Shown: positions 1-64,000 of the stretch, piece after piece | How the letters are laid out: every line of letters begins with the position of its first letter | How positions within the stretch are numbered: the first letter of the stretch is position 1 | Assembly (NCBI RefSeq): GCF_000298235.1 | Contig: NZ_BAHE01000011.1 | Coordinates: 1 to 64,000, forward strand | Direction: 5' to 3' | Source of the DNA: Gordonia namibiensis NBRC 108229 | GTDB taxonomy: Bacteria; Actinomycetota; Actinomycetes; Mycobacteriales; Mycobacteriaceae | Length of the DNA stretch: 64,000 bases | Made by a program: the position numbers and the translations under genes | The notes under the pieces: model-generated | Told to the model about the DNA's origin: nothing | The model's database searches: none | The model's input: the letters and a program-made list of their open reading frames with translations, nothing else

Positions 1-1793
1 CCGCGGCCGCTGGTGGCGCTCAACAATTCCCGCACGCTCGGGGCGTCGAACACATCACGGACGGTCACCTCGACGCCCAACTCATCCGAGACGCGTGCCG
101 CGATGCGGGCAGCCGACAGCGAGCTGCCGCCGAGGTCGAAGAACGAGTCGTTGACACTCACCTGCTCGAGGCCGAGCAGGTCGGCGAAGAGTCGGGCGAC
201 GGCCTCTTCGTCAGGTGTTTCCGGGGCCACGAACTCTGAGGCACCGAACTCGGGCGCCGGCAACGAACGGCGGTCCACCTTGCCAGATGTGTTCAGAGGC
301 ATGGATTCCAAGCGCACCCAGGTGGTCGGGCGCATGTACTCCGGCAGGCGTGCGGCCAGACCTGCTGCCACGGCGTCGACGTCGACGTCGTGCGGGGCCA
401 GATAGCCGACCAGTTGCTGGCCGCCAGGAGTGTCGACCACTGTCGCAGCCGCGTGCAGGACGCCGGGAGCCGCGGCGAGCGCCGCCTCGACCTCGCCGAG
501 TTCGAGGCGCTGGCCGCGTAGCTTGACCTGGAAGTCGTTGCGTCCGAGGTATTCCAGTTGCCCCTCGGTGTTCCAGCGCGCGCGGTCGCCGGTCCGGTAG
601 AGGCGAGCTCCCGGCTCGCCGAACGGATCGGCGACGAAGCGGTCCGCCGTCAGGTCGGCTCGACCGGCGTATCCGCGCGCCAACTGTTTCCCACCCAGAT
701 ACAACTCTCCCGGCACACCCGTCGGGGCGATGTCCAGTAAGTCGTCGAGAACGTAGGCTTCGACCCACCTCGTGGGGGTACCGATCGGCACCGTCCGGCT
801 GTCCGCGTCCACACGGTGGACGGTCGCGACGATGGATGCCTCGGCCGGACCGTACTGATTCTGGACCCGTGTCTCCGGCAGGTACGCCATCAGGTCTCGG
901 GCCACCGGTGCTGTCAGGGCTTCGCCTCCGGTCATGACCAACCGCAAGGAGTTCAGCTCCCCGAGTCGAGCACCGAGGACCTCGTTGAACGCGGCGAGCA
1001 TGGCCGGCACGAAGTGCACGACCGTGACGCCGTGACGACGGATCAGATCTGCCAGATGGGCCGGATCGCCGTGCATGCCGTGTTCTGCGATCACCATGGT
1101 CGCCCCGACCGTCACCGGCAGGAACACCTCGCGCACCGCTACGTCGAAATTGATCGGAGCCTTGTAGAGGAAGACGTCCTCGTCGGACAGGTCGTACTGT
1201 TCGGCATCCGCCTCGAGTCGATTGGCAACGCCCTCGTGCGTGATGACCACCGCTTTGGGGCGGCCCGTCGAACCGGAGGTGAACAAGGTGAAAGCGGCGT
1301 TGTCCGGCCTCACGGGCGCGGCCCGATCGGCGTCGGTGACCGGTGGCTCGTCTCCGGCGGGATCGCTCCCATCGAAGACGTGGATGTCGGCGAGATCGCC
1401 GAAGCGATCTGCCGCCTCGGCTCGGCCGCTGCCCGTCACGACGACCAGCCGCACCCCTGCCGTGGACACCATGTACCGGGAACGGTCCACCGGGAGTTGA
1501 GCATCCAGCGGAACGAAGTGGCCGCCTGCGGTGATCACTGCGTGGATCGCGATGACCTGCTCGATCGAGCGGTCCATCTGGATTCCGACCGCGACCTCGG
1601 AACGGACCCCGCGAGCGATGAGCTCGCGTGCCAGCATCGCCACTCGCGAATCGAACTCGCGGCGACTGACCTCGCGACTGCCGTGGATGATTACCGGACG
1701 GCTTGACCTGTTGCCCGGATCAATCACCTTCGACACCTTTCGCGATTCCTCACTGTCAGTACGCTCACTCATCGGGTTGGCCACCGAGCTCAC
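1..1793 (-). CDS. Non-ribosomal peptide synthetase, N-terminal part (A-T...), runs off left edge
   Basis: Last of three NRPS genes in the direction of transcription. The visible ~597 residues begin directly with an adenylation domain, with no condensation domain, and continue to a carrier (T) domain. Visible motifs are [11 protein letters not shown] (A3) near residue 175, YGPAEASIVAT (A5), [17 protein letters not shown] (A7), [13 protein letters not shown] (A8) and the phosphopantetheine site FFDLGGSSLS near residue 555. The pocket read by eye is D-V-R-H-M-G-Q-I-V, with no confident substrate. The GTG at 1793-1791 overlaps the preceding stop as GTGA, implying translational coupling; an ATG at 1772 is the alternative start. 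The upstream protein ends with a C domain, so one C-A-T module is split between two polypeptides. The remainder lies outside the window. Confidence 0.85.
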   Translation of the reverse strand, partial: MSSVANPMSERTDSEESRKVSKVIDPGNRSSRPVIIHGSREVSRREFDSRVAMLARELIARGVRSEVAVGIQMDRSIEQVIAIHAVITAGGHFVPLDAQLPVDRSRYMVSTAGVRLVVVTGSGRAEAADRFGDLADIHVFDGSDPAGDEPPVTDADRAAPVRPDNAAFTLFTSGSTGRPKAVVITHEGVANRLEADAEQYDLSDEDVFLYKAPINFDVAVREVFLPVTVGATMVIAEHGMHGDPAHLADLIRRHGVTVVHFVPAMLAAFNEVLGARLGELNSLRLVMTGGEALTAPVARDLMAYLPETRVQNQYGPAEASIVATVHRVDADSRTVPIGTPTRWVEAYVLDDLLDIAPTGVPGELYLGGKQLARGYAGRADLTADRFVADPFGEPGARLYRTGDRARWNTEGQLEYLGRNDFQVKLRGQRLELGEVEAALAAAPGVLHAAATVVDTPGGQQLVGYLAPHDVDVDAVAAGLAARLPEYMRPTTWVRLESMPLNTSGKVDRRSLPAPEFGASEFVAPETPDEEAVARLFADLLGLEQVSVNDSFFDLGGSSLSAARIAARVSDELGVEVTVRDVFDAPSVRELLSATSGR

Positions 1794-4700
1794 ACAGGTC
1801 TCGCCAGATGGACGAGTGTCGGGGAGCCGATCACGCTCCGGCGGCCTCGGGACCACTCCAGTATCTGGTTCCGTTCACTGTCGGTGAGCAGTCGAGTACC
1901 CCCGATCGTCATCTCGGGATTCGTCGTCACCTCTGCGAGAACCCTGACGAACCTCTCGCCGAACCGGCTCACCGACTGTTCGTCGAAGAGATCAGTCGCG
2001 TAGGTCACGCGGACCTCGCCGTCGCCTGCCCGATTGGTGCCCACCGATATGGACAGGTCGTTCTGCGCCGGGACGACCGGCGGCTCGAGCGGCGTGAACG
2101 CCAGATCGTCCGCGACCGCGTCGACGACGCCGGCTCCTAGGTCGACCGACCGGTCGATCACCGAGAGCACGACCTGCGCCAGGGGCGCGAACGCCTGCGA
2201 GCGCACGGGCTGAAGTCGCTCGACGACGGATTCGAAAGGTACATCCGCGTGTTCGAACGCCTCCAGGTCGACCGAACGAACCTGGTCGAGCAGATCGGCG
2301 AAACGCCCCCGCGACGTGACCTTCGTCCGCAGCACGAGTGTGTTGACGAACATGCCGATCACCGGTTCGAGAGCCTGCTGCCCCCGCCCTGCTATCGGGG
2401 TCGCGACCGCGATGTCGTCGGTCGCCGACAACCGTGCCAACACCACCGCCAGGGCCGCATGCACAACCATGAAGGGCGTCACGCCGCGTCGGCGCGCGAG
2501 TTCCTCGATGCCCAGACTGACCTCTGCGGGCAGCGGCACCGAGACCACCGCGCCCCGGTGGGAGGCCACCGTCGGGCGGGGACGATCGGCGGGCAGCTCC
2601 AGGACATCCGGCACTCCGGCCAGCTGCCGCGCCCAGTAGGCCAACTGGCGACCGACCACCGAGTCCGGATCTTCCGGCGATCCCAAGACGTCGCGCTGCC
2701 ACAGCGCGAAGTCGGCGTACTGCACATCCAGTGGCGCGAAGGCCGGGGTTCGGCCGTTCGAGCGGGCCGAATATGCGGTGACCAGGTCGGAGACGAGTGG
2801 TGCGAACGACTCCCGGTCGGAGGCGATGTGATGCATGATCACCGCGACCACGTGCTCGTCCGTGGCGGTCTTCCAGACACGCGCCCGCACCGGCCATTCG
2901 AGGCCGAGTCGGAAACCGGCTGCGACGGCGGCCTCGATGTCGGAGGCAGCGTGCACCTCTCGCCAGTCCAACCGCTCGGCGATCTCCGAGACGTCGTGCA
3001 CCAGCTGGAATGGTTCACCGTCGACGTCCGGGAAGGTCGTGCGGAGTGACTCGTGCCTCGCCACCACATCGCCGATCGCCGTCCGCAATGCCGCCACGTC
3101 GAGTTCACCGTCGACCCGTAGGACCAGCGGGACGTTGTACATCCCGCTCGACGGGTTGAACTTGTTGATGAACCACATCCGCTGCTGCGCGAAGGACAGC
3201 GGGACGTTCCCCGGACGCGACTCCGGCCGGGCCACCGGGGGCAGCGGGGCACGTCGCCCCCGGACTGCTTCGGCGAGCTCGCGCACCGTCGGGGCATCGA
3301 ACACATCGCGGACCGTCACCTCGACACCCAGGGCATCCGACACCCGGGACGTCAGACGCATCGCCGACAGCGAGTTGCCGCCCAGGTCGAAGAACGACTG
3401 GGTGACACTCACCTGCTCCACGCTCAGCAGCCCGGCGAACACGCCGGCGATCGCCTCTTCGGCTTCCGAAGCGGGAGCGACGTATTCGGCCGCTTCCAGC
3501 TCGGGCTCGGGCAGCGAACGGCGGTCGACCTTGCCGGCGGAGTTCAGCGGCATCTCGTCGAGGAGCACCCACGCGGTGGGGCGCATGTATTCGGCGAGCG
3601 CGTCCGAGAGCGATGTACGCACGGCATCGAGATCGACGGTCGCGGGGGCGACGTAGCCGACGAGCTGGTCCCCGCCCGGCCCGGCGACGACGCGGGCCGC
3701 GGCGTGGACGACACCGGGCGCGTCGGCGATCGCGGACTCGACCTCACCGAGTTCGAGTCGCTGTCCGCGCAGCTTCACCTGGAAGTCGGTGCGGCCCAGG
3801 TAATCCAGATCGCCGGTGCGGCGTCGGCGGACGAGGTCACCGGTCCGGTACAGCCGCGCTCCCGGGGCCCCGAACGGATCCGCGACGAAGCGCTCCGCGG
3901 TCAGATCCGGCCGGGCCGCGTAACCGCGCGCGGACTGGACACCACCCAGGTAGAGTTCGCCGGCCACCCCGTCTGGGACCGGGTGCAGGCGATCATCGAG
4001 CACAAAGGCGGTGGTGTTCGGCATGGGCCGCCCGATCGGGACGACGTCGACGGGCTCGTCCAATGCCGATGACATCGTGTAGACGGCGGCCTCGGTGGGA
4101 CCGAACAGGTTGACCACCCGGGCGTGGGGCACGCGCTCGGTGAATCGTCGGAGCACCGCCGGAGGAAGCGCCTCGCCGCCGCTGAACAACACCTGTAGTC
4201 CGGTCAGCAGATCCGGTCGGTCGACGACGTCGAGGAATACCGAGAGCAGCGACGGCACGAACTGGGCGACGGTCACGCCCGTTTCGGCCATGAGGTCGGC
4301 GAGGTAGTTCGGGTCGCGGTGGCCCTCGGCATCCGCGACCACCATCGTCTGCCCAGCTGTCAACGGCCAGAACAGTTCCAGGACCGACGCGTCGAATGTG
4401 TGCGGGGTCTTGAACACCAGACGCTGGGGCCCGGCAGGAATGAGCGAATCGAACCAGGCGACGAAGTTGGCGACCGCCCGATGCGAGACGGTGACGCCCT
4501 TCGGCCTGCCGGTCGAACCGGAGGTGAACAGCGTGTAGGCGGCGTCGTCGAGACGCAGTGTGGTGAGTCGTTCGGAAGCCGACAGCGGGGCCGCGTCGGC
4601 GGAAAGCGGTGCATCGGCGTCGAGTTCGATGATCGGCGACCGCCCGTCGAGCACATCGAGAACCTCGACGGGTCGGTGTCCCTTCTCCACGAGGACCGGT

Positions 4701-7700
4701 CCGATACCGGCGGTCTCGACCATGTATCGCGCGCGGTCGGCCGGGGTGTCGGGATCGATGGGGACGTACTGGCCACCCGCTGCCATGATGGCGTGCACCG
4801 CGATGACGGTGCAGGCAGACCGGCGCATGACGACGCCGACGGCTGTGTTCGGACCGACGCCCTCGGCGATCAACGTCCGTGCGACCGTGGCGACGCGGAG
4901 CCCGAACTCACCGTAGGTCAGCGTGCGCTCGCCCGTGACGAGCGCGAGGGACTGCGCGGAGTCGGCCACGCGCGCACCGACGAGCTCGGCGATCGTCTCA
5001 TCCGCGGCGGACGCCGCCGGCCCGATGGCCCCGGCGAGCAGTGCCTGATCCTGTTCGGCTGCGAGGAGCCGGATGTCGCCGACGGCGGTCTGCTCGGATG
5101 CGAGCACACCGTCGAGCAGGCGGAGGAACCACCGGGACATCTCCTCGACGGTTCCTCGGTCGAAGAGATCGGTGGCATAGGTCAGGATTCCCGACCAGTC
5201 CTCGTCGGCAGAGCCGGTGGAGACGGTCAGATTGAGGTCGACCTGGGCGGGGGCCTCGGTGATGTCCACCGGGGCGACCGTCAAACCGTTGACCGTGGCG
5301 GCACCGCTGACGTCGGCGCCGATCGGATCGACCGACAGGATGACCTGAACCAGAGGCGAGAAGGCCTCGGAGCGAACGGGACTGACCGCATCGACCACCG
5401 ACTCGAACGGCACCTCGGCGTGCGCGAAGGCATCGAGATCGTCCGCTCTGACGCGGTCGAGAACAGCGTCGAACCCGCTGGCGGAATCGATCTCGGTGCG
5501 CAGCACGAGGGTGTTGACGAACATGCCGACCATGGCGTCCAGCTCGCTCTGCCCGCGGCCACCGATCGGCGTACCGACCGCGATGTCGTGGGTACCCGTC
5601 AGACGGGCGAGCAGGACCGCGAACGCCGCGTGCAACACCATGAATCGCGTCGCGCCGTGCCGGGTGGCGATGGCATCGACGCGGCGGCCGATGTCGGCGG
5701 GGATGTCGAAGGTGAACACGTCGCCCAGGTGGCTGGCGACGAGCGGCCGGGGCCTGTCGGCGGGCAGTTCGAGGACATCCGGGAGTCCTGCGAGTCGGTC
5801 TCGCCAGTAGGCGAGTTGTCCGCCGAGGACCGAATTCGGATCCTCGGGCGCGCCGAGTACCTCGCGCTGCCACAGGGCGTAGTCGGCGAACTGGATGTCG
5901 AGGGGCGCGAAATCCGGTGCCGCGCCGCGGCTTCGCGCTTCATAAGCGGCGAAGAGATCGGTCGCGAGCGGACCGAACGACTGACCGTCGAATGCGATGT
6001 GATGGGCGACGAGGGCGAAGGTCGCCTGCCCGTCACCGGTGAGCAGAACGCGGGCACGCAGGGGCCACTCGTGCGCGACATCGAACCCGCGACGCATGTC
6101 GGTCGCGAGTTCGTCGGCGCTCGCCACGACCCGCCAGTCCAGGCGTTCGGCAGCATCTGCGGGCGCGGCGATCTGCTGGTACGGCTCCCCGTCGACGGCC
6201 GGGAAGGTCGTCCGGAGGATTTCGTGTCGGGCGACGACGTCAGCGGTCGCCGTCCGCAAGAGGTCGACGTCGACCTCGCCGGACAGCGTGAACACGGCCG
6301 GGATGTTGTATGTCGCCAGCTCCGGTTCCATCTGGTTGATGAACCACATGCGCTGCTGGGCGAACGACAACGGAATCCGTTCGGGCCGAGACTCGACACG
6401 GCTCACCGGCGGCAGAGCAGGACGACGATCGGCCACCGCGGCAACCAGATCCCGCACTGACGGCGCATCGAACACATCACGGATACCGACCTGCACACCC
6501 AACGCATCCGACACCCGCGCCACCAAACGCATCGCCGACAACGAGTTACCACCCAAATCGAAGAACGACTCGGTCACCGAAACCCGCTCGGCATCAAGCA
6601 GAGTCGCAAACACCGCCGCAACCCGCTCCTCGGCATCCGAAGCCGGAGCCACATACTCGACAGCCTCGAACACCGGCGCAGGCAACGCCTTACGATCCAC
6701 CTTGCCCGACGACGTCAGCGGCATCACATCCAACCGCACCCACACCGACGGACGCATATACCCCGGCAACACCGACGCCACCGACTCGGCAACCACATCC
6801 ACATCCACATCAGCCGGCGCCACATACGCCACCAACTGCTGCCCACCACCAGACTCGGCCACCACCGCCGCCGCATGCACCACACCCGGCGCCGCCGCCA
6901 CCGCAGCCTCGACCTCACCCAACTCCAGCCGCTGCCCACGCAACTTCACCTGGGAATCGGTACGCCCCAGATACTCCAACTCACCCGAGGCATTCCACCG
7001 CACCAGATCCCCGGTCCGATACAACCGCTCCCCCGGCCCACCGAACGGATCAGCAACAAAACGCTCAGCGGTCAGATCCGGCCGCGCCGCATACCCCCGC
7101 GCCACCTGCACACCACCGAGATACAACTCGCCCGGCACACCCACCGGAACCCGCGCCAACCGCGAATCCAACACCCGCGTCACCGTATTGGGCACCGGAG
7201 AACCAATCGGCACCACCGCATCACCGACCTGCACCGAATACGCCGTCACATCAACTGCAGCCTCGGTCGGCCCGTACAGATTGTGCAAACCCACACCCGG
7301 CAACCGCGACAACAGCCCGCCCGCCACCGCCGGCGCCAACGCCTCACCCGAAGCAAACACGTACCGAAGCGACGTCAACCCGCCGAGCCGATCACCCAAC
7401 ACGTCGACAAACGCCGACAACATCGACGGCACGAAATGCACCACCGACACCGAACGATCGACGATCACCTCGCGCAGATACTCCGGATCACCATGACGAC
7501 CCGGCTCCGCGATCACCAACGGAACCCCGGCAACCAACGGCCAGAACAACTCCCACACCGACACGTCGAACGTCACCGGCGTCTTCTGCAACACCCGATC
7601 CGACCCCGACACCGGATACCACGCATCCATCCACGCCAGCCGATTCAGCACCGACCGATGCGACACCGTCACACCCTTCGGCCGCCCCGTCGATCCCGAC

Positions 7701-10700
7701 GTGAACAACGTGTACAACGCATCATCGACACTCAACGGCGCACGACGATCCGCATCCGACACCGGCCCCACACCGGCATCGAACGAACCCGACGCATCCA
7801 CCTCACGCACCGACAGACCATCGACCTGCGCCACCGCAGCCGGCACCGGCAACCCGCCGGCCACCAGCACCAGCGAAGCACCCGACGTCGCCAACATGTA
7901 CTCCACACGATCAGCAGGCGCATCCGGATCCACCGGCACATACTGCCCACCAGCAGCAACAACCGCATGAACCGCGACCAGCAACTCCACCGACCGCGGA
8001 ATCACCACAGCCACAGCAACATCCGGCCCCACACCAACCGCGATCAACTCACGCGCCAGCCCCCACACCCGAGCACCGAACTCACCGAACGACACAGTCC
8101 GATCCCCGAACACCAACGCATCACGACCCGGGTACGCCGCCACCGCACGCGACAACCCATCAGCCAACGAGCCAAGTCCGCCGAACGTGGCCGAATCGAT
8201 CGTCGGCGAACCAGACTCCAGGGACGCGACGGTCGAAGTCTCGTCCTCGGAGATGAGTGGCGCGTCTCCGACCGACATCCGTGGCGTCGAGGTCAGGGCA
8301 TCGAGCAGCCGTACGAATCGGCGCCCGATGAGCGCGGCCGTCGACGGATCGAACAGATCTGTGGCGAAGGTGACCGTGCCGGACCACCCAGCGGAGTCGA
8401 GGGAATGCAGACCGACCGTCAGGTCGTACTGCGCCGGGATGACCGGCGGATCGATCTCGGTGAACTGCAGTCCGCCGATCGTCGCGTCCAGCTTGTGGGC
8501 CGACCGCGCGGGATCGAACGACAGCATCACCTGCGCGAGCGGTGCGAATGCCTCACTGCGCACTGGCGCAAGGGTTTCGACGAGTGTCTCGAACGGGACG
8601 TCGCCGTTGGCGAAGGCGTCCAGATCGGCGGCCCGCACCTCCTCGAGGAAGTCGAGGAATGACTTGCCGGCATCGACACCCGTGCGAAGGACGAGAGTGT
8701 TGACGAACATGCCGACCAGCGGCTCCACCACGGCATGCGTGCGACCGGCGATCGGCGTGGCGATGGCCACGTCGTCGGTGGCGGCCACCCGTGACAGCAG
8801 CACGGCCAGTGCGGCGTGGGCGACCATGAACGGTGTGGCGCCGCTGATCCGGGCGATGTCCTCGACGCGTGCGACCACTTCGGCGGGTACGTCGAAGGCC
8901 ACCTGGTCACCGCGGTTGGTCGCGACGCGAGGCCGCTCCCGGTCGGTGGGTAGGTCGATGACGTCGGGGAGATCGGCCAACCGCTCCGTCCAGAAGCGCA
9001 GCTGACCCGCGACCAACGAAGTCGGGTCGGTCGCGTCGCCGAGAACGCGATGTTGCCAGAGCGCATAATCGGCGAACTGCACCTCGAGCGGTGCGTAGTC
9101 GGGCGCGCGGTGCTCGACCCGCGAGGTGTAGGCGGTGAGGAGGTCGGCGACCAGCGGCCGCATCGACTCGCCGTCGGCCGCGATGTGGTGCACCACCACG
9201 CCGAGGATGGTCTCGTCGGTGTCGGTGCGCAGCACAGCGACTCGGATCGGCATCTGCTCGGTGACGTCGAAACCGGCCGAGACCGCGGACTCGAAGACCT
9301 CCGGCGAGTCGGTGACCGTCCAGTCGAGAACCGATGCGGCCTGTGCGAGCGGCAGAATGACCTGGTTCGGCCGACCGTCGGCGGCCGGGAACACCGTTCG
9401 CAGAACGTCCTGGCGGGCGATCACGTCGACGACGGCGGTACGCAACGCTTCGACGTCGAGATGTCCGGTGATCCGGAGCAGGACCGGGATGTTGTATGTC
9501 GGCAGCGTCGGGTCGAACTGGTTGATGAACCACATCCGCTGTTGGGAGAACGAGAGCGGGATGACATCCGGGCGGGGATCGGCGGGAGTGATCGGCTCGA
9601 GACCGGGCGCCGCATCCTTCACCCGGGCTGCCAGGCCGCGGACGGTGGGTGCATCGAACAGATCGCGCATGTTGAGGTCGACGTTGAGGACCTCACACGC
9701 CCGACCCACGATCTGGGCTGCGATCAGCGAGTTGCCGCCGACGTCGAACACGGACTCGGTGACGCTGATGTCCTCGAGACCGAGCACCGCCGTGAACACG
9801 TCGACGAGCGCGCGTTCGGTGTCGTCCGCCGGCGGCACGTACTCGACGCCGGACTCGAAAACAGGCTTGGGCAGTGCTTTTCGGTCCAGCTTCCCGTTCG
9901 CGGTGAGCGGCAGGCGTTCCACGCCGACGATTGCGTCGGGAACCATGTACCCGGGCACCTGTGCGGCCATCGCCGACCGGACCGCGGCGGCGTCCACGTC
10001 CTCGCCGGGAGCCACCACGAGGTAACCGACCAGCTGGTCACCACGATCCGGGTCCTCGATAACCCGAGCGGCTGCTGCGGCCGCCTCCGGCATCGCGGCC
10101 AGCAACGCCGCCTCGATCTCACCGAATTCGATCCGGAAACCGCGCAGTTGGACCTGCGCATCGTTACGGCCCAGATACTCGATGTCGTCACCGACCCGCC
10201 GGGCGCGGTCGCCGGTCCGGTACATCCGGGAGCCGTCATCGGCGAACGGGTTCGCGACGAATCGCGAGGACGTCAGACTCGGTCGTTTCAGGTAGCCGGA
10301 GGCCAACTGGCCTCCGGTCACATAGATCTCGCCCGGCACGCCCTGCGGTACCGGGTTCAATCGCTCGTCGAGAATGTGGATACCCAGCGAGGTCAGCGGT
10401 CGGCCGATCAGGGACGCGTCGGTGCTGGCAACCGAATCCCGGTCGAGCGCACGGAAACTCACATGCACGGTGGTCTCGGTGATGCCGTACATGTTCACCA
10501 GCTGCGCGGTATCGGACGGGTTCTCGTCGTACCAGCGGCGGACCTGGTCGAAACTCAGCGCCTCGCCGCCGAACACCACATACCGCAACGCCAGTTCGCG
10601 CCGATCGCCCCGACGGGCGTCGATCAACTGGTAGAACGCCGACGGGGTCTGACTCAGCACCGTCACCTGTTCGGTCACCAGGACGTCCAGGAATGCTCGT

Positions 10701-11713
10701 GGATCCCGCGCCAGGTCGCGATCGATGACCACCAGCCGAGCCCCGGACAGCAGTGGGCCCCACATCTCCCACACCGAGAAGTCGAACGCATACGAATGGA
10801 ACATCGTCCACACGTCCGACGCGGAGAACTTGAAATCGTCTGCCGCGGCGTTGATCAGGGTGACGACGTCACGATGGGTGATCTCGACGCCCTTCGGCCG
10901 CCCGGTCGACCCCGAGGTGTAGATGACGTATGCCCGCGCGTCCGCCGGCACCCGAACCGGGTTCGCGGCCGTGACCGACTCGGTTGCGAGTGCCTCGACG
11001 TCCACCACCAGGGCCCCGTCCGGGAGGCGATCCCACAGGGCGTGATCGGCCGACGACGCATCGCTGATGACCACCGCCACCTCGGCGTCGGCGACGATGA
11101 ACGACAGGCGTTCGACCGGGTTACCCAGATCCAGCGGCAGGTACCCGGCCCTGGCCTTCATCACACCGAGGATCGCGGACATGAGGTCGACCGTCCGGGC
11201 GGTGGCGATGCCGACCAGGTCACCGGCGGCGACCCCGCGGGCGGCGAGCCCGGCGGCCACCGCGTCCGAGCGAGCATCGAGCTCGCCATAGGACAGCGAC
11301 CGGCCCGACGCCGACACCGCGACGCGATCCGCGAACCGATGCGCGGCAGAGCGGAACAGACCCGGCAGCGACTCCCAATCGGAGGTTCCGGCCAGTGCCC
11401 ACGCCGCGGTCCGGATCTGCTCGACGACGCGACTCGTCGTCGTGGCGATCTCGTTCGGCGCGAGTCCTGCCAACGACAACTGACCGGTGACGGCGGCTCC
11501 CACCGCCGCCTCCGTGTCGATCCCCTGCGCCGCGAGAACTCCCGCGGTCATCGAGACCGTCGCGTTCAGTGCGGCGAACGGGACCGGGCCGGACTTGCCC
11601 TCGAACGCGGTCTGCGCAGGAGCGACCGACGCGGCATGTGCGATCAGTTGCAGGGTGGACGGCCGAGCGCCCCAACCACGCGAGATGTCAGCGGCGTCAG
11701 AGTCGACGGTCAC
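1790..11713 (-). CDS. Trimodular non-ribosomal peptide synthetase (stub-A-T-C-A-T-C-A-T-C)
   Basis: 3,307-residue cytosolic NRPS. By eye the order is: N-terminal A-like stub (~1-110), A1 (core [11 protein letters not shown] ~270), T1 (FDVGGNSL ~658), C1 (HHIAADG ~845), A2 (~1342), T2 (FDLGGNSL ~1719), C2 (HHIAFDG ~1907), A3 (~2401), T3 (~2776) and C3 (HHIASDR ~2965). Pockets read by hand: A1 D-F-W-S-V-G-M-V-H, close to the known Thr code; A2 D-V-W-H-F-S-L-V-D, the known Ser code; A3 D-A-L-Q-F-G-L-V-Y, unassigned. There is no epimerase or thioesterase. C3 has Arg in place of the conserved Gly of HHxxxDG. The A2-T2 stretch (~6.43-8.17 kb) has markedly different codon use. The GTG start overlaps the upstream stop (GTGA), and the protein ends just after C3. 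Confidence 0.93.
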
Positions 11714-14700
11714 GTCCTGTTGTTTCCTTCTGAAGCGGTGGACAGATCGATGATCGCGGAGGCGTTGGAGCGCAGGCCGCTCAGAACCTCGTCGAGCGCG
11801 GCCGGACCACCTGCGGCCAGACTGGGCACCACACTCATCAGTGCCATCGTGAGCGTGGCGTCGGAGTCTGATCCCGGAAGGGCGGCCGCCATTGCTCTCA
11901 CCATGTCCGCCAGTTGACCGAAGTCGACGCTCACGCCGTCGTGTTCCACGGCGATCGCCCCGGGATCGGTGTCGCCGGCGATGGTGACGAGATCGGTGAG
12001 CCGAATGTCTGCCGCAACCGGATCGACAGCTTCGGCCTGCTCATCAGCGGTGAGGATCACGATGTCCCCGACGATACACTCGGCGTCGGCGGCGACGGCC
12101 TCGAGGATTCCGAGATATCGCTGCGCCACGGTCTCGATCGTGGACCGGTCGAAGAGATCGGTGGCGTAGACGAGCTGCGCCTTCATCGCGCCGGCTCCCG
12201 GATTGTGTCCCGCCGCTGCCGGGTCGTTCGGGTACAGGTTCAACTGCAGATCGACCTTGGCCGGGATGATCCCCTCGGCCACCGGTGACACGACCACGTC
12301 GCCGAGTTCGAGCGACGGGAAGTCGATGTTCTGGAAGGCGAACATCACCTGGAACAACGGGTTGTGGGACGTCGTCGGCGCACTCAGTATCTTCGCGACA
12401 ATCGTCTCGAAAGCGACGTCTGTGTTGGCCATGTCGGCGAGGTCATCACGACGCACCCGGGACAGCAGATCGCTGAACTTCTCCCCGTGGTCGATCCGGG
12501 TCCGCAACGCGAGGCTGTTGACGAACATGCCCACCACCTCGTCGAGCGCCTGTTCGCCACGTCCGGCGTACGGCGTGCCGATCACGAGGTCGTTGCGTCC
12601 GCTCAGACGCGACAACAGCACCGCGTAGGCGGCATGGGTGACCATGAACATCGTGGTGTTGTTCGCGCGTGCGACGGACTCCAGGGATCGCGCCAGATCC
12701 TCGGGGATCTCGAACTCGACCTGATCGCCGACGTACGACGGCGTCCTCGGCCGGGGCCGATCCGTCGGCAGATCGATGGTCTCGGGGGCCCCGGACAGGC
12801 GGTCGATCCAATAGTCGAGCTGGCGTTGCGCCTCGGTGACGCCCTCGTCGTCGGTCGTCGCCAGCCGTTCGGCCTGCCACAGGGTGAAGTCTGCGTACTG
12901 GACCGGTAGCGGCGCCCACGTCGGCGGGAGCCCTTCGTGGCGGGCTGCGTAGGCCATCATCAGATCGCGGGCCAGCGGCGCCATCGAGGCGCCGTCGGCG
13001 CTGATGTGATGCACGACGAAGACGACCACGTGCTCGTCCTCGTCGACACGCAGCAGGGCGAGGCGGACCGGCGGGGCGGTCGTGATGTCGAACCCGCGGC
13101 CGGTCACGGCCGCGATGGCGTCGGCCACGCTCCCCGAGACCTGTACCGGGGTCACGTCGAGGCCGGCGACCTCGTCGGGTGGGCTGATGATCTGCATCGG
13201 TTCGCCGTTGATCATCGGGTAGCTGGTCCGCAGCGATTCGTGCCTGCGGAGCAGGTCGTCCACCGCGGCGCGCAGTGCGTCGACGTCCAGTCGGCCGCGC
13301 AGCTCGAGAGCGAGGGCGACGTTGTAGGCCGGGGACTCCGGATCGGCACGGCTGAGCAGCCACATGCCGCGCTGAACGGCGGACACCGGGACCATCTCGG
13401 CGCGCTGACGCGCGATCAGCGGGACCGCCGAGTGACCGGAGAGGCTGTTGGTGATGTATTCGGCGAGCCGGGCCACATCTGCGGACTCGAAGATCGCCTT
13501 CACCGGGACCTGCCGGTCCAGCGCCGCCGACAGACGTGCGGACACCTTGGTGGCCGACAGCGAGTTGCCACCCATCTCGAAGAAGCCGTCGTGCACGCTG
13601 ACCCGCTCGACCCCGAGTACCTGGGCGAAGACCTCGGCGACGATGGCCTCGAGCTGCGTCCGCGGCGGGACAAAGTCCTTGCTCGCGCTGAAGTCGACCG
13701 GCGGCAGCTTGGTGCGGTCGATCTTGCCGACGTTGGTCAGTTCGAAGGAGTCGACCACGACGATCGTGTGCGGGACCATGTAGCGCGGCAGGAGCTGCGT
13801 CACGTGCTCGGTCAACGCCTCGGGCATCGGCGAGCGGTCGTCGGTCGCGGTCACATATGCGACCAGGACGTCTTCGCCGGCCGGTCCGGGCACACCGAGG
13901 CTGACCGCATTGGCGACGTCCGGGTGGGACATCAATGCGTTGTCGACCTCACCGAGCTCGATGCGGAGTCCGCGCACCTTCAGCTGGAAATCGTCGCGGC
14001 CGTGATAGATCAACCGCCCGTCGGCACGACGGACGACCCGGTCACCCGTCCGGTACATCCGCGTCCCGTTCGAGTACGGGTTCGCGATGAACCGCTCGGC
14101 GGTCAGACCGGGGCGGCCCAGGTAACCGATGGCCAGCTGATCGCCCACGAGGTAGAGCTCGCCGACGACCCCGGCCGGGGTCGGCCGCAGTCCGCGATCC
14201 AGGACGAGGGCCCCGACTCCGGGTACCGCCGTTCCGATCGTCATGTCGTCGGCGGGCGAGAACGGTCCGTCCGCGGTGGCCCAGATGGTCGTCTCGGTGG
14301 GGCCGTAGAGGTTGAAGAACCGGCGACCCGCGGACACCCAGCGGCGCATCAGTTCTGGCGGGCATGCCTCGCCCGCACTCAGCACCGTGGTCAGCGACGG
14401 CACCGCTGCCGGTTCCAGGGTCGCCAGTGCCGACGGCGTCATGACCGCATGTGTCACACCGGATTCCGCGATCAGCTGCTCGAGCTGGTCGCCGGCGTAG
14501 GTGTCGGGGTCGGCGACGACCAGCTGAGCGGACGACCCGAGCGCCATCGTCAGCTCGAAGACCGAGGCATCGAAGCTCGGGGACGCGACATGCAGCACCC
14601 GCGAGGTCTCGTCGAGCCTCAGGATCTCGCGCTGATTCGCCATCATGTTCGCCAGACCGCGATGGCTCACGGCGGCCGCCTTGGGCGTGCCCGTCGAACC

Positions 14701-17700
14701 CGAGGTGTAGATGAGGTACGCCATCTCGTCGACGCGTGTGGGCCGGACGAGTTCATCGACTCCGATCGGAGCGATGGGGTGCCCGGCGAGACGCAACTCG
14801 GTCTCGCTGTCGTCGACGATGATCCACTCCGCACCGCTGTCGATCGCGTCGACCCCGGCTTCGGCGGTGGCCAGTCCGACGCGCGCGCCGCTGTCGCTCA
14901 CCATCGCCGATCGACGCTCGGCCGGGTGCATGGGATCGATCGTGACGAAGGCTGCGCCGGAACGGATCACAGCGATGGTGCACAGTACCGAGCGCGCCGA
15001 ACGGCGAGCGCTGATGGCGACGACGTCGCCGGGTCCGATCCCGCGTGAGATCAATTCTCGTGCAAGTTGATTGGTCCGAGCATCGAAGACATCCGGGGTG
15101 ATCTTCTCGCCGGCGACGAGTACCGGCGTCGCCGAACCGGGCGGGCACGTCGCCAGCAGATCGGCGAACACGACCGGTGTCCGACCGGCGGGCTCCGTGG
15201 TCAGCTCCCGCACCTCGGCAGCGGGCACGATGTCGAACCGGCCGATCGCCTCGGTGGGGGTGGACGTCATCTGATCGAGCAGCATGATCAGCGCCTCGGC
15301 CATGGACTCCACCGTCGAGCGATTGAAAAGATCCGTGGCGTAAGAGAATTCGAGGGCTACGCGTTCGGAACCGGCGCCGGCGAACTCGGTGGCGGTCACC
15401 GACAGATCGTACTTCGCGGACGGGATCCGGATGTCGAGTACGTCGAACTCCCCCGTCTGAGCCAGAACGGCCGACGAGTCGCGCTGGAAGGTGAAACCGA
15501 CCTGGAACAACGGGCTGTGGGCACGCGACCTGCTGGGCGACACCTCGTCGACCACCATCTCGAACGGCACCTGGGAGTACTCCAGCGCACCGGTACGTAC
15601 ACGGTGTGCACGCTCCAACAGTTCGGCGACCGAATCACCCGGGCGGATGTTCAACCGCAGGACGACGGTGTTGACGAACATGCCCACGAGGTCGGCGAGT
15701 TCGGGTTCGTCGCGCCCGGCGACCGCGGTACCGATGGACACGTCATCGGTGTCACCGAGCCGGCCGAGGACGGCCGCCAAGGCCACATGCAGAACGGTGA
15801 ACGTGGTGACGCCGAAACGTCCGGCCAGTGAGCGGATCTTCGCGAACTGCTCGGGCGAGATCTCGGCGTCGACGTAACCGCCTCTCCCCGTGGGGATCTG
15901 AGGACGGGGCCGGTCGGTGGGAAGGGCCAGCAGTTCGGGCTGGCCGGCGAGCTGGTCGCTCCAATAGGCGAGCTCACGTGCCATCCGGGCATTCTCGTCG
16001 TCGGCCGAACCGAGAGTGTCGCGTTGCCACACCGCGAAGTCGGCGTACTGGACGGGCAGCGGTTCCCAGGCCGGCGCAAGTCCGTTGACCCGGGCCCCGT
16101 AGGCGGCGAGGAGGTCGACGATGAGGGGGCGCAGCGACGCGCCGTCGCCGACGATGTGATGGAGGACCACCAGGAGCACGTGCCCGTCAGCGGGAGTCTC
16201 GAACAGGGAGGCACGGAAGGGCACCTGCGAGACGAGGTCGAAACCGGCCGCGGCCTGTGTGGCGACCGCGTCGAGGAGATCGGCCTCGGTCGTGGTGTGG
16301 ACACTGAGCCGTACCTGGTCCTCGACGTCGGCGACGTCGACGATCTCCTGGATCGGCTCGCCGTCGATCGACGGGAAGCGGGTACGCAGCGGCTCATGCC
16401 GGATGACCACGTCTCGGACCGCCGCGCGCAGGGCGTCGACATCGACGTCGCCGCGCATACGCACCGCCCCGGGCATGTTGTAGGTCCCCGACGACGGGTC
16501 CATCCGGTTGATGAACCAGAGGCGGGATTGCGAGTACGAGACCGGGATGGTCTCCGGCCGCGTTCCCCGACGCAGCGGCGGCCGCGCCTCGACCACCGCG
16601 GCATCGGCGATGGCGGCGGCCAGCTCGCCGACGTCGTTGCTGTTGAAGATGTCGCCCAGCGCGACCGCCCGCGAGTACTGCTTACGCAGCCTCGACGCCA
16701 GCCGGGCCGCTGCCAGGGAGTCGGCTCCGAGAGCGAAGATGTTGTCCCGCATGCCGATCCGCTCGACACCGAGGACGTCACCGACGATCTCGGCCACCTT
16801 CTCCTCGATCTCCGACCGGGGAGCGACGTAGACGCGCTCGGCAGTGGTGGTGGAAGCGGGCGCGGGGAGCGCGCGTCGGTCCAGCTTGCCAGAGGCATTC
16901 ACCGGGAAGCTCTCGAGAACGACCACCGCGGACGGAACCATGTGTCCCGGAAGGCCGTTGCGCGCGGCACGCATCTGCCGGTCGACGATGACCTCGGCCG
17001 GGATCGTGGTGTCACGGGGTTTGACATAGGCGACGACTGCGGCGCCTCCCGTGTCGGTGCGGACGATCGCCACGGCAGCGGAGACCGATCCCTCGGCCAG
17101 CAGCACGGACTCGATCTCGCCGAGCTCGACGCGCTGTCCACGGATCTTGACCTGGAAATCGGTGCGCCCCAGGTACTCGAGCATCCCGGTCGCGTTCCAC
17201 CGCACCAGATCTCCGGTCCGGTACATCCGGGTGCCGGCGTCGAACGGATTGGCCACGAACCGCTCGGCCGTCAGCCCGCCACGGCCGAGATATCCGTCCG
17301 CGAGCTGTGCACCGGCGAGGTACAACTCGCCGACCACTCCGACGGGCACCCGACGGAGCCGGGAGTCGAGCACATAGGTGTCGGTGTTGGCCACCGGTCG
17401 CCCGATGGGCATGTGGACTTCCCCACCGCCGACGCGATACTCGGTGACGTCGACCGCGGCTTCGGTGGGACCGTAGAGGTTCACCAACTCGGAATCCGAG
17501 TGTTCGACGACCTGTGTCGCGAGATTCGTCGGCAGCGCCTCACCGGAGGTGAAGACCCGTCGGACCGTGGACGGGACTGCCGGGTCGCCGGTCGCCGCCG
17601 CCTCGACGAACACATCCAGCATCGACGGCACGAAGTGGAGCGTGGTCACCCCGCGCTCGACGATGGTGTCGCGGAGGTAAGCCGGATCCCGGTGCCCTCC

Positions 17701-19764
17701 GGCGCGGGCAACCACCATTCGCGCGCCGATCTGCAAGGGCCAGAACAACTCCCAGACCGAGACGTCGAACGTGATCGGCGTCTTGTAAAGAACGGCGTCG
17801 GAATCGTCGATGCGGTAGTGGTCCTGCATCCACGCCAGCCGGTTGACGACGGAACCGTGCGAGACCTGCACGCCCTTCGGGACTCCGGTCGAGCCGGACG
17901 TGAAGATCACGTACGCGGCCGACTCCGGACGGATGTTCCCCTCGTCCACCGGGAGCCGGCGAGGCGATACGTCTGTCGCCGAGGAACCGGCGTTCGCGAG
18001 GAACTCGCGGTCGATCACCACGGTGGGTTTCGCGGTGTCGAGGATCAGGCTCCGACGGTCTTCGGGTTGCTCCACGTCGACCGGTACGTATGCGGCGCCT
18101 GCCATCAGCGTCGCGTACACGGCGATGACCTGCTCCACGCCGCGTTCGATCAGCACGGCCACCTTGTCACCGGGTCGAACGCCCGCCTCGACCAGGGCGG
18201 CTGCGAGTTCGCGACTTCGCGCATCGAACTCGCGGTAGGTGAACTCGGCGTCGTCGGTGACGATCGCTGCCGCATCAGGGCTTTCGGCCACCCGCGCGGC
18301 GAACAGATCGAGAAGCGTATGGTTGCCGGCCTGCGCCGCGGTCCAGTCGGTGCGCGCCCCGCGTTCGAAGTGATCGAGTTCGGCGTCCTCACCCGGGAGC
18401 AGGACCGGCATCGAGTCGATAGGGGCGTCTACGTTGTCGAAGAGGTGCTCGACGAAAGCCAGGAACCGGCGATGATGCGACGCGATCTCGGATTCGGAGT
18501 ACAGATACGGATTGCCGTGCAGATCGACGACGAGAGGCGCTTCGGGGCTCGACTGGTACAGGTTGATCAGCAGGTCCTCGAGGATGCCCGAGGTCAGGAT
18601 TCGGTAGTCCATCGACGTGCCGTCGATGGCGACCGGGTCGTCGAAGAAGACCATGTTGATGGTCGGGCCGAACGAGACCGAGTTCGCCTCGAATCCGGCG
18701 TCGCGGCGGATGTCGTCGGATCGGTACCGCTGATGACGAAGCGCGCCGGTCAGCTCGAGCTGGGCCGCAGCGACCAGTTCCCGGCCCGTGCTCGCGGAGA
18801 CGTTCCGCAATCGGATCGGAAGCATATTCGAGACCATGCCGCCGGAGGCCTTGATCTTCGCGGTGGTCCGCCCCGTCACCGGCAGCGTCATCACGATGTC
18901 GTCGGAGCCGGTCATCCGCGAGAGGAAGGCACCGAAGGCCGCCGACATGAGAACGGCCAGCGAGCTGTTGAACTCGGTGGCGAGCGACTCGAGGCGCTGC
19001 TGCTGGGCGACCGGCAGGTCGCCACCCGCCACAACATTGTCGAACGAGAGCGGAGCGGTGCCCGCACCGTGGGCGAGGGTCACCCGTTCGGGAAGATCCG
19101 ATACACGCGACAACCAGTGCTCGCGATCGGTCTCGCGGCGGCTGCTGGCCTGATACGTGTCCTCGTAGGCCACGATCTCGGCCATCGTGGCCGGTGTCCT
19201 GTCCTTCGGCTCTTCACCGCGCCGGATGGCGTTGTAGCGGTCGACGGTGCGTCGCATGATCGACAGCGCTGCGTACCCGTCGATGATGATGTGGTGGGCG
19301 CGGTTGTACCAGAACGTCCGGTCATCCGCGACCAAGAGGAAGTTGATCACGATCAACTGGTCGGCTTGGAGGTCGACCGGACGGCGGTACTCAGCTTGCA
19401 TCCACGACATCGCGGCGCCCACGGGATCGTCTGCATCACGAAAATCGAGGATTTTCACATGCTGGTCGAAATCGAGGTCGACGTACTGTGCCGGGACCCC
19501 GTCCACCTCGGTGAGCCGAACGTACGGCGATTCAATGGCCTTGCCGACTTCGACGCAGCATCGTTCGAGCAGGTCGATGTCGAGACCACCGGGTTCGTGG
19601 CGGATGTCGACGTACTGCGCGATGTTCACCGAGTAGTCCGGCGACAAGGTGTCTGCGAACCACATTCCTCGCTGTGCCGCGGTGAGAGGCAGGACTTCAG
19701 TGGTGTTTTCTCCGACAACGTTCGCGCTGTCGCTGTTATCGGCGGTCGCCACGGACGCTGACAC
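11710..19764 (-). CDS. Non-ribosomal peptide synthetase, first subunit (C-A-T-C-A-T-C-stub)
   Basis: 2,684-residue NRPS opening the assembly line. Domains: C1 ([12 protein letters not shown] at ~27, HHIIIDG at ~160), A1 ([11 protein letters not shown] ~625), T1 (LGADSLA ~1012), C2 (HHIVGDG ~1204), A2 ([11 protein letters not shown] ~1692, where the usual PKG is PKA), T2 (MGGNSLS ~2064), C3 (HHISADG ~2253) and an ~85-residue A-domain-like stub at the C terminus. The A1 pocket D-V-W-H-F-S-L-V-D matches the known Ser code; A2 (D-A-F-V-L-A-L-I-W) is unassigned. A leading C domain before a Ser module resembles EntF-type or lipo-initiating synthetases, so the peptide is probably N-capped by an acyl or aryl group; this is inference. 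The start is uncertain: GTG at 19764 has GAGGA directly abutting it, while GTG at 19752 has GAGGAG about 11 nt upstream. Confidence 0.92.
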
Positions 19765-20198
19765 TCCTCACTGCTTCGACTGCCTCGGTTCTATCGATTA
19801 GACCTGATACGCCCGATAGATTTCGTCCCACAAACACCAAAACTAGGCTGTTTCTCCAGGTTGCGTTTGTGGCACACACGGAAATGCCCGGAAAATCCCT
19901 CCAGCAAACGAGCGGGCACCACTTCTGTTAATCGGCCCGAACCCTCCTCAGCGTTACATTCGACAATGGCATCCAGCTTTCCACGCGTTTACGTGCGAGC
20001 AGGGCGGCTCGCCGTGTTCATATCCGGTTTCACCAGATCAGCGGATCCGAAACCGACACCGAGAACAGTCGAGACCGTGCGTTCGAAGACGTTGGCCAGC
20101 CTGCGGCGCGTGCCTCGAACCCTGCTCTACTCGCCGGTGTACCCACCGATCGGACGCACAACACGTTATCGGATGCGAACGACCGGTCGATGATGGCC
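19765..20198. other. 434-bp non-coding region upstream of the NRPS genes
   Basis: No gene could be supported here. The first ~200 bases next to the NRPS start are noticeably more AT-rich than their surroundings, as expected for a promoter region. I looked for an IdeR/DmdR-type iron box (TTAGGTTAGGCTAACC-like) and saw none. The only clear symmetric element is the inverted repeat listed separately. Confidence 0.5.
19790..19820. promoter_or_regulatory. Inverted repeat TCTATCG-17-CGATAGA upstream of the NRPS operon
   Basis: Perfect 7-bp arms (19790-19796 and 19814-19820) separated by 17 nt and centred about 40 bases upstream of the first NRPS start codon. The position suits an operator for the biosynthetic operon or a hairpin in its leader. 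No regulator is identified for it in the window. Confidence 0.3.
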
Positions 20199-21086
20199 TC
20201 ACCTGGCGGTCGCGGCCTTCCGGTATCCGCGCAGCGCGGGGTAGATCGACAGCGCCAGCAGCGCAACCGTCCAGATGCTCACCTTGAGGAGGTTCTCCGC
20301 GATCGGGCCTCCGACCGCCAGCGCTCGCATCAGATCGATGGCCGGCGTCATCGGTTGGTTCGCCACGATCGGCTGCAACCAATCCGGGTACGCGCTCAGT
20401 GGCGAGAACCCCGAGTTGAAGAACATCAACAGGCTCGAGAAGAGACCCAGGTACGGCACGATCGGCGCCCCCGGTGCCGCGTTGACGGCCAGCGCCAGCG
20501 TCATAATGCCGAACGCCGCACCGTAGGCCAACGCGACCAGAACCAAGCCGATGGCCGGTCCGACGCCCTGCGTGAAACGGAAGCCGATCAGGTGCCCGGC
20601 GGCCAGCAGCAGCAGCGTCGTGACCAGCACTCGGGTCAAGTCCGCGGCCACGCGGGAGGTGAGGTCGGCGCCCCTGTTGATCGGCAGGACGTACAAGCGG
20701 GCCAGCAGCCCGGTCGACCGTTCCCGGTTGAGTCGTGTCGCCGAAGCGATCGACCCGAACATCGCGCCGACGAGGATCACCAGCGGAACCGTGCCGTAGG
20801 CGCTGTCCTGGCCGGTTGCTCGTCCGATGGCGTCGCCGAGCACGACCTTGAACATCAGCATGCTCAAAGCGGGAACGATCAGCGACTGGAGAAGCGTCGG
20901 GACGTCACGTACGAAGACGAGCAACTGGCGCCCGGTCAGTGCGAGGCTCTGGCTCCACCAAGCGCGGATCGAGGCTTCGGGGTGGACGCTGACCGCGCCG
21001 GCACCTACGGAACCGACATCTCCCTGCATCGTCGACGGCTCGCTCTGCAACGACGTTGCGCCGCCGTCGGCATGAGGCGCACTCAT
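20199..21086 (-). CDS. ABC-2 type exporter permease (DrrB-like)
   Basis: 295-residue membrane protein, the second permease of a drug/lipid-type ABC exporter. It has a ~65-residue hydrophilic N terminus, then six hydrophobic segments of ABC-2 style, including LLVFVRDVPTLLQSLIVPAL, VPLVILVGAMFGSIA and a C-terminal VALLALSIYPALRGYRKA. A typical family feature is the PLSAYPDWLQPIVANQPMTP stretch before the last helix, nearly repeated in its neighbour. ATG overlaps the preceding permease stop (ATGA), so the two are coupled and probably heterodimerise with the ATPase. Position upstream of the NRPS genes on the same strand suggests export of the NRPS product, which is an inference. Confidence 0.9.
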   Translation of the reverse strand: MSAPHADGGATSLQSEPSTMQGDVGSVGAGAVSVHPEASIRAWWSQSLALTGRQLLVFVRDVPTLLQSLIVPALSMLMFKVVLGDAIGRATGQDSAYGTVPLVILVGAMFGSIASATRLNRERSTGLLARLYVLPINRGADLTSRVAADLTRVLVTTLLLLAAGHLIGFRFTQGVGPAIGLVLVALAYGAAFGIMTLALAVNAAPGAPIVPYLGLFSSLLMFFNSGFSPLSAYPDWLQPIVANQPMTPAIDLMRALAVGGPIAENLLKVSIWTVALLALSIYPALRGYRKAATAR

Positions 21087-21898
21087 GAACGCCCCTTCCG
21101 GCTACCCATCACGAGGAGGAGCACGGCGATTCCCAGAAGACCGATGCACCACCAGATCGTCGGTTGGAGGATCTCCCAGCTCAGGGCCCCGTAATCGGTG
21201 GCTCGCATCACGTTCACGAACTGCGAGATGGGTTGGTTGCGGACGAACGGCTGGATCCACTCGGGGAACTGCGAGACGGGCACGAAGCCGGTCGACATCA
21301 TCCCCAGGATGAGGGTCGGGAGCATCATGGCCTGACTGGTCGCCTCTGGACTACCTGCCACCAGGCCGATCCCGTCCGCCAGCAGGGCGACGAGAACACC
21401 GACGGTGAACGCCACGGTGTAGAGACCGACTGTGCCGACGAGTCCACCCATCGGGCGCCACCCGATGGCGGCGCAGGCAACTGTCGCGCAGATCAAGGAC
21501 ACGACGAGCAGGGCCACATTCGTGGCCAGCCGCGCACACATCGGAACCGCCACCGGCATCGGCAGCACGCGAAAACGCGTGTTGATTCCCTGGGTGTCGT
21601 CGAAAGACGAGCGCATCGCGGCCGACGACGCGGCGAAGCCCACGGATTGCAGCACGATGATGGGCATCAAGAACTGTCCGTAGCTCACGCCGAACGAATC
21701 CATCAGGCTACTCAGGGGCAGATAGAAACACACTGCGAGGAAGACCGGGGAAACGAACGCGAACACGAACTCACCGTTGCGGAAAACCTTGGAGACACCA
21801 CGCAATGTGAGCGCCCACCACTGTTGCAGCGGGCGGGTTCGGGCTTCTGCGGGTACGCCTGTGGACGCAGACAAAGAGCCGACTTCGGACACCGACAT
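21083..21898 (-). CDS. ABC-2 type exporter permease (DrrB-like)
   Basis: 271-residue membrane protein, first permease of the exporter. A short polar N terminus is followed by six predicted transmembrane stretches, e.g. FVSPVFLAVCFYLPLSSL, VALLVVSLICATVACAAI, GLYTVAFTVGVLVALL and a final WWCIGLLGIAVLLLVMGS. The SQFPEWIQPFVRNQPISQF segment corresponds to the conserved region of the neighbouring permease, so the pair probably arose by duplication. It starts 5 nt after the ATPase stop codon and overlaps the next permease by 4 nt, forming one transcription unit of ATPase, permease, permease. Confidence 0.9.
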   Translation of the reverse strand: MSVSEVGSLSASTGVPAEARTRPLQQWWALTLRGVSKVFRNGEFVFAFVSPVFLAVCFYLPLSSLMDSFGVSYGQFLMPIIVLQSVGFAASSAAMRSSFDDTQGINTRFRVLPMPVAVPMCARLATNVALLVVSLICATVACAAIGWRPMGGLVGTVGLYTVAFTVGVLVALLADGIGLVAGSPEATSQAMMLPTLILGMMSTGFVPVSQFPEWIQPFVRNQPISQFVNVMRATDYGALSWEILQPTIWWCIGLLGIAVLLLVMGSRKGRS

Positions 21899-21903
21899 GA
21901 CGC

Positions 21904-23289
21904 CTACTTCCCGCTGCGATCGGGATCGGTCAACGCCAGGAACACCTCGTCGAGCGAAGGGCGTCGCATCGCGACGTCGGAGAGTTCGATCTCGGCTTCG
22001 GTGGTGCGACGGATGACTTCCACCAGCGTCTCCGTACCGCGCGGCGCCGGAACGGAGACCGCGTGGTCGTCGGTGTGCGCCGCGCCCTCCGGGACGAGAT
22101 CGGCCAGGACCTCCAACAGCCGCGGCAGATCACCGGCACGGGCGGGGGTGACCTCGCAGTACGCCGCGCCGGTGGCCTCCTTGAGCTCGTCAGAGGTTCC
22201 CTGGGCGATCACGCGTCCCTTGTCGATGACAATGATGTTGTCGGACAGGACATCGGCCTCTTCGAGGTACTGCGTGGTGAGCAGGATGGTGACGCCCTCG
22301 TCGCGGAGTCGTCCGACCAACGACCACACCTCGAGACGACTGCGGGGATCGAGACCGGTGGTCGGTTCGTCGAGGAAGACCACTTTCGGCGAGGTGACGA
22401 GTCCGCAGGCGATGTCGATACGCCGCCGCATGCCGCCCGAGTACTGCCCGACACGTTTGCCGCCGGCCTCGACCAGCGAGAACGTCTCGAGCAACTCGTC
22501 TGCACGGGCCCGGGCAGCAGACTTGGAGAGCCCGAGCAGGCGACCGAACAGGATCAGGTTCTCGCGCCCGGTCAGCGCCTCGTCGAGGGCAGCGAACTGC
22601 CCCGTCAGCATGATGGACCGACGGACTGCGGCGGATTCGGCGACGACGTCGTGCCCGTCCACGGTTGCCGAGCCACCGTCCGGCTTCAGGAGCGTGCACA
22701 GCATGTTGACAGTGGTCGTCTTGCCGGCACCGTTGGGTCCGAGTAGCGCGACGATACTGCCGGCCGGCACTGTGAAGCTGACGTCCTGAACGGCGAGAGT
22801 GTCCTTGAAGCGCTTCTGCAGGTTCCTCACATCGATCGCAGCCGCACCGGTCGGTGCAAGGCGTCCCGACTCGCGAACATCAGCAGGACTCGCGCCCGCG
22901 ACAGTCGTCGCCGGCTGCTGAGGCGCATGATCCCGCAGTTTCAGATCGTCTTCGGCAGGTCGATCGCTGCCGTCGAGGGCACTCGTCTGGGGTGCGGTTT
23001 CGACACCCGGACCAGCGGACGTCACCGAATGCACGAGATGCGCTGGTTCGTCCTCTTCCGAGGTGGTCGCTGCGTCCACAACCGGTGTCGTACTCTCTCG
23101 CGTGCCGGTGGCTGCGTTCCTCCGCTCGTTCTCCAGGCGCCATTCCCGCAATTTCGCCGCAACGGCGTCCGGGTCGTTCTCGGCGGCTGCCGGCGTCGGC
23201 CGATCGTCCGTCGGGAGATCGTCTTCGGGTCGCCGATGCCGAGGTTGGCGCATCTCATCGGAGGATTGCTGACCAGAGGCCACGGGCAT
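21904..23289 (-). CDS. ABC exporter ATP-binding protein (DrrA-like) with disordered N-terminal extension
   Basis: ATPase energising the two adjacent permeases. The ABC domain starts near residue 145: Walker A GPNGAGKTT, signature YSGGMRRR, Walker B VVFLDEPTTGLD and the DrrA-typical TTQYLEEAD in place of the usual H-loop His. A C-terminal region ends in SLDEVFLALTD, as in daunorubicin-resistance ATPases. The first ~140 residues are hydrophilic and rich in Asp, Glu, Ala, Pro and Thr without repeats, which is unusual for this ~320-residue family. The start at 23289 follows a GAAAGAAGAG purine run. An in-frame ATG at 23373 would add 28 residues and reach closer to the divergent gene; I consider it less likely. 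Confidence 0.88.
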   Translation of the reverse strand: MPVASGQQSSDEMRQPRHRRPEDDLPTDDRPTPAAAENDPDAVAAKLREWRLENERRNAATGTRESTTPVVDAATTSEEDEPAHLVHSVTSAGPGVETAPQTSALDGSDRPAEDDLKLRDHAPQQPATTVAGASPADVRESGRLAPTGAAAIDVRNLQKRFKDTLAVQDVSFTVPAGSIVALLGPNGAGKTTTVNMLCTLLKPDGGSATVDGHDVVAESAAVRRSIMLTGQFAALDEALTGRENLILFGRLLGLSKSAARARADELLETFSLVEAGGKRVGQYSGGMRRRIDIACGLVTSPKVVFLDEPTTGLDPRSRLEVWSLVGRLRDEGVTILLTTQYLEEADVLSDNIIVIDKGRVIAQGTSDELKEATGAAYCEVTPARAGDLPRLLEVLADLVPEGAAHTDDHAVSVPAPRGTETLVEVIRRTTEAEIELSDVAMRRPSLDEVFLALTDPDRSGK

Positions 23290-23469
23290 CTCTTCTTTCA
23301 GTCGATTACCTACGCTGCGACTCCGAGCTTCGGACCCGGACCCATACCAGCCTATCCATCCCAGGGTTGGCAATCACCCGGTGACTGTCGTGTCTCTCGA
23401 CTGGCGGACACATGTCCGATTTCGGGCCCGAACGCAGCGCCGCCGGCCGTGCTCTGGGACAGTCTCCTC

Positions 23470-23961
23470 ATGCCCCCTTCTGACACCGAGCGAGAGATCC
23501 TGTCCTGGGAGCTCAACGGCGTCGCCTGCCGCGAGCTCGCCCAACAGGTCGTCGACGACGGTTTCGCGCCCGACATCATCCTGGGCATCGCGCGCGGCGG
23601 CCTCATCCCCGCCGGCGCGATCGCATACGCGCTGGACTGCAAGTTGATGATCTCGCTGAACGTGGAGTTCTACACCGGCGTCGGCGAGACCCTCTCGGAG
23701 CCGGTCATGCTGCCGTCCCTGCTCGAGTCGAGCGGATTGACCGACCAGCGGGTGCTGGTCGTCGACGATGTGGCTGACACCGGGAAGACTCTCAAGCTGG
23801 TCAACGACTTCTGTGAGGAGCAGGGCCGCGTCGCGGAGGTACGCAGCGCCGTTCTGTACAAGAAGCCGTACACCATCACGGTTCCCGACTACACCTGGCG
23901 TACGACGGACAAGTGGATCAACTTCCCGTGGTCCGCAGAGGGGCCGATCATGGCAAGGTGA
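23470..23961 (+). CDS. Phosphoribosyltransferase (purine PRTase-like)
   Basis: 163-residue type I phosphoribosyltransferase. The PRPP-binding loop is VLVVDDVADTGKT (~residues 96-108), and an ARGGLIPAG segment near residue 40 matches the early PRTase loop. The xanthine-guanine/hypoxanthine PRTase family is the best match; the base used cannot be told from sequence alone. The reading frame is open far upstream, but the ATG at 23470 begins the conserved domain and leaves room for a promoter shared with the divergent exporter ATPase. It is followed 4 nt later by a GNAT gene, so the two are probably cotranscribed. Confidence 0.85.
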   Translation: MPPSDTEREILSWELNGVACRELAQQVVDDGFAPDIILGIARGGLIPAGAIAYALDCKLMISLNVEFYTGVGETLSEPVMLPSLLESSGLTDQRVLVVDDVADTGKTLKLVNDFCEEQGRVAEVRSAVLYKKPYTITVPDYTWRTTDKWINFPWSAEGPIMAR

Positions 23962-23965
23962 CACC

Positions 23966-24355
23966 GTGACCCAACACGAGCAGACCACCGACAAGACCGG
24001 TGCAACCACGTCGGTACGCGACAACGGCTCGGCCCGGCGCTACGAGATCACCGTCGAAGGGACGTCCGACGGTGTCGTCGCGGGTTTCGCCGAGTACCGC
24101 GACCGCTCCGATGACACCGGCGCGGTCACCGAGCGGGTCTTCTTCCACACCGAGGTCGCCGAGGAGTTCGGTGGCCGGGGACTCGCGACGATCCTGGTTC
24201 GAGAAGCACTCGACGACGCCCGGTCGCGCGGGCTGGTCATCGTCGGGGTCTGCCCCCTCGTTGCGGCGTTCCTGAAGAAGCATCCGGAGTACGCCGATGC
24301 CGCGCGACCGGTCACGCGCGACGTCCTGGCCTGGCTCCGGGATCAGCAGCCCTGA
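23966..24355 (+). CDS. Small GNAT-like N-acetyltransferase
   Basis: 129-residue protein of the short GNAT subfamily (COG2388 type). Evidence is the GFAEYRDR...RVFFHTEV beta hairpin, the acetyl-CoA pyrophosphate loop region EEFGGRGLATILVREAL and the C-terminal VCPLVAAFLKKHPEY motif, which is typical of these minimal acyltransferases. GTG at 23966 is the first plausible start after the upstream stop, with AAGGTG just before it. The acceptor substrate is unknown. It probably shares an operon with the phosphoribosyltransferase. Confidence 0.82.
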   Translation: MTQHEQTTDKTGATTSVRDNGSARRYEITVEGTSDGVVAGFAEYRDRSDDTGAVTERVFFHTEVAEEFGGRGLATILVREALDDARSRGLVIVGVCPLVAAFLKKHPEYADAARPVTRDVLAWLRDQQP

Positions 24356-24364
24356 CGGATCGCC

Positions 24365-25522
24365 TCAAGCCGGGGCGACCGGACCTGGGGCGGTCCCCGA
24401 GGTGTCCACATCTCCCACCGGGGTGGCGTCCACGCTGACGCCGGAGTCCCGGTGGATCTCCACCCGGCGCATGCGGAGGCCGACGTCGACCACGATCGAG
24501 GCGAGCACGTCCCGTCCCGCCGGCAGGATGCGGGCGGTGACACTGCCGTGAGCGGCGGAGGTCGACTCGACCGCGGTCAACTCTTCGACGAGCATCCGCC
24601 GTGCGAGGCTCCCGGGCGAGGATTCGTCGCCGAGGTCGTCTGACGCGTAGTCGTCGAGGGCGCCGTCGTCGAGCAACCGGACGGAGACGCCGCGTCGACG
24701 CACGGCCCACACCGACTCAGCCACCTCCGGCGCGTCCCAGCCGGGCGCGCGGATGGTGTCGCGGAGCTGCGCCTCCGTCAGGCGTACGTCGCGCGCCTCC
24801 TCGGGGCCGAACTCGTGTCCGCCGACGATCTGCTCCAGGATCGGACGTGCGCCCGCGTCGAGACGCTCGAGCTGCCTTCTCCGTTCGTCGGCCGACGCCG
24901 CCGTCGCGGCCTCCTCCGCCGCCTGCGCGAACGCCTGCTCCCGAAGGCTGCGGAGGCGGTCGGGCATCGGGATCGCCATGAGCCCGAACAGTGTTGCCAG
25001 CACCAGGACGGGATAGCAGAAGAGGGTGTTGCCGGCCCCGACCGCGTAGCCGATGCCGATCATCTGCCCGGTGACCGCAGCCAGCCCAGTGGCGCAGAAC
25101 GCCCCCACCCACGCGAACAGAGGGCGCCGGTACAGCACCACCATGGCCAGGATGATCGTCAACGCCGAGCTCGCGGGCGTGGTCTGAAGGGTCAGGTACG
25201 TGTCGAGCGAGAGAGTCCAGAACGACATCGCGAGTCCGGCGACGGTCAGGACGGTCACCACCGCTGCGGTGCCCCACGGCAGCGTCGTCCGGCCGTAGCG
25301 CATGAGCAAAGACGTGGCCACCACGAACAGGACGAAACCCGCCGTCAGCGCGACCCAGGTGCCGACCGATCGGATCTGCCAACCGGCGCCGATGGTCACG
25401 GCCACGTAGATCAACGCGAAGACGAGGAGAGCTCTGACGAGCAGCGGCGAGCCGAGTCCGAAAAGATTCTCGGTCGTCGCGTCGAGGTCGATCGCTTCCT
25501 CGGGCATCGGATGCGAGTTCAT
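24365..25522 (-). CDS. Membrane protein with C-terminal degenerate kinase-like domain, partner of adjacent sensor kinase
   Basis: 385 residues. An N-terminal block of about six transmembrane segments (~25-190) is followed by a charged, coiled-coil-like helix (REQAFAQAAEEAATAASADERRRQLERL) and a soluble domain. That domain contains ARPILEQI, LTEAQLRDTIRAPG and RRRGVSVRLLDDG. A close paralogue lies at 26766-27863. No His phosphoacceptor or ATP-binding N/G boxes are visible, so I read it as a non-catalytic partner of the kinase encoded just upstream. The start at 25522 is set by GGAGG five bases ahead and by an ATGA overlap with the kinase stop. It is last of four coupled genes; no response regulator follows. 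Confidence 0.75.
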   Translation of the reverse strand: MNSHPMPEEAIDLDATTENLFGLGSPLLVRALLVFALIYVAVTIGAGWQIRSVGTWVALTAGFVLFVVATSLLMRYGRTTLPWGTAAVVTVLTVAGLAMSFWTLSLDTYLTLQTTPASSALTIILAMVVLYRRPLFAWVGAFCATGLAAVTGQMIGIGYAVGAGNTLFCYPVLVLATLFGLMAIPMPDRLRSLREQAFAQAAEEAATAASADERRRQLERLDAGARPILEQIVGGHEFGPEEARDVRLTEAQLRDTIRAPGWDAPEVAESVWAVRRRGVSVRLLDDGALDDYASDDLGDESSPGSLARRMLVEELTAVESTSAAHGSVTARILPAGRDVLASIVVDVGLRMRRVEIHRDSGVSVDATPVGDVDTSGTAPGPVAPA

Positions 25523-26769
25523 GGCCGCCTCCATTCGACGGTGACGGCCGTGCCCTGGCCCGGCGCGCTCTTGATCTCGGCGCTGCCGCCCGGCAGACCG
25601 GCCATTCGCGCACGGATGCCGACCGCGATACCGAAGCGCCTCGGATCGACGACGGCGGGATCGAAGCCCACTCCGTCATCGACCACGGTCACCTTCACGA
25701 AGCCGCGCCCGAACTCGGCGGTGACCTCGCAGCGCGCGTCCGGGCCCGCATGCCGCACACAGTTCCGGGTGGCCTCGGCCACGCAGTCGACCACATCCTC
25801 CACGACCTGCGCCGGATAACCCACCCCGGGTGACGTGACGACGTGCGTGTACGAGGCGAACCCGCCCATCGAAGCGACGGTCTCCTCCATCCGCGAGTCG
25901 AAGGTCCGAGCCGTGACTTCTGACGGCGGTACGGTGCTGCGGTCGAGTTCGTCGATCGCCGATGCCGCCTGCTCCGCGAGCCGCGGGTCGGGTGGCCCCT
26001 CCCGAACGGCCAGGAGGGTGGCGATCACGTGGTCGTGGATCAAGGCGGCGAACCGGGAACGCTCCGCCTCCTGTGCCGCGCCGGCAGCGGCCCTCGCGGT
26101 CATCGAAAGGACTGCGGGGTGCCGCGCGTCGAGGGCACGCACGTTGCGCACCGCAGCCAAGGCCACGGCCAGGAACACCCCTGCAAGCGCCGCGGACAGC
26201 GGGACACTCAGCAACTCGACGGGACGGAACTCCCCGTAGCGGGCGATCTGGTTGGCGGCGTGCACGGCGAAGGTGGCGACGACCAGGTTAGTCACGGCCA
26301 GGCCGGTGCGCAGCATGACGACCAGTCCGAAGCTCGGCACCGACGGGAACTGCAACAGCCACACCGCCCAGCGGGCCTCCTCATCCGGTTCACCGAGCCA
26401 GGCCGGGAACCACAGGAGCGTCGCAGCGAGATAACCCAATGCGCAGGCACAGACCAGTCCCAGCAGAGCTCGCGGAACGGTCAGGAAGGTCGAGGCCACC
26501 AAGAGAACGGCGGGCACGACCACCAGCAGAAAGCTCACCGGCGTCCACCAGGATGCCGCGAGGTCGGCTCGCATCACGGCGACCGGAATCATGACGGTGG
26601 CAAAGGCGAGGAGTCCGCTCCCGACGAACCTGCACCCGATCCGCTTCTGCCGGTCGAGGTCGGAAGAGTCCTCGCGGATACCGCGCCCCAGGCCTCGGCG
26701 AACGCGATCGACGACACGCGCCGCACGCACCGCACCCACGGTGCTGTGGGACCGTGTCGTCGTGCTCAT
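25519..26769 (-). CDS. Membrane sensor histidine kinase-like protein
   Basis: 416 residues. The N-terminal half carries about six hydrophobic segments (e.g. FATVMIPVAVM, FLLVVVPAVLLVAST, LAGVFLAVALAAV). A cytoplasmic helix with AALIHDHVIATLL follows (putative phosphoacceptor His ~256), then a HATPase_c module: N-box EATRNCVRHAG, G1 VVDDGVGFDP, and a C-terminal GIAVGIRARMAGLPGGSAEIKSAPGQGT lid/G-box region. The architecture is like LuxR-linked HisKA_3 kinases. It overlaps both neighbours by ATGA, and its partner membrane protein is encoded immediately downstream. The signal sensed and any cognate regulator are unknown. Confidence 0.82.
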   Translation of the reverse strand: MSTTTRSHSTVGAVRAARVVDRVRRGLGRGIREDSSDLDRQKRIGCRFVGSGLLAFATVMIPVAVMRADLAASWWTPVSFLLVVVPAVLLVASTFLTVPRALLGLVCACALGYLAATLLWFPAWLGEPDEEARWAVWLLQFPSVPSFGLVVMLRTGLAVTNLVVATFAVHAANQIARYGEFRPVELLSVPLSAALAGVFLAVALAAVRNVRALDARHPAVLSMTARAAAGAAQEAERSRFAALIHDHVIATLLAVREGPPDPRLAEQAASAIDELDRSTVPPSEVTARTFDSRMEETVASMGGFASYTHVVTSPGVGYPAQVVEDVVDCVAEATRNCVRHAGPDARCEVTAEFGRGFVKVTVVDDGVGFDPAVVDPRRFGIAVGIRARMAGLPGGSAEIKSAPGQGTAVTVEWRRP

Positions 26770-27863
26770 CTGGACAACCGCCGGTCCGCCGAAGCCTCTT
26801 GAAGAGCTGCCCCCGCGGTCGTGAACTCGACCAGTTCCACCTGATCGTCGGTGTCGACCCCCACCGACGCCAGAGTGTTCCGACCCGGCGGGTGGATGCG
26901 AACGGTCACGCGACCGCTCTCGGCGTCGGCAAGGAGTTCGGCAACCGCGGCACCAAGCCGGTCACGAGTCCGCGCGGCCTCCTCTTCGGCGAGGACGGAC
27001 AGACCGCCGTCGTCGAGCAGCACCACCTTCACGCCCCGCTGCCGAGCACGCCACGCCGCGTCCCGGACCTCCGGCATGTCGAGATCCGATGCTCGGATGC
27101 CGTCGCGGAGCTGGGCTTCGATGAGGCGGGCGACGGCGACCTCCTCGGCACTGAACTCCTGTCGCTCGGCGATGCGGGTGAGAATCGGCCGGGCACGTTC
27201 GTCGAGCGCTGCCAGGCGCCGGCTCCGAACCTCGGCCGCCGCGGCCGCCGCAGCATCACGCGCCGCCTGCCGTTCGTTGGCCTCACGCAGCCCGTACAGT
27301 TGCCGGGCCATCGGCCGCAGCATGAGCGAGAACAACGAGCCCATGATCATGATCGCGTAGCCGGGCAGGGTCACCGCCAGACCCCACATCGCATCCCCGA
27401 TCGCGACATGCCCCCACTCGGTCGCCACCAGCGAGATCACGATGCTCGCGCTCCACGCTGCCAGTGGTCGGCCGCGCACCGCGACGAAGGCGAGGACGAT
27501 GACCGACGCACCAATGGACGGGCCGGTCTGCATGACATGCGTCAACGGGAACGGCAGCGAGAACAGGGAGGCTGTCACCCCGGCGACTGCCAGCACTGCG
27601 ATCAGCACCGTGGTCGGCACCGGCAACGGGTCGCCGGGCGCGTCGAGGATCAGGAATGCGCCGGCTGCGAAGAACAGGAAACCGGCGATGATCCCGACCC
27701 ACTGCCACACCCCGGTCACATCCGCGTTGGCGTACACGGTGACGGCGAGATAACCGCAACCGAAGGCTCCCATCGTCACCCACAACGGACGCGAGCCGAT
27801 GCCGAAGGCGTTGACGACCGCTCCCCGCTCCGCGTCCCGGTGGCGTGCCCGGTCCCCGATCAC
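26766..27863 (-). CDS. Membrane protein with C-terminal degenerate kinase-like domain (paralogue of 24365-25522)
   Basis: 365 residues. A six-helix N-terminal block (VTMGAFGCGYLAVTVYANADV, IIAGFLFFAAGAFLIL, and so on) precedes a charged linker (EANERQAARDAAAAAAAEVRSRRLAALDERARPIL) and the domain LIEAQLRDGIRASDLDMPEV...ARQRGVKVVLLDDGG, shared with the downstream paralogue. The conserved spacing suggests a vestigial histidine-kinase ATPase fold, but nucleotide-binding glycines are missing. The reading frame extends ~100 codons further upstream, but that part is antisense to the preceding kinase. The GTG at 27863 overlaps that kinase's stop as GTGA, which fixes the start. The gene ends in an ATGA overlap with the next kinase. 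Confidence 0.75.
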   Translation of the reverse strand: MIGDRARHRDAERGAVVNAFGIGSRPLWVTMGAFGCGYLAVTVYANADVTGVWQWVGIIAGFLFFAAGAFLILDAPGDPLPVPTTVLIAVLAVAGVTASLFSLPFPLTHVMQTGPSIGASVIVLAFVAVRGRPLAAWSASIVISLVATEWGHVAIGDAMWGLAVTLPGYAIMIMGSLFSLMLRPMARQLYGLREANERQAARDAAAAAAAEVRSRRLAALDERARPILTRIAERQEFSAEEVAVARLIEAQLRDGIRASDLDMPEVRDAAWRARQRGVKVVLLDDGGLSVLAEEEAARTRDRLGAAVAELLADAESGRVTVRIHPPGRNTLASVGVDTDDQVELVEFTTAGAALQEASADRRLSR

Positions 27864-29131
27864 GACCGCTCCCACCCGATCTGGACGGTGGTCCCACGGC
27901 CCGGCCGACTGTGCACCTGCGCGTGGCCACCGGGCAGTCGGGACATCCGGCCGCGGATGCTGACCGCGATCCCGACCCGACCGGGGCCCACCGAGTCCGG
28001 ATCGAAGCCGGTGCCGTTGTCGACGACCGCCATGCTCAGCACCTCCGGCGCGAGCTGCACGATCACCGCGCACTCGGCATCGGGCCCGGCGTGCCGGACG
28101 ACGTTGCGCAGCGCCTCGGACATCGCCTCGACAACCGCCTGCACGACTTCCACGGGATAGTCGACGTGGTCCCACCGAGCGACCCTCGTACCGTCGGAGT
28201 CGGCCGCAGCGCCGAGGACCTGGACCTCGAATCGCTCGGAGACGTCGGCGGCGGCCGACCTGATCCGGCGGAGCGTCTCCGCTCGTGACACCAATTCGGC
28301 GTCGCCTTCGGTCGGCACGCGGACCAGTTCCTCGAGAGCGGAGCGGGCCTGTGCGGCGAGGCGGTGATCCGGTGTGCCCGGTTGCACCGCGAGCAGGGAC
28401 GCGATCACCCGGCCGTGGACGATGGCGTCGAACCGTGCCTTCTCGACCTCGCGGGCCGCCTCCGCCGCGACATTCGCCGCGTTCCGGTAGGTCTCCTCAC
28501 GGGTCTCGTCCAGATGCCGTCCGGTGCGGGCGGCCACGAGGACAACCGCGAGGAAGACCGCGGTGAACACGACCGACCACACGATCTCGAACACCAGATC
28601 CGAGGTGATCGCCCCGAACCGCCCGAGTTGCTGCGAGACATGCGAGACAACGGACGACACGACGAGACTGATCGCACCGAGCCTGGCATTGACGAGCATC
28701 AACACCATGCTCGGCATTCCGCAGAACGCGATCATCCACTGCGCCACGTCCTCCGGGTCGGCAAGCGTGGTCCCGGTCCACGCCGGGAACCACAGCGCGA
28801 TGGCCAACAGATAGCCACCCCAGGTGGCCAGGGCCAGGGGGCCGAGCCAGGACACGCCCCGGCGGAAGCTGAAGAGAATCAGGAGGATTCCGGGCCCGAC
28901 GGACAGCAGGATGCTCAGCGGAACCCACCAGGAGGCGGTCACCGTGGCGGCGGAGGCGATCGCCGCGAACGAGACGATCGGGTAGCCGATGAAGCCGAGG
29001 CCGAGGAAGCGCGCGCCTATCCGGCGGACATGGTCGAGATCCGGCTCGGCCGAGTCGGATTCGAAGATCCGACGCACCCAAGCCGGATGTTCCGTCGGTT
29101 TGTCGGAGAGAGATGCATCGGTCGCGGCCAT
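27860..29131 (-). CDS. Membrane sensor histidine kinase-like protein (first of two)
   Basis: 423 residues, paralogous to 25519-26769. It has a membrane block of about six helices, then FDAIVHGRVIASLLAV with a candidate phosphoacceptor His, then a HATPase_c domain: EALRNVVRHAG (N-box), VVDNGTGFDP (G1) and GIAVSIRGRMSRLPGGHAQVHSRPGRGT. I chose ATG 29131 with GAGGG eight bases upstream over a TTG 12 codons earlier. It is first of a four-gene coupled run: kinase, partner, kinase, partner. The ribosomal operon lies upstream on the same strand but is separated by a strong hairpin terminator, so the cassette probably has its own promoter in 29132-29215, where I could not pick out convincing -35/-10 boxes. 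Confidence 0.82.
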   Translation of the reverse strand: MAATDASLSDKPTEHPAWVRRIFESDSAEPDLDHVRRIGARFLGLGFIGYPIVSFAAIASAATVTASWWVPLSILLSVGPGILLILFSFRRGVSWLGPLALATWGGYLLAIALWFPAWTGTTLADPEDVAQWMIAFCGMPSMVLMLVNARLGAISLVVSSVVSHVSQQLGRFGAITSDLVFEIVWSVVFTAVFLAVVLVAARTGRHLDETREETYRNAANVAAEAAREVEKARFDAIVHGRVIASLLAVQPGTPDHRLAAQARSALEELVRVPTEGDAELVSRAETLRRIRSAAADVSERFEVQVLGAAADSDGTRVARWDHVDYPVEVVQAVVEAMSEALRNVVRHAGPDAECAVIVQLAPEVLSMAVVDNGTGFDPDSVGPGRVGIAVSIRGRMSRLPGGHAQVHSRPGRGTTVQIGWERS

Positions 29132-29215
29132 CAGGTCAACCCTCACATCCACCGGTGACGCGGTCAATCCATCGGGGGAACCAACGGGAACGGCGTACGC
29201 ACCCCCGGCACGACA

Positions 29216-29251
29216 AACGGCCCGTCCCCCTCGAGAGGGGAACGGGCCGTT
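29216..29251 (-). terminator. Hairpin terminator downstream of the S10 operon
   Basis: Perfect 10-bp outer arms (AACGGCCCGT / ACGGGCCGTT) enclose a further CCCCTC/GAGGGG stem, about 16 bp in total with one mismatch and a tiny loop. It lies 28 bases after the rpsQ stop codon. No U-tract follows, as is common for actinobacterial terminators. Confidence 0.8.
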
Positions 29252-29278
29252 CGGGTGTCGATCTCGCTGGGAGTCGGC

Positions 29279-29569
29279 TTACTTGGCCTTCTCCAGCACC
29301 TCGACCAGACGCCAGTGCTTGGTCGCCGACAGCGGGCGGGTCTCCATGATCCGCACGCGGTCACCGACGCCGGCATCGCCGTTCTCGTCGTGTGCCTTGA
29401 CCTTGCTCGTGGTCCGGATGATCTTCTTGTAGAGCGGGTGGCTCTTACGATCTTCCAGCTCGACCACGATGGTCTTCTGCATCTTGTCGCTGACCACGTA
29501 GCCGATCCGCTCCTTGCGGCGGTTACGCTCGGCAGCCTGGTTTTCGGTCACTTTCTGGTCCTCACTCAT
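29279..29569 (-). CDS. rpsQ: 30S ribosomal protein S17
   Basis: 96-residue primary 16S rRNA-binding protein of the small subunit. The sequence carries the family block [20 protein letters not shown] and the basic [15 protein letters not shown] segment, ending [13 protein letters not shown]. It is last gene of the S10 operon here. ATG overlaps the rpmC stop by 4 nt, so translation is coupled. The hairpin terminator follows directly. Confidence 0.98.
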
Positions 29570-29798
29570 GCGTCTTCACCTTCCGGTCCCGACGCCAGGC
29601 CCAGCTCACGCTCACGCATGACGGTGTAGATACGTGCGATCTCGCGACGCACGGTGCGCAGACGGCGGTTGTTGTCGAGCTGGCCGGTGGCCATCTGGAA
29701 GCGAAGGTTGAAGAGCTCTTCCTTCGACTCCTTCAGGCGGTCGACCAGATCGGCGTCGTTGAGCTCGCGCAGCTCGTTCGCAGCAACTCCGAGAGACA

Positions 29799-29799
<1 letters not shown>
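29566..29799 (-). CDS. rpmC: 50S ribosomal protein L29
   Basis: 77-residue helical large-subunit protein located at the exit tunnel. Recognisable family features are [27 protein letters not shown] and the R-x-V-R-R-x-I-A-R-I-Y motif. The acidic C-terminal tail SGPEGEDA is typical of actinobacterial L29. It overlaps rplP by one nucleotide and rpsQ by four. Confidence 0.97.
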
Positions 29800-30215
<416 letters not shown>

Positions 30216-30218
30216 GGC

Positions 30219-31437
<1,219 letters not shown>

Positions 31438-31438
<1 letters not shown>

Positions 31439-31719
31439 CAGCGGCGCTTCGCTTTCCGGTCATCCTTGATGTGACCCTTGAAGGTGCGGGTGGGGGCGAA
31501 CTCGCCCAGCTTGTGACCGACCATCGAGTCCGAGATGAACACCGGCACGTGCTTGCGTCCGTCATGGACGGCAAAGGTGTGACCGATGAAGTCGGGAATG
31601 ATGGTCGAACGGCGGGACCAGGTCTTGATGACCTGCTTGGTTCCCTTTTCGTTCTGATCGTCCACCTTCTTCAGGAGGTGGTCGTCGACGAACGGGCCCT
31701 TCTTGAGGCTGCGTGGCAT
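31438..31719 (-). CDS. rpsS: 30S ribosomal protein S19
   Basis: 93-residue small-subunit head protein that works with S13. It starts [19 protein letters not shown] and contains [30 protein letters not shown] and [18 protein letters not shown], all classic. A strong AGGAGG ribosome-binding site precedes the start within the 17-base gap after rplB. Confidence 0.98.
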
Positions 31720-31736
31720 TCTCTTACCTCCTCCTG

Positions 31737-32573
<837 letters not shown>

Positions 32574-32604
32574 GAGTATCTAGTCCTTCTCGCCGAAGTC
32601 CCGG

Positions 32605-32910
32605 TCAGCTGACCGAGCCTCCGAAGATCTCGATGGGCTTGCTGTCTGCGGTCAGCGACACGATGGCGCGCTTGGTGGACTTGCGCTGGCCGTAGCCGGA
32701 GCGGGTCCGCTTGCGCTTGCCCTGTCGGTTCGCGGTGTTGACGCTGGCAACCTTCACACCGAAGATCTTCTCGATCGCGATCTTGATCTCGGTCTTGTTG
32801 GACTCCGGGTGCACCAGGAAGGTGTACACGTTGTCCTCCATGAGTCCATAGGACTTCTCGGAGATCACGGGCGCCAGGATGATGTCGCGCGGATCGGCAA
32901 CGGTCGTCAT
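32605..32910 (-). CDS. rplW: 50S ribosomal protein L23
   Basis: 101-residue protein at the tunnel exit, docking site for trigger factor and SRP. Motifs include [17 protein letters not shown], the [25 protein letters not shown] block and the basic loop [23 protein letters not shown]. The reading frame stays open upstream, but ATG at 32910, one base after the rplD stop, starts the conserved sequence and gives the family length. Confidence 0.98.
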
Positions 32911-32911
32911 G

Positions 32912-33601
32912 TCAGGCCTCCTCTGCTGTCTTCTCGACGGCAGCCTTGGCATCCGCCGTGTTCTGCTCGATGAAGGCATTGAGCGTCTCGACGCTGAACA
33001 CAACCTCGTCCGAATCCAGGACGTCGTAGGTGTTGAGCTGATCGGGAGCGATCGGGAGCACGTTGTTCAGGTTCGCCACGCTCTTCCACGCCGTCAGGTC
33101 CTCGCGGCCGAGAACGACCAGGAACTTGCGACGATCGGAGAGGCTCTCCAGGAACTCGCGAGCCGCCTTGGTCGAGGGGGCCTGCCCCGCAACCAGTTCG
33201 GTGATCACGTGGATGCGCTCGTTGCGAGCGCGATCGCTCAGCGCACCGCGCAGGGCGGCGGCCTTCATCTTCTTGGGGGTGCGCTGGCTGTAGTCACGCG
33301 GCTGCGGGCCGTGGACGGTGCCACCGCCGGTGAACTGCGGTGCACGGGTCGAACCCTGACGCGCACGGCCGGTGCCCTTCTGGCGGTAAGGCTTGGCGCC
33401 ACCGCCGCGGACCTCGCCGCGGGTCTTGGTCGAGTGCGTGCCCTGGCGAGCCGCGGCCTGCTGGGCCACGACGACCTGGTGCATCAGCGCGATGTTGGCG
33501 GGAGCGTCGAACAGCGCGGCCGGCAGGTCAACGGTTCCGTTGGTCTTGCCGTCGGCGGTCTTGACGTCCAGCGTCAACTTGGTCGTGGTCTCGGTGCTCA
33601 C
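32912..33601 (-). CDS. rplD: 50S ribosomal protein L4
   Basis: 229-residue large-subunit protein whose extended loop lines the exit tunnel. In some bacteria L4 represses its own S10 operon. It has the tunnel loop [20 protein letters not shown] (~residues 66-85) and [16 protein letters not shown]. The start is GTG at 33601, sharing its G with the TAG stop of rplC. A short acidic C-terminal extension ([15 protein letters not shown]) follows the conserved domain. Confidence 0.97.
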
Positions 33602-34257
33602 TACTTCGCACCACCCTTCACTGCGTCGCGGACCACCACGATGCCGCCCTTGCGACCCGGGATCGCTCCCTTGATCAGCAGCAGGCCGGCCTCGGCGTCC
33701 ACCTTGTGGACGGTGAGGTTCTGCGTGGTCACCTTGTCGTTACCCATACGACCGGCCATCCGCATGCCCTTGAACACGCGACCCGGGGTGGCGCAGCCAC
33801 CGATCGAGCCGGGTGCGCGGTGCACGCGGTGAGCGCCGTGGCTGGCGCCCAGACCGGCGAAGCCGTGGCGCTTCATGACGCCGGCGAAACCCTTGCCCTT
33901 CGAGGTGCCCGTGACGTCGACCAGCGCGCCGTCGGCGAAGATCTCGGCGGTCAGTTCCTGACCGATCTCGAACTCGCTGACGTCGTTGACGCGGATCTCG
34001 GCCAGGTGACGGCGCGGGGTGACCCCGGCCTTCTCGTACTGGCCGGCGACCGGCTTGGTCACCTTGCGGGGATCGATGGCACCGTAGGCGAGCTGGACAG
34101 CGGTGTAGCCGTCACGGTCCTGCGTACGGAGCTGGGTGATGACGTTCGGGCCGGCCTGGATGACCGTGACCGGAACGACGCGGTTGTTCTCGTCGAAAAC
34201 CTGGGTCATGCCGAGCTTGGTGCCCAGGATGCCCTTGGATGAACTCTGGTTGCTCAT
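33601..34257 (-). CDS. rplC: 50S ribosomal protein L3
   Basis: 218-residue early-assembly protein near the peptidyl-transferase centre. Diagnostic blocks are [25 protein letters not shown], the loop [19 protein letters not shown] and [22 protein letters not shown], carrying the conserved Gln/Gly-rich extension. Normal length. It ends in a one-base overlap with rplD. Confidence 0.98.
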
Positions 34258-34276
34258 GATTTATCTCGTCCCCGTC

Positions 34277-34582
34277 CTACTGGATGTTGACGTCGACACT
34301 GGCCGGCAGGTCGATGCGCATGAGCGCGTCGACCGTCTTCGGGGTCGGGTCGAGGATGTCGATGAGTCGCTTGTGGGTACGCATCTCGAAATGTTCGCGG
34401 CTGTCCTTGTACTTGTGCGGCGAACGGATGACGCAGTACACGTTCTTCTCGGTGGGCAACGGCACCGGGCCAACGACACGTGCACCCGTACGGGTCACGG
34501 TCTCCACGATCTTGCGCGCCGAAGCGTCGATCGCCTCGTGGTCGTAGGCCTTGAGCCTGATGCGGATCTTCTGTCCCGCCAC
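34277..34582 (-). CDS. rpsJ: 30S ribosomal protein S10
   Basis: 101-residue small-subunit protein that also serves in transcription antitermination (NusE). The sequence [31 protein letters not shown] and [20 protein letters not shown] is nearly invariant in actinobacteria. The ORF is open further upstream, but GTG at 34582, ten bases after a GGAAGAGG purine run, starts the conserved protein at its expected length. First gene of the S10 operon. Confidence 0.98.
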
Positions 34583-34987
34583 GCTGTGTCCTCTTCCGTC
34601 AGTTGTTCTCGACAGACAAACACCGCGTGACCAGGGCAGGCTCTCGCCGGCTGAGCACATGACCGCCGTGTGAGATTCGGCAATCGACGCTGTTCATCTG
34701 TCGTTGTACGTTGGCTCGTCTCTGGAACGAGCCGGTTTGCTCCGGCACCCGCGGTCGGGCGTGTCGAGTCCGTGAACCTGATTCGGAGCACGCGTTACAC
34801 GCCCATTCCCCGTTAACCGGGCCTGGGAGTCATTCACCTGACCACTTCGGCGGTGTCTGCACAGTGTGCGACGTGCGTCTGCCGGTCAAGGCAACCCGAC
34901 AAGTATGCAACAGAGACGGGTGCCGATTCAAATCCGACCTCGTCACACCCCCGGTCCACCAAACTGACTCATGAGTAAGATACCCGC
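34583..34987 (-). promoter_or_regulatory. S10 operon promoter/leader region with stem-loops
   Basis: 405 bases without a gene. In the direction of rpsJ the leader can fold two adjacent stems: GGCTCGT/ACGAGCC (34713-34719 with 34727-34733) and GCCGG/CCGGC (34731-34735 with 34742-34746). The two overlap by three bases and would be mutually exclusive. A weak TTGACC element around 34882-34887 (minus strand) could be a -35 box, but no convincing -10 goes with it. The last ~10 bases before 34988 belong to the upstream region of the divergent DUF4442 gene. Confidence 0.35.
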
Positions 34988-35464
34988 ATGGCTGCTATCG
35001 GTTCCACCTACGCCCTGCGCAAGAAGCTTCCCGACAACGCTCTCGGGAACGTCCTGTTCTCGCTGGGCCTGGTCGTCAAGGCCCCGTACTTCGGGACCGT
35101 GTTCCCGCTCGTCCAGAAGATGGAGCCCGGTTTCGCCAAGGTCACCGCTCCCAACTGGTTCGGGGTCCACAACCACATCGGCACGTTTCACGCGATCGCC
35201 GCCTGCAACCTGGCCGAGGCCGCGATGGGTGTGCTCATGGAGGCCACCACCCCCACCTCGCACCGCTGGATCCCCAAGGCGATGGAGACGCGGTATCTGG
35301 CGAAGGCCACCACCCGGCTCATCGCAGAGGCCCACCTGGCCGAGCCGGTCGACCTCGCGTCCATCACCACCGGCACGGACGTCATCGTCTCGGTGAGCAT
35401 CACCGACACCAAGGGCACCGAGGTCGTTCACTGTGACATCACCACGTGGGTGACCCCGAAGTAG
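34988..35464 (+). CDS. DUF4442 hot-dog fold protein (thioesterase-like)
   Basis: 158 residues. The sequence matches the DUF4442/PaaI-like thioesterase superfamily in layout: a long helical N terminus, then WFGVHNHIGTFHAIAACNLAEAAMGVLM (the hot-dog helix with HNHIGT at the position of the thioesterase active-site region), and terminal strands VDLASITTGTDVIVSVSITD and EVVHCDITTWVTPK. Substrate unknown; acyl-CoA or acyl-ACP thioesters are typical of the fold. It is a single gene, transcribed divergently from the ribosomal operon and convergent with the secreted protein that follows (stop codons abut). Confidence 0.78.
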   Translation: MAAIGSTYALRKKLPDNALGNVLFSLGLVVKAPYFGTVFPLVQKMEPGFAKVTAPNWFGVHNHIGTFHAIAACNLAEAAMGVLMEATTPTSHRWIPKAMETRYLAKATTRLIAEAHLAEPVDLASITTGTDVIVSVSITDTKGTEVVHCDITTWVTPK

Positions 35465-36730
35465 CTACCGGTAGCAGGCCTGCCAGCCGGCAGTGCGCAC
35501 CGTCTCGGCGGAGCAGTAGGTCGCGCGCGGATAGTAGGGCCCCATCGACGACGCCGGGTCGGTCTTGTTCGCCTGCGACGCCTGCACGCTGGTCGGGTAG
35601 AACTCCGACGACGGCAGCATGTTGCGCAGGAACACGACCTTCGGCACGGTCGTGCTGCCCCACGGGATGACGGTCAGGTCCGAGCCGGCGACCTGCGCTG
35701 CGGTCAGGTCACCGGGCGCCGCGACCACATAGGTGTAGTAGCCGTCGGCGTCGATCCGGGTCGCGTGGTCCGCCGCACAGGCGACCACCGGGTAGGGCGT
35801 CACCTTGTCGTTCTGACACATCGACCAGTACCGGAGTTGCTCGCCGGGAGCGGCCGGCGGCTGCCCGGCCCGACTGTCGGGGAAGCTCGGCGCCTTGCCG
35901 CGGATCACCGCGACGCGTCCGGGCCGGTAGTTGAGCAGCGAGCCGATGTACTTGTTGTCGCCGTTCGGGAACAGGCCCGACGTGCTCGCCGGGTTCACGA
36001 AGGTCGCCTCCTTCGCGTTCCCGGGGAGGGAGGCCGACGCGGCGTTGCCGATCGCGTCGTCGAAGACCCCCGTGAGCGCCTGCGCGATCGGCCCGTCGTG
36101 GTCGCGCGGATTGAACGGCTGCGCGCACGGCGCGACGGGGATCTTCTGGCCCCCTATCGAGAAGGTCACGTTCGGCAGGGGGACGCCACCGTTCGGGGAG
36201 TTCGGGTCGTCGGGGACGTAGATCCGCACGATGAGGAAGCCGACAGGCGCGTTCTGACCACCGGCCGGGATACCGCGGATCTCGTTGCGCGAGTGGTCGG
36301 CGGCGCCGGGCACGACCGTCGCGTGCCACGTGCGCTTCGACGCAGGCGGCATCGCGACCGGCGCGGCGAAGGGGTTGATGCTGCCTGCATCGGGCCGGAT
36401 CTGGTTGTCGCGCAGGGTGTCGACCGTGTCGAGGTCGGTGCCGTAGGTGTTGAGCGAGAAGTACCGGGCAGCCGGGAAGGTCCCCGACAGGCGGATCGAG
36501 TCCCCCGGGCCGAGGGCGTACGGCAGCACCCAGTAGGTCGCGTTGGCGTCGGGGAAAGCGACGTTGAGATCGGTGCTGTTCGACATCAGCTGCCATACGC
36601 ATCCGGGCCCCGGCGCATAGCCCTGCGGGGCCGCCGACGCGGGGGCCGACCCCACGGCCGTCATCGCGAGCACCGCCCCGACGACCACACCGACGACCCC
36701 TCCGATACGGCACCTGACCTGTGTGAACAA
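35465..36730 (-). CDS. Secreted protein of unknown function
   Basis: 421 residues with a clear signal peptide: basic start (FTQVRCR), hydrophobic core GGVVGVVVGAVLAMTAV and cleavage expected after SAPASA. The mature part is rich in Pro, Gly, Asn and aromatic residues with a few Cys (CVWQL, APCAQP, SMCQND, VACAAD, ATYCSAE, WQACYR), suggesting disulfides and a beta-rich extracellular domain. I do not recognise the family. TTG at 36730 is chosen because GGAGGGAG lies seven bases upstream and the signal peptide starts there; a GTG 13 codons earlier would add a polar leader. It is convergent with the DUF4442 gene and divergent from the amidotransferase. Confidence 0.75.
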   Translation of the reverse strand: MFTQVRCRIGGVVGVVVGAVLAMTAVGSAPASAAPQGYAPGPGCVWQLMSNSTDLNVAFPDANATYWVLPYALGPGDSIRLSGTFPAARYFSLNTYGTDLDTVDTLRDNQIRPDAGSINPFAAPVAMPPASKRTWHATVVPGAADHSRNEIRGIPAGGQNAPVGFLIVRIYVPDDPNSPNGGVPLPNVTFSIGGQKIPVAPCAQPFNPRDHDGPIAQALTGVFDDAIGNAASASLPGNAKEATFVNPASTSGLFPNGDNKYIGSLLNYRPGRVAVIRGKAPSFPDSRAGQPPAAPGEQLRYWSMCQNDKVTPYPVVACAADHATRIDADGYYTYVVAAPGDLTAAQVAGSDLTVIPWGSTTVPKVVFLRNMLPSSEFYPTSVQASQANKTDPASSMGPYYPRATYCSAETVRTAGWQACYR

Positions 36731-36979
36731 AGTTGCTCCCTCCGTCGCCAGATCGTAGCCACAGCTCACCCGGCGTGCCGGGCCAATCCCGCGACATCAC
36801 CTCGGCCTGCCTCCCGGCGGCGATGCTCATAGGGTGAGAGATGGCCCCGCCGTCGACGCCCTCCCGGCCGGAGCGGCGCAAGACCCCGGGTCCGCCCCTC
36901 CGAGTGCGGCAGTATCGAAGAGGGACGGTATCGACGGGGAACCGCCCGACAGGCGCCACCGAGCAGGAGGACAGAGATC

Positions 36980-38779
36980 ATGTGCGGAATCTGCGGCGAG
37001 ATCCGTTTCGACGGCAGCGTGCCCGAGGTGTCGACCGTCGACGCGATGACCTGCGAGATGACGCGCCGGGGGCCCGACGGGAGCGGCGTCTTCGCGAAAG
37101 GGTCTGTCGCTCTCGGACATCGGCGCCTGAAGATCATCGACCTGTCCGAGAAGGGCAGCCAGCCGATGATCGACCCGGCCCTGGGCCTGGCACTCGTCTT
37201 CAACGGCTGCATCTACAACCACCACGAACTGCGGGCCGAGCTAGAGGGGAAGGGTTACTCCTTCTTCTCCCACGCCGACAGCGAGGTGATCCTCAAGGCC
37301 TTCCACGCCTGGGGCCCCGACTGCGTGGACCATTTCATCGGCATGTTCGCGTTCGCGATCGTCGACACCGACACCGGCGTGGTGACCCTCGGCCGTGACC
37401 GTCTCGGCATCAAGCCCCTCTACCTGGCCGACACCCCGGGCCGGCTGCGCTTCGCGTCGTCGGTGCAGGCGCTGCTCCGTGCAGGTGACGTCGACACGTC
37501 GATCGATCGTGTTGCGCTGCATCACTATTTCAGCTTCCACGCGGTGGTCCCGGCGCCGCACACCATCTACAACGGGATCCGCAAGCTGCCGCCCGCCACG
37601 GTCATGGTCATCCACCCCGACGGCCGACGCACCGAGCGGAAGTACTGGGAACCGGCCTTCGAAGCACATCCCGACCGTGCGGACTGGGGCGAGGAGCGTT
37701 GGCATGCCGAGCTCCTGGACTCGTTGCGCACCTCGGTGAAGCGTCGCATGGTCGCCGACGTGCCGGTCGGCGTGCTCCTGTCCGGCGGCGTCGACTCGTC
37801 ACTCGTGGTGGCTCTGCTCGCCGAGCAGGGACAGACCGACCTGGCCACCTTCAGCATCGGATTCGATTCGGCCGCAGGGGAATCGGGCGACGAGTACGCC
37901 TACTCCGATCTGATCGCCGACACCTTCGCGACGGATCACCACAAGATCCACATCGGCACCGACCGGTTGCTGCCCGCGATCCCCGACACCGTCGCGGCGA
38001 TGGGCGAGCCGATGGTCAGCCACGACTGCGTGGCCTTCTATCTCCTGTCCCAGGAGGTCAGCAAGTCCATCAAGGTGGTCCAGTCCGGGCAGGGCGCCGA
38101 TGAGATCCTCGGCGGCTACAGCTGGTACCCGCCGCTACGCGGGGTGCCGCGGCAGGACACGACCCGCGCCTACGCGAACGTCTTCTTCGACCGCGACGAC
38201 GCCGACATCCGCAGCATCCTCGCCGACGAGTACCTCCTCGAGGCCGGTTACGACCCCAGTTTCGCATTCGCCCAGGCACATCAGTCGGCGCCGGGGGCCG
38301 ACACCTCGGTCGACGCGGCACTGCGGCTCGACACCACCGTCATGCTCGTCGACGACCCGGTCAAACGCGTCGACACGATGACGATGGCGTGGGGACTCGA
38401 GGCCCGGGTGCCCTTCCTCGACCATGAGTTCGTCGAACTCGCCGCGACCTGCCCAGCCGAACTCAAACTCGCGCACGGGGGCAAGGGCGTTCTCAAGGAG
38501 GCGAGCCGGTCGCTCCTGCCGTCGGCGGTGATCGACCGGACCAAGGGCTACTTCCCGGTGCCCGGCATCCGCCACCTCACCGGCGGGGTCCTCGACCTCG
38601 TCAACGACACCCTCCGGTCGCAGGCCGCCGTCGACCGCGGGCTCTACCGACCCGAGGCGCTCGACAAGTTGTTCGGCGACCCCAACGGCATCCGAACCCG
38701 GCTAGACGGCAACGAACTCTGGCAGGTCGCCCTCCTCGAGATGTGGCTCCAGACGACGGAAGCGAACGCCCGACGGTGA
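36980..38779 (+). CDS. Glutamine-dependent amidotransferase, N-acetylglutaminylglutamine amidotransferase type
   Basis: 599-residue AsnB-family enzyme. The N-terminal class II glutaminase has the nucleophile Cys2 (MCGICGE), with RRGPDGSG, HRRLKIIDLS and FNGCIYNHHELR. The C-terminal synthetase has the PP-loop LLSGGVDSSLVVALL (~residues 257-271) and GLEARVPFLDHEFVE. The sequence is closest to the trio-type amidotransferase (AsnO) that amidates the osmolyte dipeptide N-acetylglutaminylglutamine in Pseudomonas and relatives. The usual partner, the GNAT/ATP-grasp dipeptide synthetase, is not in the window. An AGGAGG site lies nine bases upstream. It overlaps the S9 peptidase gene (GTGA). Confidence 0.85.
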   Translation: MCGICGEIRFDGSVPEVSTVDAMTCEMTRRGPDGSGVFAKGSVALGHRRLKIIDLSEKGSQPMIDPALGLALVFNGCIYNHHELRAELEGKGYSFFSHADSEVILKAFHAWGPDCVDHFIGMFAFAIVDTDTGVVTLGRDRLGIKPLYLADTPGRLRFASSVQALLRAGDVDTSIDRVALHHYFSFHAVVPAPHTIYNGIRKLPPATVMVIHPDGRRTERKYWEPAFEAHPDRADWGEERWHAELLDSLRTSVKRRMVADVPVGVLLSGGVDSSLVVALLAEQGQTDLATFSIGFDSAAGESGDEYAYSDLIADTFATDHHKIHIGTDRLLPAIPDTVAAMGEPMVSHDCVAFYLLSQEVSKSIKVVQSGQGADEILGGYSWYPPLRGVPRQDTTRAYANVFFDRDDADIRSILADEYLLEAGYDPSFAFAQAHQSAPGADTSVDAALRLDTTVMLVDDPVKRVDTMTMAWGLEARVPFLDHEFVELAATCPAELKLAHGGKGVLKEASRSLLPSAVIDRTKGYFPVPGIRHLTGGVLDLVNDTLRSQAAVDRGLYRPEALDKLFGDPNGIRTRLDGNELWQVALLEMWLQTTEANARR

Positions 38780-40689
38780 CTGCTCTACGTTTCGACGACC
38801 GCGGTTGGAAGACCTACGGCGCCTCCCTCTCACCCGACGGGAGCGCCTTCGCCTACATCGTCGACGACGGCAACGGATATCCCCGTGCGGCACAACGATC
38901 CCTGTCACGTGATGGGGTCGGCGACCTGCGCTGGGTCAAACTGCGGTCCACCGGTCCGGTCCGAAAGATCGTGCATTCCACCGACAGCCGGTGGCTGGCC
39001 GTCGAGATCGCACCCAGTGGCGGTGAACACCACCAAGTCTGGGTCGTGACCACCGATCCCGACGACGACACCGCGCACCGGATCGCGGCCACCCGCCCGG
39101 ACGGCCGGTCCTACGGGACCGTCCGTCTCGTCGGCTGGGACACCGACTGGGTACTGCTCACCGCGATCGACCACGACGGCACCACGCACGCATTGCGCGT
39201 CCACCCCGGCACCCAGACCGCCCGGACCCTCGACCTGCGCGTCGGCAGCGAACTGATCGATTCCTGGAAGGGCGCGACCCTCGTCCGCGTCGGCCCGCGC
39301 GGCTATCACGACATGCTGCTGATCCGGCGCCGTCCCGACTCGCCCGACGACGAGGTCACGATGACGCCGCTGCTCCCCCAGGACCCCGGCGCCGTCACCG
39401 ACCAGGGCTATGTGCTCGACCAGGGTTTCGATCACCCGTCGCTGGTCTTCGTCCCCGCGCCGAACGAACCCATCCGCGACCTCGACAGCGTCCAGGCGTT
39501 GGTGCGCAGCGACTTCGACGCGAAATTCCCCCGACTCCTCGGTGTCGAGGTGAGCAAGTTCGGCGTCCGGTTCCGGGTGATGGCACAACGCGTCGACATC
39601 GGACTCGACGAGTTCGCCGTCAGCCACGACCAGTCGACCGTCGCCCTGTTGTGGAACGTCAAGGGCCGCAGCGAGCTGCAGATCCTGACGCTCCCCGACC
39701 AGACATTGCATCCGCCGATCGAGCTCCCCGGTGAGGTCGCTCATGATCTGTCGATCAGTGCGGCGGGATCGGTGGTGTCGGTGACCGTGTCGAGCCCCCA
39801 GCACTCCCCGCTCGTCCACCTGATCGATGTCCCGAACCGGAAGGTGACGCCGGTGCGCGACGACGTCGTCACCGGTGAGGGTCCGTCGAGTCTCCTCCGC
39901 CCCGAGCTCGTGGAGTTCTTCGCGCGGGACGGCATGCCGCTGTCGGGTTTCCTGTATCGGGCCGCGAAGAAGAACCGCGACGAGCGGCCCGGGCCGACGC
40001 TGCTCTACTTCCACGGCGGCCCCGAGGGACAGACCCGCCCGGACTACCAGTTCCTCTTCGGCCCGCTCGTCGACGCCGGGATCACCGTCTTCGCCCCCAA
40101 CGTCCGTGGCTCGTCGGGTTACGGCCGCCTTTTCTCCCACGCCGACGATCGATACGGCCGGTATGCGGGCATCGACGACGCCGCGGACTGCGCGGAACTG
40201 CTGTGCCGCCTGGGGATCGCCGATCCGGACTCGGTGTACTGTTCGGGCCGCTCCTACGGCGGGTACCTGACGCTGGCCTGCCTGACCTTCCACCCCGACC
40301 TGTTCGCGGCCGGCATCGCGATCTGCGGCATGAGCGACCTCGAGTCGTTCTTCCGTAACACCGAACCATGGATCGCCGTCGCCGCATATACCAAATACGG
40401 TCACCCCGAGTCCGATCGCGAGCTGCTCGCCGACCTCTCCCCCATCCACCGCATCGACGACGTGCGCGCCCCGCTCCTCGTGGTGCACGGCGCGCACGAC
40501 ACCAACGTGCCGGTCAGCGAATCGCAACAGATCGTCGCCGAACTGCAGGCCCGCGGCGCGGTCGCCGAGATGCTGATGTTCGACGACGAGGGCCACGAGA
40601 TCGTCAAGCGCAGCAACCAACATCGGCTGACCGAGGCCGTTGCCGAGTGGATCACGAGGTACCCGACGCGTCCCGGGGTGATGCGGTGA
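38776..40689 (+). CDS. S9 family (prolyl oligopeptidase-like) serine peptidase
   Basis: 637 residues. The N-terminal ~380 residues form a predicted beta-propeller. The C-terminal alpha/beta-hydrolase has TLLYFHGGPEGQ (oxyanion region), the nucleophile elbow CSGRSYGGYLT, catalytic Asp in VVHGAHDTNVP and His in FDDEGHEIVK. No signal peptide, so it is cytosolic. GTG at 38776 overlaps the amidotransferase stop. The coupling suggests a role in turnover or remodelling of the dipeptide product, in the way the osmoprotectant-locus peptidase does elsewhere, although that one belongs to another family. It overlaps the downstream regulator gene in the same manner. Confidence 0.9.
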   Translation: MTALRFDDRGWKTYGASLSPDGSAFAYIVDDGNGYPRAAQRSLSRDGVGDLRWVKLRSTGPVRKIVHSTDSRWLAVEIAPSGGEHHQVWVVTTDPDDDTAHRIAATRPDGRSYGTVRLVGWDTDWVLLTAIDHDGTTHALRVHPGTQTARTLDLRVGSELIDSWKGATLVRVGPRGYHDMLLIRRRPDSPDDEVTMTPLLPQDPGAVTDQGYVLDQGFDHPSLVFVPAPNEPIRDLDSVQALVRSDFDAKFPRLLGVEVSKFGVRFRVMAQRVDIGLDEFAVSHDQSTVALLWNVKGRSELQILTLPDQTLHPPIELPGEVAHDLSISAAGSVVSVTVSSPQHSPLVHLIDVPNRKVTPVRDDVVTGEGPSSLLRPELVEFFARDGMPLSGFLYRAAKKNRDERPGPTLLYFHGGPEGQTRPDYQFLFGPLVDAGITVFAPNVRGSSGYGRLFSHADDRYGRYAGIDDAADCAELLCRLGIADPDSVYCSGRSYGGYLTLACLTFHPDLFAAGIAICGMSDLESFFRNTEPWIAVAAYTKYGHPESDRELLADLSPIHRIDDVRAPLLVVHGAHDTNVPVSESQQIVAELQARGAVAEMLMFDDEGHEIVKRSNQHRLTEAVAEWITRYPTRPGVMR

Positions 40690-41390
40690 ACCGGCGGATG
40701 ACCGACCGGTTGCTCGCGCAGCTGGCGGACACCCGCACCGGCAACGAGCGTGCCAATGTGCTCGAGGAACTCCGCCGACTGATCCTGTCCGGTGGCGCGC
40801 CCCCGGGTACCCAGATCCCGCCCGCCGAGATCGCCGACGCCTTCGGGGTCAGTCCGATACCGGTGCGCGAAGCGCTCAAGACCCTGGTCGGCGAGGGCCT
40901 TGTGGTGCACCGGCCCAACGCCGGGTACCGCGTCAACCAACCCTCCGCCGACGAGCTCCGTGAGATCTACTTCGTGCGTGGCACCCTGGAACAGGCCGCG
41001 CTGGCGCGGTCGGTCGAGCTCATCGACGAGTCCGCCCTGCAGATCGCCCGGGACCGCCACGCCGAACTCCTCGTCGCGGTGAAGTACAACGACGGCAAGG
41101 CATTTCACGATGTGTCCCGCGAGTTTCACCGCGCCCTCACCACCCCGTGCGCGATGCCGCGACTTCTCAACATGTTCGAGGCGACCTGGAACCTCACCGA
41201 GCCCTTCCAGATGATGCGTTCGGTGACCGCCGAGACGCAGGCAGCACTCAACGCCGATCACGAGGACCTGCTCGAGGCCTTCGCCGACCGCGACACCCCG
41301 TCGGTCCTCGAGGTCGCCCGCCGACACCACCAGCGACTCGAGATCGCGATCGTCGAGACCGCCGACCTTCTCGACGTCCGCCACGACTGA
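40686..41390 (+). CDS. GntR family transcriptional regulator (FadR/FCD type)
   Basis: 234 residues. The N-terminal winged helix-turn-helix contains ILSGGAPPGTQIPPAEIADAFGVSPIPVREALKTLVGEGLV. The C-terminal all-helical FCD ligand-binding domain begins at ELREIYFVRGTLEQAALARSV and has H-x3-H style residues (FHDVSREFHRALT, ARRHHQRLE) typical of metal-assisted carboxylate binding. GTG at 40686 overlaps the peptidase stop; an ATG four codons later is the alternative. It could govern its own operon or the NCS1 permease 161 bases downstream; such regulators often sit beside nucleobase or allantoin transport genes. Confidence 0.9.
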   Translation: MNRRMTDRLLAQLADTRTGNERANVLEELRRLILSGGAPPGTQIPPAEIADAFGVSPIPVREALKTLVGEGLVVHRPNAGYRVNQPSADELREIYFVRGTLEQAALARSVELIDESALQIARDRHAELLVAVKYNDGKAFHDVSREFHRALTTPCAMPRLLNMFEATWNLTEPFQMMRSVTAETQAALNADHEDLLEAFADRDTPSVLEVARRHHQRLEIAIVETADLLDVRHD

Positions 41391-41551
41391 CGGGTCCCCC
41401 CACGACCGGCACCCTCGGGCGCCGGCCGGTGCACCCGGCGGAATATATTTGCGCGTTCATCACCAGGTAACAAACCGTTCCTAGTTTTGTCCCATCAGCA
41501 TTCCCGCACCTGAGAGCGGTTTTCGCGCTGAGAGACAAACCAGGAGAACAC

Positions 41552-43174
41552 ATGTCCACACCGACCCCTGCCGAGGCGGCGCAGTCGCATCACGGCGCCG
41601 CGGGCGAGAGCGTCATCAAGGCCGGCTACGACAACCGGCTCACCAACACCGATCTCGCTCCACTGAAAGAACAGAAGTGGACCTGGTACAACATCTTCGC
41701 GTTCTGGATGTCCGACGTGCACAGCGTCGGCGGTTATGTCTTCGCCGGTAGCCTGTTCGCGCTGGGTATCGCCGCATGGCAGGTTCTCGTCGCCCTCGTG
41801 GTCGGCATCGTCGCCGTGAACATTCTCAGCAACCTCGTTGCCAAACCCTCGCAGATCGCCGGCGTCCCGTACCCGGTGACGACACGAGTGTCCTTCGGGG
41901 TGAAGGGTGCCAACATCCCGGCGATCATCCGCGGCGCCATCGCAGTCGTCTGGTACGGCATCCAGACCTACCTGGCCTCGGTCGCGTTCGGCCTCCTGGC
42001 CCTGAAGTTCTGGCCCGGACTGGAACCGTGGGGTGATGTCGACCAGCACGGGTTCATGGGACTGTCGGCGCTCGGCTGGGCCGGCTTCCTCCTGATGTGG
42101 GTCCTGCAGGCGTTCGTGTTCTGGAACGGCATGGACACCATCCGCAAGTTCATCGACTTCTGCGGTCCCGCTGTCTATGTCGTCATGATCGCGCTCGCGG
42201 GTTACCTGATCGCCAAGGCCGGCTGGGGCAACGTGAGCCTCGACCTGTCGGTCGGCGACGGTCTCACCGGATGGTCATCGGTCACGATGATGATCAGCGC
42301 GTTCGCACTGGTGGTCTCCTACTTCTCCGGCCCGATGCTCAACTTCGGCGACTTCTCCCGCTACGGAAAGACATTCCGCGAGGTGAAGAAGGGCAACTTC
42401 TGGGGTCTGCCGGTCAACTTCCTGTTCTTCTCGCTGCTCGTCGTGTGCACCGTCTCGGCGGCGGTCACGGTGATCGGCACGGACGCGGACGGCAACATCA
42501 TCACCGACCCGGTCCACATCGTCGACAAGATCGACAACACCACCGCCGCGGTGCTCGGCGTGCTGACCTTCGCCATTGCCACCATCGGCATCAACATCGT
42601 CGCCAACTTCGTGTCCCCCGCCTTCGACTTCTCGAATGTGGCCCCCACCAAGATCAGTTGGCGCACCGGCGGCATGATCGCAGCGATCGGTTCGGTGCTG
42701 ATCACCCCGTGGAATCTCTTCAACAATCCGACCGCGATCCACTACACGATGGACACGCTCGGCGCCGTGATCGGTCCGCTGTTCGGCATCCTGATCGCCG
42801 ATTTCTACCTGGTCAAGAAGCAGAAGATCGTCGTCGACGACCTGTTCACCATGAAGCCCGAGGGCACCTACTGGTACCGCAACGGCTGGAATCCGGTCGC
42901 GGTGGGCTCGACTGTCTTCGCCTCCATCCTGCCGATCTGTGTCGTCATCTTCGGCACCGCCTACCAGGCCAGCTTCACCTGGTTCATCGGCGCCGGTCTC
43001 GGCATGGCGGTCTACTGGCTGGGCATGAAGTTCGTTCCCACACAACTGATCTACGGTTCCGCACCCACCGCGCACACGACCACCGACATCGCGGTCGACG
43101 CGGCGGGGGAACCCGATCCGACGCCTGAACCGGTGATCGCCGGGGCCGCCGCCGAGGAGGCACCGAGCAGCTGA
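41552..43174 (+). CDS. NCS1 family nucleobase/allantoin/hydantoin permease
   Basis: 540-residue, twelve-helix cation symporter. Family signatures include NRLTNTDLAPLKEQKWTWYNIFAFWMSDVHS at the N terminus, PYPVTTRVSFGVKGANIPAIIRG and FSGPMLNFGDFSRYGKTFREVKKGNFWGLP. A polar C-terminal tail of ~55 residues follows the last helix. The substrate (cytosine, uracil, allantoin or hydantoin) cannot be set from sequence alone. AGGAGA precedes the ATG. The 161-bp upstream gap has a TATATT element and an ACAAAC-8-GTTTTGT imperfect inverted repeat (41470-41490), which may be an operator for the upstream GntR protein. A strong terminator follows the gene. Confidence 0.93.
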   Translation: MSTPTPAEAAQSHHGAAGESVIKAGYDNRLTNTDLAPLKEQKWTWYNIFAFWMSDVHSVGGYVFAGSLFALGIAAWQVLVALVVGIVAVNILSNLVAKPSQIAGVPYPVTTRVSFGVKGANIPAIIRGAIAVVWYGIQTYLASVAFGLLALKFWPGLEPWGDVDQHGFMGLSALGWAGFLLMWVLQAFVFWNGMDTIRKFIDFCGPAVYVVMIALAGYLIAKAGWGNVSLDLSVGDGLTGWSSVTMMISAFALVVSYFSGPMLNFGDFSRYGKTFREVKKGNFWGLPVNFLFFSLLVVCTVSAAVTVIGTDADGNIITDPVHIVDKIDNTTAAVLGVLTFAIATIGINIVANFVSPAFDFSNVAPTKISWRTGGMIAAIGSVLITPWNLFNNPTAIHYTMDTLGAVIGPLFGILIADFYLVKKQKIVVDDLFTMKPEGTYWYRNGWNPVAVGSTVFASILPICVVIFGTAYQASFTWFIGAGLGMAVYWLGMKFVPTQLIYGSAPTAHTTTDIAVDAAGEPDPTPEPVIAGAAAEEAPSS

Positions 43175-43228
43175 TGCGTCCGAGCGTCGTCGATCCGACG
43201 CCCTCTCGGAGCTGACAGCAGTGTTTCG

Positions 43229-43261
43229 ATCGGGCCGCGCGATCTCTTCGCGCGGCCCGAT
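43229..43261. terminator. Strong hairpin between convergent permease and LLM genes
   Basis: 13 perfect base pairs (TCGGGCCGCGCGA with TCGCGCGGCCCGA), plus one more A-T pair outside, and a 5-nt loop TCTCT. It lies between the NCS1 stop (43174) and the end of the oppositely oriented LLM gene (43268). It can act on both strands; U-tracts are short. Confidence 0.85.
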
Positions 43262-43267
43262 TCGTGT

Positions 43268-44131
43268 CTACGGGGTCCGACCGAGCCCGCGTGCCGCGAT
43301 CGCCACGAGAACGTCCATCGATGCCCTGTAGGGTTCGGTGTCGCGCGGCCAGGGGACGATGACGTCGGTGAAGCCGAGTTCGTCTGCGCGCCCGACCATG
43401 TCGTCGAAGAGGTCGACGCTCTCGAGTGGGTTACGCGGTGCAGCCTCGAGACTGAGGTATCGGTCGATCCGACGACCCGGTTGCCGACCCAATTCCTCGT
43501 CGAGGACCGCGACGGCCCGCGCAACGGATGCGAACCACTCGTCGAGGCTTTCCGTCCCCTGGCCGGTGGTCACCCAGGCGTCGCCGTGACGCGCGGCGAA
43601 CCGCACCGAGCGTGGACCGTTGCCGGCGAGCAGGAACGGCACCCGATCTCGTACCGGCCCACGCCCCAGACGCATGTCCCGCGCGCGGAAGTACGGACCG
43701 TCCGCGTCGATGTGATCCTCGCTCAGCGTCCGGCCGAGCAGACCGACGAATTCCTGGAATCGGTCGACGCGCTGACCGACGGTCAGTTCCGGCTGCCCGA
43801 GCACGGCGTCGTCCGGTGTGCCGCCGACACCCAAACCCAGCAGGAAGCGGCCGTCGGAGATGTCCGCGAGGGTCTCGACCTCACGCGAAAACGCCGCCGG
43901 GTGACGGAAATTGGGCGAGACCACGAAGGCACCGAGCCCGATGGTCTTCGTGACGACAGCGGCCGCCGACAGCAGCGGCACGCAAGCCGACCAGAGCGAG
44001 TCCGGCAGGCCGCCCCAGACGAGGTGGTCGTAGGTCCAGGCGTGGTCGAACCCCATCTCCTCGGCCAGGATCCACCGGGGTCGGGACTGCTCCCAGGTCA
44101 GGTCGGGGAGGATGCAGATGCCGTGGCGCAC
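43268..44131 (-). CDS. LLM class (luciferase-like) flavin/F420-dependent oxidoreductase
   Basis: 287-residue TIM-barrel oxidoreductase. It begins GICILPDLTWEQSRPRWILAEEMGFDHAWTYDHLVWGG and carries VVSPNFRHPAAFSREVETLADISDGRFLLGLGVGG, the classic family core, then PFLLAGNGPRSVRFAARHGDAWVT near residue 165. In Mycobacteriales most such proteins use coenzyme F420, but FMN is possible. The substrate is unknown. A PPOX-type protein that may also use F420 is encoded a kilobase away. Confidence 0.88.
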   Translation of the reverse strand: MRHGICILPDLTWEQSRPRWILAEEMGFDHAWTYDHLVWGGLPDSLWSACVPLLSAAAVVTKTIGLGAFVVSPNFRHPAAFSREVETLADISDGRFLLGLGVGGTPDDAVLGQPELTVGQRVDRFQEFVGLLGRTLSEDHIDADGPYFRARDMRLGRGPVRDRVPFLLAGNGPRSVRFAARHGDAWVTTGQGTESLDEWFASVARAVAVLDEELGRQPGRRIDRYLSLEAAPRNPLESVDLFDDMVGRADELGFTDVIVPWPRDTEPYRASMDVLVAIAARGLGRTP

Positions 44132-44151
44132 GGCTCACACTGTACTTCGGT

Positions 44152-44313
44152 TCAGCGGGCGACCGGCGAGACCGCGCCGGGGATCTCGAGGACCGATCCT
44201 GCGTGCGTGGTCACGTAGACACTGGTGGCCGAGAACCCGGCACCGTTTGCGCCGACGAAGATCCCGGCCGGCGTCGTCAGGTTCTCCCGTGCGACGCGGG
44301 TCAGCGGTGCCGG
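44152..44313 (-). pseudogene. Fragment of a repeat-rich (beta-propeller/SMP-30-like) protein
   Basis: About 53 codons in a frame distinct from the neighbouring membrane-protein gene read like a genuine C terminus: LTRVARENLTTPAGIFVGAN, then SVYVTTHAGSVLEIPG and a stop. The TTPAGIFVG...VYVTT pattern is typical of NHL/SMP-30-like propeller blades. There is no start codon or signal peptide attached, and the 5' part is occupied by the membrane protein. I read it as the 3' remnant of a gene lost by deletion. Confidence 0.4.
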
Positions 44314-44987
44314 GTTCCCGGCAACACGATCGCCGACGCCAGGAAAAAGCAGAGCGCGCCCACGAATGTCCCGGCGTTGGCGGCGATGGCATCGGCTGTC
44401 ACACCGTCCTTGTTGACGAAGGCACCGACGGCCGACACCCCGAACGCGACACACCCCACCCAATTCATCAGGACCGACCACCAGCCCCGGTCCGCGAAGT
44501 CGAGACCGTGACCCGTCGACCGGGAGTACGCGGCGAAGGCGACCGCGCCGCTGATCAGGAACGCAACCGAGCCACCGGCGTCGGGAGACCACACGAGGTG
44601 GCGCTCACCGGCAACCGTGTGGGCAAACAGGGCGCTCGTCGTCGAGATGTTGAACAGCAGGGTCCCGACGGTTTGGGTTGCGGCGCTGAGCCATTCGGCA
44701 CGGATTGCCGATCCCGGCATCGATCCCGCCAGCTCGACGGGCGATGCGCTGCGCACCAACTGGATCAGGCCGGCCCCCGTGAAGAACCACGCGCCGACGA
44801 AGTAACACAGATTGACGACATCGGCGCCGGCGAGATCACCGAATCCGGGTGCCGAGCCGAGAGCGAACAGGGCCGACCCGACCATGAATCCCCAGCACTG
44901 CTTCGGCAGCGTGGGCGCGAGCGGTGCGGTGGGCCAGGCACGCCGCCGCAACGGTGTTCGGGGTGCCGACCGCTCAGGCGGTGACAT
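44301..44987 (-). CDS. Multi-pass membrane protein (YrhK-like)
   Basis: 228 residues with about six hydrophobic segments (FMVGSALFALGSAPGFG, VVNLCYFVGAWFFTGAGLIQLV, TLLFNISTTSALFAHTV, VAFLISGAVAFAAY, VLMNWVGCVAFGVSAVGAFV, FVGALCFFLASAIVL). The N-x-x-G-x-x-x-F and GSALFxxGS patterns resemble YrhK-type domains, a family without known function; I hold that assignment loosely. ATG lies inside the end of the PPOX gene (14-base overlap), so the two are cotranscribed. Confidence 0.7.
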   Translation of the reverse strand: MSPPERSAPRTPLRRRAWPTAPLAPTLPKQCWGFMVGSALFALGSAPGFGDLAGADVVNLCYFVGAWFFTGAGLIQLVRSASPVELAGSMPGSAIRAEWLSAATQTVGTLLFNISTTSALFAHTVAGERHLVWSPDAGGSVAFLISGAVAFAAYSRSTGHGLDFADRGWWSVLMNWVGCVAFGVSAVGAFVNKDGVTADAIAANAGTFVGALCFFLASAIVLPGTRHR

Positions 44988-45405
44988 CGAGACTCACGAC
45001 GACCTTGCTCGGTTCGATCCAGACGCCCAGTTCACCCGGTACCCCGTTGCGCGCGCCGAACTCCTCAGCCCGGTCGGCACCCATGTATCGCGCGCCGCAC
45101 ATCGTGGCGATCCGGCGCACCTCGTCGAGGTCCTCGGTCACCACCGCGCGGCCCTGCACCTGGACGAACCCGTACGGCGGTTCCGGCAGGTCGATCGACA
45201 TCGTCACACGCTGATCACGCTGTAGCGCACGTCCTTTCGCGGTTGCCTCACCGGTGTTGAACGCCAGTCGGTCGCCGTCAACGACGAACCAGACCGGGAC
45301 CACCAGGGGCCTGCCATCGGCGGCGGTGTATCCGAGGTGGCCGGTCTTGGTACCGGAGGCCAGGAATTCCCGGACCGCGGGATCCGACAGCGACGTTCCA
45401 GACAT
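44974..45405 (-). CDS. PPOX class F420-dependent oxidoreductase
   Basis: 143-residue split-barrel flavin/deazaflavin enzyme. Evidence is TKTGHLGYTAADGRPLVVPVWFVVDGDRLAFNTGEATAKGRALQRDQRVTMSID, an arrangement seen in F420-binding Rv1155/Rv2607-like proteins, with KGRALQRD at the phosphate-binding position. A C-terminal strand LGVWIEPSKVVVSLDV closes the barrel. Substrate unknown. It is transcribed ahead of the membrane protein and overlaps it. Confidence 0.87.
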   Translation of the reverse strand: MSGTSLSDPAVREFLASGTKTGHLGYTAADGRPLVVPVWFVVDGDRLAFNTGEATAKGRALQRDQRVTMSIDLPEPPYGFVQVQGRAVVTEDLDEVRRIATMCGARYMGADRAEEFGARNGVPGELGVWIEPSKVVVSLDVTA

Positions 45406-45493
45406 GTGTTCAGCCTAGGTGTTCCCGACCCGGACGTTCTCGGTTCCAGTAGCCGGCGACGACTTCGGGTAGTAGATGTTTCCGCGTGGCCGA

Positions 45494-45576
45494 TTCCTTC
45501 CCGCTTATCGGACAGCACCCGCGGGAAGGAAACAGACACCGCGGGAAGGAAACGGTCCCGCGGGTAGACGAACAGT
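45494..45576. repeat. Three 20-bp tandem repeats plus one inverted copy of the core
   Basis: Two near-identical 20-base units (45517-45536, 45537-45556) share the core CCGCGGGAAGGAAAC, and a degenerate third unit follows (45557-45576). The sequence TTCCTTCCCGC at 45494-45504 is the exact complement of GCGGGAAGGAA in units one (45521-45531) and two (45541-45551), so it can pair with either. The set lies directly after the mftG stop (45584), where it could serve as a terminator, and upstream of the PPOX gene. Confidence 0.75.
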
Positions 45577-45583
45577 TCCTCGC

Positions 45584-46915
45584 TCACCCCGTGTCCGACA
45601 ATCGGTTGCCGATGTGGACGGCCACCATCATGATCGTGGCGTGCGGCCCGCTGCGGCCTCCTGTCGGCAGGATCGACCCGTCGACGATCCGCAAGCCCTC
45701 GGTTCCATGGACCGCACCGAGTGCGTCGGTGCGCACACCCATCGGCATGGTGCCCCAAGCGTGCTGCGAGAACCCCGGCACCGCGGCCACCGAGACGCTG
45801 TCCGGCACGACGATGCCGGCGAACTCGGACGAGTGCAGCATCTCCACCACCTCGTCGGCGCCCGCCCGCATCGCGGCGGCGGCCTCCGCCGACGGCTCTC
45901 CGAACTCGAGACGGACACGTTCGTCGCCGGCGACCAACCGCACCGGCGACCGGTGCATCGCGGTCACCTCGACCATCGACCCGCTGCGCGGGAGACCGTC
46001 GATGTAGGTTGCGAAATCATCGCGATAGCAACGGATCTCGAGACCGTCATCGGTGTGCAACACCGTCGGCAGCACCATGCCGGGCTCGGCCGGTTCCTTT
46101 CGGCGGTAGGAAACGGCCAGTCCGCGGTGTTCACCGGCGGCGAGGAATGCGGCCCCGCCGAGCGACTCGAGGTCCGAGGCGAGCAGGAGCTGCGCGGTGC
46201 CCAGTGTGCCGCCGGCGAGGACCACCTCGCCGGCTCTGACGGTGAATCGTTCGGTATGTACCCCGGTGACACGGCGCCGGCCGGCGACCTCGAGCCGTCG
46301 GACCTCACAGTCTGGGACGACGCGGAGATTGGGCCGGTCGAGGGCCTGATCGAGGTAGGCCTCGGCGGCGGTCCGGCGCAACATCCCGGACCGGTTGCCG
46401 AGCACCCGGTTCACGCCGACCACCGGCCAGCGGTCACGAAGCGACCGAACCGCCGTCCGCGCCGACCAGTACCGTTCGAAAGCCCTTCCGGCGTCGCCGA
46501 GTTCGTCGTCGGACACCGGTGAGACACTCATCGTGCCCCCACCCCCACCCCCGTCGAGCTCGGAGTAGGCGGCGTCGATCGCGTCGAGGCCCCAGCTGTC
46601 CGGCCAGTCCGCGAAGTCCTCCGGATGCCAGCGCAGGAAGTATCCGCCGTTGACCGCGGAGGAGCCCCCGATCGCACACCCCCGCGCGGCGGTGAGGCCG
46701 TCGAGATCGGTGGTGTGCCGGACCGCGTAGGGCGCGTGATCGCCGATGGGGAGACGTCGGAGGTCTCGCTCCTCCGGGCCCGGCCAGCGCCCGGGTCCGC
46801 GCTCGAGCAGCACGACGTGCCGCCCGGGTGCCCGCGACAGCTTCTCCGCGAGGACACAACCGGCGCTCCCCGCACCGACTATGACGACGTCGGCACTCAT
46901 CACATCTGCGCTCAT
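45584..46915 (-). CDS. mftG: Mycofactocin system GMC family oxidoreductase
   Basis: 443-residue FAD enzyme. It has the N-terminal dinucleotide fold VVIVGAGSAGCVLAEKLS with LLERGPG, the GMC signature GCAIGGSSAVNGGYFLRW, and a C-terminal active-site region FSQHAWGTMPMG with GLRIVDGSILPTGGRSGPHATIMMVA. Length is short for GMC enzymes and matches MftG, which links reduced mycofactocin to electron transport in mycobacteria. The poly-Gly stretch before TMSVSP is unusual. Two starts are possible (46915 or 46900). It is last of the mftE-mftF-mftG group. Confidence 0.9.
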   Translation of the reverse strand: MSADVMSADVVIVGAGSAGCVLAEKLSRAPGRHVVLLERGPGRWPGPEERDLRRLPIGDHAPYAVRHTTDLDGLTAARGCAIGGSSAVNGGYFLRWHPEDFADWPDSWGLDAIDAAYSELDGGGGGGTMSVSPVSDDELGDAGRAFERYWSARTAVRSLRDRWPVVGVNRVLGNRSGMLRRTAAEAYLDQALDRPNLRVVPDCEVRRLEVAGRRRVTGVHTERFTVRAGEVVLAGGTLGTAQLLLASDLESLGGAAFLAAGEHRGLAVSYRRKEPAEPGMVLPTVLHTDDGLEIRCYRDDFATYIDGLPRSGSMVEVTAMHRSPVRLVAGDERVRLEFGEPSAEAAAAMRAGADEVVEMLHSSEFAGIVVPDSVSVAAVPGFSQHAWGTMPMGVRTDALGAVHGTEGLRIVDGSILPTGGRSGPHATIMMVAVHIGNRLSDTG

Positions 46916-46963
46916 GACACCACGCTCATGACATGAGGGATCGGGTGCGCATTGCGGGCAACG

Positions 46964-48583
46964 TCATCGGGAGATGACCGGGCGCAATGCCTCCGCGTCT
47001 CGGTGGGTGATGACGCCCTGCCACAGACCTGCGCCATAGGCGAGGTCGTCGAGGCGGCGCATCATCAGGTAGCGGAACGGCCCCAGGGTCGGCGGGGTCG
47101 TCGGGTCGGCGAGGAGGTCCCGGAACCAGGACACCACCCCCTCGACGATCGCCACCTGGATCGCGAGGGTTCGGAACCGTCTCGACACGAGGGCCAGCAG
47201 CAGGGCCACCGGCCAGTAGTGCCGGCAGATCGCATCAGCCGCCTGCAGCAGCCCGAATCCCGCGGCCCGGCCGGTGAGTTGTGCCGAGACGAGCGGCGCC
47301 GACGGCAGGTCGCCCAGCCGCTTACGAAGCCGGGTCGCGAGATGGGTCAGGATGAGCATCGCCAGCGCGGCGCCGAAGCGGGTGCGGGTCAGTAGGGCGG
47401 CGACGGCCGCGGCCATCGGCACCGACATCACCAGCGGGGCGGCACGGTTTCCGTGGCGTGCGGCGAGGTGGGCTGCTCCGGTCCCGTAGAAGCATCGCCG
47501 GGACAGCACCGACCGCATGTCGGTGCGATGGTCGTGTGCCACCCGCGCGACCGGGTCGTACCGTATACGCCACCCTGCAGCGTGCATGCGCCAGCATGCG
47601 TCCACGTCCTCGGCGACCCGGAGCGACTCGTCGAATCCGCAGAATGCACTGCGCCGCACGACAATTGCCGCACTGGGAACGTAGGGGACCCGGGTGGACG
47701 GCAGGACCGCGGACTCCTCGGGACCCATGTCCAGCGACGACCAGCCGTTCTCGTAGCGCTCGGCCAATGAGGACGACCGGTCGGCGGACCGGAGTCCGAC
47801 GATCCGCGGGGCCACGATCCCCACCGTGGGGTCGGAGAAGTGGGTGAGCAGAACCGTCAGCCAGTCCGGGTCGGGCACGACGTCGGAATCGAGGAAGGCC
47901 ACGAAATCCGTGGTGGCAGCGGCTGCTCCCGCGTTCCGGGCCGCAGCGGGGCCACGGTTCTCGTCGAATCGGATGACACTCACGCCCGGTCGGTCTGCGA
48001 CGATCGGGACGCCGGATCCGTCGTCGACGACCACGACGGTCAGACCGTCGAGTGCATCGAGGAGGCGGTCGACGCCGGCCTGATTGTCCATGACCGGGAT
48101 CACCACGGTGACGTCGGCGGGCTTCGGACCGAACATCGGACGCGGGTTGGCGACCCCGGCGTCCAGGAGAGCGCGCGCGAGACGACGGGTCACGTTGTCG
48201 CACACCTCGATTCGACCGTCGTCCGAGGTCATCCCCAGCGCGGTGTCGGACATGCGCATCAGCCGCGTCGGCGAGCCACCGACGAGGTATCGCAGGTCAC
48301 CGCCGCGCGCGGACCGCAGGTCGATCTGGACCTGGAAGCCATCCGGGAGGTCGGTGCGGTTCTCCGGGGACGCTGCGTCCGCGGTGTCGGCATCGTCACC
48401 CGGGTCGTCATCCGAAACAGTCCGAGCACCAACGGTTTCGCCGTCGGTGATGGCCTCGTTGCCGAGCGTGTCCTCGTCGGCCGGGTTCCTGTCGGTCACG
48501 TCCCTGCCCTCGGTCGCGTCGTCGCCACTGATGCCCTGGGCCGAACCACTGCCACGCGGGGCCGAATCGTCGAGCGCGGTCAT
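46964..48583 (-). CDS. mftF: Mycofactocin biosynthesis glycosyltransferase
   Basis: 539-residue GT2-family enzyme that adds a glucan chain to the mycofactocin core. The GT-A domain (~155-370) has VTVVIPVMDN, VVVVDDGSG, the acidic motif FLDSDVVPD and AEDVDACWRMHAAGWRI. The C-terminal part has hydrophobic helices (VMSVPMAAAVAALL, FGAALAMLILTHL, ALLLALVSRRF), so it is probably membrane-associated. The first ~80 residues are acidic, Asp/Glu/Thr-rich and probably disordered. ATG overlaps the mftE stop (ATGA). Confidence 0.94.
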   Translation of the reverse strand: MTALDDSAPRGSGSAQGISGDDATEGRDVTDRNPADEDTLGNEAITDGETVGARTVSDDDPGDDADTADAASPENRTDLPDGFQVQIDLRSARGGDLRYLVGGSPTRLMRMSDTALGMTSDDGRIEVCDNVTRRLARALLDAGVANPRPMFGPKPADVTVVIPVMDNQAGVDRLLDALDGLTVVVVDDGSGVPIVADRPGVSVIRFDENRGPAAARNAGAAAATTDFVAFLDSDVVPDPDWLTVLLTHFSDPTVGIVAPRIVGLRSADRSSSLAERYENGWSSLDMGPEESAVLPSTRVPYVPSAAIVVRRSAFCGFDESLRVAEDVDACWRMHAAGWRIRYDPVARVAHDHRTDMRSVLSRRCFYGTGAAHLAARHGNRAAPLVMSVPMAAAVAALLTRTRFGAALAMLILTHLATRLRKRLGDLPSAPLVSAQLTGRAAGFGLLQAADAICRHYWPVALLLALVSRRFRTLAIQVAIVEGVVSWFRDLLADPTTPPTLGPFRYLMMRRLDDLAYGAGLWQGVITHRDAEALRPVISR

Positions 48584-49308
48584 CCGAGTCGCCCCAGGTC
48601 GTCGACCTCCCAGGAGACGAGCGCCGCACCGAGGCGATCGGTCACCTCGGCAACCAGGCGCCGGCCCTCGTCTGCGGAGGCCTCGGTGGGATCACCCAGG
48701 ACGCCGTTGGGGCTGACCGCCCCGACCCCACCCTCACGCATGGCACCGAGGAGTGCGCCGACCGGCTCACGATTACCCGCGACCGCCCGTGACGTGTCGA
48801 CCGATGACGGCGAGACATGAAGCAGCACCGAGGTTTCCGTGAAACCGGCATGTGCGTCCGCGCCCGGGAAGGCGCACGGGAACCAGGCGGCATCCCGCCC
48901 CTCGTACCGAAGGCGGGTCACCGCGTCGATCAGGGTCCGCGTGTTGCCGCCGTGCCCGTTCACGAACACGATGCGCCGCGCCCACCGGCAGGCACTGCGG
49001 CCGTACTCGATGAGCATCCCGCGCAGTGCGTCGTGACCGATGGAGATCGTCCCGGCAAAACCCTCGTGTTCGCCACTCGCGCCGTAATTGAGGTCGGGCG
49101 CACGGAGGATGTCGGAATCCCCGAGGCGCTCGCAGACGACGTCGGCGACCGCCGTGGCGATTCGCGTATCGGTGTCCAGAGGCAGGTGCGGACCGTGCTG
49201 CTCGACAGAACCGAGAGGTACCACGAGAGTGATCACCTTTCCATCGAGGTCCGGCCAGCTGCACTGCCCCAGCGTCGACGGTCCTGTCATCTGACCAATG
49301 CTAGCCAT
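48580..49308 (-). CDS. mftE: Mycofactocin precursor peptide peptidase (creatininase family)
   Basis: 242-residue metalloamidase that releases the C-terminal Val-Tyr dipeptide unit from the modified precursor. Metal-binding elements are visible: PLGSVEQHGPHLPLDTD (Glu, His, Asp), ASGEHEGFAGT, FVNGHGGNTRT and the Glu in FTETSVLLHVSP. I chose ATG 49308 with GGGAG four to eight bases upstream; ATG 49290 is an alternative. It is separated from mftD by the SDR and racemase genes instead of following it directly. Confidence 0.93.
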   Translation of the reverse strand: MASIGQMTGPSTLGQCSWPDLDGKVITLVVPLGSVEQHGPHLPLDTDTRIATAVADVVCERLGDSDILRAPDLNYGASGEHEGFAGTISIGHDALRGMLIEYGRSACRWARRIVFVNGHGGNTRTLIDAVTRLRYEGRDAAWFPCAFPGADAHAGFTETSVLLHVSPSSVDTSRAVAGNREPVGALLGAMREGGVGAVSPNGVLGDPTEASADEGRRLVAEVTDRLGAALVSWEVDDLGRLG

Positions 49309-49468
49309 CGTGCTCCCAAGCTTCTGCCCCTCGGCCCAAAAACAACGAGAAAAACGGGCCGAAAACGTCGTGCCGACCACATTGACGAGCGTTCGATCGG
49401 TTATGGAATGCTATTGCGTGACACGTGACGCCTGACACAGTGGCGGTACAACGACCGGAGGACGACAC

Positions 49469-50578
49469 ATGAGCAGTACGACACCCCACAACAGCGGTAA
49501 ACCCGGCCCACTCAGCTCCATCCGGGTCATCGAGTTCGCAGGTATCGGCCCGGGACCCCACGCGGCCATGTTGCTCGCCGACCTCGGCGCCGATGTGGTC
49601 CGTGTCCAGCGTCCCGGCACGCTCCCCAAGCCCGGCGTGAACGCCGACGCGCTGCTGCGCGGCCGTCGCGTTGTCGAGGCCAACCTGAAGGACGAGACCG
49701 ATCGCGCGACGATCCTCGATCTCGTCGCCAAGGCTGACGTCATCATCGAGGGTTTCCGTCCCGGCGTCATGGAACGTCTCGGTTTCGGCCCCGATGACCT
49801 CACCGAGGTCAATCCCGGCCTCGTGTACGGCCGTATGACCGGCTGGGGACAGGACGGCCCCCGCGCCAACCTCGCCGGCCACGACATCAACTACATCTCG
49901 CTGACCGGCCTGCTCCACGCAATCGGCCGCAAGGACGATCGTCCGGTGCCGCCGCTCAACCTCGCCGGCGACTTCGGCGGCGGATCGATGTTCCTCGTCG
50001 TGGGCGTGCTCGCCGCTCTGCTCGAGCGCGGCATCTCCGGCAAGGGACAGGTCGTCGACGCCGCCATGGTTGACGGCGCTTCCGTTCTGGGACAGATGAT
50101 GTGGGCGTTCCGCGGCACCGGCCTGTGGAGCGACACCCGCGGCACCAACATGCTCGACACCGGCGCCCCCTACTACGAGGTCTACGAGACCTCGGACGGC
50201 AAGTACATGGCCGTCGGCGCCATCGAGCCGCAGTTCTACGCCGAGCTGCTCAAGGGCCTGGGCCTGGCCGACGCCGACCTGCCGGCACAGAACGACATCG
50301 CGAACTGGGGCAAGCTGAAGGAGATCTTCACCGAGACCTTCAAGTCGCGCACCCGCGACGAGTGGGCCAAGGTCTTCGACGGCACCGACGCCTGCACCTC
50401 GCCGGTGCTGACCTTCGCCGAGGCACCCGCCGATCCCCACATGGCCGCGCGGGCCAACCTGGTCGACATCGACGGTGTCACCCAGGCGCAGGTCGCTCCG
50501 CGCTTCTCGCGCACCCAGCCGGAGACCCCGGCCGGACCCTCGACCGAGGCCGTCGATCCGAAGACCCTCTGGGCCTGA
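49469..50578 (+). CDS. Alpha-methylacyl-CoA racemase (CaiB/BaiF family)
   Basis: 369-residue type III CoA-transferase-fold enzyme that inverts the 2-methyl stereocentre of branched acyl-CoA such as sterol side-chain CoA esters. Evidence is [28 protein letters not shown], the CoA-binding [11 protein letters not shown], active-site GHDINYIS (His) and [10 protein letters not shown] (Asp), with Glu in [13 protein letters not shown]. Length fits mycobacterial MCR. It is the only plus-strand gene inside the mycofactocin locus, convergent with the SDR and divergent from mftE. A GGAGGAC site precedes the ATG. Confidence 0.94.
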
Positions 50579-50597
50579 TCCGACAAGCACTCCCCTC

Positions 50598-50731
50598 TGC
50601 TGCCTGAGCCGCGAGGAGCGAAAGCGACGAGCCACGAAGGCCTGGCGAGAATTCCTCACCAGCCCTTCGTGGCTCGCTGCGCTTGCACCTCAGGGAGCGA
50701 GAACAACCACTGCGCTCGCACCTCAGGGAGC
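50598..50731. repeat. Long imperfect hairpin with flanking direct repeats between convergent genes
   Basis: A 17-bp stem with one mismatch (50629-50645 with 50659-50675, GAGCCACGAAGG... / ...CCTTCGTGGCTC) encloses a 13-nt loop and is continued outward by partial pairing. To its right is a 21-bp direct repeat with one mismatch (50678-50698 and 50711-50731, core GCACCTCAGGGAGC). The placement between two stop codons suggests a bidirectional terminator, and the style resembles dispersed intergenic repeats. Confidence 0.75.
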
Positions 50732-50736
50732 AGGGG

Positions 50737-51549
50737 TCACACTTTCGAGTGCCCCATGTCGATCTGGAACTCGGCACCGGTGATGCCCTTGGCGCTGTCG
50801 GAGGACAGGTACAGGACGGCGTCGGAGATCTCGTCGCACGCCGCGACCGGGTGGTAATCCAGCATCGACACGAAATGCGGAGTGACCCACGGCTTTTCGA
50901 ACAGTCGATGGGCTTCGGTGTCGGCGACTCCCATCGGGGTGTCGACCGCGTAGGGGTGCACGCTGTTGACGCGGATCCGGTGATGACCGAGTTCTTTGGC
51001 CGCGGTCTGCGCCAGGCCGACGAGGCCATGCTTGGACGCCGAATACGACGCCTGCATCGGCATCGCCTTCAGTCCGGCGACCGAGCTGATGATGGTGATC
51101 GAGCCGCCGTTGCCGGCCTCGAGCATCGCGGGAACCGTGGCCTTGAGCGTTTTCCAGGCGCCGACGAGGTTGATGTCGACGACGTCGGTGAACTGCTCCT
51201 CGGTCAGTTCCCAGACCGACCCCCAGGTGAGCACGCCGGCGTTGGCGATGACGTGATCGAGCCGGCCGAACTGCTCGACCGCGTCTGCGACCAGCTGCTG
51301 CTGGAACGCGAGGTCCCGCGTATCACCCTGCCGCGCAAGGATCTTGCCGCCCACGCCCTCGACGAGCCGGATCGTCTCTTCGAGATCCTCGGCCGTGGCG
51401 GGCGGGTAGGTTGCGTGGTCGATGATCGGACCCGCGATGTCGAGACCCACGATCGCGGCGCCCTCACGGGCGAACCGGACCGCGTGATTACGGCCCTGAC
51501 CACGGGCGATGCCGGTGATGTAGACGACCTTGCCGTCGAACTGTCCCAT
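50737..51549 (-). CDS. Mycofactocin-coupled SDR family oxidoreductase
   Basis: 270-residue alcohol dehydrogenase-type SDR. The cofactor loop is TGIARGQGRNHAVRFAREGA, followed by the mycofactocin-SDR insertion LDIAGPIIDHATYPPATAEDLEET, NAGVLTWG, the catalytic Ser in ISSVAG and the YSASK pair, and RVNSVHPYAVDTPM. Members of this subfamily hold NAD(H) tightly and pass electrons to mycofactocin, so the gene belongs functionally to the locus. A perfect KstR-type box and a predicted leaderless promoter sit immediately upstream, suggesting a steroid-alcohol or sterol-derived substrate; this is inference. It overlaps no neighbour. Confidence 0.93.
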   Translation of the reverse strand: MGQFDGKVVYITGIARGQGRNHAVRFAREGAAIVGLDIAGPIIDHATYPPATAEDLEETIRLVEGVGGKILARQGDTRDLAFQQQLVADAVEQFGRLDHVIANAGVLTWGSVWELTEEQFTDVVDINLVGAWKTLKATVPAMLEAGNGGSITIISSVAGLKAMPMQASYSASKHGLVGLAQTAAKELGHHRIRVNSVHPYAVDTPMGVADTEAHRLFEKPWVTPHFVSMLDYHPVAACDEISDAVLYLSSDSAKGITGAEFQIDMGHSKV

Positions 51550-51555
51550 GGCAGA

Positions 51556-51577
51556 ACTGTAACACGTTCTAGTTCTG
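51556..51577 (-). promoter_or_regulatory. KstR-type operator and predicted leaderless promoter of the SDR gene
   Basis: TGTAACACGTTCTA at 51558-51571 fits TnnAACnnGTTnnA, the published KstR consensus, exactly. It is flanked by AGAACT (51554-51559) and AGTTCT (51572-51577), which pair as a wider palindrome. On the minus strand TACAGT (51561-51556) is a good -10 box lying six bases before the A of the ATG at 51549, so transcription should start at the start codon and be blocked by the operator. Confidence 0.7.
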
Positions 51578-51682
51578 TCGCGGGCACCGTTTCGCGCGGG
51601 TTCTGCTCGAGAACGGGGACCGGGACACCTCCGCCCGCCGACCGGATCTCCGGCGGCGGGCGGGGGTGCGTGCTTGTTCGGA

Positions 51683-52882
51683 TCAGACGTGGCCGAAGGA
51701 CCGCTTGAAGTCGTCCGGGATGATCAGATCGTCGGCCGAGAGGTCGTTGACGCTCTTGTGCCCCAGGCCCATCAGCGCGCCGTCGAGTCCCATACGCATG
51801 AGATCGAGGACGTTCTCGACGCCCGCCTGGCCGTTGGCGGCGAGACCCCACAGGTAGGCGCGGCCGATCATCACGGCGCGGGCGCCGAGGGCCAGGGCCT
51901 TGGCGACGTCGCTGCCGCGGCGGATACCGCCGTCGAGCAGGACCTCGATGTCGTTGCCGACCGCATCGGCGATGTCGGGCAGGAGGCGGATCGTCGCCGG
52001 GGTGCCGTCGAGGTTGTTGCCGCCGTGGTTGGACACCGAGATCGCCGTCGCGCCGATGTCGACGGCGCGCTTGGCGTCGTCGAGACGGGTGATGCCCTTG
52101 ACCATGAACGGTCCGCCCCACTGCTCACGCAGCCACTGCAGGTCCTCCCAGGTGGGCGGCGGGGTGCCCATCCACTCGCCGTAGGCGCCGAAGAAGGTCG
52201 GGCCGGGAACACCCTGCGGGGTGAGGTTCGGCGCGGTGAGGTCCGGGATGATGACCTTGCCGCCCTTGACCCAGTCCAGCGCGTACCGCGGCTTGACCGC
52301 GATCTCCGGGCCGAGACGCACGAGCGCCTTCAGGTTCACCTTCTCGGGGATCTCCGGGCTGCCCCAGTCGCGGCCGACGTTGAACACCCAGTCGGTCGTG
52401 ACGATGAGACCCTTTGCGCCGGCGGCCCGTGCGCGCTCGGCGCGGCGGAGGATGTCCTCGCGGCTGCCGAGCCAGTAGATCTGGAAGAACACCTTGTCAT
52501 TGACGGCGGTGACCTCTTCGACGGCGTGCGAGGCGAAGCTCGACAGGCCCATTGCGGTACCACGCGCTGCCGCGGCACGCGCGACGGCGACCTCGCCCTC
52601 GGGGTCGACGGCCTGGACACCGGTCGGCGAGATCATCACCGGGAAGGACAGCTCCTGCCCCATCACCGAGGTGGTCATCTCACGCTCCGGTTGTGCGCCG
52701 ACAACGTGTGGCGCCCAGCCGAGTTCGTTGAAGGCCTGCACGTTGTCGTCGACGGTCACACCGGCCTGCGTGCCGGCGACCAGCGACGAGTAGACCGACT
52801 TCGGCAGTCGCTTCTTCGCCCGACGCTGGGCCTCGGTCACCGTTTCGAACCAGGGGTTTTTCGCCCAGGGGTTGAGAGCCAT
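51683..52882 (-). CDS. mftD: Pre-mycofactocin synthase (FMN alpha-hydroxyacid dehydrogenase family)
   Basis: 399-residue FMN enzyme that oxidatively deaminates the Val-Tyr derived AHDP to pre-mycofactocin, creating the redox-active dicarbonyl. TIM-barrel features are FPVMISPTGVQAVDPEGEVAVARAAAARGTAMGLSSFAS, KGLIVTTDW, MVKGITRLDDAKRAVDIGATAISVSNHGGNNLDGTPATI (the active-site SNHGG), and the phosphate-binding LLDGGIRRGSDVAKALALGARAVMIGR. Length is standard. It follows mftC by 92 bases, a gap holding a strong hairpin. Confidence 0.96.
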   Translation of the reverse strand: MALNPWAKNPWFETVTEAQRRAKKRLPKSVYSSLVAGTQAGVTVDDNVQAFNELGWAPHVVGAQPEREMTTSVMGQELSFPVMISPTGVQAVDPEGEVAVARAAAARGTAMGLSSFASHAVEEVTAVNDKVFFQIYWLGSREDILRRAERARAAGAKGLIVTTDWVFNVGRDWGSPEIPEKVNLKALVRLGPEIAVKPRYALDWVKGGKVIIPDLTAPNLTPQGVPGPTFFGAYGEWMGTPPPTWEDLQWLREQWGGPFMVKGITRLDDAKRAVDIGATAISVSNHGGNNLDGTPATIRLLPDIADAVGNDIEVLLDGGIRRGSDVAKALALGARAVMIGRAYLWGLAANGQAGVENVLDLMRMGLDGALMGLGHKSVNDLSADDLIIPDDFKRSFGHV

Positions 52883-52919
52883 TTCTCCTACTCACTCACT
52901 TCTCGGATGCGTGCCATCG

Positions 52920-52943
52920 CCCGGGGTACCCGTGTACCCCGGG
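52920..52943 (-). other. Strong hairpin in the mftC-mftD intergenic gap
   Basis: Ten-pair stem (CCGGGGTAC / GTACCCCGG plus one outer C-G pair) with a 4-nt CCGT loop, transcribed between mftC and mftD. It has no U-tract, so processing, stabilisation or partial attenuation is as likely as termination. Confidence 0.7.
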
Positions 52944-52974
52944 GAGGACTCGACACTGTTGGGCCGCGGGCGGA

Positions 52975-54264
52975 TTACCGCGCAGCAGGGGTGAACCCGG
53001 CGAGCGGGTTCTCATCACAGGACTTGGTGGGCCGACCGATCGGGGTGAGGTCCCCGTCGGGTCGACGGGTCATCAGCGTCAGCGGGGTTCCGCGCGAATG
53101 ATCCTTGTTCGCCGTCGGTTTGGTGCGTTCGCCGGCGAGCAGCTCTTCGCCGTAACCCTGCACGCACTCGGGATCCGGTCCGGCCAGCGGCAGACCGGTG
53201 AAGAACTTGGCGGCCATGCAGCCACCGCGGCAGGCGTCGAAATGCGCACACTTGGTGCAGGCACCGGCGTTCTGCGGTTCACGCAGTTCGGTGAACAGAT
53301 CCGAACGCTGCCAGATCTCCTGGAACCCACCGTCCGAGAGGATGTTCCCGGCGAGGAAATTCTCGTGGATCGCGAACGGGCAGGCGTACACGTCGCCGAC
53401 CGGGTCGATGAGGCACACGACGCGCCCCGCACCGCAGAGGTTGAGGCCGGGCAGACCGCCACCGGAGTCCCCACCGAACGCCGACAGGTGGAAGAACGAG
53501 TCTCCGGTCAGCACGCGATCACCATGTGCGACAAGCCAATCGTAGAGTTCACGCTGCTGCTCGGGCAGCGGGTGCAGGTCGTCCCACACATCGGCGCCAC
53601 GGCCCGACGGACGCAGGCGGGTGATGCGCAGGGTGGCGTCGTACCGATCGGCCAACGCCTTGAACTCGTCGAGCTGCGCGACGTTCTGCCGCGTCATCAC
53701 GACGCTGATCTTGGCGTCCTTGAAGCCGGCCTCGGCCAGGTTCTCGAGTGCCCGGACCGCCATGTCGAAGGAACCCGGGCCGCGCACGGCGTCGTTGACC
53801 TCCGCCGTCGCGCCGTCGAGGGAGATCTGGACGTCGACGTAGTCCGACGCGGCCAGGCGTGCGGCGACCTTCTTGTCGATGCGCAAACCGTTGGTGGAGA
53901 ACTTGACTCCCACCTGATGGCTGGTGGCGTAGTCGACGAGCTCCCAGAAGTCGGGGCGCACGGTCGGCTCACCGCCGCCGATGTTCACGTAGAAGACCTG
54001 CATGCGCTGCAGCTCGTCGATGATCGCCTTGCACTGTTCGGTCGACAGCTCGCGCGGGTCACGCTTGCCCGACGAGGACAGGCAGTGCACGCATGCCAGG
54101 TTGCAGGCGTAGGTGAGTTCCCACGTCAGGCAGATCGGCGCGTCGAGGCCGCGCTCGAACTGATCGACGAGGCGGCCGACCTTGGGCACCTGGTCGGCGG
54201 GCGCGCTCGCCCGCTGGGAGGTCACGAGTTCGGCTGCGGTGGGCGGCATCTCGATGGTCGTCAT
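52975..54264 (-). CDS. mftC: Mycofactocin radical SAM maturase
   Basis: 429-residue radical SAM/SPASM enzyme that decarboxylates the C-terminal Tyr of MftA and then forms a carbon-carbon bond to Val. The radical SAM cluster motif CNLACVHC gives Cys54, Cys58 and Cys61. NIGGGEPTVRPDF is the SAM-binding GGE region. SPASM cysteines for auxiliary clusters appear in GLNLCGAGRVVCLIDPVGDVYACPF and CTKCAHFDACRGGC. A Thr/Lys/Arg-rich tail of about 50 residues ends the protein. It needs MftB as peptide chaperone; mftB lies 70 bases upstream. Confidence 0.97.
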   Translation of the reverse strand: MTTIEMPPTAAELVTSQRASAPADQVPKVGRLVDQFERGLDAPICLTWELTYACNLACVHCLSSSGKRDPRELSTEQCKAIIDELQRMQVFYVNIGGGEPTVRPDFWELVDYATSHQVGVKFSTNGLRIDKKVAARLAASDYVDVQISLDGATAEVNDAVRGPGSFDMAVRALENLAEAGFKDAKISVVMTRQNVAQLDEFKALADRYDATLRITRLRPSGRGADVWDDLHPLPEQQRELYDWLVAHGDRVLTGDSFFHLSAFGGDSGGGLPGLNLCGAGRVVCLIDPVGDVYACPFAIHENFLAGNILSDGGFQEIWQRSDLFTELREPQNAGACTKCAHFDACRGGCMAAKFFTGLPLAGPDPECVQGYGEELLAGERTKPTANKDHSRGTPLTLMTRRPDGDLTPIGRPTKSCDENPLAGFTPAAR

Positions 54265-54300
54265 CGTGTCGGTCCTAGGGTCGGAGCGGAAGCGGGGGTA

Positions 54301-54321
54301 CCGATCGGGGCTGTCGATCGG
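54301..54321 (-). other. Inverted repeat between mftB and mftC
   Basis: Perfect 7-bp arms CCGATCG / CGATCGG with a 7-nt loop inside the 70-base mftB-mftC gap. It may fold as an RNA hairpin that sets the relative yield of peptide/chaperone versus maturase. Confidence 0.5.
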
Positions 54322-54334
54322 CGGTGGTGGTCGG

Positions 54335-54694
54335 TCAGGCCGCGCGGGGCGTGATCATCGCGCTGTCGGCCAGCGCCGTGAGCGCCTGCACGTACAGGGG
54401 CCGTTGTGCGGGCGTGACGCCCGCAGCGAGGAGGGCCGCCTCGGCGGAGTCGTGATCGGCGAGCGACGAGACGATCCCGACCACGGTGAGGTTCTTGAGG
54501 AACGAGAGCTTGCGGGTACCGAAGTGGTACAGCAGAGCGCCGAACGGTTCGGGGCGCAGCGCCACCTTCGGGTTGAGCTCCCATGCGGCGAACGTGTCGA
54601 AGCCGACGGGGGCATCGGGGGCTGGGGTGTCGAACCGGACCCCGGCGACCGCAGAACGGTCGCCGGAGGTCGGATTCGATGTCGGGGCTGACAT
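54335..54694 (-). CDS. mftB: Mycofactocin precursor chaperone (RRE protein)
   Basis: 119-residue PqqD-like peptide-recognition protein that binds MftA and delivers it to MftC. After a ~28-residue variable N terminus the conserved core is FDTFAAWELNPKVALRPEPFGALLYHFGTRKLSFLKNLTVVGIV, then a helical half with LLAAGVTPAQRPLYVQALTALADSAMI. ATG at 54694 shares its A with the mftA stop (TGATG), giving tight coupling. A longer upstream reading frame exists but is the antisense/alternate frame of mftA. Confidence 0.93.
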   Translation of the reverse strand: MSAPTSNPTSGDRSAVAGVRFDTPAPDAPVGFDTFAAWELNPKVALRPEPFGALLYHFGTRKLSFLKNLTVVGIVSSLADHDSAEAALLAAGVTPAQRPLYVQALTALADSAMITPRAA

Positions 54695-54801
54695 CAGTAG
54701 ACCCCGCACATCCCATCGATCGACACCTCTTCGACGAGCGACTCGGCGATGAGTTCGGTCTCGTTCGAATTTGCAGCGGTTACGGCGGACTGGTCGGCCA
54801 T
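54694..54801 (-). CDS. mftA: Mycofactocin precursor peptide
   Basis: 35-residue ribosomal precursor, below the usual ORF cut-off, starting [16 protein letters not shown] and ending in the invariant IDGMCGVY. The C-terminal Val-Tyr is the part converted into the cofactor by MftC, MftE and MftD. The conserved [17 protein letters not shown] leader is the MftB recognition segment. An AGGAGGT ribosome-binding site lies seven bases before the ATG. First gene of mftABCD. Confidence 0.97.
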
Positions 54802-54844
54802 GATCCATACCTCCTGATCTTCTTAGTGACTCGGATCACGAAGG

Positions 54845-54873
54845 ACTATAGTGGCACTCAGTGCAGATTTCCA
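54845..54873 (-). promoter_or_regulatory. mftA promoter with palindromic operator in the spacer
   Basis: On the minus strand, TGGAAA (54873-54868) and TATAGT (54850-54845) form a -35/-10 pair with a 17-bp spacer. The perfect palindrome GCACT-C-AGTGC (54854-54864) lies inside that spacer, where a TetR dimer would block polymerase. MftR, encoded divergently, is the obvious candidate. The ACTATAGT core is self-complementary and could also serve mftR in the other direction. Confidence 0.55.
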
Positions 54874-54961
54874 CCGCTAGAGCAAAACTGCCCGTTCGGA
54901 CAGGTGATTCGGGCACATTCCTTCCGCTGCGCGAGAGCGCATCCCATATGGTGAGGTCTCG

Positions 54962-55591
54962 ATGACTCCGACAACACCGCAGGACGCGAGCCCTGGACGG
55001 GCCGCACCCGGACGACGCCCGATCTCGTCGCGCGCCCGGATCAGCGCACTCGCGATCGGCCTGTTCACCACCCGGGGTTTCGAGGAGACCAGCGTCGACG
55101 ACATCGCCGAGGCCGCCGGAATCGCGCGCCGCACGCTGTTCCGGTACTACTCGTCGAAGAACGAGATCCCGTGGGGTGAGTTCGACGACCATCTCGGCGA
55201 GCTACGCGGACTCCTCGCCCAGATCCCCACCGACATCCCCATGGCCGATGCCCTGGTGGATGCTCTGGTCGTGTTCAACCGGGTGCCTCCGGAGGAGCTC
55301 GAGAACCACCGCCGGCGGATGTCCCTGTTGCTGGGAGTCCCGGCGCTCCAGGCACATTCGATGATCATGTACGCCGACTGGCGGCACGTCATCGCCGAGT
55401 TCTGCGCGGCCCGGCTCGGCCTGGACGAGAGCGATCACCTTCCCCAGACCATCGGGTGGTTGTGCCTGGGCGCCGCGCTGGCCGCCTACGAGCAATGGCT
55501 GGCCGACCCCGACGCCGACCTCGAGCAACTGATCACCGACGGCGCGCGGACCGTCGCGAACGGTGTCGCAGCGCTGACGCGCGTGCCATGA
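54962..55591 (+). CDS. mftR: TetR family regulator of the mycofactocin locus
   Basis: 209 residues. The N-terminal TetR helix-turn-helix reads ARISALAIGLFTTRGFEETSVDDIAEAAGIARRTLFRYYSSKNEIPWGEFD, with the RRTLFRYYSSKNEI pattern characteristic of MftR. The C-terminal helical domain includes VVFNRVPPEELENHRRRMSLLLGVPALQAHSM. MftR proteins sense long-chain acyl-CoA in mycobacteria and repress mft genes. It is divergent from mftA; the 160-bp gap carries the candidate operator. Confidence 0.93.
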   Translation: MTPTTPQDASPGRAAPGRRPISSRARISALAIGLFTTRGFEETSVDDIAEAAGIARRTLFRYYSSKNEIPWGEFDDHLGELRGLLAQIPTDIPMADALVDALVVFNRVPPEELENHRRRMSLLLGVPALQAHSMIMYADWRHVIAEFCAARLGLDESDHLPQTIGWLCLGAALAAYEQWLADPDADLEQLITDGARTVANGVAALTRVP

Positions 55592-55659
55592 TCGGCACCG
55601 CGACCACGTCGGCCCCGACAGGGCCTCGTGGCGCGCCCACCGATTGGGCTATCCTGAAG

Positions 55660-55673
55660 TAGAACGTGTTCTA
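55660..55673 (+). promoter_or_regulatory. KstR-type operator upstream of kshB
   Basis: TAGAACGTGTTCTA is a perfect 14-bp palindrome and an exact match to TnnAACnnGTTnnA. A TATCCT -10-like element (55650-55655) lies just ahead, so the box would cover the transcription start. The start codon of kshB is 46 bases further on. Confidence 0.75.
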
Positions 55674-55718
55674 ATTCGGCCCGGTTCGCCCCGGTCCTCG
55701 ACGTCGGAGAGCTGCCAC

Positions 55719-56777
55719 ATGTCTGACCTGACCCCCCACGGCTCACGAAGCGTGATCCTCACGGTGGCCGAGGTGATCGATGAGACGTCCGATGCCAAGT
55801 CCATCGCATTCGAGGTCCCCGAGACGTCGTCGTCCGCTTTCACCGACTACAAGCCGGGCCAGTTCCTCACCCTGCGCATCCCGAGCGAGCAGACCGGCTC
55901 GGTCGCGCGCTGCTACTCGCTGGCATCGTCGCCGTACACCGACGCTCGCCCCAAGGTGACCGTCAAGCGCACCGTCGACGGATACGGGTCCAACTGGGTC
56001 TGCGACAACCTGGCCCCCGGCTCCCAGGTCGAGGTGCTGCCGCCGTCGGGTGTCTTCACCCCCAAGTCCTATGACGACCCGCTGCTCCTGATCGCCGCCG
56101 GCAGTGGCGTGACCCCGGTGATGTCGATCCTCAAGGCGGCGCTGAAGAAGAGCAGCGCACCGATCGTCTTCTTCTACGCGAACCGCACCGAGAGCGACGT
56201 GATCTTCGCCGCCGAGCTACGCGACCTGCTCCACGCGCACGCCGACCGGCTCACCGTCATCCACTGGCTGGAGAGCCTCCAGGGACTGCCCAGCGCAGCA
56301 GCTCTGGCGTCGGTGTTCGCGCCGTACTCGACCACCCACACCGCCTACATGTGCGGCCCCGGCCCCTTCATGGACGCCGTCCACAAAGCGTTGTCCCAAG
56401 CGAATTTTCCGCACCACAACGTCCACACCGAGGTGTACAACTCGCTGTCCGGCGACCCGTTCGCCGACGTCGAACTCGAGGAGGTCAGCGAAGAGGACCA
56501 AGCATCCGCCGCCACGGTCGAGGTCGAACTCGACGGAGAGACCCACACGCTGACCTGGCCGCGTAAGCGGACACTCATCGACGTGATGCTGGCCGCCGGG
56601 CTCGACGCCCCGTACTCGTGTCAGGAGGGTGAATGCGGTTCGTGCGCCTGCACACTCACCGAGGGCACCGTCGACATGGACAACGCCGGCGCGCTCGACC
56701 CCGAGGACATCGAGGACGGGTACATCCTGGGTTGCCAGGCCCACCCGACCTCGGACTCGCTCAAGATCGAGTTCTGA
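55719..56777 (+). CDS. kshB: 3-ketosteroid 9-alpha-hydroxylase reductase component
   Basis: 352-residue FAD/[2Fe-2S] reductase delivering electrons from NAD(P)H to the KshA oxygenase that opens the steroid nucleus. FAD-binding: ARCYSLASSPYTD. NAD(P)H: LLIAAGSGVTPVMS and AYMCGPGPFMD. The plant-type ferredoxin domain is at the C terminus: CQEGECGSCACTL, plus a fourth Cys in YILGCQAHP. The stretches TVIHWLESLQGLPSA and VARCYSL are shared with M. tuberculosis KshB (HmpA), which I recall from the family. ATG 55719 has GGAGA upstream. The KstR box ahead fits a steroid role. Confidence 0.9.
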   Translation: MSDLTPHGSRSVILTVAEVIDETSDAKSIAFEVPETSSSAFTDYKPGQFLTLRIPSEQTGSVARCYSLASSPYTDARPKVTVKRTVDGYGSNWVCDNLAPGSQVEVLPPSGVFTPKSYDDPLLLIAAGSGVTPVMSILKAALKKSSAPIVFFYANRTESDVIFAAELRDLLHAHADRLTVIHWLESLQGLPSAAALASVFAPYSTTHTAYMCGPGPFMDAVHKALSQANFPHHNVHTEVYNSLSGDPFADVELEEVSEEDQASAATVEVELDGETHTLTWPRKRTLIDVMLAAGLDAPYSCQEGECGSCACTLTEGTVDMDNAGALDPEDIEDGYILGCQAHPTSDSLKIEF

Positions 56778-56829
56778 CAGATCGGTTTCTGACAGACCGT
56801 CGGCGAACAACCCGAAGGAGCACGACGAC

Positions 56830-57216
56830 GTGATCACCATGAAGTCTCGGCTGAACCCGCTCCAGCTCGCACGCGGTCTGGCGGTGATGCTCCTCGGCAT
56901 CGGCGTGCTCCATTTCGTCGCACCCAAACCGTTCGACGAGATCATTCCGGAGGAGATCCCCGGCGATCCGCGGACGCTGACCTACCTGTCCGGGGCCGCC
57001 GAGATCGGCCTGGGCGCCGGACTTCTCGTCCCGCGGACCCGCAGGCTCTCCGGAGCGTTGTCGGCTCTGTTGTTCCTCGCCGTCTATCCCGCCAACGTCA
57101 ACATGGTGCGGCTCTGGTGGGGCAAGCCGCTGCCCTACCGGATAGTCGCCCTGGCACGTCTGCCGTTGCAGTTCCCGATGATCTGGGCGGCCATTCGCGT
57201 GGCCCGCGAGGGTTGA
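56830..57216 (+). CDS. DoxX-like membrane protein
   Basis: 128 residues with four hydrophobic helices: LARGLAVMLLGIGVLHFV, LSGAAEIGLGAGLLV, LSGALSALLFLAVYPANVNMV and PLQFPMIWAAIRVA. GIGVLHFVAPKPFDEIIPEEIPG and the E in the second helix are DoxX-family features. GTG at 56830 is chosen for AAGGAG nine bases upstream; an ATG three codons later is possible. It follows kshB by 52 bases and is probably cotranscribed, hence possibly under the same KstR box. Confidence 0.85.
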   Translation: MITMKSRLNPLQLARGLAVMLLGIGVLHFVAPKPFDEIIPEEIPGDPRTLTYLSGAAEIGLGAGLLVPRTRRLSGALSALLFLAVYPANVNMVRLWWGKPLPYRIVALARLPLQFPMIWAAIRVAREG

Positions 57217-57217
57217 C

Positions 57218-57964
57218 TCACCTCAGCGCGCGGTAGTACGCGCGCTCCTCCGAAGTCCGGTGCTCGAGCGCGTAACTCAGTGCGGTGCGGCCCATCCGGG
57301 CGGCGTTCTCCTCGAGGTACGTCAGGAGTACCTGCTCGTCGACGCGCTTGCCCGTCTCCCTGAGCATCCACCCGAAAGCCTTCTGGATGAGGTCTCGACG
57401 ATCGTCGCGGACGAGTGGAGCCACGGCGAGAAGTGCTGATGCATCGCCGTTCTTGATGTGGGCGAAGGTCGCGATGACTCCTACCCGACGGCGCCAGAGA
57501 TCCTCGTCGGCCGCGTGGGAGAGGATCACCTCCATCCCACCGCGGAGTCTGCAGAACTCGCCCAGGACCGAGTCGGCCGACGAGTCCACGAGATCCCAGT
57601 TGTTCACCCGCCCTCGGCGCACCGCGTCGAGGTACAGCTCGACCCACCGCCCGGCCTCGTCCCAATCCGGCTCCGACCTCGGCTTCAGGGTGCGCTCGAA
57701 CTCACCCCGGAGCAGAAACAGGGCGATGAGCCGATGTTCGTGGACCGGCGAATCCAACAGCGCGCCAACTTCATCGGTGTCGATACCGCGGAAGCGTTTG
57801 GCGATCGCCCGTTGCTGCGGCACACGTAGGCCGATGAACTCGTCGCCCTCGCCGTAACCGCCTGGGCGGACCTGGAAGAACCTGGCGAGGTCGTCGGCAC
57901 GCTGCGGGTCGGCGATCTCGGCAGCGGCCGCGCGCACCGCCGCAGCCGTCAGCTCGGCACCCAC
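57218..57964 (-). CDS. DNA alkylation repair protein (AlkD-like HEAT-repeat glycosylase)
   Basis: 248 residues of ALK/HEAT-like helices. AlkD features are EFIGLRVPQQRAIAKRF, the Trp/Asp pair in NNWDLVDSSADSVLGEF (catalytic Asp region), RRVGVIATFAHIKNGD and DLIQKAFGWMLRETGKRV. AlkD-type enzymes excise bulky or cationic alkylated bases without base flipping. The start is GTG at 57964. It lies 6 nt after the end of the reductase gene and is probably cotranscribed, and it is convergent with the DoxX gene. Confidence 0.9.
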   Translation of the reverse strand: MGAELTAAAVRAAAAEIADPQRADDLARFFQVRPGGYGEGDEFIGLRVPQQRAIAKRFRGIDTDEVGALLDSPVHEHRLIALFLLRGEFERTLKPRSEPDWDEAGRWVELYLDAVRRGRVNNWDLVDSSADSVLGEFCRLRGGMEVILSHAADEDLWRRRVGVIATFAHIKNGDASALLAVAPLVRDDRRDLIQKAFGWMLRETGKRVDEQVLLTYLEENAARMGRTALSYALEHRTSEERAYYRALR

Positions 57965-57969
57965 CGGTG

Positions 57970-59175
57970 CTAGAGCAGGTCGGCGATGGGGGTCGGCGTC
58001 TGCAGTTTCGGCCGTGTCTTCATCACCGCACCGACCTTGCCCGCGCCGACGACGCCGGTGAGGATGCCGTCCCGGCTGTAGTAGGCCACGAACTTCTTGC
58101 CGTCGTCGGAGACGATGTGCACGGTGTCGTCGGCGCGAGGTGCACCGAGCACCTGGATCTTGACGTCGAACTGGTCGCTCCAGAAGTACGAGACCGCCGC
58201 GGTCACGGCGTCGCCGCCGGTGATCTGGTGCGCGACGACGGAGGCCTGATCGACCGTGTGATTCCAGTGTTCGACGCGCTGCGGGGTGCCGTCGTCGTCG
58301 CGCCAGTTGGCGACGTCGCCGAGGGCGTAGACGTTCTCGGCGCTGGTGTGTCCGGTTGCATCGCAGGCGATCCCGCCGCCCGCCTCGCGCGGCGCCAATT
58401 CGATCCCGGAGCCATCCAGGTAGCCGGTGACGGGCGTGGAACCGATGCCGACGACCACGAGGTCGGCGGGGAGTTCGGTGCCGTCGGCGAGCTTCACCGC
58501 GTTGACCTTCGGCCCGCTCGCACCGTCGGTGACGGCGATCTCGGCCACACCGACCCCGGTGCGCAGATCCACGCCGTTGTCGGTGTGGAGCCGCGAGACC
58601 AGCTTCCCGATCTCCTCGCCGAGCGCAACCGCCAGCGGGGTGGGTGCGGGCTCGACGAGGCTGACGCTCAACCCGCGCGAGGTGAGGCTCGCGGCCACCT
58701 CGCAGCCGATGAAACCGGCGCCGATGACCACGGCGGTCGAGGCGGAATCGATCTCCTCGCGCAGCGCGATCGCGTCGTCGTAGGTGCGGATCATGTGCAC
58801 CCCCGCGACGGCGTCGGCGAGGCCCGGGAACGGCCGCGGATCGAGACCGGTGGCCAGCACCAGGGTGTCGTAGGCGAGCGTGTCGCCGGACGCCAGGGTG
58901 ACGGTCCTGTCCGCCGGCGACACGGAGGTCACCGCGGAGCCCAGACGCAGGGTGATGTCGGATTCGGCGTAGAACTCCGCCGGTTTGAGGTCGACGCGAT
59001 CGTCCTTGCCCAGGAGCACCGACTTCGACAGTGGCGGACGATCATAGGGCGGATGGTCCTCGGCGCCCACCAGGGTGATCGGATCGGCGAACCCGTTGTT
59101 GCGCAGGTTCTCCGCAACCCTGATCCCGCCCAGGCCCGCCCCGACGATCACGACGCCCGCGCCTGATCCACTCAT
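57970..59175 (-). CDS. FAD-dependent NAD(P)H oxidoreductase (ferredoxin/rubredoxin reductase-like)
   Basis: 401 residues with two Rossmann folds: FAD VVIVGAGLGGIRVAENLRNNG at the N terminus and NAD VVIGAGFIGCEVAASLTSRG (~residue 150), then the second FAD motif NVYALGDVANW. PYDRPPLSKSVLL is the typical Pro-rich segment of ferredoxin reductases serving P450s and Rieske oxygenases. The C-terminal domain FWSDQFDVKIQVLGAP is standard. A P450 gene lies 4 kb upstream on the same strand, but pairing with it is only a guess. Confidence 0.9.
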   Translation of the reverse strand: MSGSGAGVVIVGAGLGGIRVAENLRNNGFADPITLVGAEDHPPYDRPPLSKSVLLGKDDRVDLKPAEFYAESDITLRLGSAVTSVSPADRTVTLASGDTLAYDTLVLATGLDPRPFPGLADAVAGVHMIRTYDDAIALREEIDSASTAVVIGAGFIGCEVAASLTSRGLSVSLVEPAPTPLAVALGEEIGKLVSRLHTDNGVDLRTGVGVAEIAVTDGASGPKVNAVKLADGTELPADLVVVGIGSTPVTGYLDGSGIELAPREAGGGIACDATGHTSAENVYALGDVANWRDDDGTPQRVEHWNHTVDQASVVAHQITGGDAVTAAVSYFWSDQFDVKIQVLGAPRADDTVHIVSDDGKKFVAYYSRDGILTGVVGAGKVGAVMKTRPKLQTPTPIADLL

Positions 59176-59245
59176 CTTCCGTCCCCTCTCACCCCGCGCT
59201 CACCGTTCGCCTCGGGATGCCTGATGACATCCCGGCGTCGGCGCC

Positions 59246-59809
59246 TCAGCGGGTCACGTCTCCGACCGGTTGCAGGTCGGACAACAGCCAATTCCCGTCG
59301 ACCTTACGCATAAGTGCCCACCTCGCGGTAGGGGTCGCCTCACCCTCCGCGTCGGCCGCTTCCCCAGAGCCCGTGGATTTTTCACCGTCCCCGACAGACA
59401 CCGTCTGGTCCACGAACACGAGGACCCTCGCACGTTCGGCGGAACTGTCGTTCAGACCGGCACCGACGACTCGTCCGACCATCGACACCGAGGCGGCCCG
59501 CGCCCCCGGGACCACCACGTCGACGCCGCGATTGCGGTACTCGAGTCGCAACGGATCGGCGAGCAATGCGTCCGTTCGTCGACGCTGGTCGGGTGGGTCG
59601 TCCGGCCCGAACGTCATGAGGGCGGCGACCGCCCCGCCCGCCGCGGACAAGACCGCGGCGCGCTCGTCCTCTCCGGGCTCCGGGTCCGATCGCAGGACCC
59701 CGATCCACGCGACCACCGCGACGACGAGCGCCGTGACCGTGACGGCGGTCAGGACGGCGAGACGGCGACGTTGCCGGCGAGTGGGGCGCGGTTCCAGGAG
59801 GTCACTCAC
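59246..59809 (-). CDS. Mce-associated membrane protein-like (fourth of four)
   Basis: 187 residues. A basic N terminus (TRRQRRRLAV) leads into one transmembrane helix LTAVTVTALVVAVVAWIGVL, followed by an extracytoplasmic SnoaL-like domain ending ARWALMRKVDGNWLLSDLQPVGDV. The domain contains a low-complexity loop GEKSTGSGEAADAEGEA. This layout is that of the Mam proteins that stabilise Mce lipid importers. GTG at 59809 overlaps the previous stop (GTGA). No mce gene is in the window. Confidence 0.72.
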   Translation of the reverse strand: MSDLLEPRPTRRQRRRLAVLTAVTVTALVVAVVAWIGVLRSDPEPGEDERAAVLSAAGGAVAALMTFGPDDPPDQRRRTDALLADPLRLEYRNRGVDVVVPGARAASVSMVGRVVGAGLNDSSAERARVLVFVDQTVSVGDGEKSTGSGEAADAEGEATPTARWALMRKVDGNWLLSDLQPVGDVTR

Positions 59810-60492
59810 GGCTGACGCGCCCCCGCGATCTTCCAACCGTCACCGGTGCTTTCCATGGTGATCAGCGCGGTGATCCGTTCGGCGGTCGTGTCGACGGCCG
59901 CGGCCTCCTCGGCCGTTCCTTCGGAACCGAGCAGCAGCGGATTGGTGGCGTCCGCGACGACGAGTACATCCACGGTGGTGCCCGCATCGTTCGACGCCGG
60001 ATCGGTCACCAGCCCGGCCGAGACCACCTGCCCGACACTGCGTCCCGCCTGCGTACGCACCTCGGTGATCAGTGCGTCACGCGCGCTCTCGATGCGGTCG
60101 CGCTGCGCGCTGGTGCTCACCGCGAGTACGCCGTCCACGAAACCGACCGGGTCGGCCGGGTCGGCGGTCAGCATGGCCGCGACCCCCGCCCGCGCGGAAT
60201 CGAGCACCTCGGTCTGGCGATCCACCTCGGCCCGCTGTCCCCGGATCTGCCATCCCAGGACCGCACCCACGGCCACGAGGATCGCGACGGCGACCGCCGT
60301 GCCAATGAGGACTGTGCGTAGAAGTCGAGTGCGTCGCACGGCACGCGCCCGGAGAGCGGGTGCGGCGGCGATCCGGGTCGCGCGAGCGTCCCTTCGAGCC
60401 TCATCGACCCGATCCCGGGCGAGCTGCACTCGCGTGGTGGTCACAGAGTCGGCTGTGGCGGAATCGGTTCTCGCAGCATCGGTCATCGCCAT
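59806..60492 (-). CDS. Mce-associated membrane protein-like (third of four)
   Basis: 228 residues. A ~55-residue cytoplasmic N terminus rich in Arg and Ala precedes one transmembrane segment TVLIGTAVAVAILVAVGAVLGW and an outside domain with LDSARAGVAAMLTADPADPVGFVDGVLAVSTSAQRDRI and a C-terminal ITMESTGDGWKIAGARQP strand. The fold pattern matches its three neighbours, pointing to local duplication. ATG shares a base with the preceding stop (TGATG), and a GTGA overlap leads to the next gene. Confidence 0.72.
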   Translation of the reverse strand: MAMTDAARTDSATADSVTTTRVQLARDRVDEARRDARATRIAAAPALRARAVRRTRLLRTVLIGTAVAVAILVAVGAVLGWQIRGQRAEVDRQTEVLDSARAGVAAMLTADPADPVGFVDGVLAVSTSAQRDRIESARDALITEVRTQAGRSVGQVVSAGLVTDPASNDAGTTVDVLVVADATNPLLLGSEGTAEEAAAVDTTAERITALITMESTGDGWKIAGARQP

Positions 60493-61001
60493 CAACCGAC
60501 CACATCGGCCGCGGCGAGGAGCCACTCGTCGTCGGCACGGATGAAGCGGGCCAGCACCGACCGGCGGGCCGTCGTCGTAGCGGCGCCGGTCCGGGCGGGG
60601 GCGTCGGACCGGACGGTCACCGTCACCCGGAGGAGTGCCTGCCCCTCGGTGCTATCGGCGTCGACCACGCTGACGACCTCGGGCCGCCACACCACGGACG
60701 CCGTCCCCTGCTCCGGCGGCCGGGTGAGCTGTGCACCATAGCTGTCGAGGAAGTCTCGGGCGACGAGCGCCCGGGCCCGTGTCCGATCCTGTTGCCACCG
60801 CGAGGAATCCACTGAGAAGACGTCGGCGACGATCGTTCCGGCGCGTTCACGCAGTTGTTCGCGGCTCTGCTCGAGCGCATCGCCCGCCGCGTGTACACGC
60901 CACGCGAATCCCACGGCGACGAGCGCTGCGGCCAGCACCAGCGACGCCACCAGCAGCCGGAGGGCCCCGACGCGTACCGAAATGTATCCGGATGTGGTCA
61001 T
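60492..61001 (-). CDS. Mce-associated membrane protein-like (second of four)
   Basis: 169 residues with an N-terminal transmembrane helix LLVASLVLAAALVAVGFAW (~residues 16-34) and a soluble extracytoplasmic domain: LRERAGTIVADVFSVDSSRWQQDRTRARALVARDFLDSYGAQL, then strands VVSVVDADSTEGQALLRVTVTV and VLARFIRADDEWLLAAADVV. Short cytoplasmic N terminus. ATGA overlap with the gene before and TGATG with the gene after imply fixed stoichiometry. Confidence 0.72.
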   Translation of the reverse strand: MTTSGYISVRVGALRLLVASLVLAAALVAVGFAWRVHAAGDALEQSREQLRERAGTIVADVFSVDSSRWQQDRTRARALVARDFLDSYGAQLTRPPEQGTASVVWRPEVVSVVDADSTEGQALLRVTVTVRSDAPARTGAATTTARRSVLARFIRADDEWLLAAADVVG

Positions 61002-61600
61002 GGAAGGTATTGCACCGCCCCGAGTTTCAGTGCACCGTCGTCCGGGGTCACGAGCACACGAAGCCGGAACCGGCGGACCTGCTCTTCCCCGGTGTCTCCG
61101 GCGGCGTCGAACACGACGGTCGCCGCGACGAGAACCGTGGCGCTGTCACCGTCACGGGCGGAGACCCCGGTACCGTCCACCGAGGACCTCGACACGGACC
61201 CGTTGGCCTGTACGAAAGCGCTGTAACTGTCGGCGGATTGGGCGAATTCGTCGTAGAAGGTACCGGTGGCACCGGCAAGGATCTTGCGCGCGCGACTCGG
61301 ATCGCGGTGGTCCGGTGCGATCAGCACGGCCACGCGGTCGGCGGCCGCGCGCTCAAAGTCGTCGTCGGTGGGGGCATTCCGCGTGTCGGACCACGCCATG
61401 ACCGCGATACCGGCCAGGACCACGGCTACGACCGCCACCAGCGTCGCCAGAATCCACCGGCGCCGCGGCACCCGCCGTCGTAGGCCGGCGTCGACCTCGC
61501 GCGCGTGCAACTCCTCGAGTGCCTCGCGCAGATCACGCCGGGCGCTGCGCTCCGCGGCGATCTCCGCGGCACCCGGCCGCGCCTGCCCCCTCAACGACAC
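60998..61600 (-). CDS. Mce-associated membrane protein-like (first of four)
   Basis: 200 residues. A cytoplasmic, charged N terminus (ARRDLREALEELHAREVDAGLRRRVPRRR) leads to a single transmembrane helix WILATLVAVVAVVLAGIAVMAW, then an outside domain with RARKILAGATGTFYDEFAQSADSYSAFVQANGSV and final strands VRRFRLRVLVTPDDGALKLGAVQYLP. Start GTG at 61600 lies 8 bases after the SDR stop, so the quartet is likely part of the P450-TetR-SDR transcription unit. Confidence 0.72.
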   Translation of the reverse strand: MSLRGQARPGAAEIAAERSARRDLREALEELHAREVDAGLRRRVPRRRWILATLVAVVAVVLAGIAVMAWSDTRNAPTDDDFERAAADRVAVLIAPDHRDPSRARKILAGATGTFYDEFAQSADSYSAFVQANGSVSRSSVDGTGVSARDGDSATVLVAATVVFDAAGDTGEEQVRRFRLRVLVTPDDGALKLGAVQYLP

Positions 61601-61608
61601 GCTCTCCT

Positions 61609-62508
61609 CTACGACGACAGGCGCGTGTTCGGCTTGTCCTCGATCTTCTCCCCGCGGATGCGACTCGCATAGGCTGCGCGCGCCTCCTGGTCGGGACGCA
61701 GGAAGATCGAATCCAGCTTGGTGAGCTTGCGGGTGAACCGCTTCATCGCCTGCGGGAACAGCGGACTGGAGTCGGCCCAGCGCATGGACCGCGGGGCGTA
61801 CACCCGGGTCACCGGGCGGGCGATGGTCTCGACCACGATCGCCGCGACCTCCTCGGGCGCGACGGTCTGGATGAACCTGTTGGTCTGCAGGCCGGAGATC
61901 AGGGCGGTACGGGTGAAGGTCGGGAGAACGGCGCTGACGGTGACGCCCTCCGGCTCCAGCTCCGCGCCGAGGGCCTCGGAGAACTCGATCACCGCGGCCT
62001 TGGCACCGTTGTAGATGGTCAGACCCGGGGTCGGGATACGGCCGGCCGTCGACGCGATGTTGACGATGTGGCCGGTGCGACGCGGGGCCATCCGGCGGGC
62101 GGCTTCCTGGCAGCCGATGATGACACCGAGGACGTCGATGTCGTAGGTGCGTCGGATGATCGTGTCGTCGTAGGACAGGAACGGACCGACCGGCATGATG
62201 CCGGCGTTGTTGACGAGGACGTCGATCGGTCCGAGCCGGGATTCGACCTCGGAGAGGAAGGCGTCGAAGGACTCCCGCTTGGTGACGTCGACCTCGACGC
62301 CCTCGATGCCGAGGTCGGCGGCGGCCTTGCCCACCGCCTCGCCGTCGACATCACCGATGGCGACCTTCGCACCCGCCTGGAACAGCTGCGTCGCGGTCTC
62401 GAATCCGATTCCGCGTGCACCACCGGTCACCACGACGACCTTGTCCTTCAGCGCCGTTCGGATGGCGTCGTGATCGGGCTTCCGGGACAGCTTGTCGCGC
62501 AGGCTCAT
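61609..62508 (-). CDS. Short-chain dehydrogenase/reductase
   Basis: 299 residues. Classical SDR: cofactor loop VVVTGGARGIGFETATQLFQAGAKVAIGDVD (Asp after the second strand favours NAD), NNAGIMPVG, catalytic Ser in NIASTAGR, YNGAK as the Tyr-Lys pair, and PTFTRTALI in place of the usual PG motif. A C-terminal extension (RRMAPRR region to FLRPDQEARAAYASRIRGEKIEDK) is seen in lipid/sterol-related SDR proteins of Mycobacteriales. ATG 62508 has GAGGGG five bases upstream. It lies downstream of P450 and TetR, an order reminiscent of the M. tuberculosis cyp136-Rv3058c-Rv3057c neighbourhood (recalled, not checked). Confidence 0.9.
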   Translation of the reverse strand: MSLRDKLSRKPDHDAIRTALKDKVVVVTGGARGIGFETATQLFQAGAKVAIGDVDGEAVGKAAADLGIEGVEVDVTKRESFDAFLSEVESRLGPIDVLVNNAGIMPVGPFLSYDDTIIRRTYDIDVLGVIIGCQEAARRMAPRRTGHIVNIASTAGRIPTPGLTIYNGAKAAVIEFSEALGAELEPEGVTVSAVLPTFTRTALISGLQTNRFIQTVAPEEVAAIVVETIARPVTRVYAPRSMRWADSSPLFPQAMKRFTRKLTKLDSIFLRPDQEARAAYASRIRGEKIEDKPNTRLSS

Positions 62509-62583
62509 TGGTTCCCCTCGGGTGGTTGTCGTTGAATCGAAAGCGAGTGACGGCGCCACGGGCCGTCGAAAGTCACGTGCTGA

Positions 62584-63240
62584 TCACCAGATCATCGGGG
62601 CGAGGAATTTCGTGGCGAACGCACGGGCCTGTTGCGGATCGGTACGGGCCGGGTCCGACGGCGGGGTCTCCAGGAGCGAGATCACCAGTCGCACATGGAT
62701 CTCGACGGCCTCGAGCAGGTCCTCCACCGGCATCTGCGCACCCTCGTCGCGCAGGGTGGCGGCGACCCGATCGGTGACCATGTCGATGAACAGCGACGTC
62801 ATCTTCGCGGTGACGCTCTTGATCTCGGAGTCGGTGAGGACGATCCGGCTCAGTAACGGATCGGACTTGACCAGCTCGGCGCCCACCGCGAAGGCCTCGA
62901 CCAGGGCGTCCTTGGGGCCCATCCCCTTGACCGATTCCTCGAGTTTCTTCATGCCCCGCTCGTAGGCGTCGTTGGCGACGGCGTAGAGGAGGGCCTCCTT
63001 GTTCGGGAAGCGGCGGTAGAGCGTGCTGCGGCTGACGCCCGCACGGGCCGCGACCTCGTCGATGTTGGCGCGCCGCACCCCGACCTCGGCGAACTCCGAG
63101 CCCGCGGCGGCGAGGATCGCGGCCTCCTGGTCGGCCGGGCTGGCGGTGTTGCGCACCTTGCGGTTGGACGAGCGAACGCCCTTCCCCTTTGCAGCGCTGT
63201 TCACGGTGTCCTTCACGAGATTGTCCGACACGCGACTCAC
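62584..63240 (-). CDS. TetR family transcriptional regulator
   Basis: 218 residues. A ~30-residue basic N terminus (NSAAKGKGVRSSNRKVRN) precedes the helix-turn-helix AAILAAAGSEFAEVGVRRANIDEVAARAGVSRSTLYRRFPNKEALLYAVAND. The C-terminal ligand domain has ELVKSDPLLSRIVLTDSEI and a final helix region. The ORF continues upstream, but GTG at 63240 overlaps the P450 stop as GTGA, which fixes the start. It probably controls the P450-TetR-SDR-membrane protein operon, whose promoter lies beyond the right edge. Confidence 0.9.
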   Translation of the reverse strand: MSRVSDNLVKDTVNSAAKGKGVRSSNRKVRNTASPADQEAAILAAAGSEFAEVGVRRANIDEVAARAGVSRSTLYRRFPNKEALLYAVANDAYERGMKKLEESVKGMGPKDALVEAFAVGAELVKSDPLLSRIVLTDSEIKSVTAKMTSLFIDMVTDRVAATLRDEGAQMPVEDLLEAVEIHVRLVISLLETPPSDPARTDPQQARAFATKFLAPMIW

Positions 63241-64000
63241 CGACGCCGGAGGGTCACGGGGAGCTTGTCCTTGGGCACGGGCAGCGCGCTGTAGTCCATG
63301 GGCAGGACGTAGTCGGCCGGAACCGACCACTCGTACCCGCGGAGCAGGTGGTGCATGATCGTCTTGATCTCCATCTGGCCAAAATACAGGCCGATACATT
63401 TGTGAACGCCACCACCAAATGGCATCCAGGCGAAGCGGTGGGTCTTGTCCTCGGCGCGTTCGGGACCGAACCTCTCCGGGTCGAACATGTCAGGGTTGGT
63501 GAAGAACTCGGGATCCCGATGACTGGACAGGGATGACGTGGTGACGATGGTGCCCTCGGGGACGTAGAAGCCCTCGATCGAGGTGTCCTTGACCGCCATA
63601 CGGGGCTGCGCCGGGACCGGCGGGCACAGTCGGAGCGACTCCTTCATCACCAGATCCAGGGCCGTCATGCCGGCGAGAGCGTCGTAGCCGAGTTCCGGTC
63701 CGAGTTCGAGGGACTCGGCGCGGGCGCGGTCCTGCCACTCGGGATGCTTGGCCATGTTGTAGGCCATCTGGGTCATCGTGATGGTCGAGGTGTCGTGCGC
63801 GGCCATGAGCACGAAGATCATGTGGTTGACCACGTCCTCGTCGGAGAAGCTGTGCCCCTCATCGCTTTCCGCGCGGCACAGGACCGAGAAGAGATCCGGC
63901 GTCTCCCGCGCGCGCTTGGCCGCGATGTTGGCGTAGAAGAACTCCTCGAGGACCTTGCGTGAACGCAGGCCCTTCCACCAGCGTCCACCGGGCAGGGGTT
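63237..64000 (-). CDS. Cytochrome P450, C-terminal part (runs off right edge)
   Basis: About 253 residues are visible, the C-terminal half of a P450. The I-helix is MIFVLMAAHDTSTITM (His-Asp-Thr at the oxygen-activation site), the K-helix ExxR is in VMKESLRLCPP, and the haem ligand is Cys in FGGGVHKCIGLYFGQMEIK. The open reading frame continues to base 64000 without a start. Family is uncertain; the TetR and SDR downstream and the AAHDTS motif suggest a CYP136-like enzyme. It overlaps TetR by 4 nt. Confidence 0.9.
   Translation of the reverse strand, partial: PLPGGRWWKGLRSRKVLEEFFYANIAAKRARETPDLFSVLCRAESDEGHSFSDEDVVNHMIFVLMAAHDTSTITMTQMAYNMAKHPEWQDRARAESLELGPELGYDALAGMTALDLVMKESLRLCPPVPAQPRMAVKDTSIEGFYVPEGTIVTTSSLSSHRDPEFFTNPDMFDPERFGPERAEDKTHRFAWMPFGGGVHKCIGLYFGQMEIKTIMHHLLRGYEWSVPADYVLPMDYSALPVPKDKLPVTLRRR

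Follow-up and report, generated by a model that had tools for sequence, protein, structure and literature searches.

Adenylation-domain-like stubs facing each other across a C//A subunit border in Gordonia: a putative heterotypic NRPS docking pair

Beta-hairpin docking domains are folded N-terminal elements whose partner is a short linear motif rather than a homologous domain, and they are not known to have a link to adenylation (A) domains. They are named in section 11 of PMC9113145, the available part of which gives COM and PAX as the NRPS-only docking classes, the former, found at E/C junctions, pairing a helix with a strand hand and the latter, found at a PCP/C junction, forming a three-helix bundle. 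According to the accessible text of PMC11186497, the tomaymycin NRPS TomB carries in its first 90 residues a PCP-like adaptor domain, BN, that recruits the donor carrier protein to a condensation (C) domain. In the corallorazine NRPS, as described in the accessible part of PMC11342130, a cut behind motif A8 divides one catalytic A domain into two parts, both of them required for activity.

The border considered here lies in the window, a 64,000-nucleotide stretch of contig NZ_BAHE01000011.1 from Gordonia namibiensis NBRC 108229, and all of its features are on the minus strand. The NRPS subunit P0002 (11710..19764) is organized as C-A-T-C-A-T-C-stub1, and the subunit P0001 (1790..11713) as stub2-A-T-C-A-T-C-A-T-C, which places the border as C//A within one module. 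Domain annotation puts the last C domain of P0002, upstream of stub1, at 12097..13404 and the first full A domain of P0001, downstream of stub2 and complete, at 9905..11356. Stub1 occupies the C terminus of P0002 (11713..12036, family-profile match 11722-12036), whose translation after the last C domain contains RLTDLV; stub2 occupies the N terminus of P0001 (11387..11713, family-profile match 11387-11704), whose translation ahead of the first A domain contains STLQLI. Each is about 90 residues long and consists of some 55 residues resembling the start of an A domain, followed by a putatively helical tail of about 40 residues. The A1-like motif of stub1 stands 55 residues past the C domain, the corresponding distance being 54-66 in the real A domains of the same proteins. 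A complete adenylation core is absent from these two segments, and the Pfam AMP-binding stretches fall on the real A domains only (two in P0002, three in P0001); the stubs are catalytically empty. The stop of P0002 and the start of P0001 overlap by 4 bp in a GTGA at 11710..11713. A start 4 bp ahead of the stop-codon end was likewise found at 21 of 29 Gordonia loci selected by stub1, the starts in this count being script-picked. The first-pass annotation had described non-catalytic, A-domain-like stubs of this length on both sides of a GTGA-coupled junction, and translation, domain annotation and family profiles bear this description out.

At the other end of P0001, the P0001//P0003 border (window 1700-1860) is also C//A and has no stubs. 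The C-terminal end of P0001 resembles the first A-domain helix, the A domain of P0003 is seemingly cut after that helix, and P0003 begins with a new, different short N-terminus (MSERTDSEESRK...). Two stub-less C//A borders of the same kind are present in G005 (L190).

Like COM and PAX, the pair would place complementary C- and N-terminal elements at a subunit border (PMC9113145, available part). COM belongs to E/C junctions and docks a helix onto the C-domain hand, whereas the Gordonia border is C//A and has A-like domains on both sides; relative to PAX, with which it was compared by junction alone, it is C//A and not PCP/C. The two Gordonia sides differ from both classes in being homologous domains of about 90 residues with an A-domain start. 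The stubs would share with beta-hairpin domains a folded N-terminal docking element, but the presumed partner of that element is here homologous and A-domain-related. TomB BN is similar in that a non-catalytic version of a standard NRPS domain serves inter-subunit recognition, yet it is carrier-like and the accessible text of PMC11186497 describes no homologous partner stub for it. The corallorazine synthetase has A-domain pieces on two genes and a border inside a module, whereas in Gordonia the stubs come in addition to a complete downstream A domain (PMC11342130, accessible part). Among the papers listed on docking domains and A-domain fragments, no title or abstract opening describes such a pair, and the word docking is absent from the accessible text of PMC4035055, PMC3848822 and PMC5550956. 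Searches of NCBIfam with stub1 and stub2 returned no curated family (best E 0.012 and 0.0094, respectively), and 25 stubs compared with Pfam gave AMP-binding in 10, with a best E of 9e-6.

An end-to-end alignment of the two stubs had been proposed by eye. Window stub1 and stub2 alone give a BLASTP E of 3.4, which is not significant, so that this alignment is not provable from the two sequences; profiles of 29 Gordonia rows each do align end to end (hhalign probability 96.6, E 6.4e-10, 86 columns), and it is at this level that the proposal holds. Against A domains, Gordonia stub1 gives E 7e-9 over 46 columns and Gordonia stub2 E 1.5e-10 over 58 columns, while all stub sets compared with the A-domain profile range from E 7e-9 to 1.6e-17. 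Part of the similarity between stub1 and stub2 is, judging from these alignments, owed to common A-domain ancestry. When the PDB was searched with a profile built on 25 other-genera relatives, A domains matched over about 55 residues and 53 PDB sequences, named as NRPS proteins and CoA/carrier-protein ligases, were found at E <=0.01. The best single A domain was 6ea3_B (E 3.5e-10), the match to LgrA (E 1.4e-16) being a sum over two A domains. The Gordonia stub1 profile was weaker in the same database (best E 0.0062), its 28 matches at E <=1 including unrelated proteins. Together, the profile and PDB matches indicate that the stubs share common descent with A domains.

The tails, compared after cutting off the A-like part, help to tell stubs and A domains apart. 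Among other genera, the tails of stub1 and stub2 match at E 7.5e-14, and those of stub1, stub2 and internal stubs match mutually at E 4e-14 to 6e-13. The Gordonia stub1 tail matches each of these three other-genera tails (E 1.1e-6, 8e-6 and 6e-6, in that order); the Gordonia stub2 tail matches the other-genera stub1 tail (E 2.3e-5) and the internal-stub tail (E 1.5e-5), with no match to the other-genera stub2 tail (E 0.038). Compared directly, the Gordonia stub1 and stub2 tails match weakly (E 0.0018, the best among 30 column shuffles being 0.079). Against A domains, the tails give E 0.019-0.28 across the four terminal sets and, for internal stubs, E 2.6e-4 over 15 columns. Because the tail is not found in A domains, the stubs are not simply truncated A domains: the A-domain origin put forward by the first-pass annotation stands on the PDB and profile matches, whereas truncation leaves a tail foreign to A domains unaccounted for. 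A fully supported branch also sets the 24 A domains apart in a tree of 170 sequences. Derivation by plain truncation, opposed by the tail and by this branch, is doubtful; it is favored by the weak direct match of the Gordonia tails and by five internal stubs of one kind that adjoin the A domains (SH-aLRT 89 in the 170-sequence tree, 95/83 in another tree). Chance similarity between stub1 and stub2 is ruled out by the profile alignment and the tail comparisons.

Within Gordonia the two stubs keep company. Stub1 matches are present in 56 of 59 genomes (E <=0.01), and both stubs, with stub2 on the next gene, were found at 30/30 loci selected by stub1, a sample chosen by that stub as the best 30 of the 56 genomes with a match. 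Because locus L008 begins where its contig does, its C domain is out of view; both stubs are present. Both were also found at 13 of 15 loci selected by stub2, the two without stub1 being L091 (G. amarae) and L090 (a draft Gordonia genome), and at all seven further Gordonia regions. A scan with stub2 relatives returned 16 loci, 15 of them in Gordonia and the nearest in G. amicalis (90% identity); the sixteenth, in Rhodovibrio, was discarded as a chance-like match with no NRPS border there. G. namibiensis NBRC 108229 itself has a second stub pair on contig C40 (L063). The counts of paired, internal and N-terminal stubs over all locus sets, here and below, were made by one script, and the sets share genomes. 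At L091 and L090, a normal stub2-A protein lies downstream of one in which a degenerate A domain of some 370 residues, at the C-terminal end behind a C domain, takes up the position of stub1. At L011 (G018), a unit of about 12 residues (VTGAGSEASGPN) is repeated in tandem in the C-terminal tail beyond stub1.

Outside this genus the picture is mixed. Twenty regions picked as long matches from an order-wide search comprised 10 paired borders (one being L063 of G. namibiensis), 7 internal single stubs, 2 stubs that were N-terminal only and 1 that was free-standing. A broader profile, with 11 candidates scored per genome, matched 267 of 401 family genomes at E <=1e-9, a figure that is not a count of stub-bearing genomes since ordinary A-domain starts score too (up to 46 bits, L111). 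The best 30 family-wide loci divided into 16 paired, including L142 with its broken downstream frame, and 14 internal, with one stub within a single chain; of 20 additional regions, 13 were paired and 5 internal, one had a free-standing stub, and in one a C-terminal stub lay opposite a dead protein. The supposition that stubs are confined to subunit borders is overturned by the single stubs inside one chain at 14/30 and 5/20 of these loci. That they pair at such borders is true of many, and is qualified by the internal stubs, a few N-terminal stubs with no partner beside them and the free-standing copy; of the two observations that were to count against a docking pair, mutual dissimilarity is not what the profiles give, and occurrence in a single chain or without a partner is found in part. 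Upstream of the N-terminal stubs of G363:C10 (L082/L205) and G343:C140 (L064/L206), no NRPS match was detected within the at least 10 kb examined. That of G215:C18 (L208) is separated by over 1.3 kb from an upstream NRPS whose last domain is a plain C domain, and that of G305:C16 lies close to a contig end. Where an N-terminal stub has no C-terminal stub beside it, any partner it has must come from a gene elsewhere. With profile A4 at E <=1e-17 and 15 candidates per genome scored, only same-family genomes matched, 6/298 from the order and 2/296 from the phylum, a result that does not establish absence outside the family, the cut having also missed Gordonia stubs. The long matches outside the family in G299 and G087, among the matches listed, proved to be ordinary A domains. 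One match, from Nocardia farcinica, came from a plasmid collection. In G715 (L159/L164), the protein facing the C-terminal stub consists of two A-like domains in succession, both of them dead, plus a C-like remnant, and in G449 (L145/L144) two free-standing stub proteins, one of them stub1-like, lie close to the beginning of a giant NRPS that forms a single chain and has two internal stubs.

Phylogenies group the stubs by junction set, not all C-terminal with all C-terminal. The G305:C7 border has two stubs where its fused relatives have one, at apparently the same place. Its stubs group with the single internal stubs of these relatives (94/94), its N-terminal stub nests inside the internal ones (99/91), and the post-stub A domains of G305 and G414 group together (SH-aLRT 98). 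In a 63-row tree, a single clade was rejected for all C-terminal stubs (p 0.003) and for all N-terminal stubs (p 0.0001; p 0.011 without L076), the groups having been tested after the first tree was seen and not named in advance. AU tests on the 170-row tree, where the free search was incomplete, did not reject a single clade per side (p 0.82, 0.77); the constrained trees there outscored the free one, and the test therefore does not count. The smaller tree suggests, with moderate support, that splitting an internal C-stub-A arrangement goes with a stub copy on each new end; the reverse route, fusion with loss of one copy, is possible. Median dN/dS values between close pairs, which are not independent, were 0.21 for C-terminal stubs (59 pairs), 0.23 for N-terminal (52), 0.17 for internal (113) and 0.21 for free-standing stubs (4 pairs), compared with 0.23 for A-domain stretches (423 pairs) and 0.27 for C-domain stretches (318). 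The stubs are under purifying selection.

We consider it probable, though well short of certain, that stub1 and stub2 are an A-derived heterotypic docking pair joining the upstream C domain to the downstream A domain of the same module. Both would go back to one domain of about 90 residues, made of the first 55 or so residues of an A domain and a tail of its own, of the kind that sits between C and A within single chains of other genomes. A split of the gene at that site would have left each new end with a copy, and the two copies may bind each other, a contact that would replace the covalent C-A link and whose differences among junctions could give specificity. Splitting may have occurred once or several times. 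Complementary elements on facing subunit termini, as this proposal predicts, occur at 30/30 and 13/15 Gordonia loci and at 16/30 and 13/20 further loci, the rest being mostly internal. Weighing on the other side are the internal stubs, conserved with no partner in their own chain, the partnerless N-terminal stubs, the 2/15 stub2 loci lacking stub1 and the stub-less P0001//P0003 border. The internal stubs, conserved and under selection, would also be at home if the domain were a structural spacer between C and A, giving a special module its geometry, and was doubled by partial duplication at splits, the copies not binding. The real-A-domain distance that stub1 keeps from the C domain fits such a spacer as well; however, a spacer is needed on one side only and both border copies remain constrained, and a C-terminal stub almost always lies opposite an N-terminal one, so that we regard this explanation as unlikely. 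Still harder to credit, at a very low probability, is the view that gene fission left the stubs behind as non-functional debris. They are catalytically empty, degenerate A domains sit in the same place in two Gordonia genomes, and the facing protein of G715 consists solely of dead A-like and C-like domains; yet dN/dS near 0.2, like that of catalytic domains, and occurrence in several genera are not what debris would show.

The stubs might instead be sites for a third protein that bridges or regulates the subunits, and a candidate is at hand. A free-standing protein that carries the stub domain and is about 100 residues long is matched in 56 of 59 Gordonia genomes (frames of <=220 residues, with one exception of 230), and an MbtH-like gene lies <=1.5 kb upstream of its gene in 18 of 20 loci. 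The G. namibiensis copy (L188 3775-4092; G000:C49:180301-180585) is encoded on contig C49, where it is preceded by an NRPS frame and by two frames that carry an MbtH-like motif. The free-standing profile matches stub1 at E 5.7e-9 and stub2 at E 1.9e-8. For three of these proteins no curated family was found in NCBIfam (best E 0.0006, an NRPS model) or Pfam (FSH1 at 5e-4 in one, AMP-binding at 0.011 in two). Stub1 and free-standing matches coexist in 54/59 Gordonia genomes; G036 and G042 have a free-standing match and no stub1 match, and G035 has neither. G034 and G002, on the other hand, carry stub1 but no free-standing match, and only 4 of 40 chosen non-Gordonia genomes (G449, G479, G458 and G462; 39 of the 40 from the same family) have one at E <=1e-7, although paired borders occur there. 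A third protein as the reason for the stubs accordingly strikes us as distinctly improbable, if less so than debris and somewhat more so than the spacer.

Split states with two stubs and fused states with one exist in relatives, which makes the docking proposal directly testable. If the proposal is true, the conserved pair marks a natural cut-and-join site at a C//A border inside a module, of use for engineering, and shows how a catalytic fold can be recycled into a connector, possibly of a type new for NRPS assembly. More tentatively, and with the odds rather against it, the distribution of homologues would be compatible with a domain born from an A-domain start that serves as a general NRPS assembly element in the family of Gordonia, and that may take three forms: the docking pair, the internal C-A insert and the free-standing mbtH-side protein, the last acting in trans as a bridge, cap or regulator.
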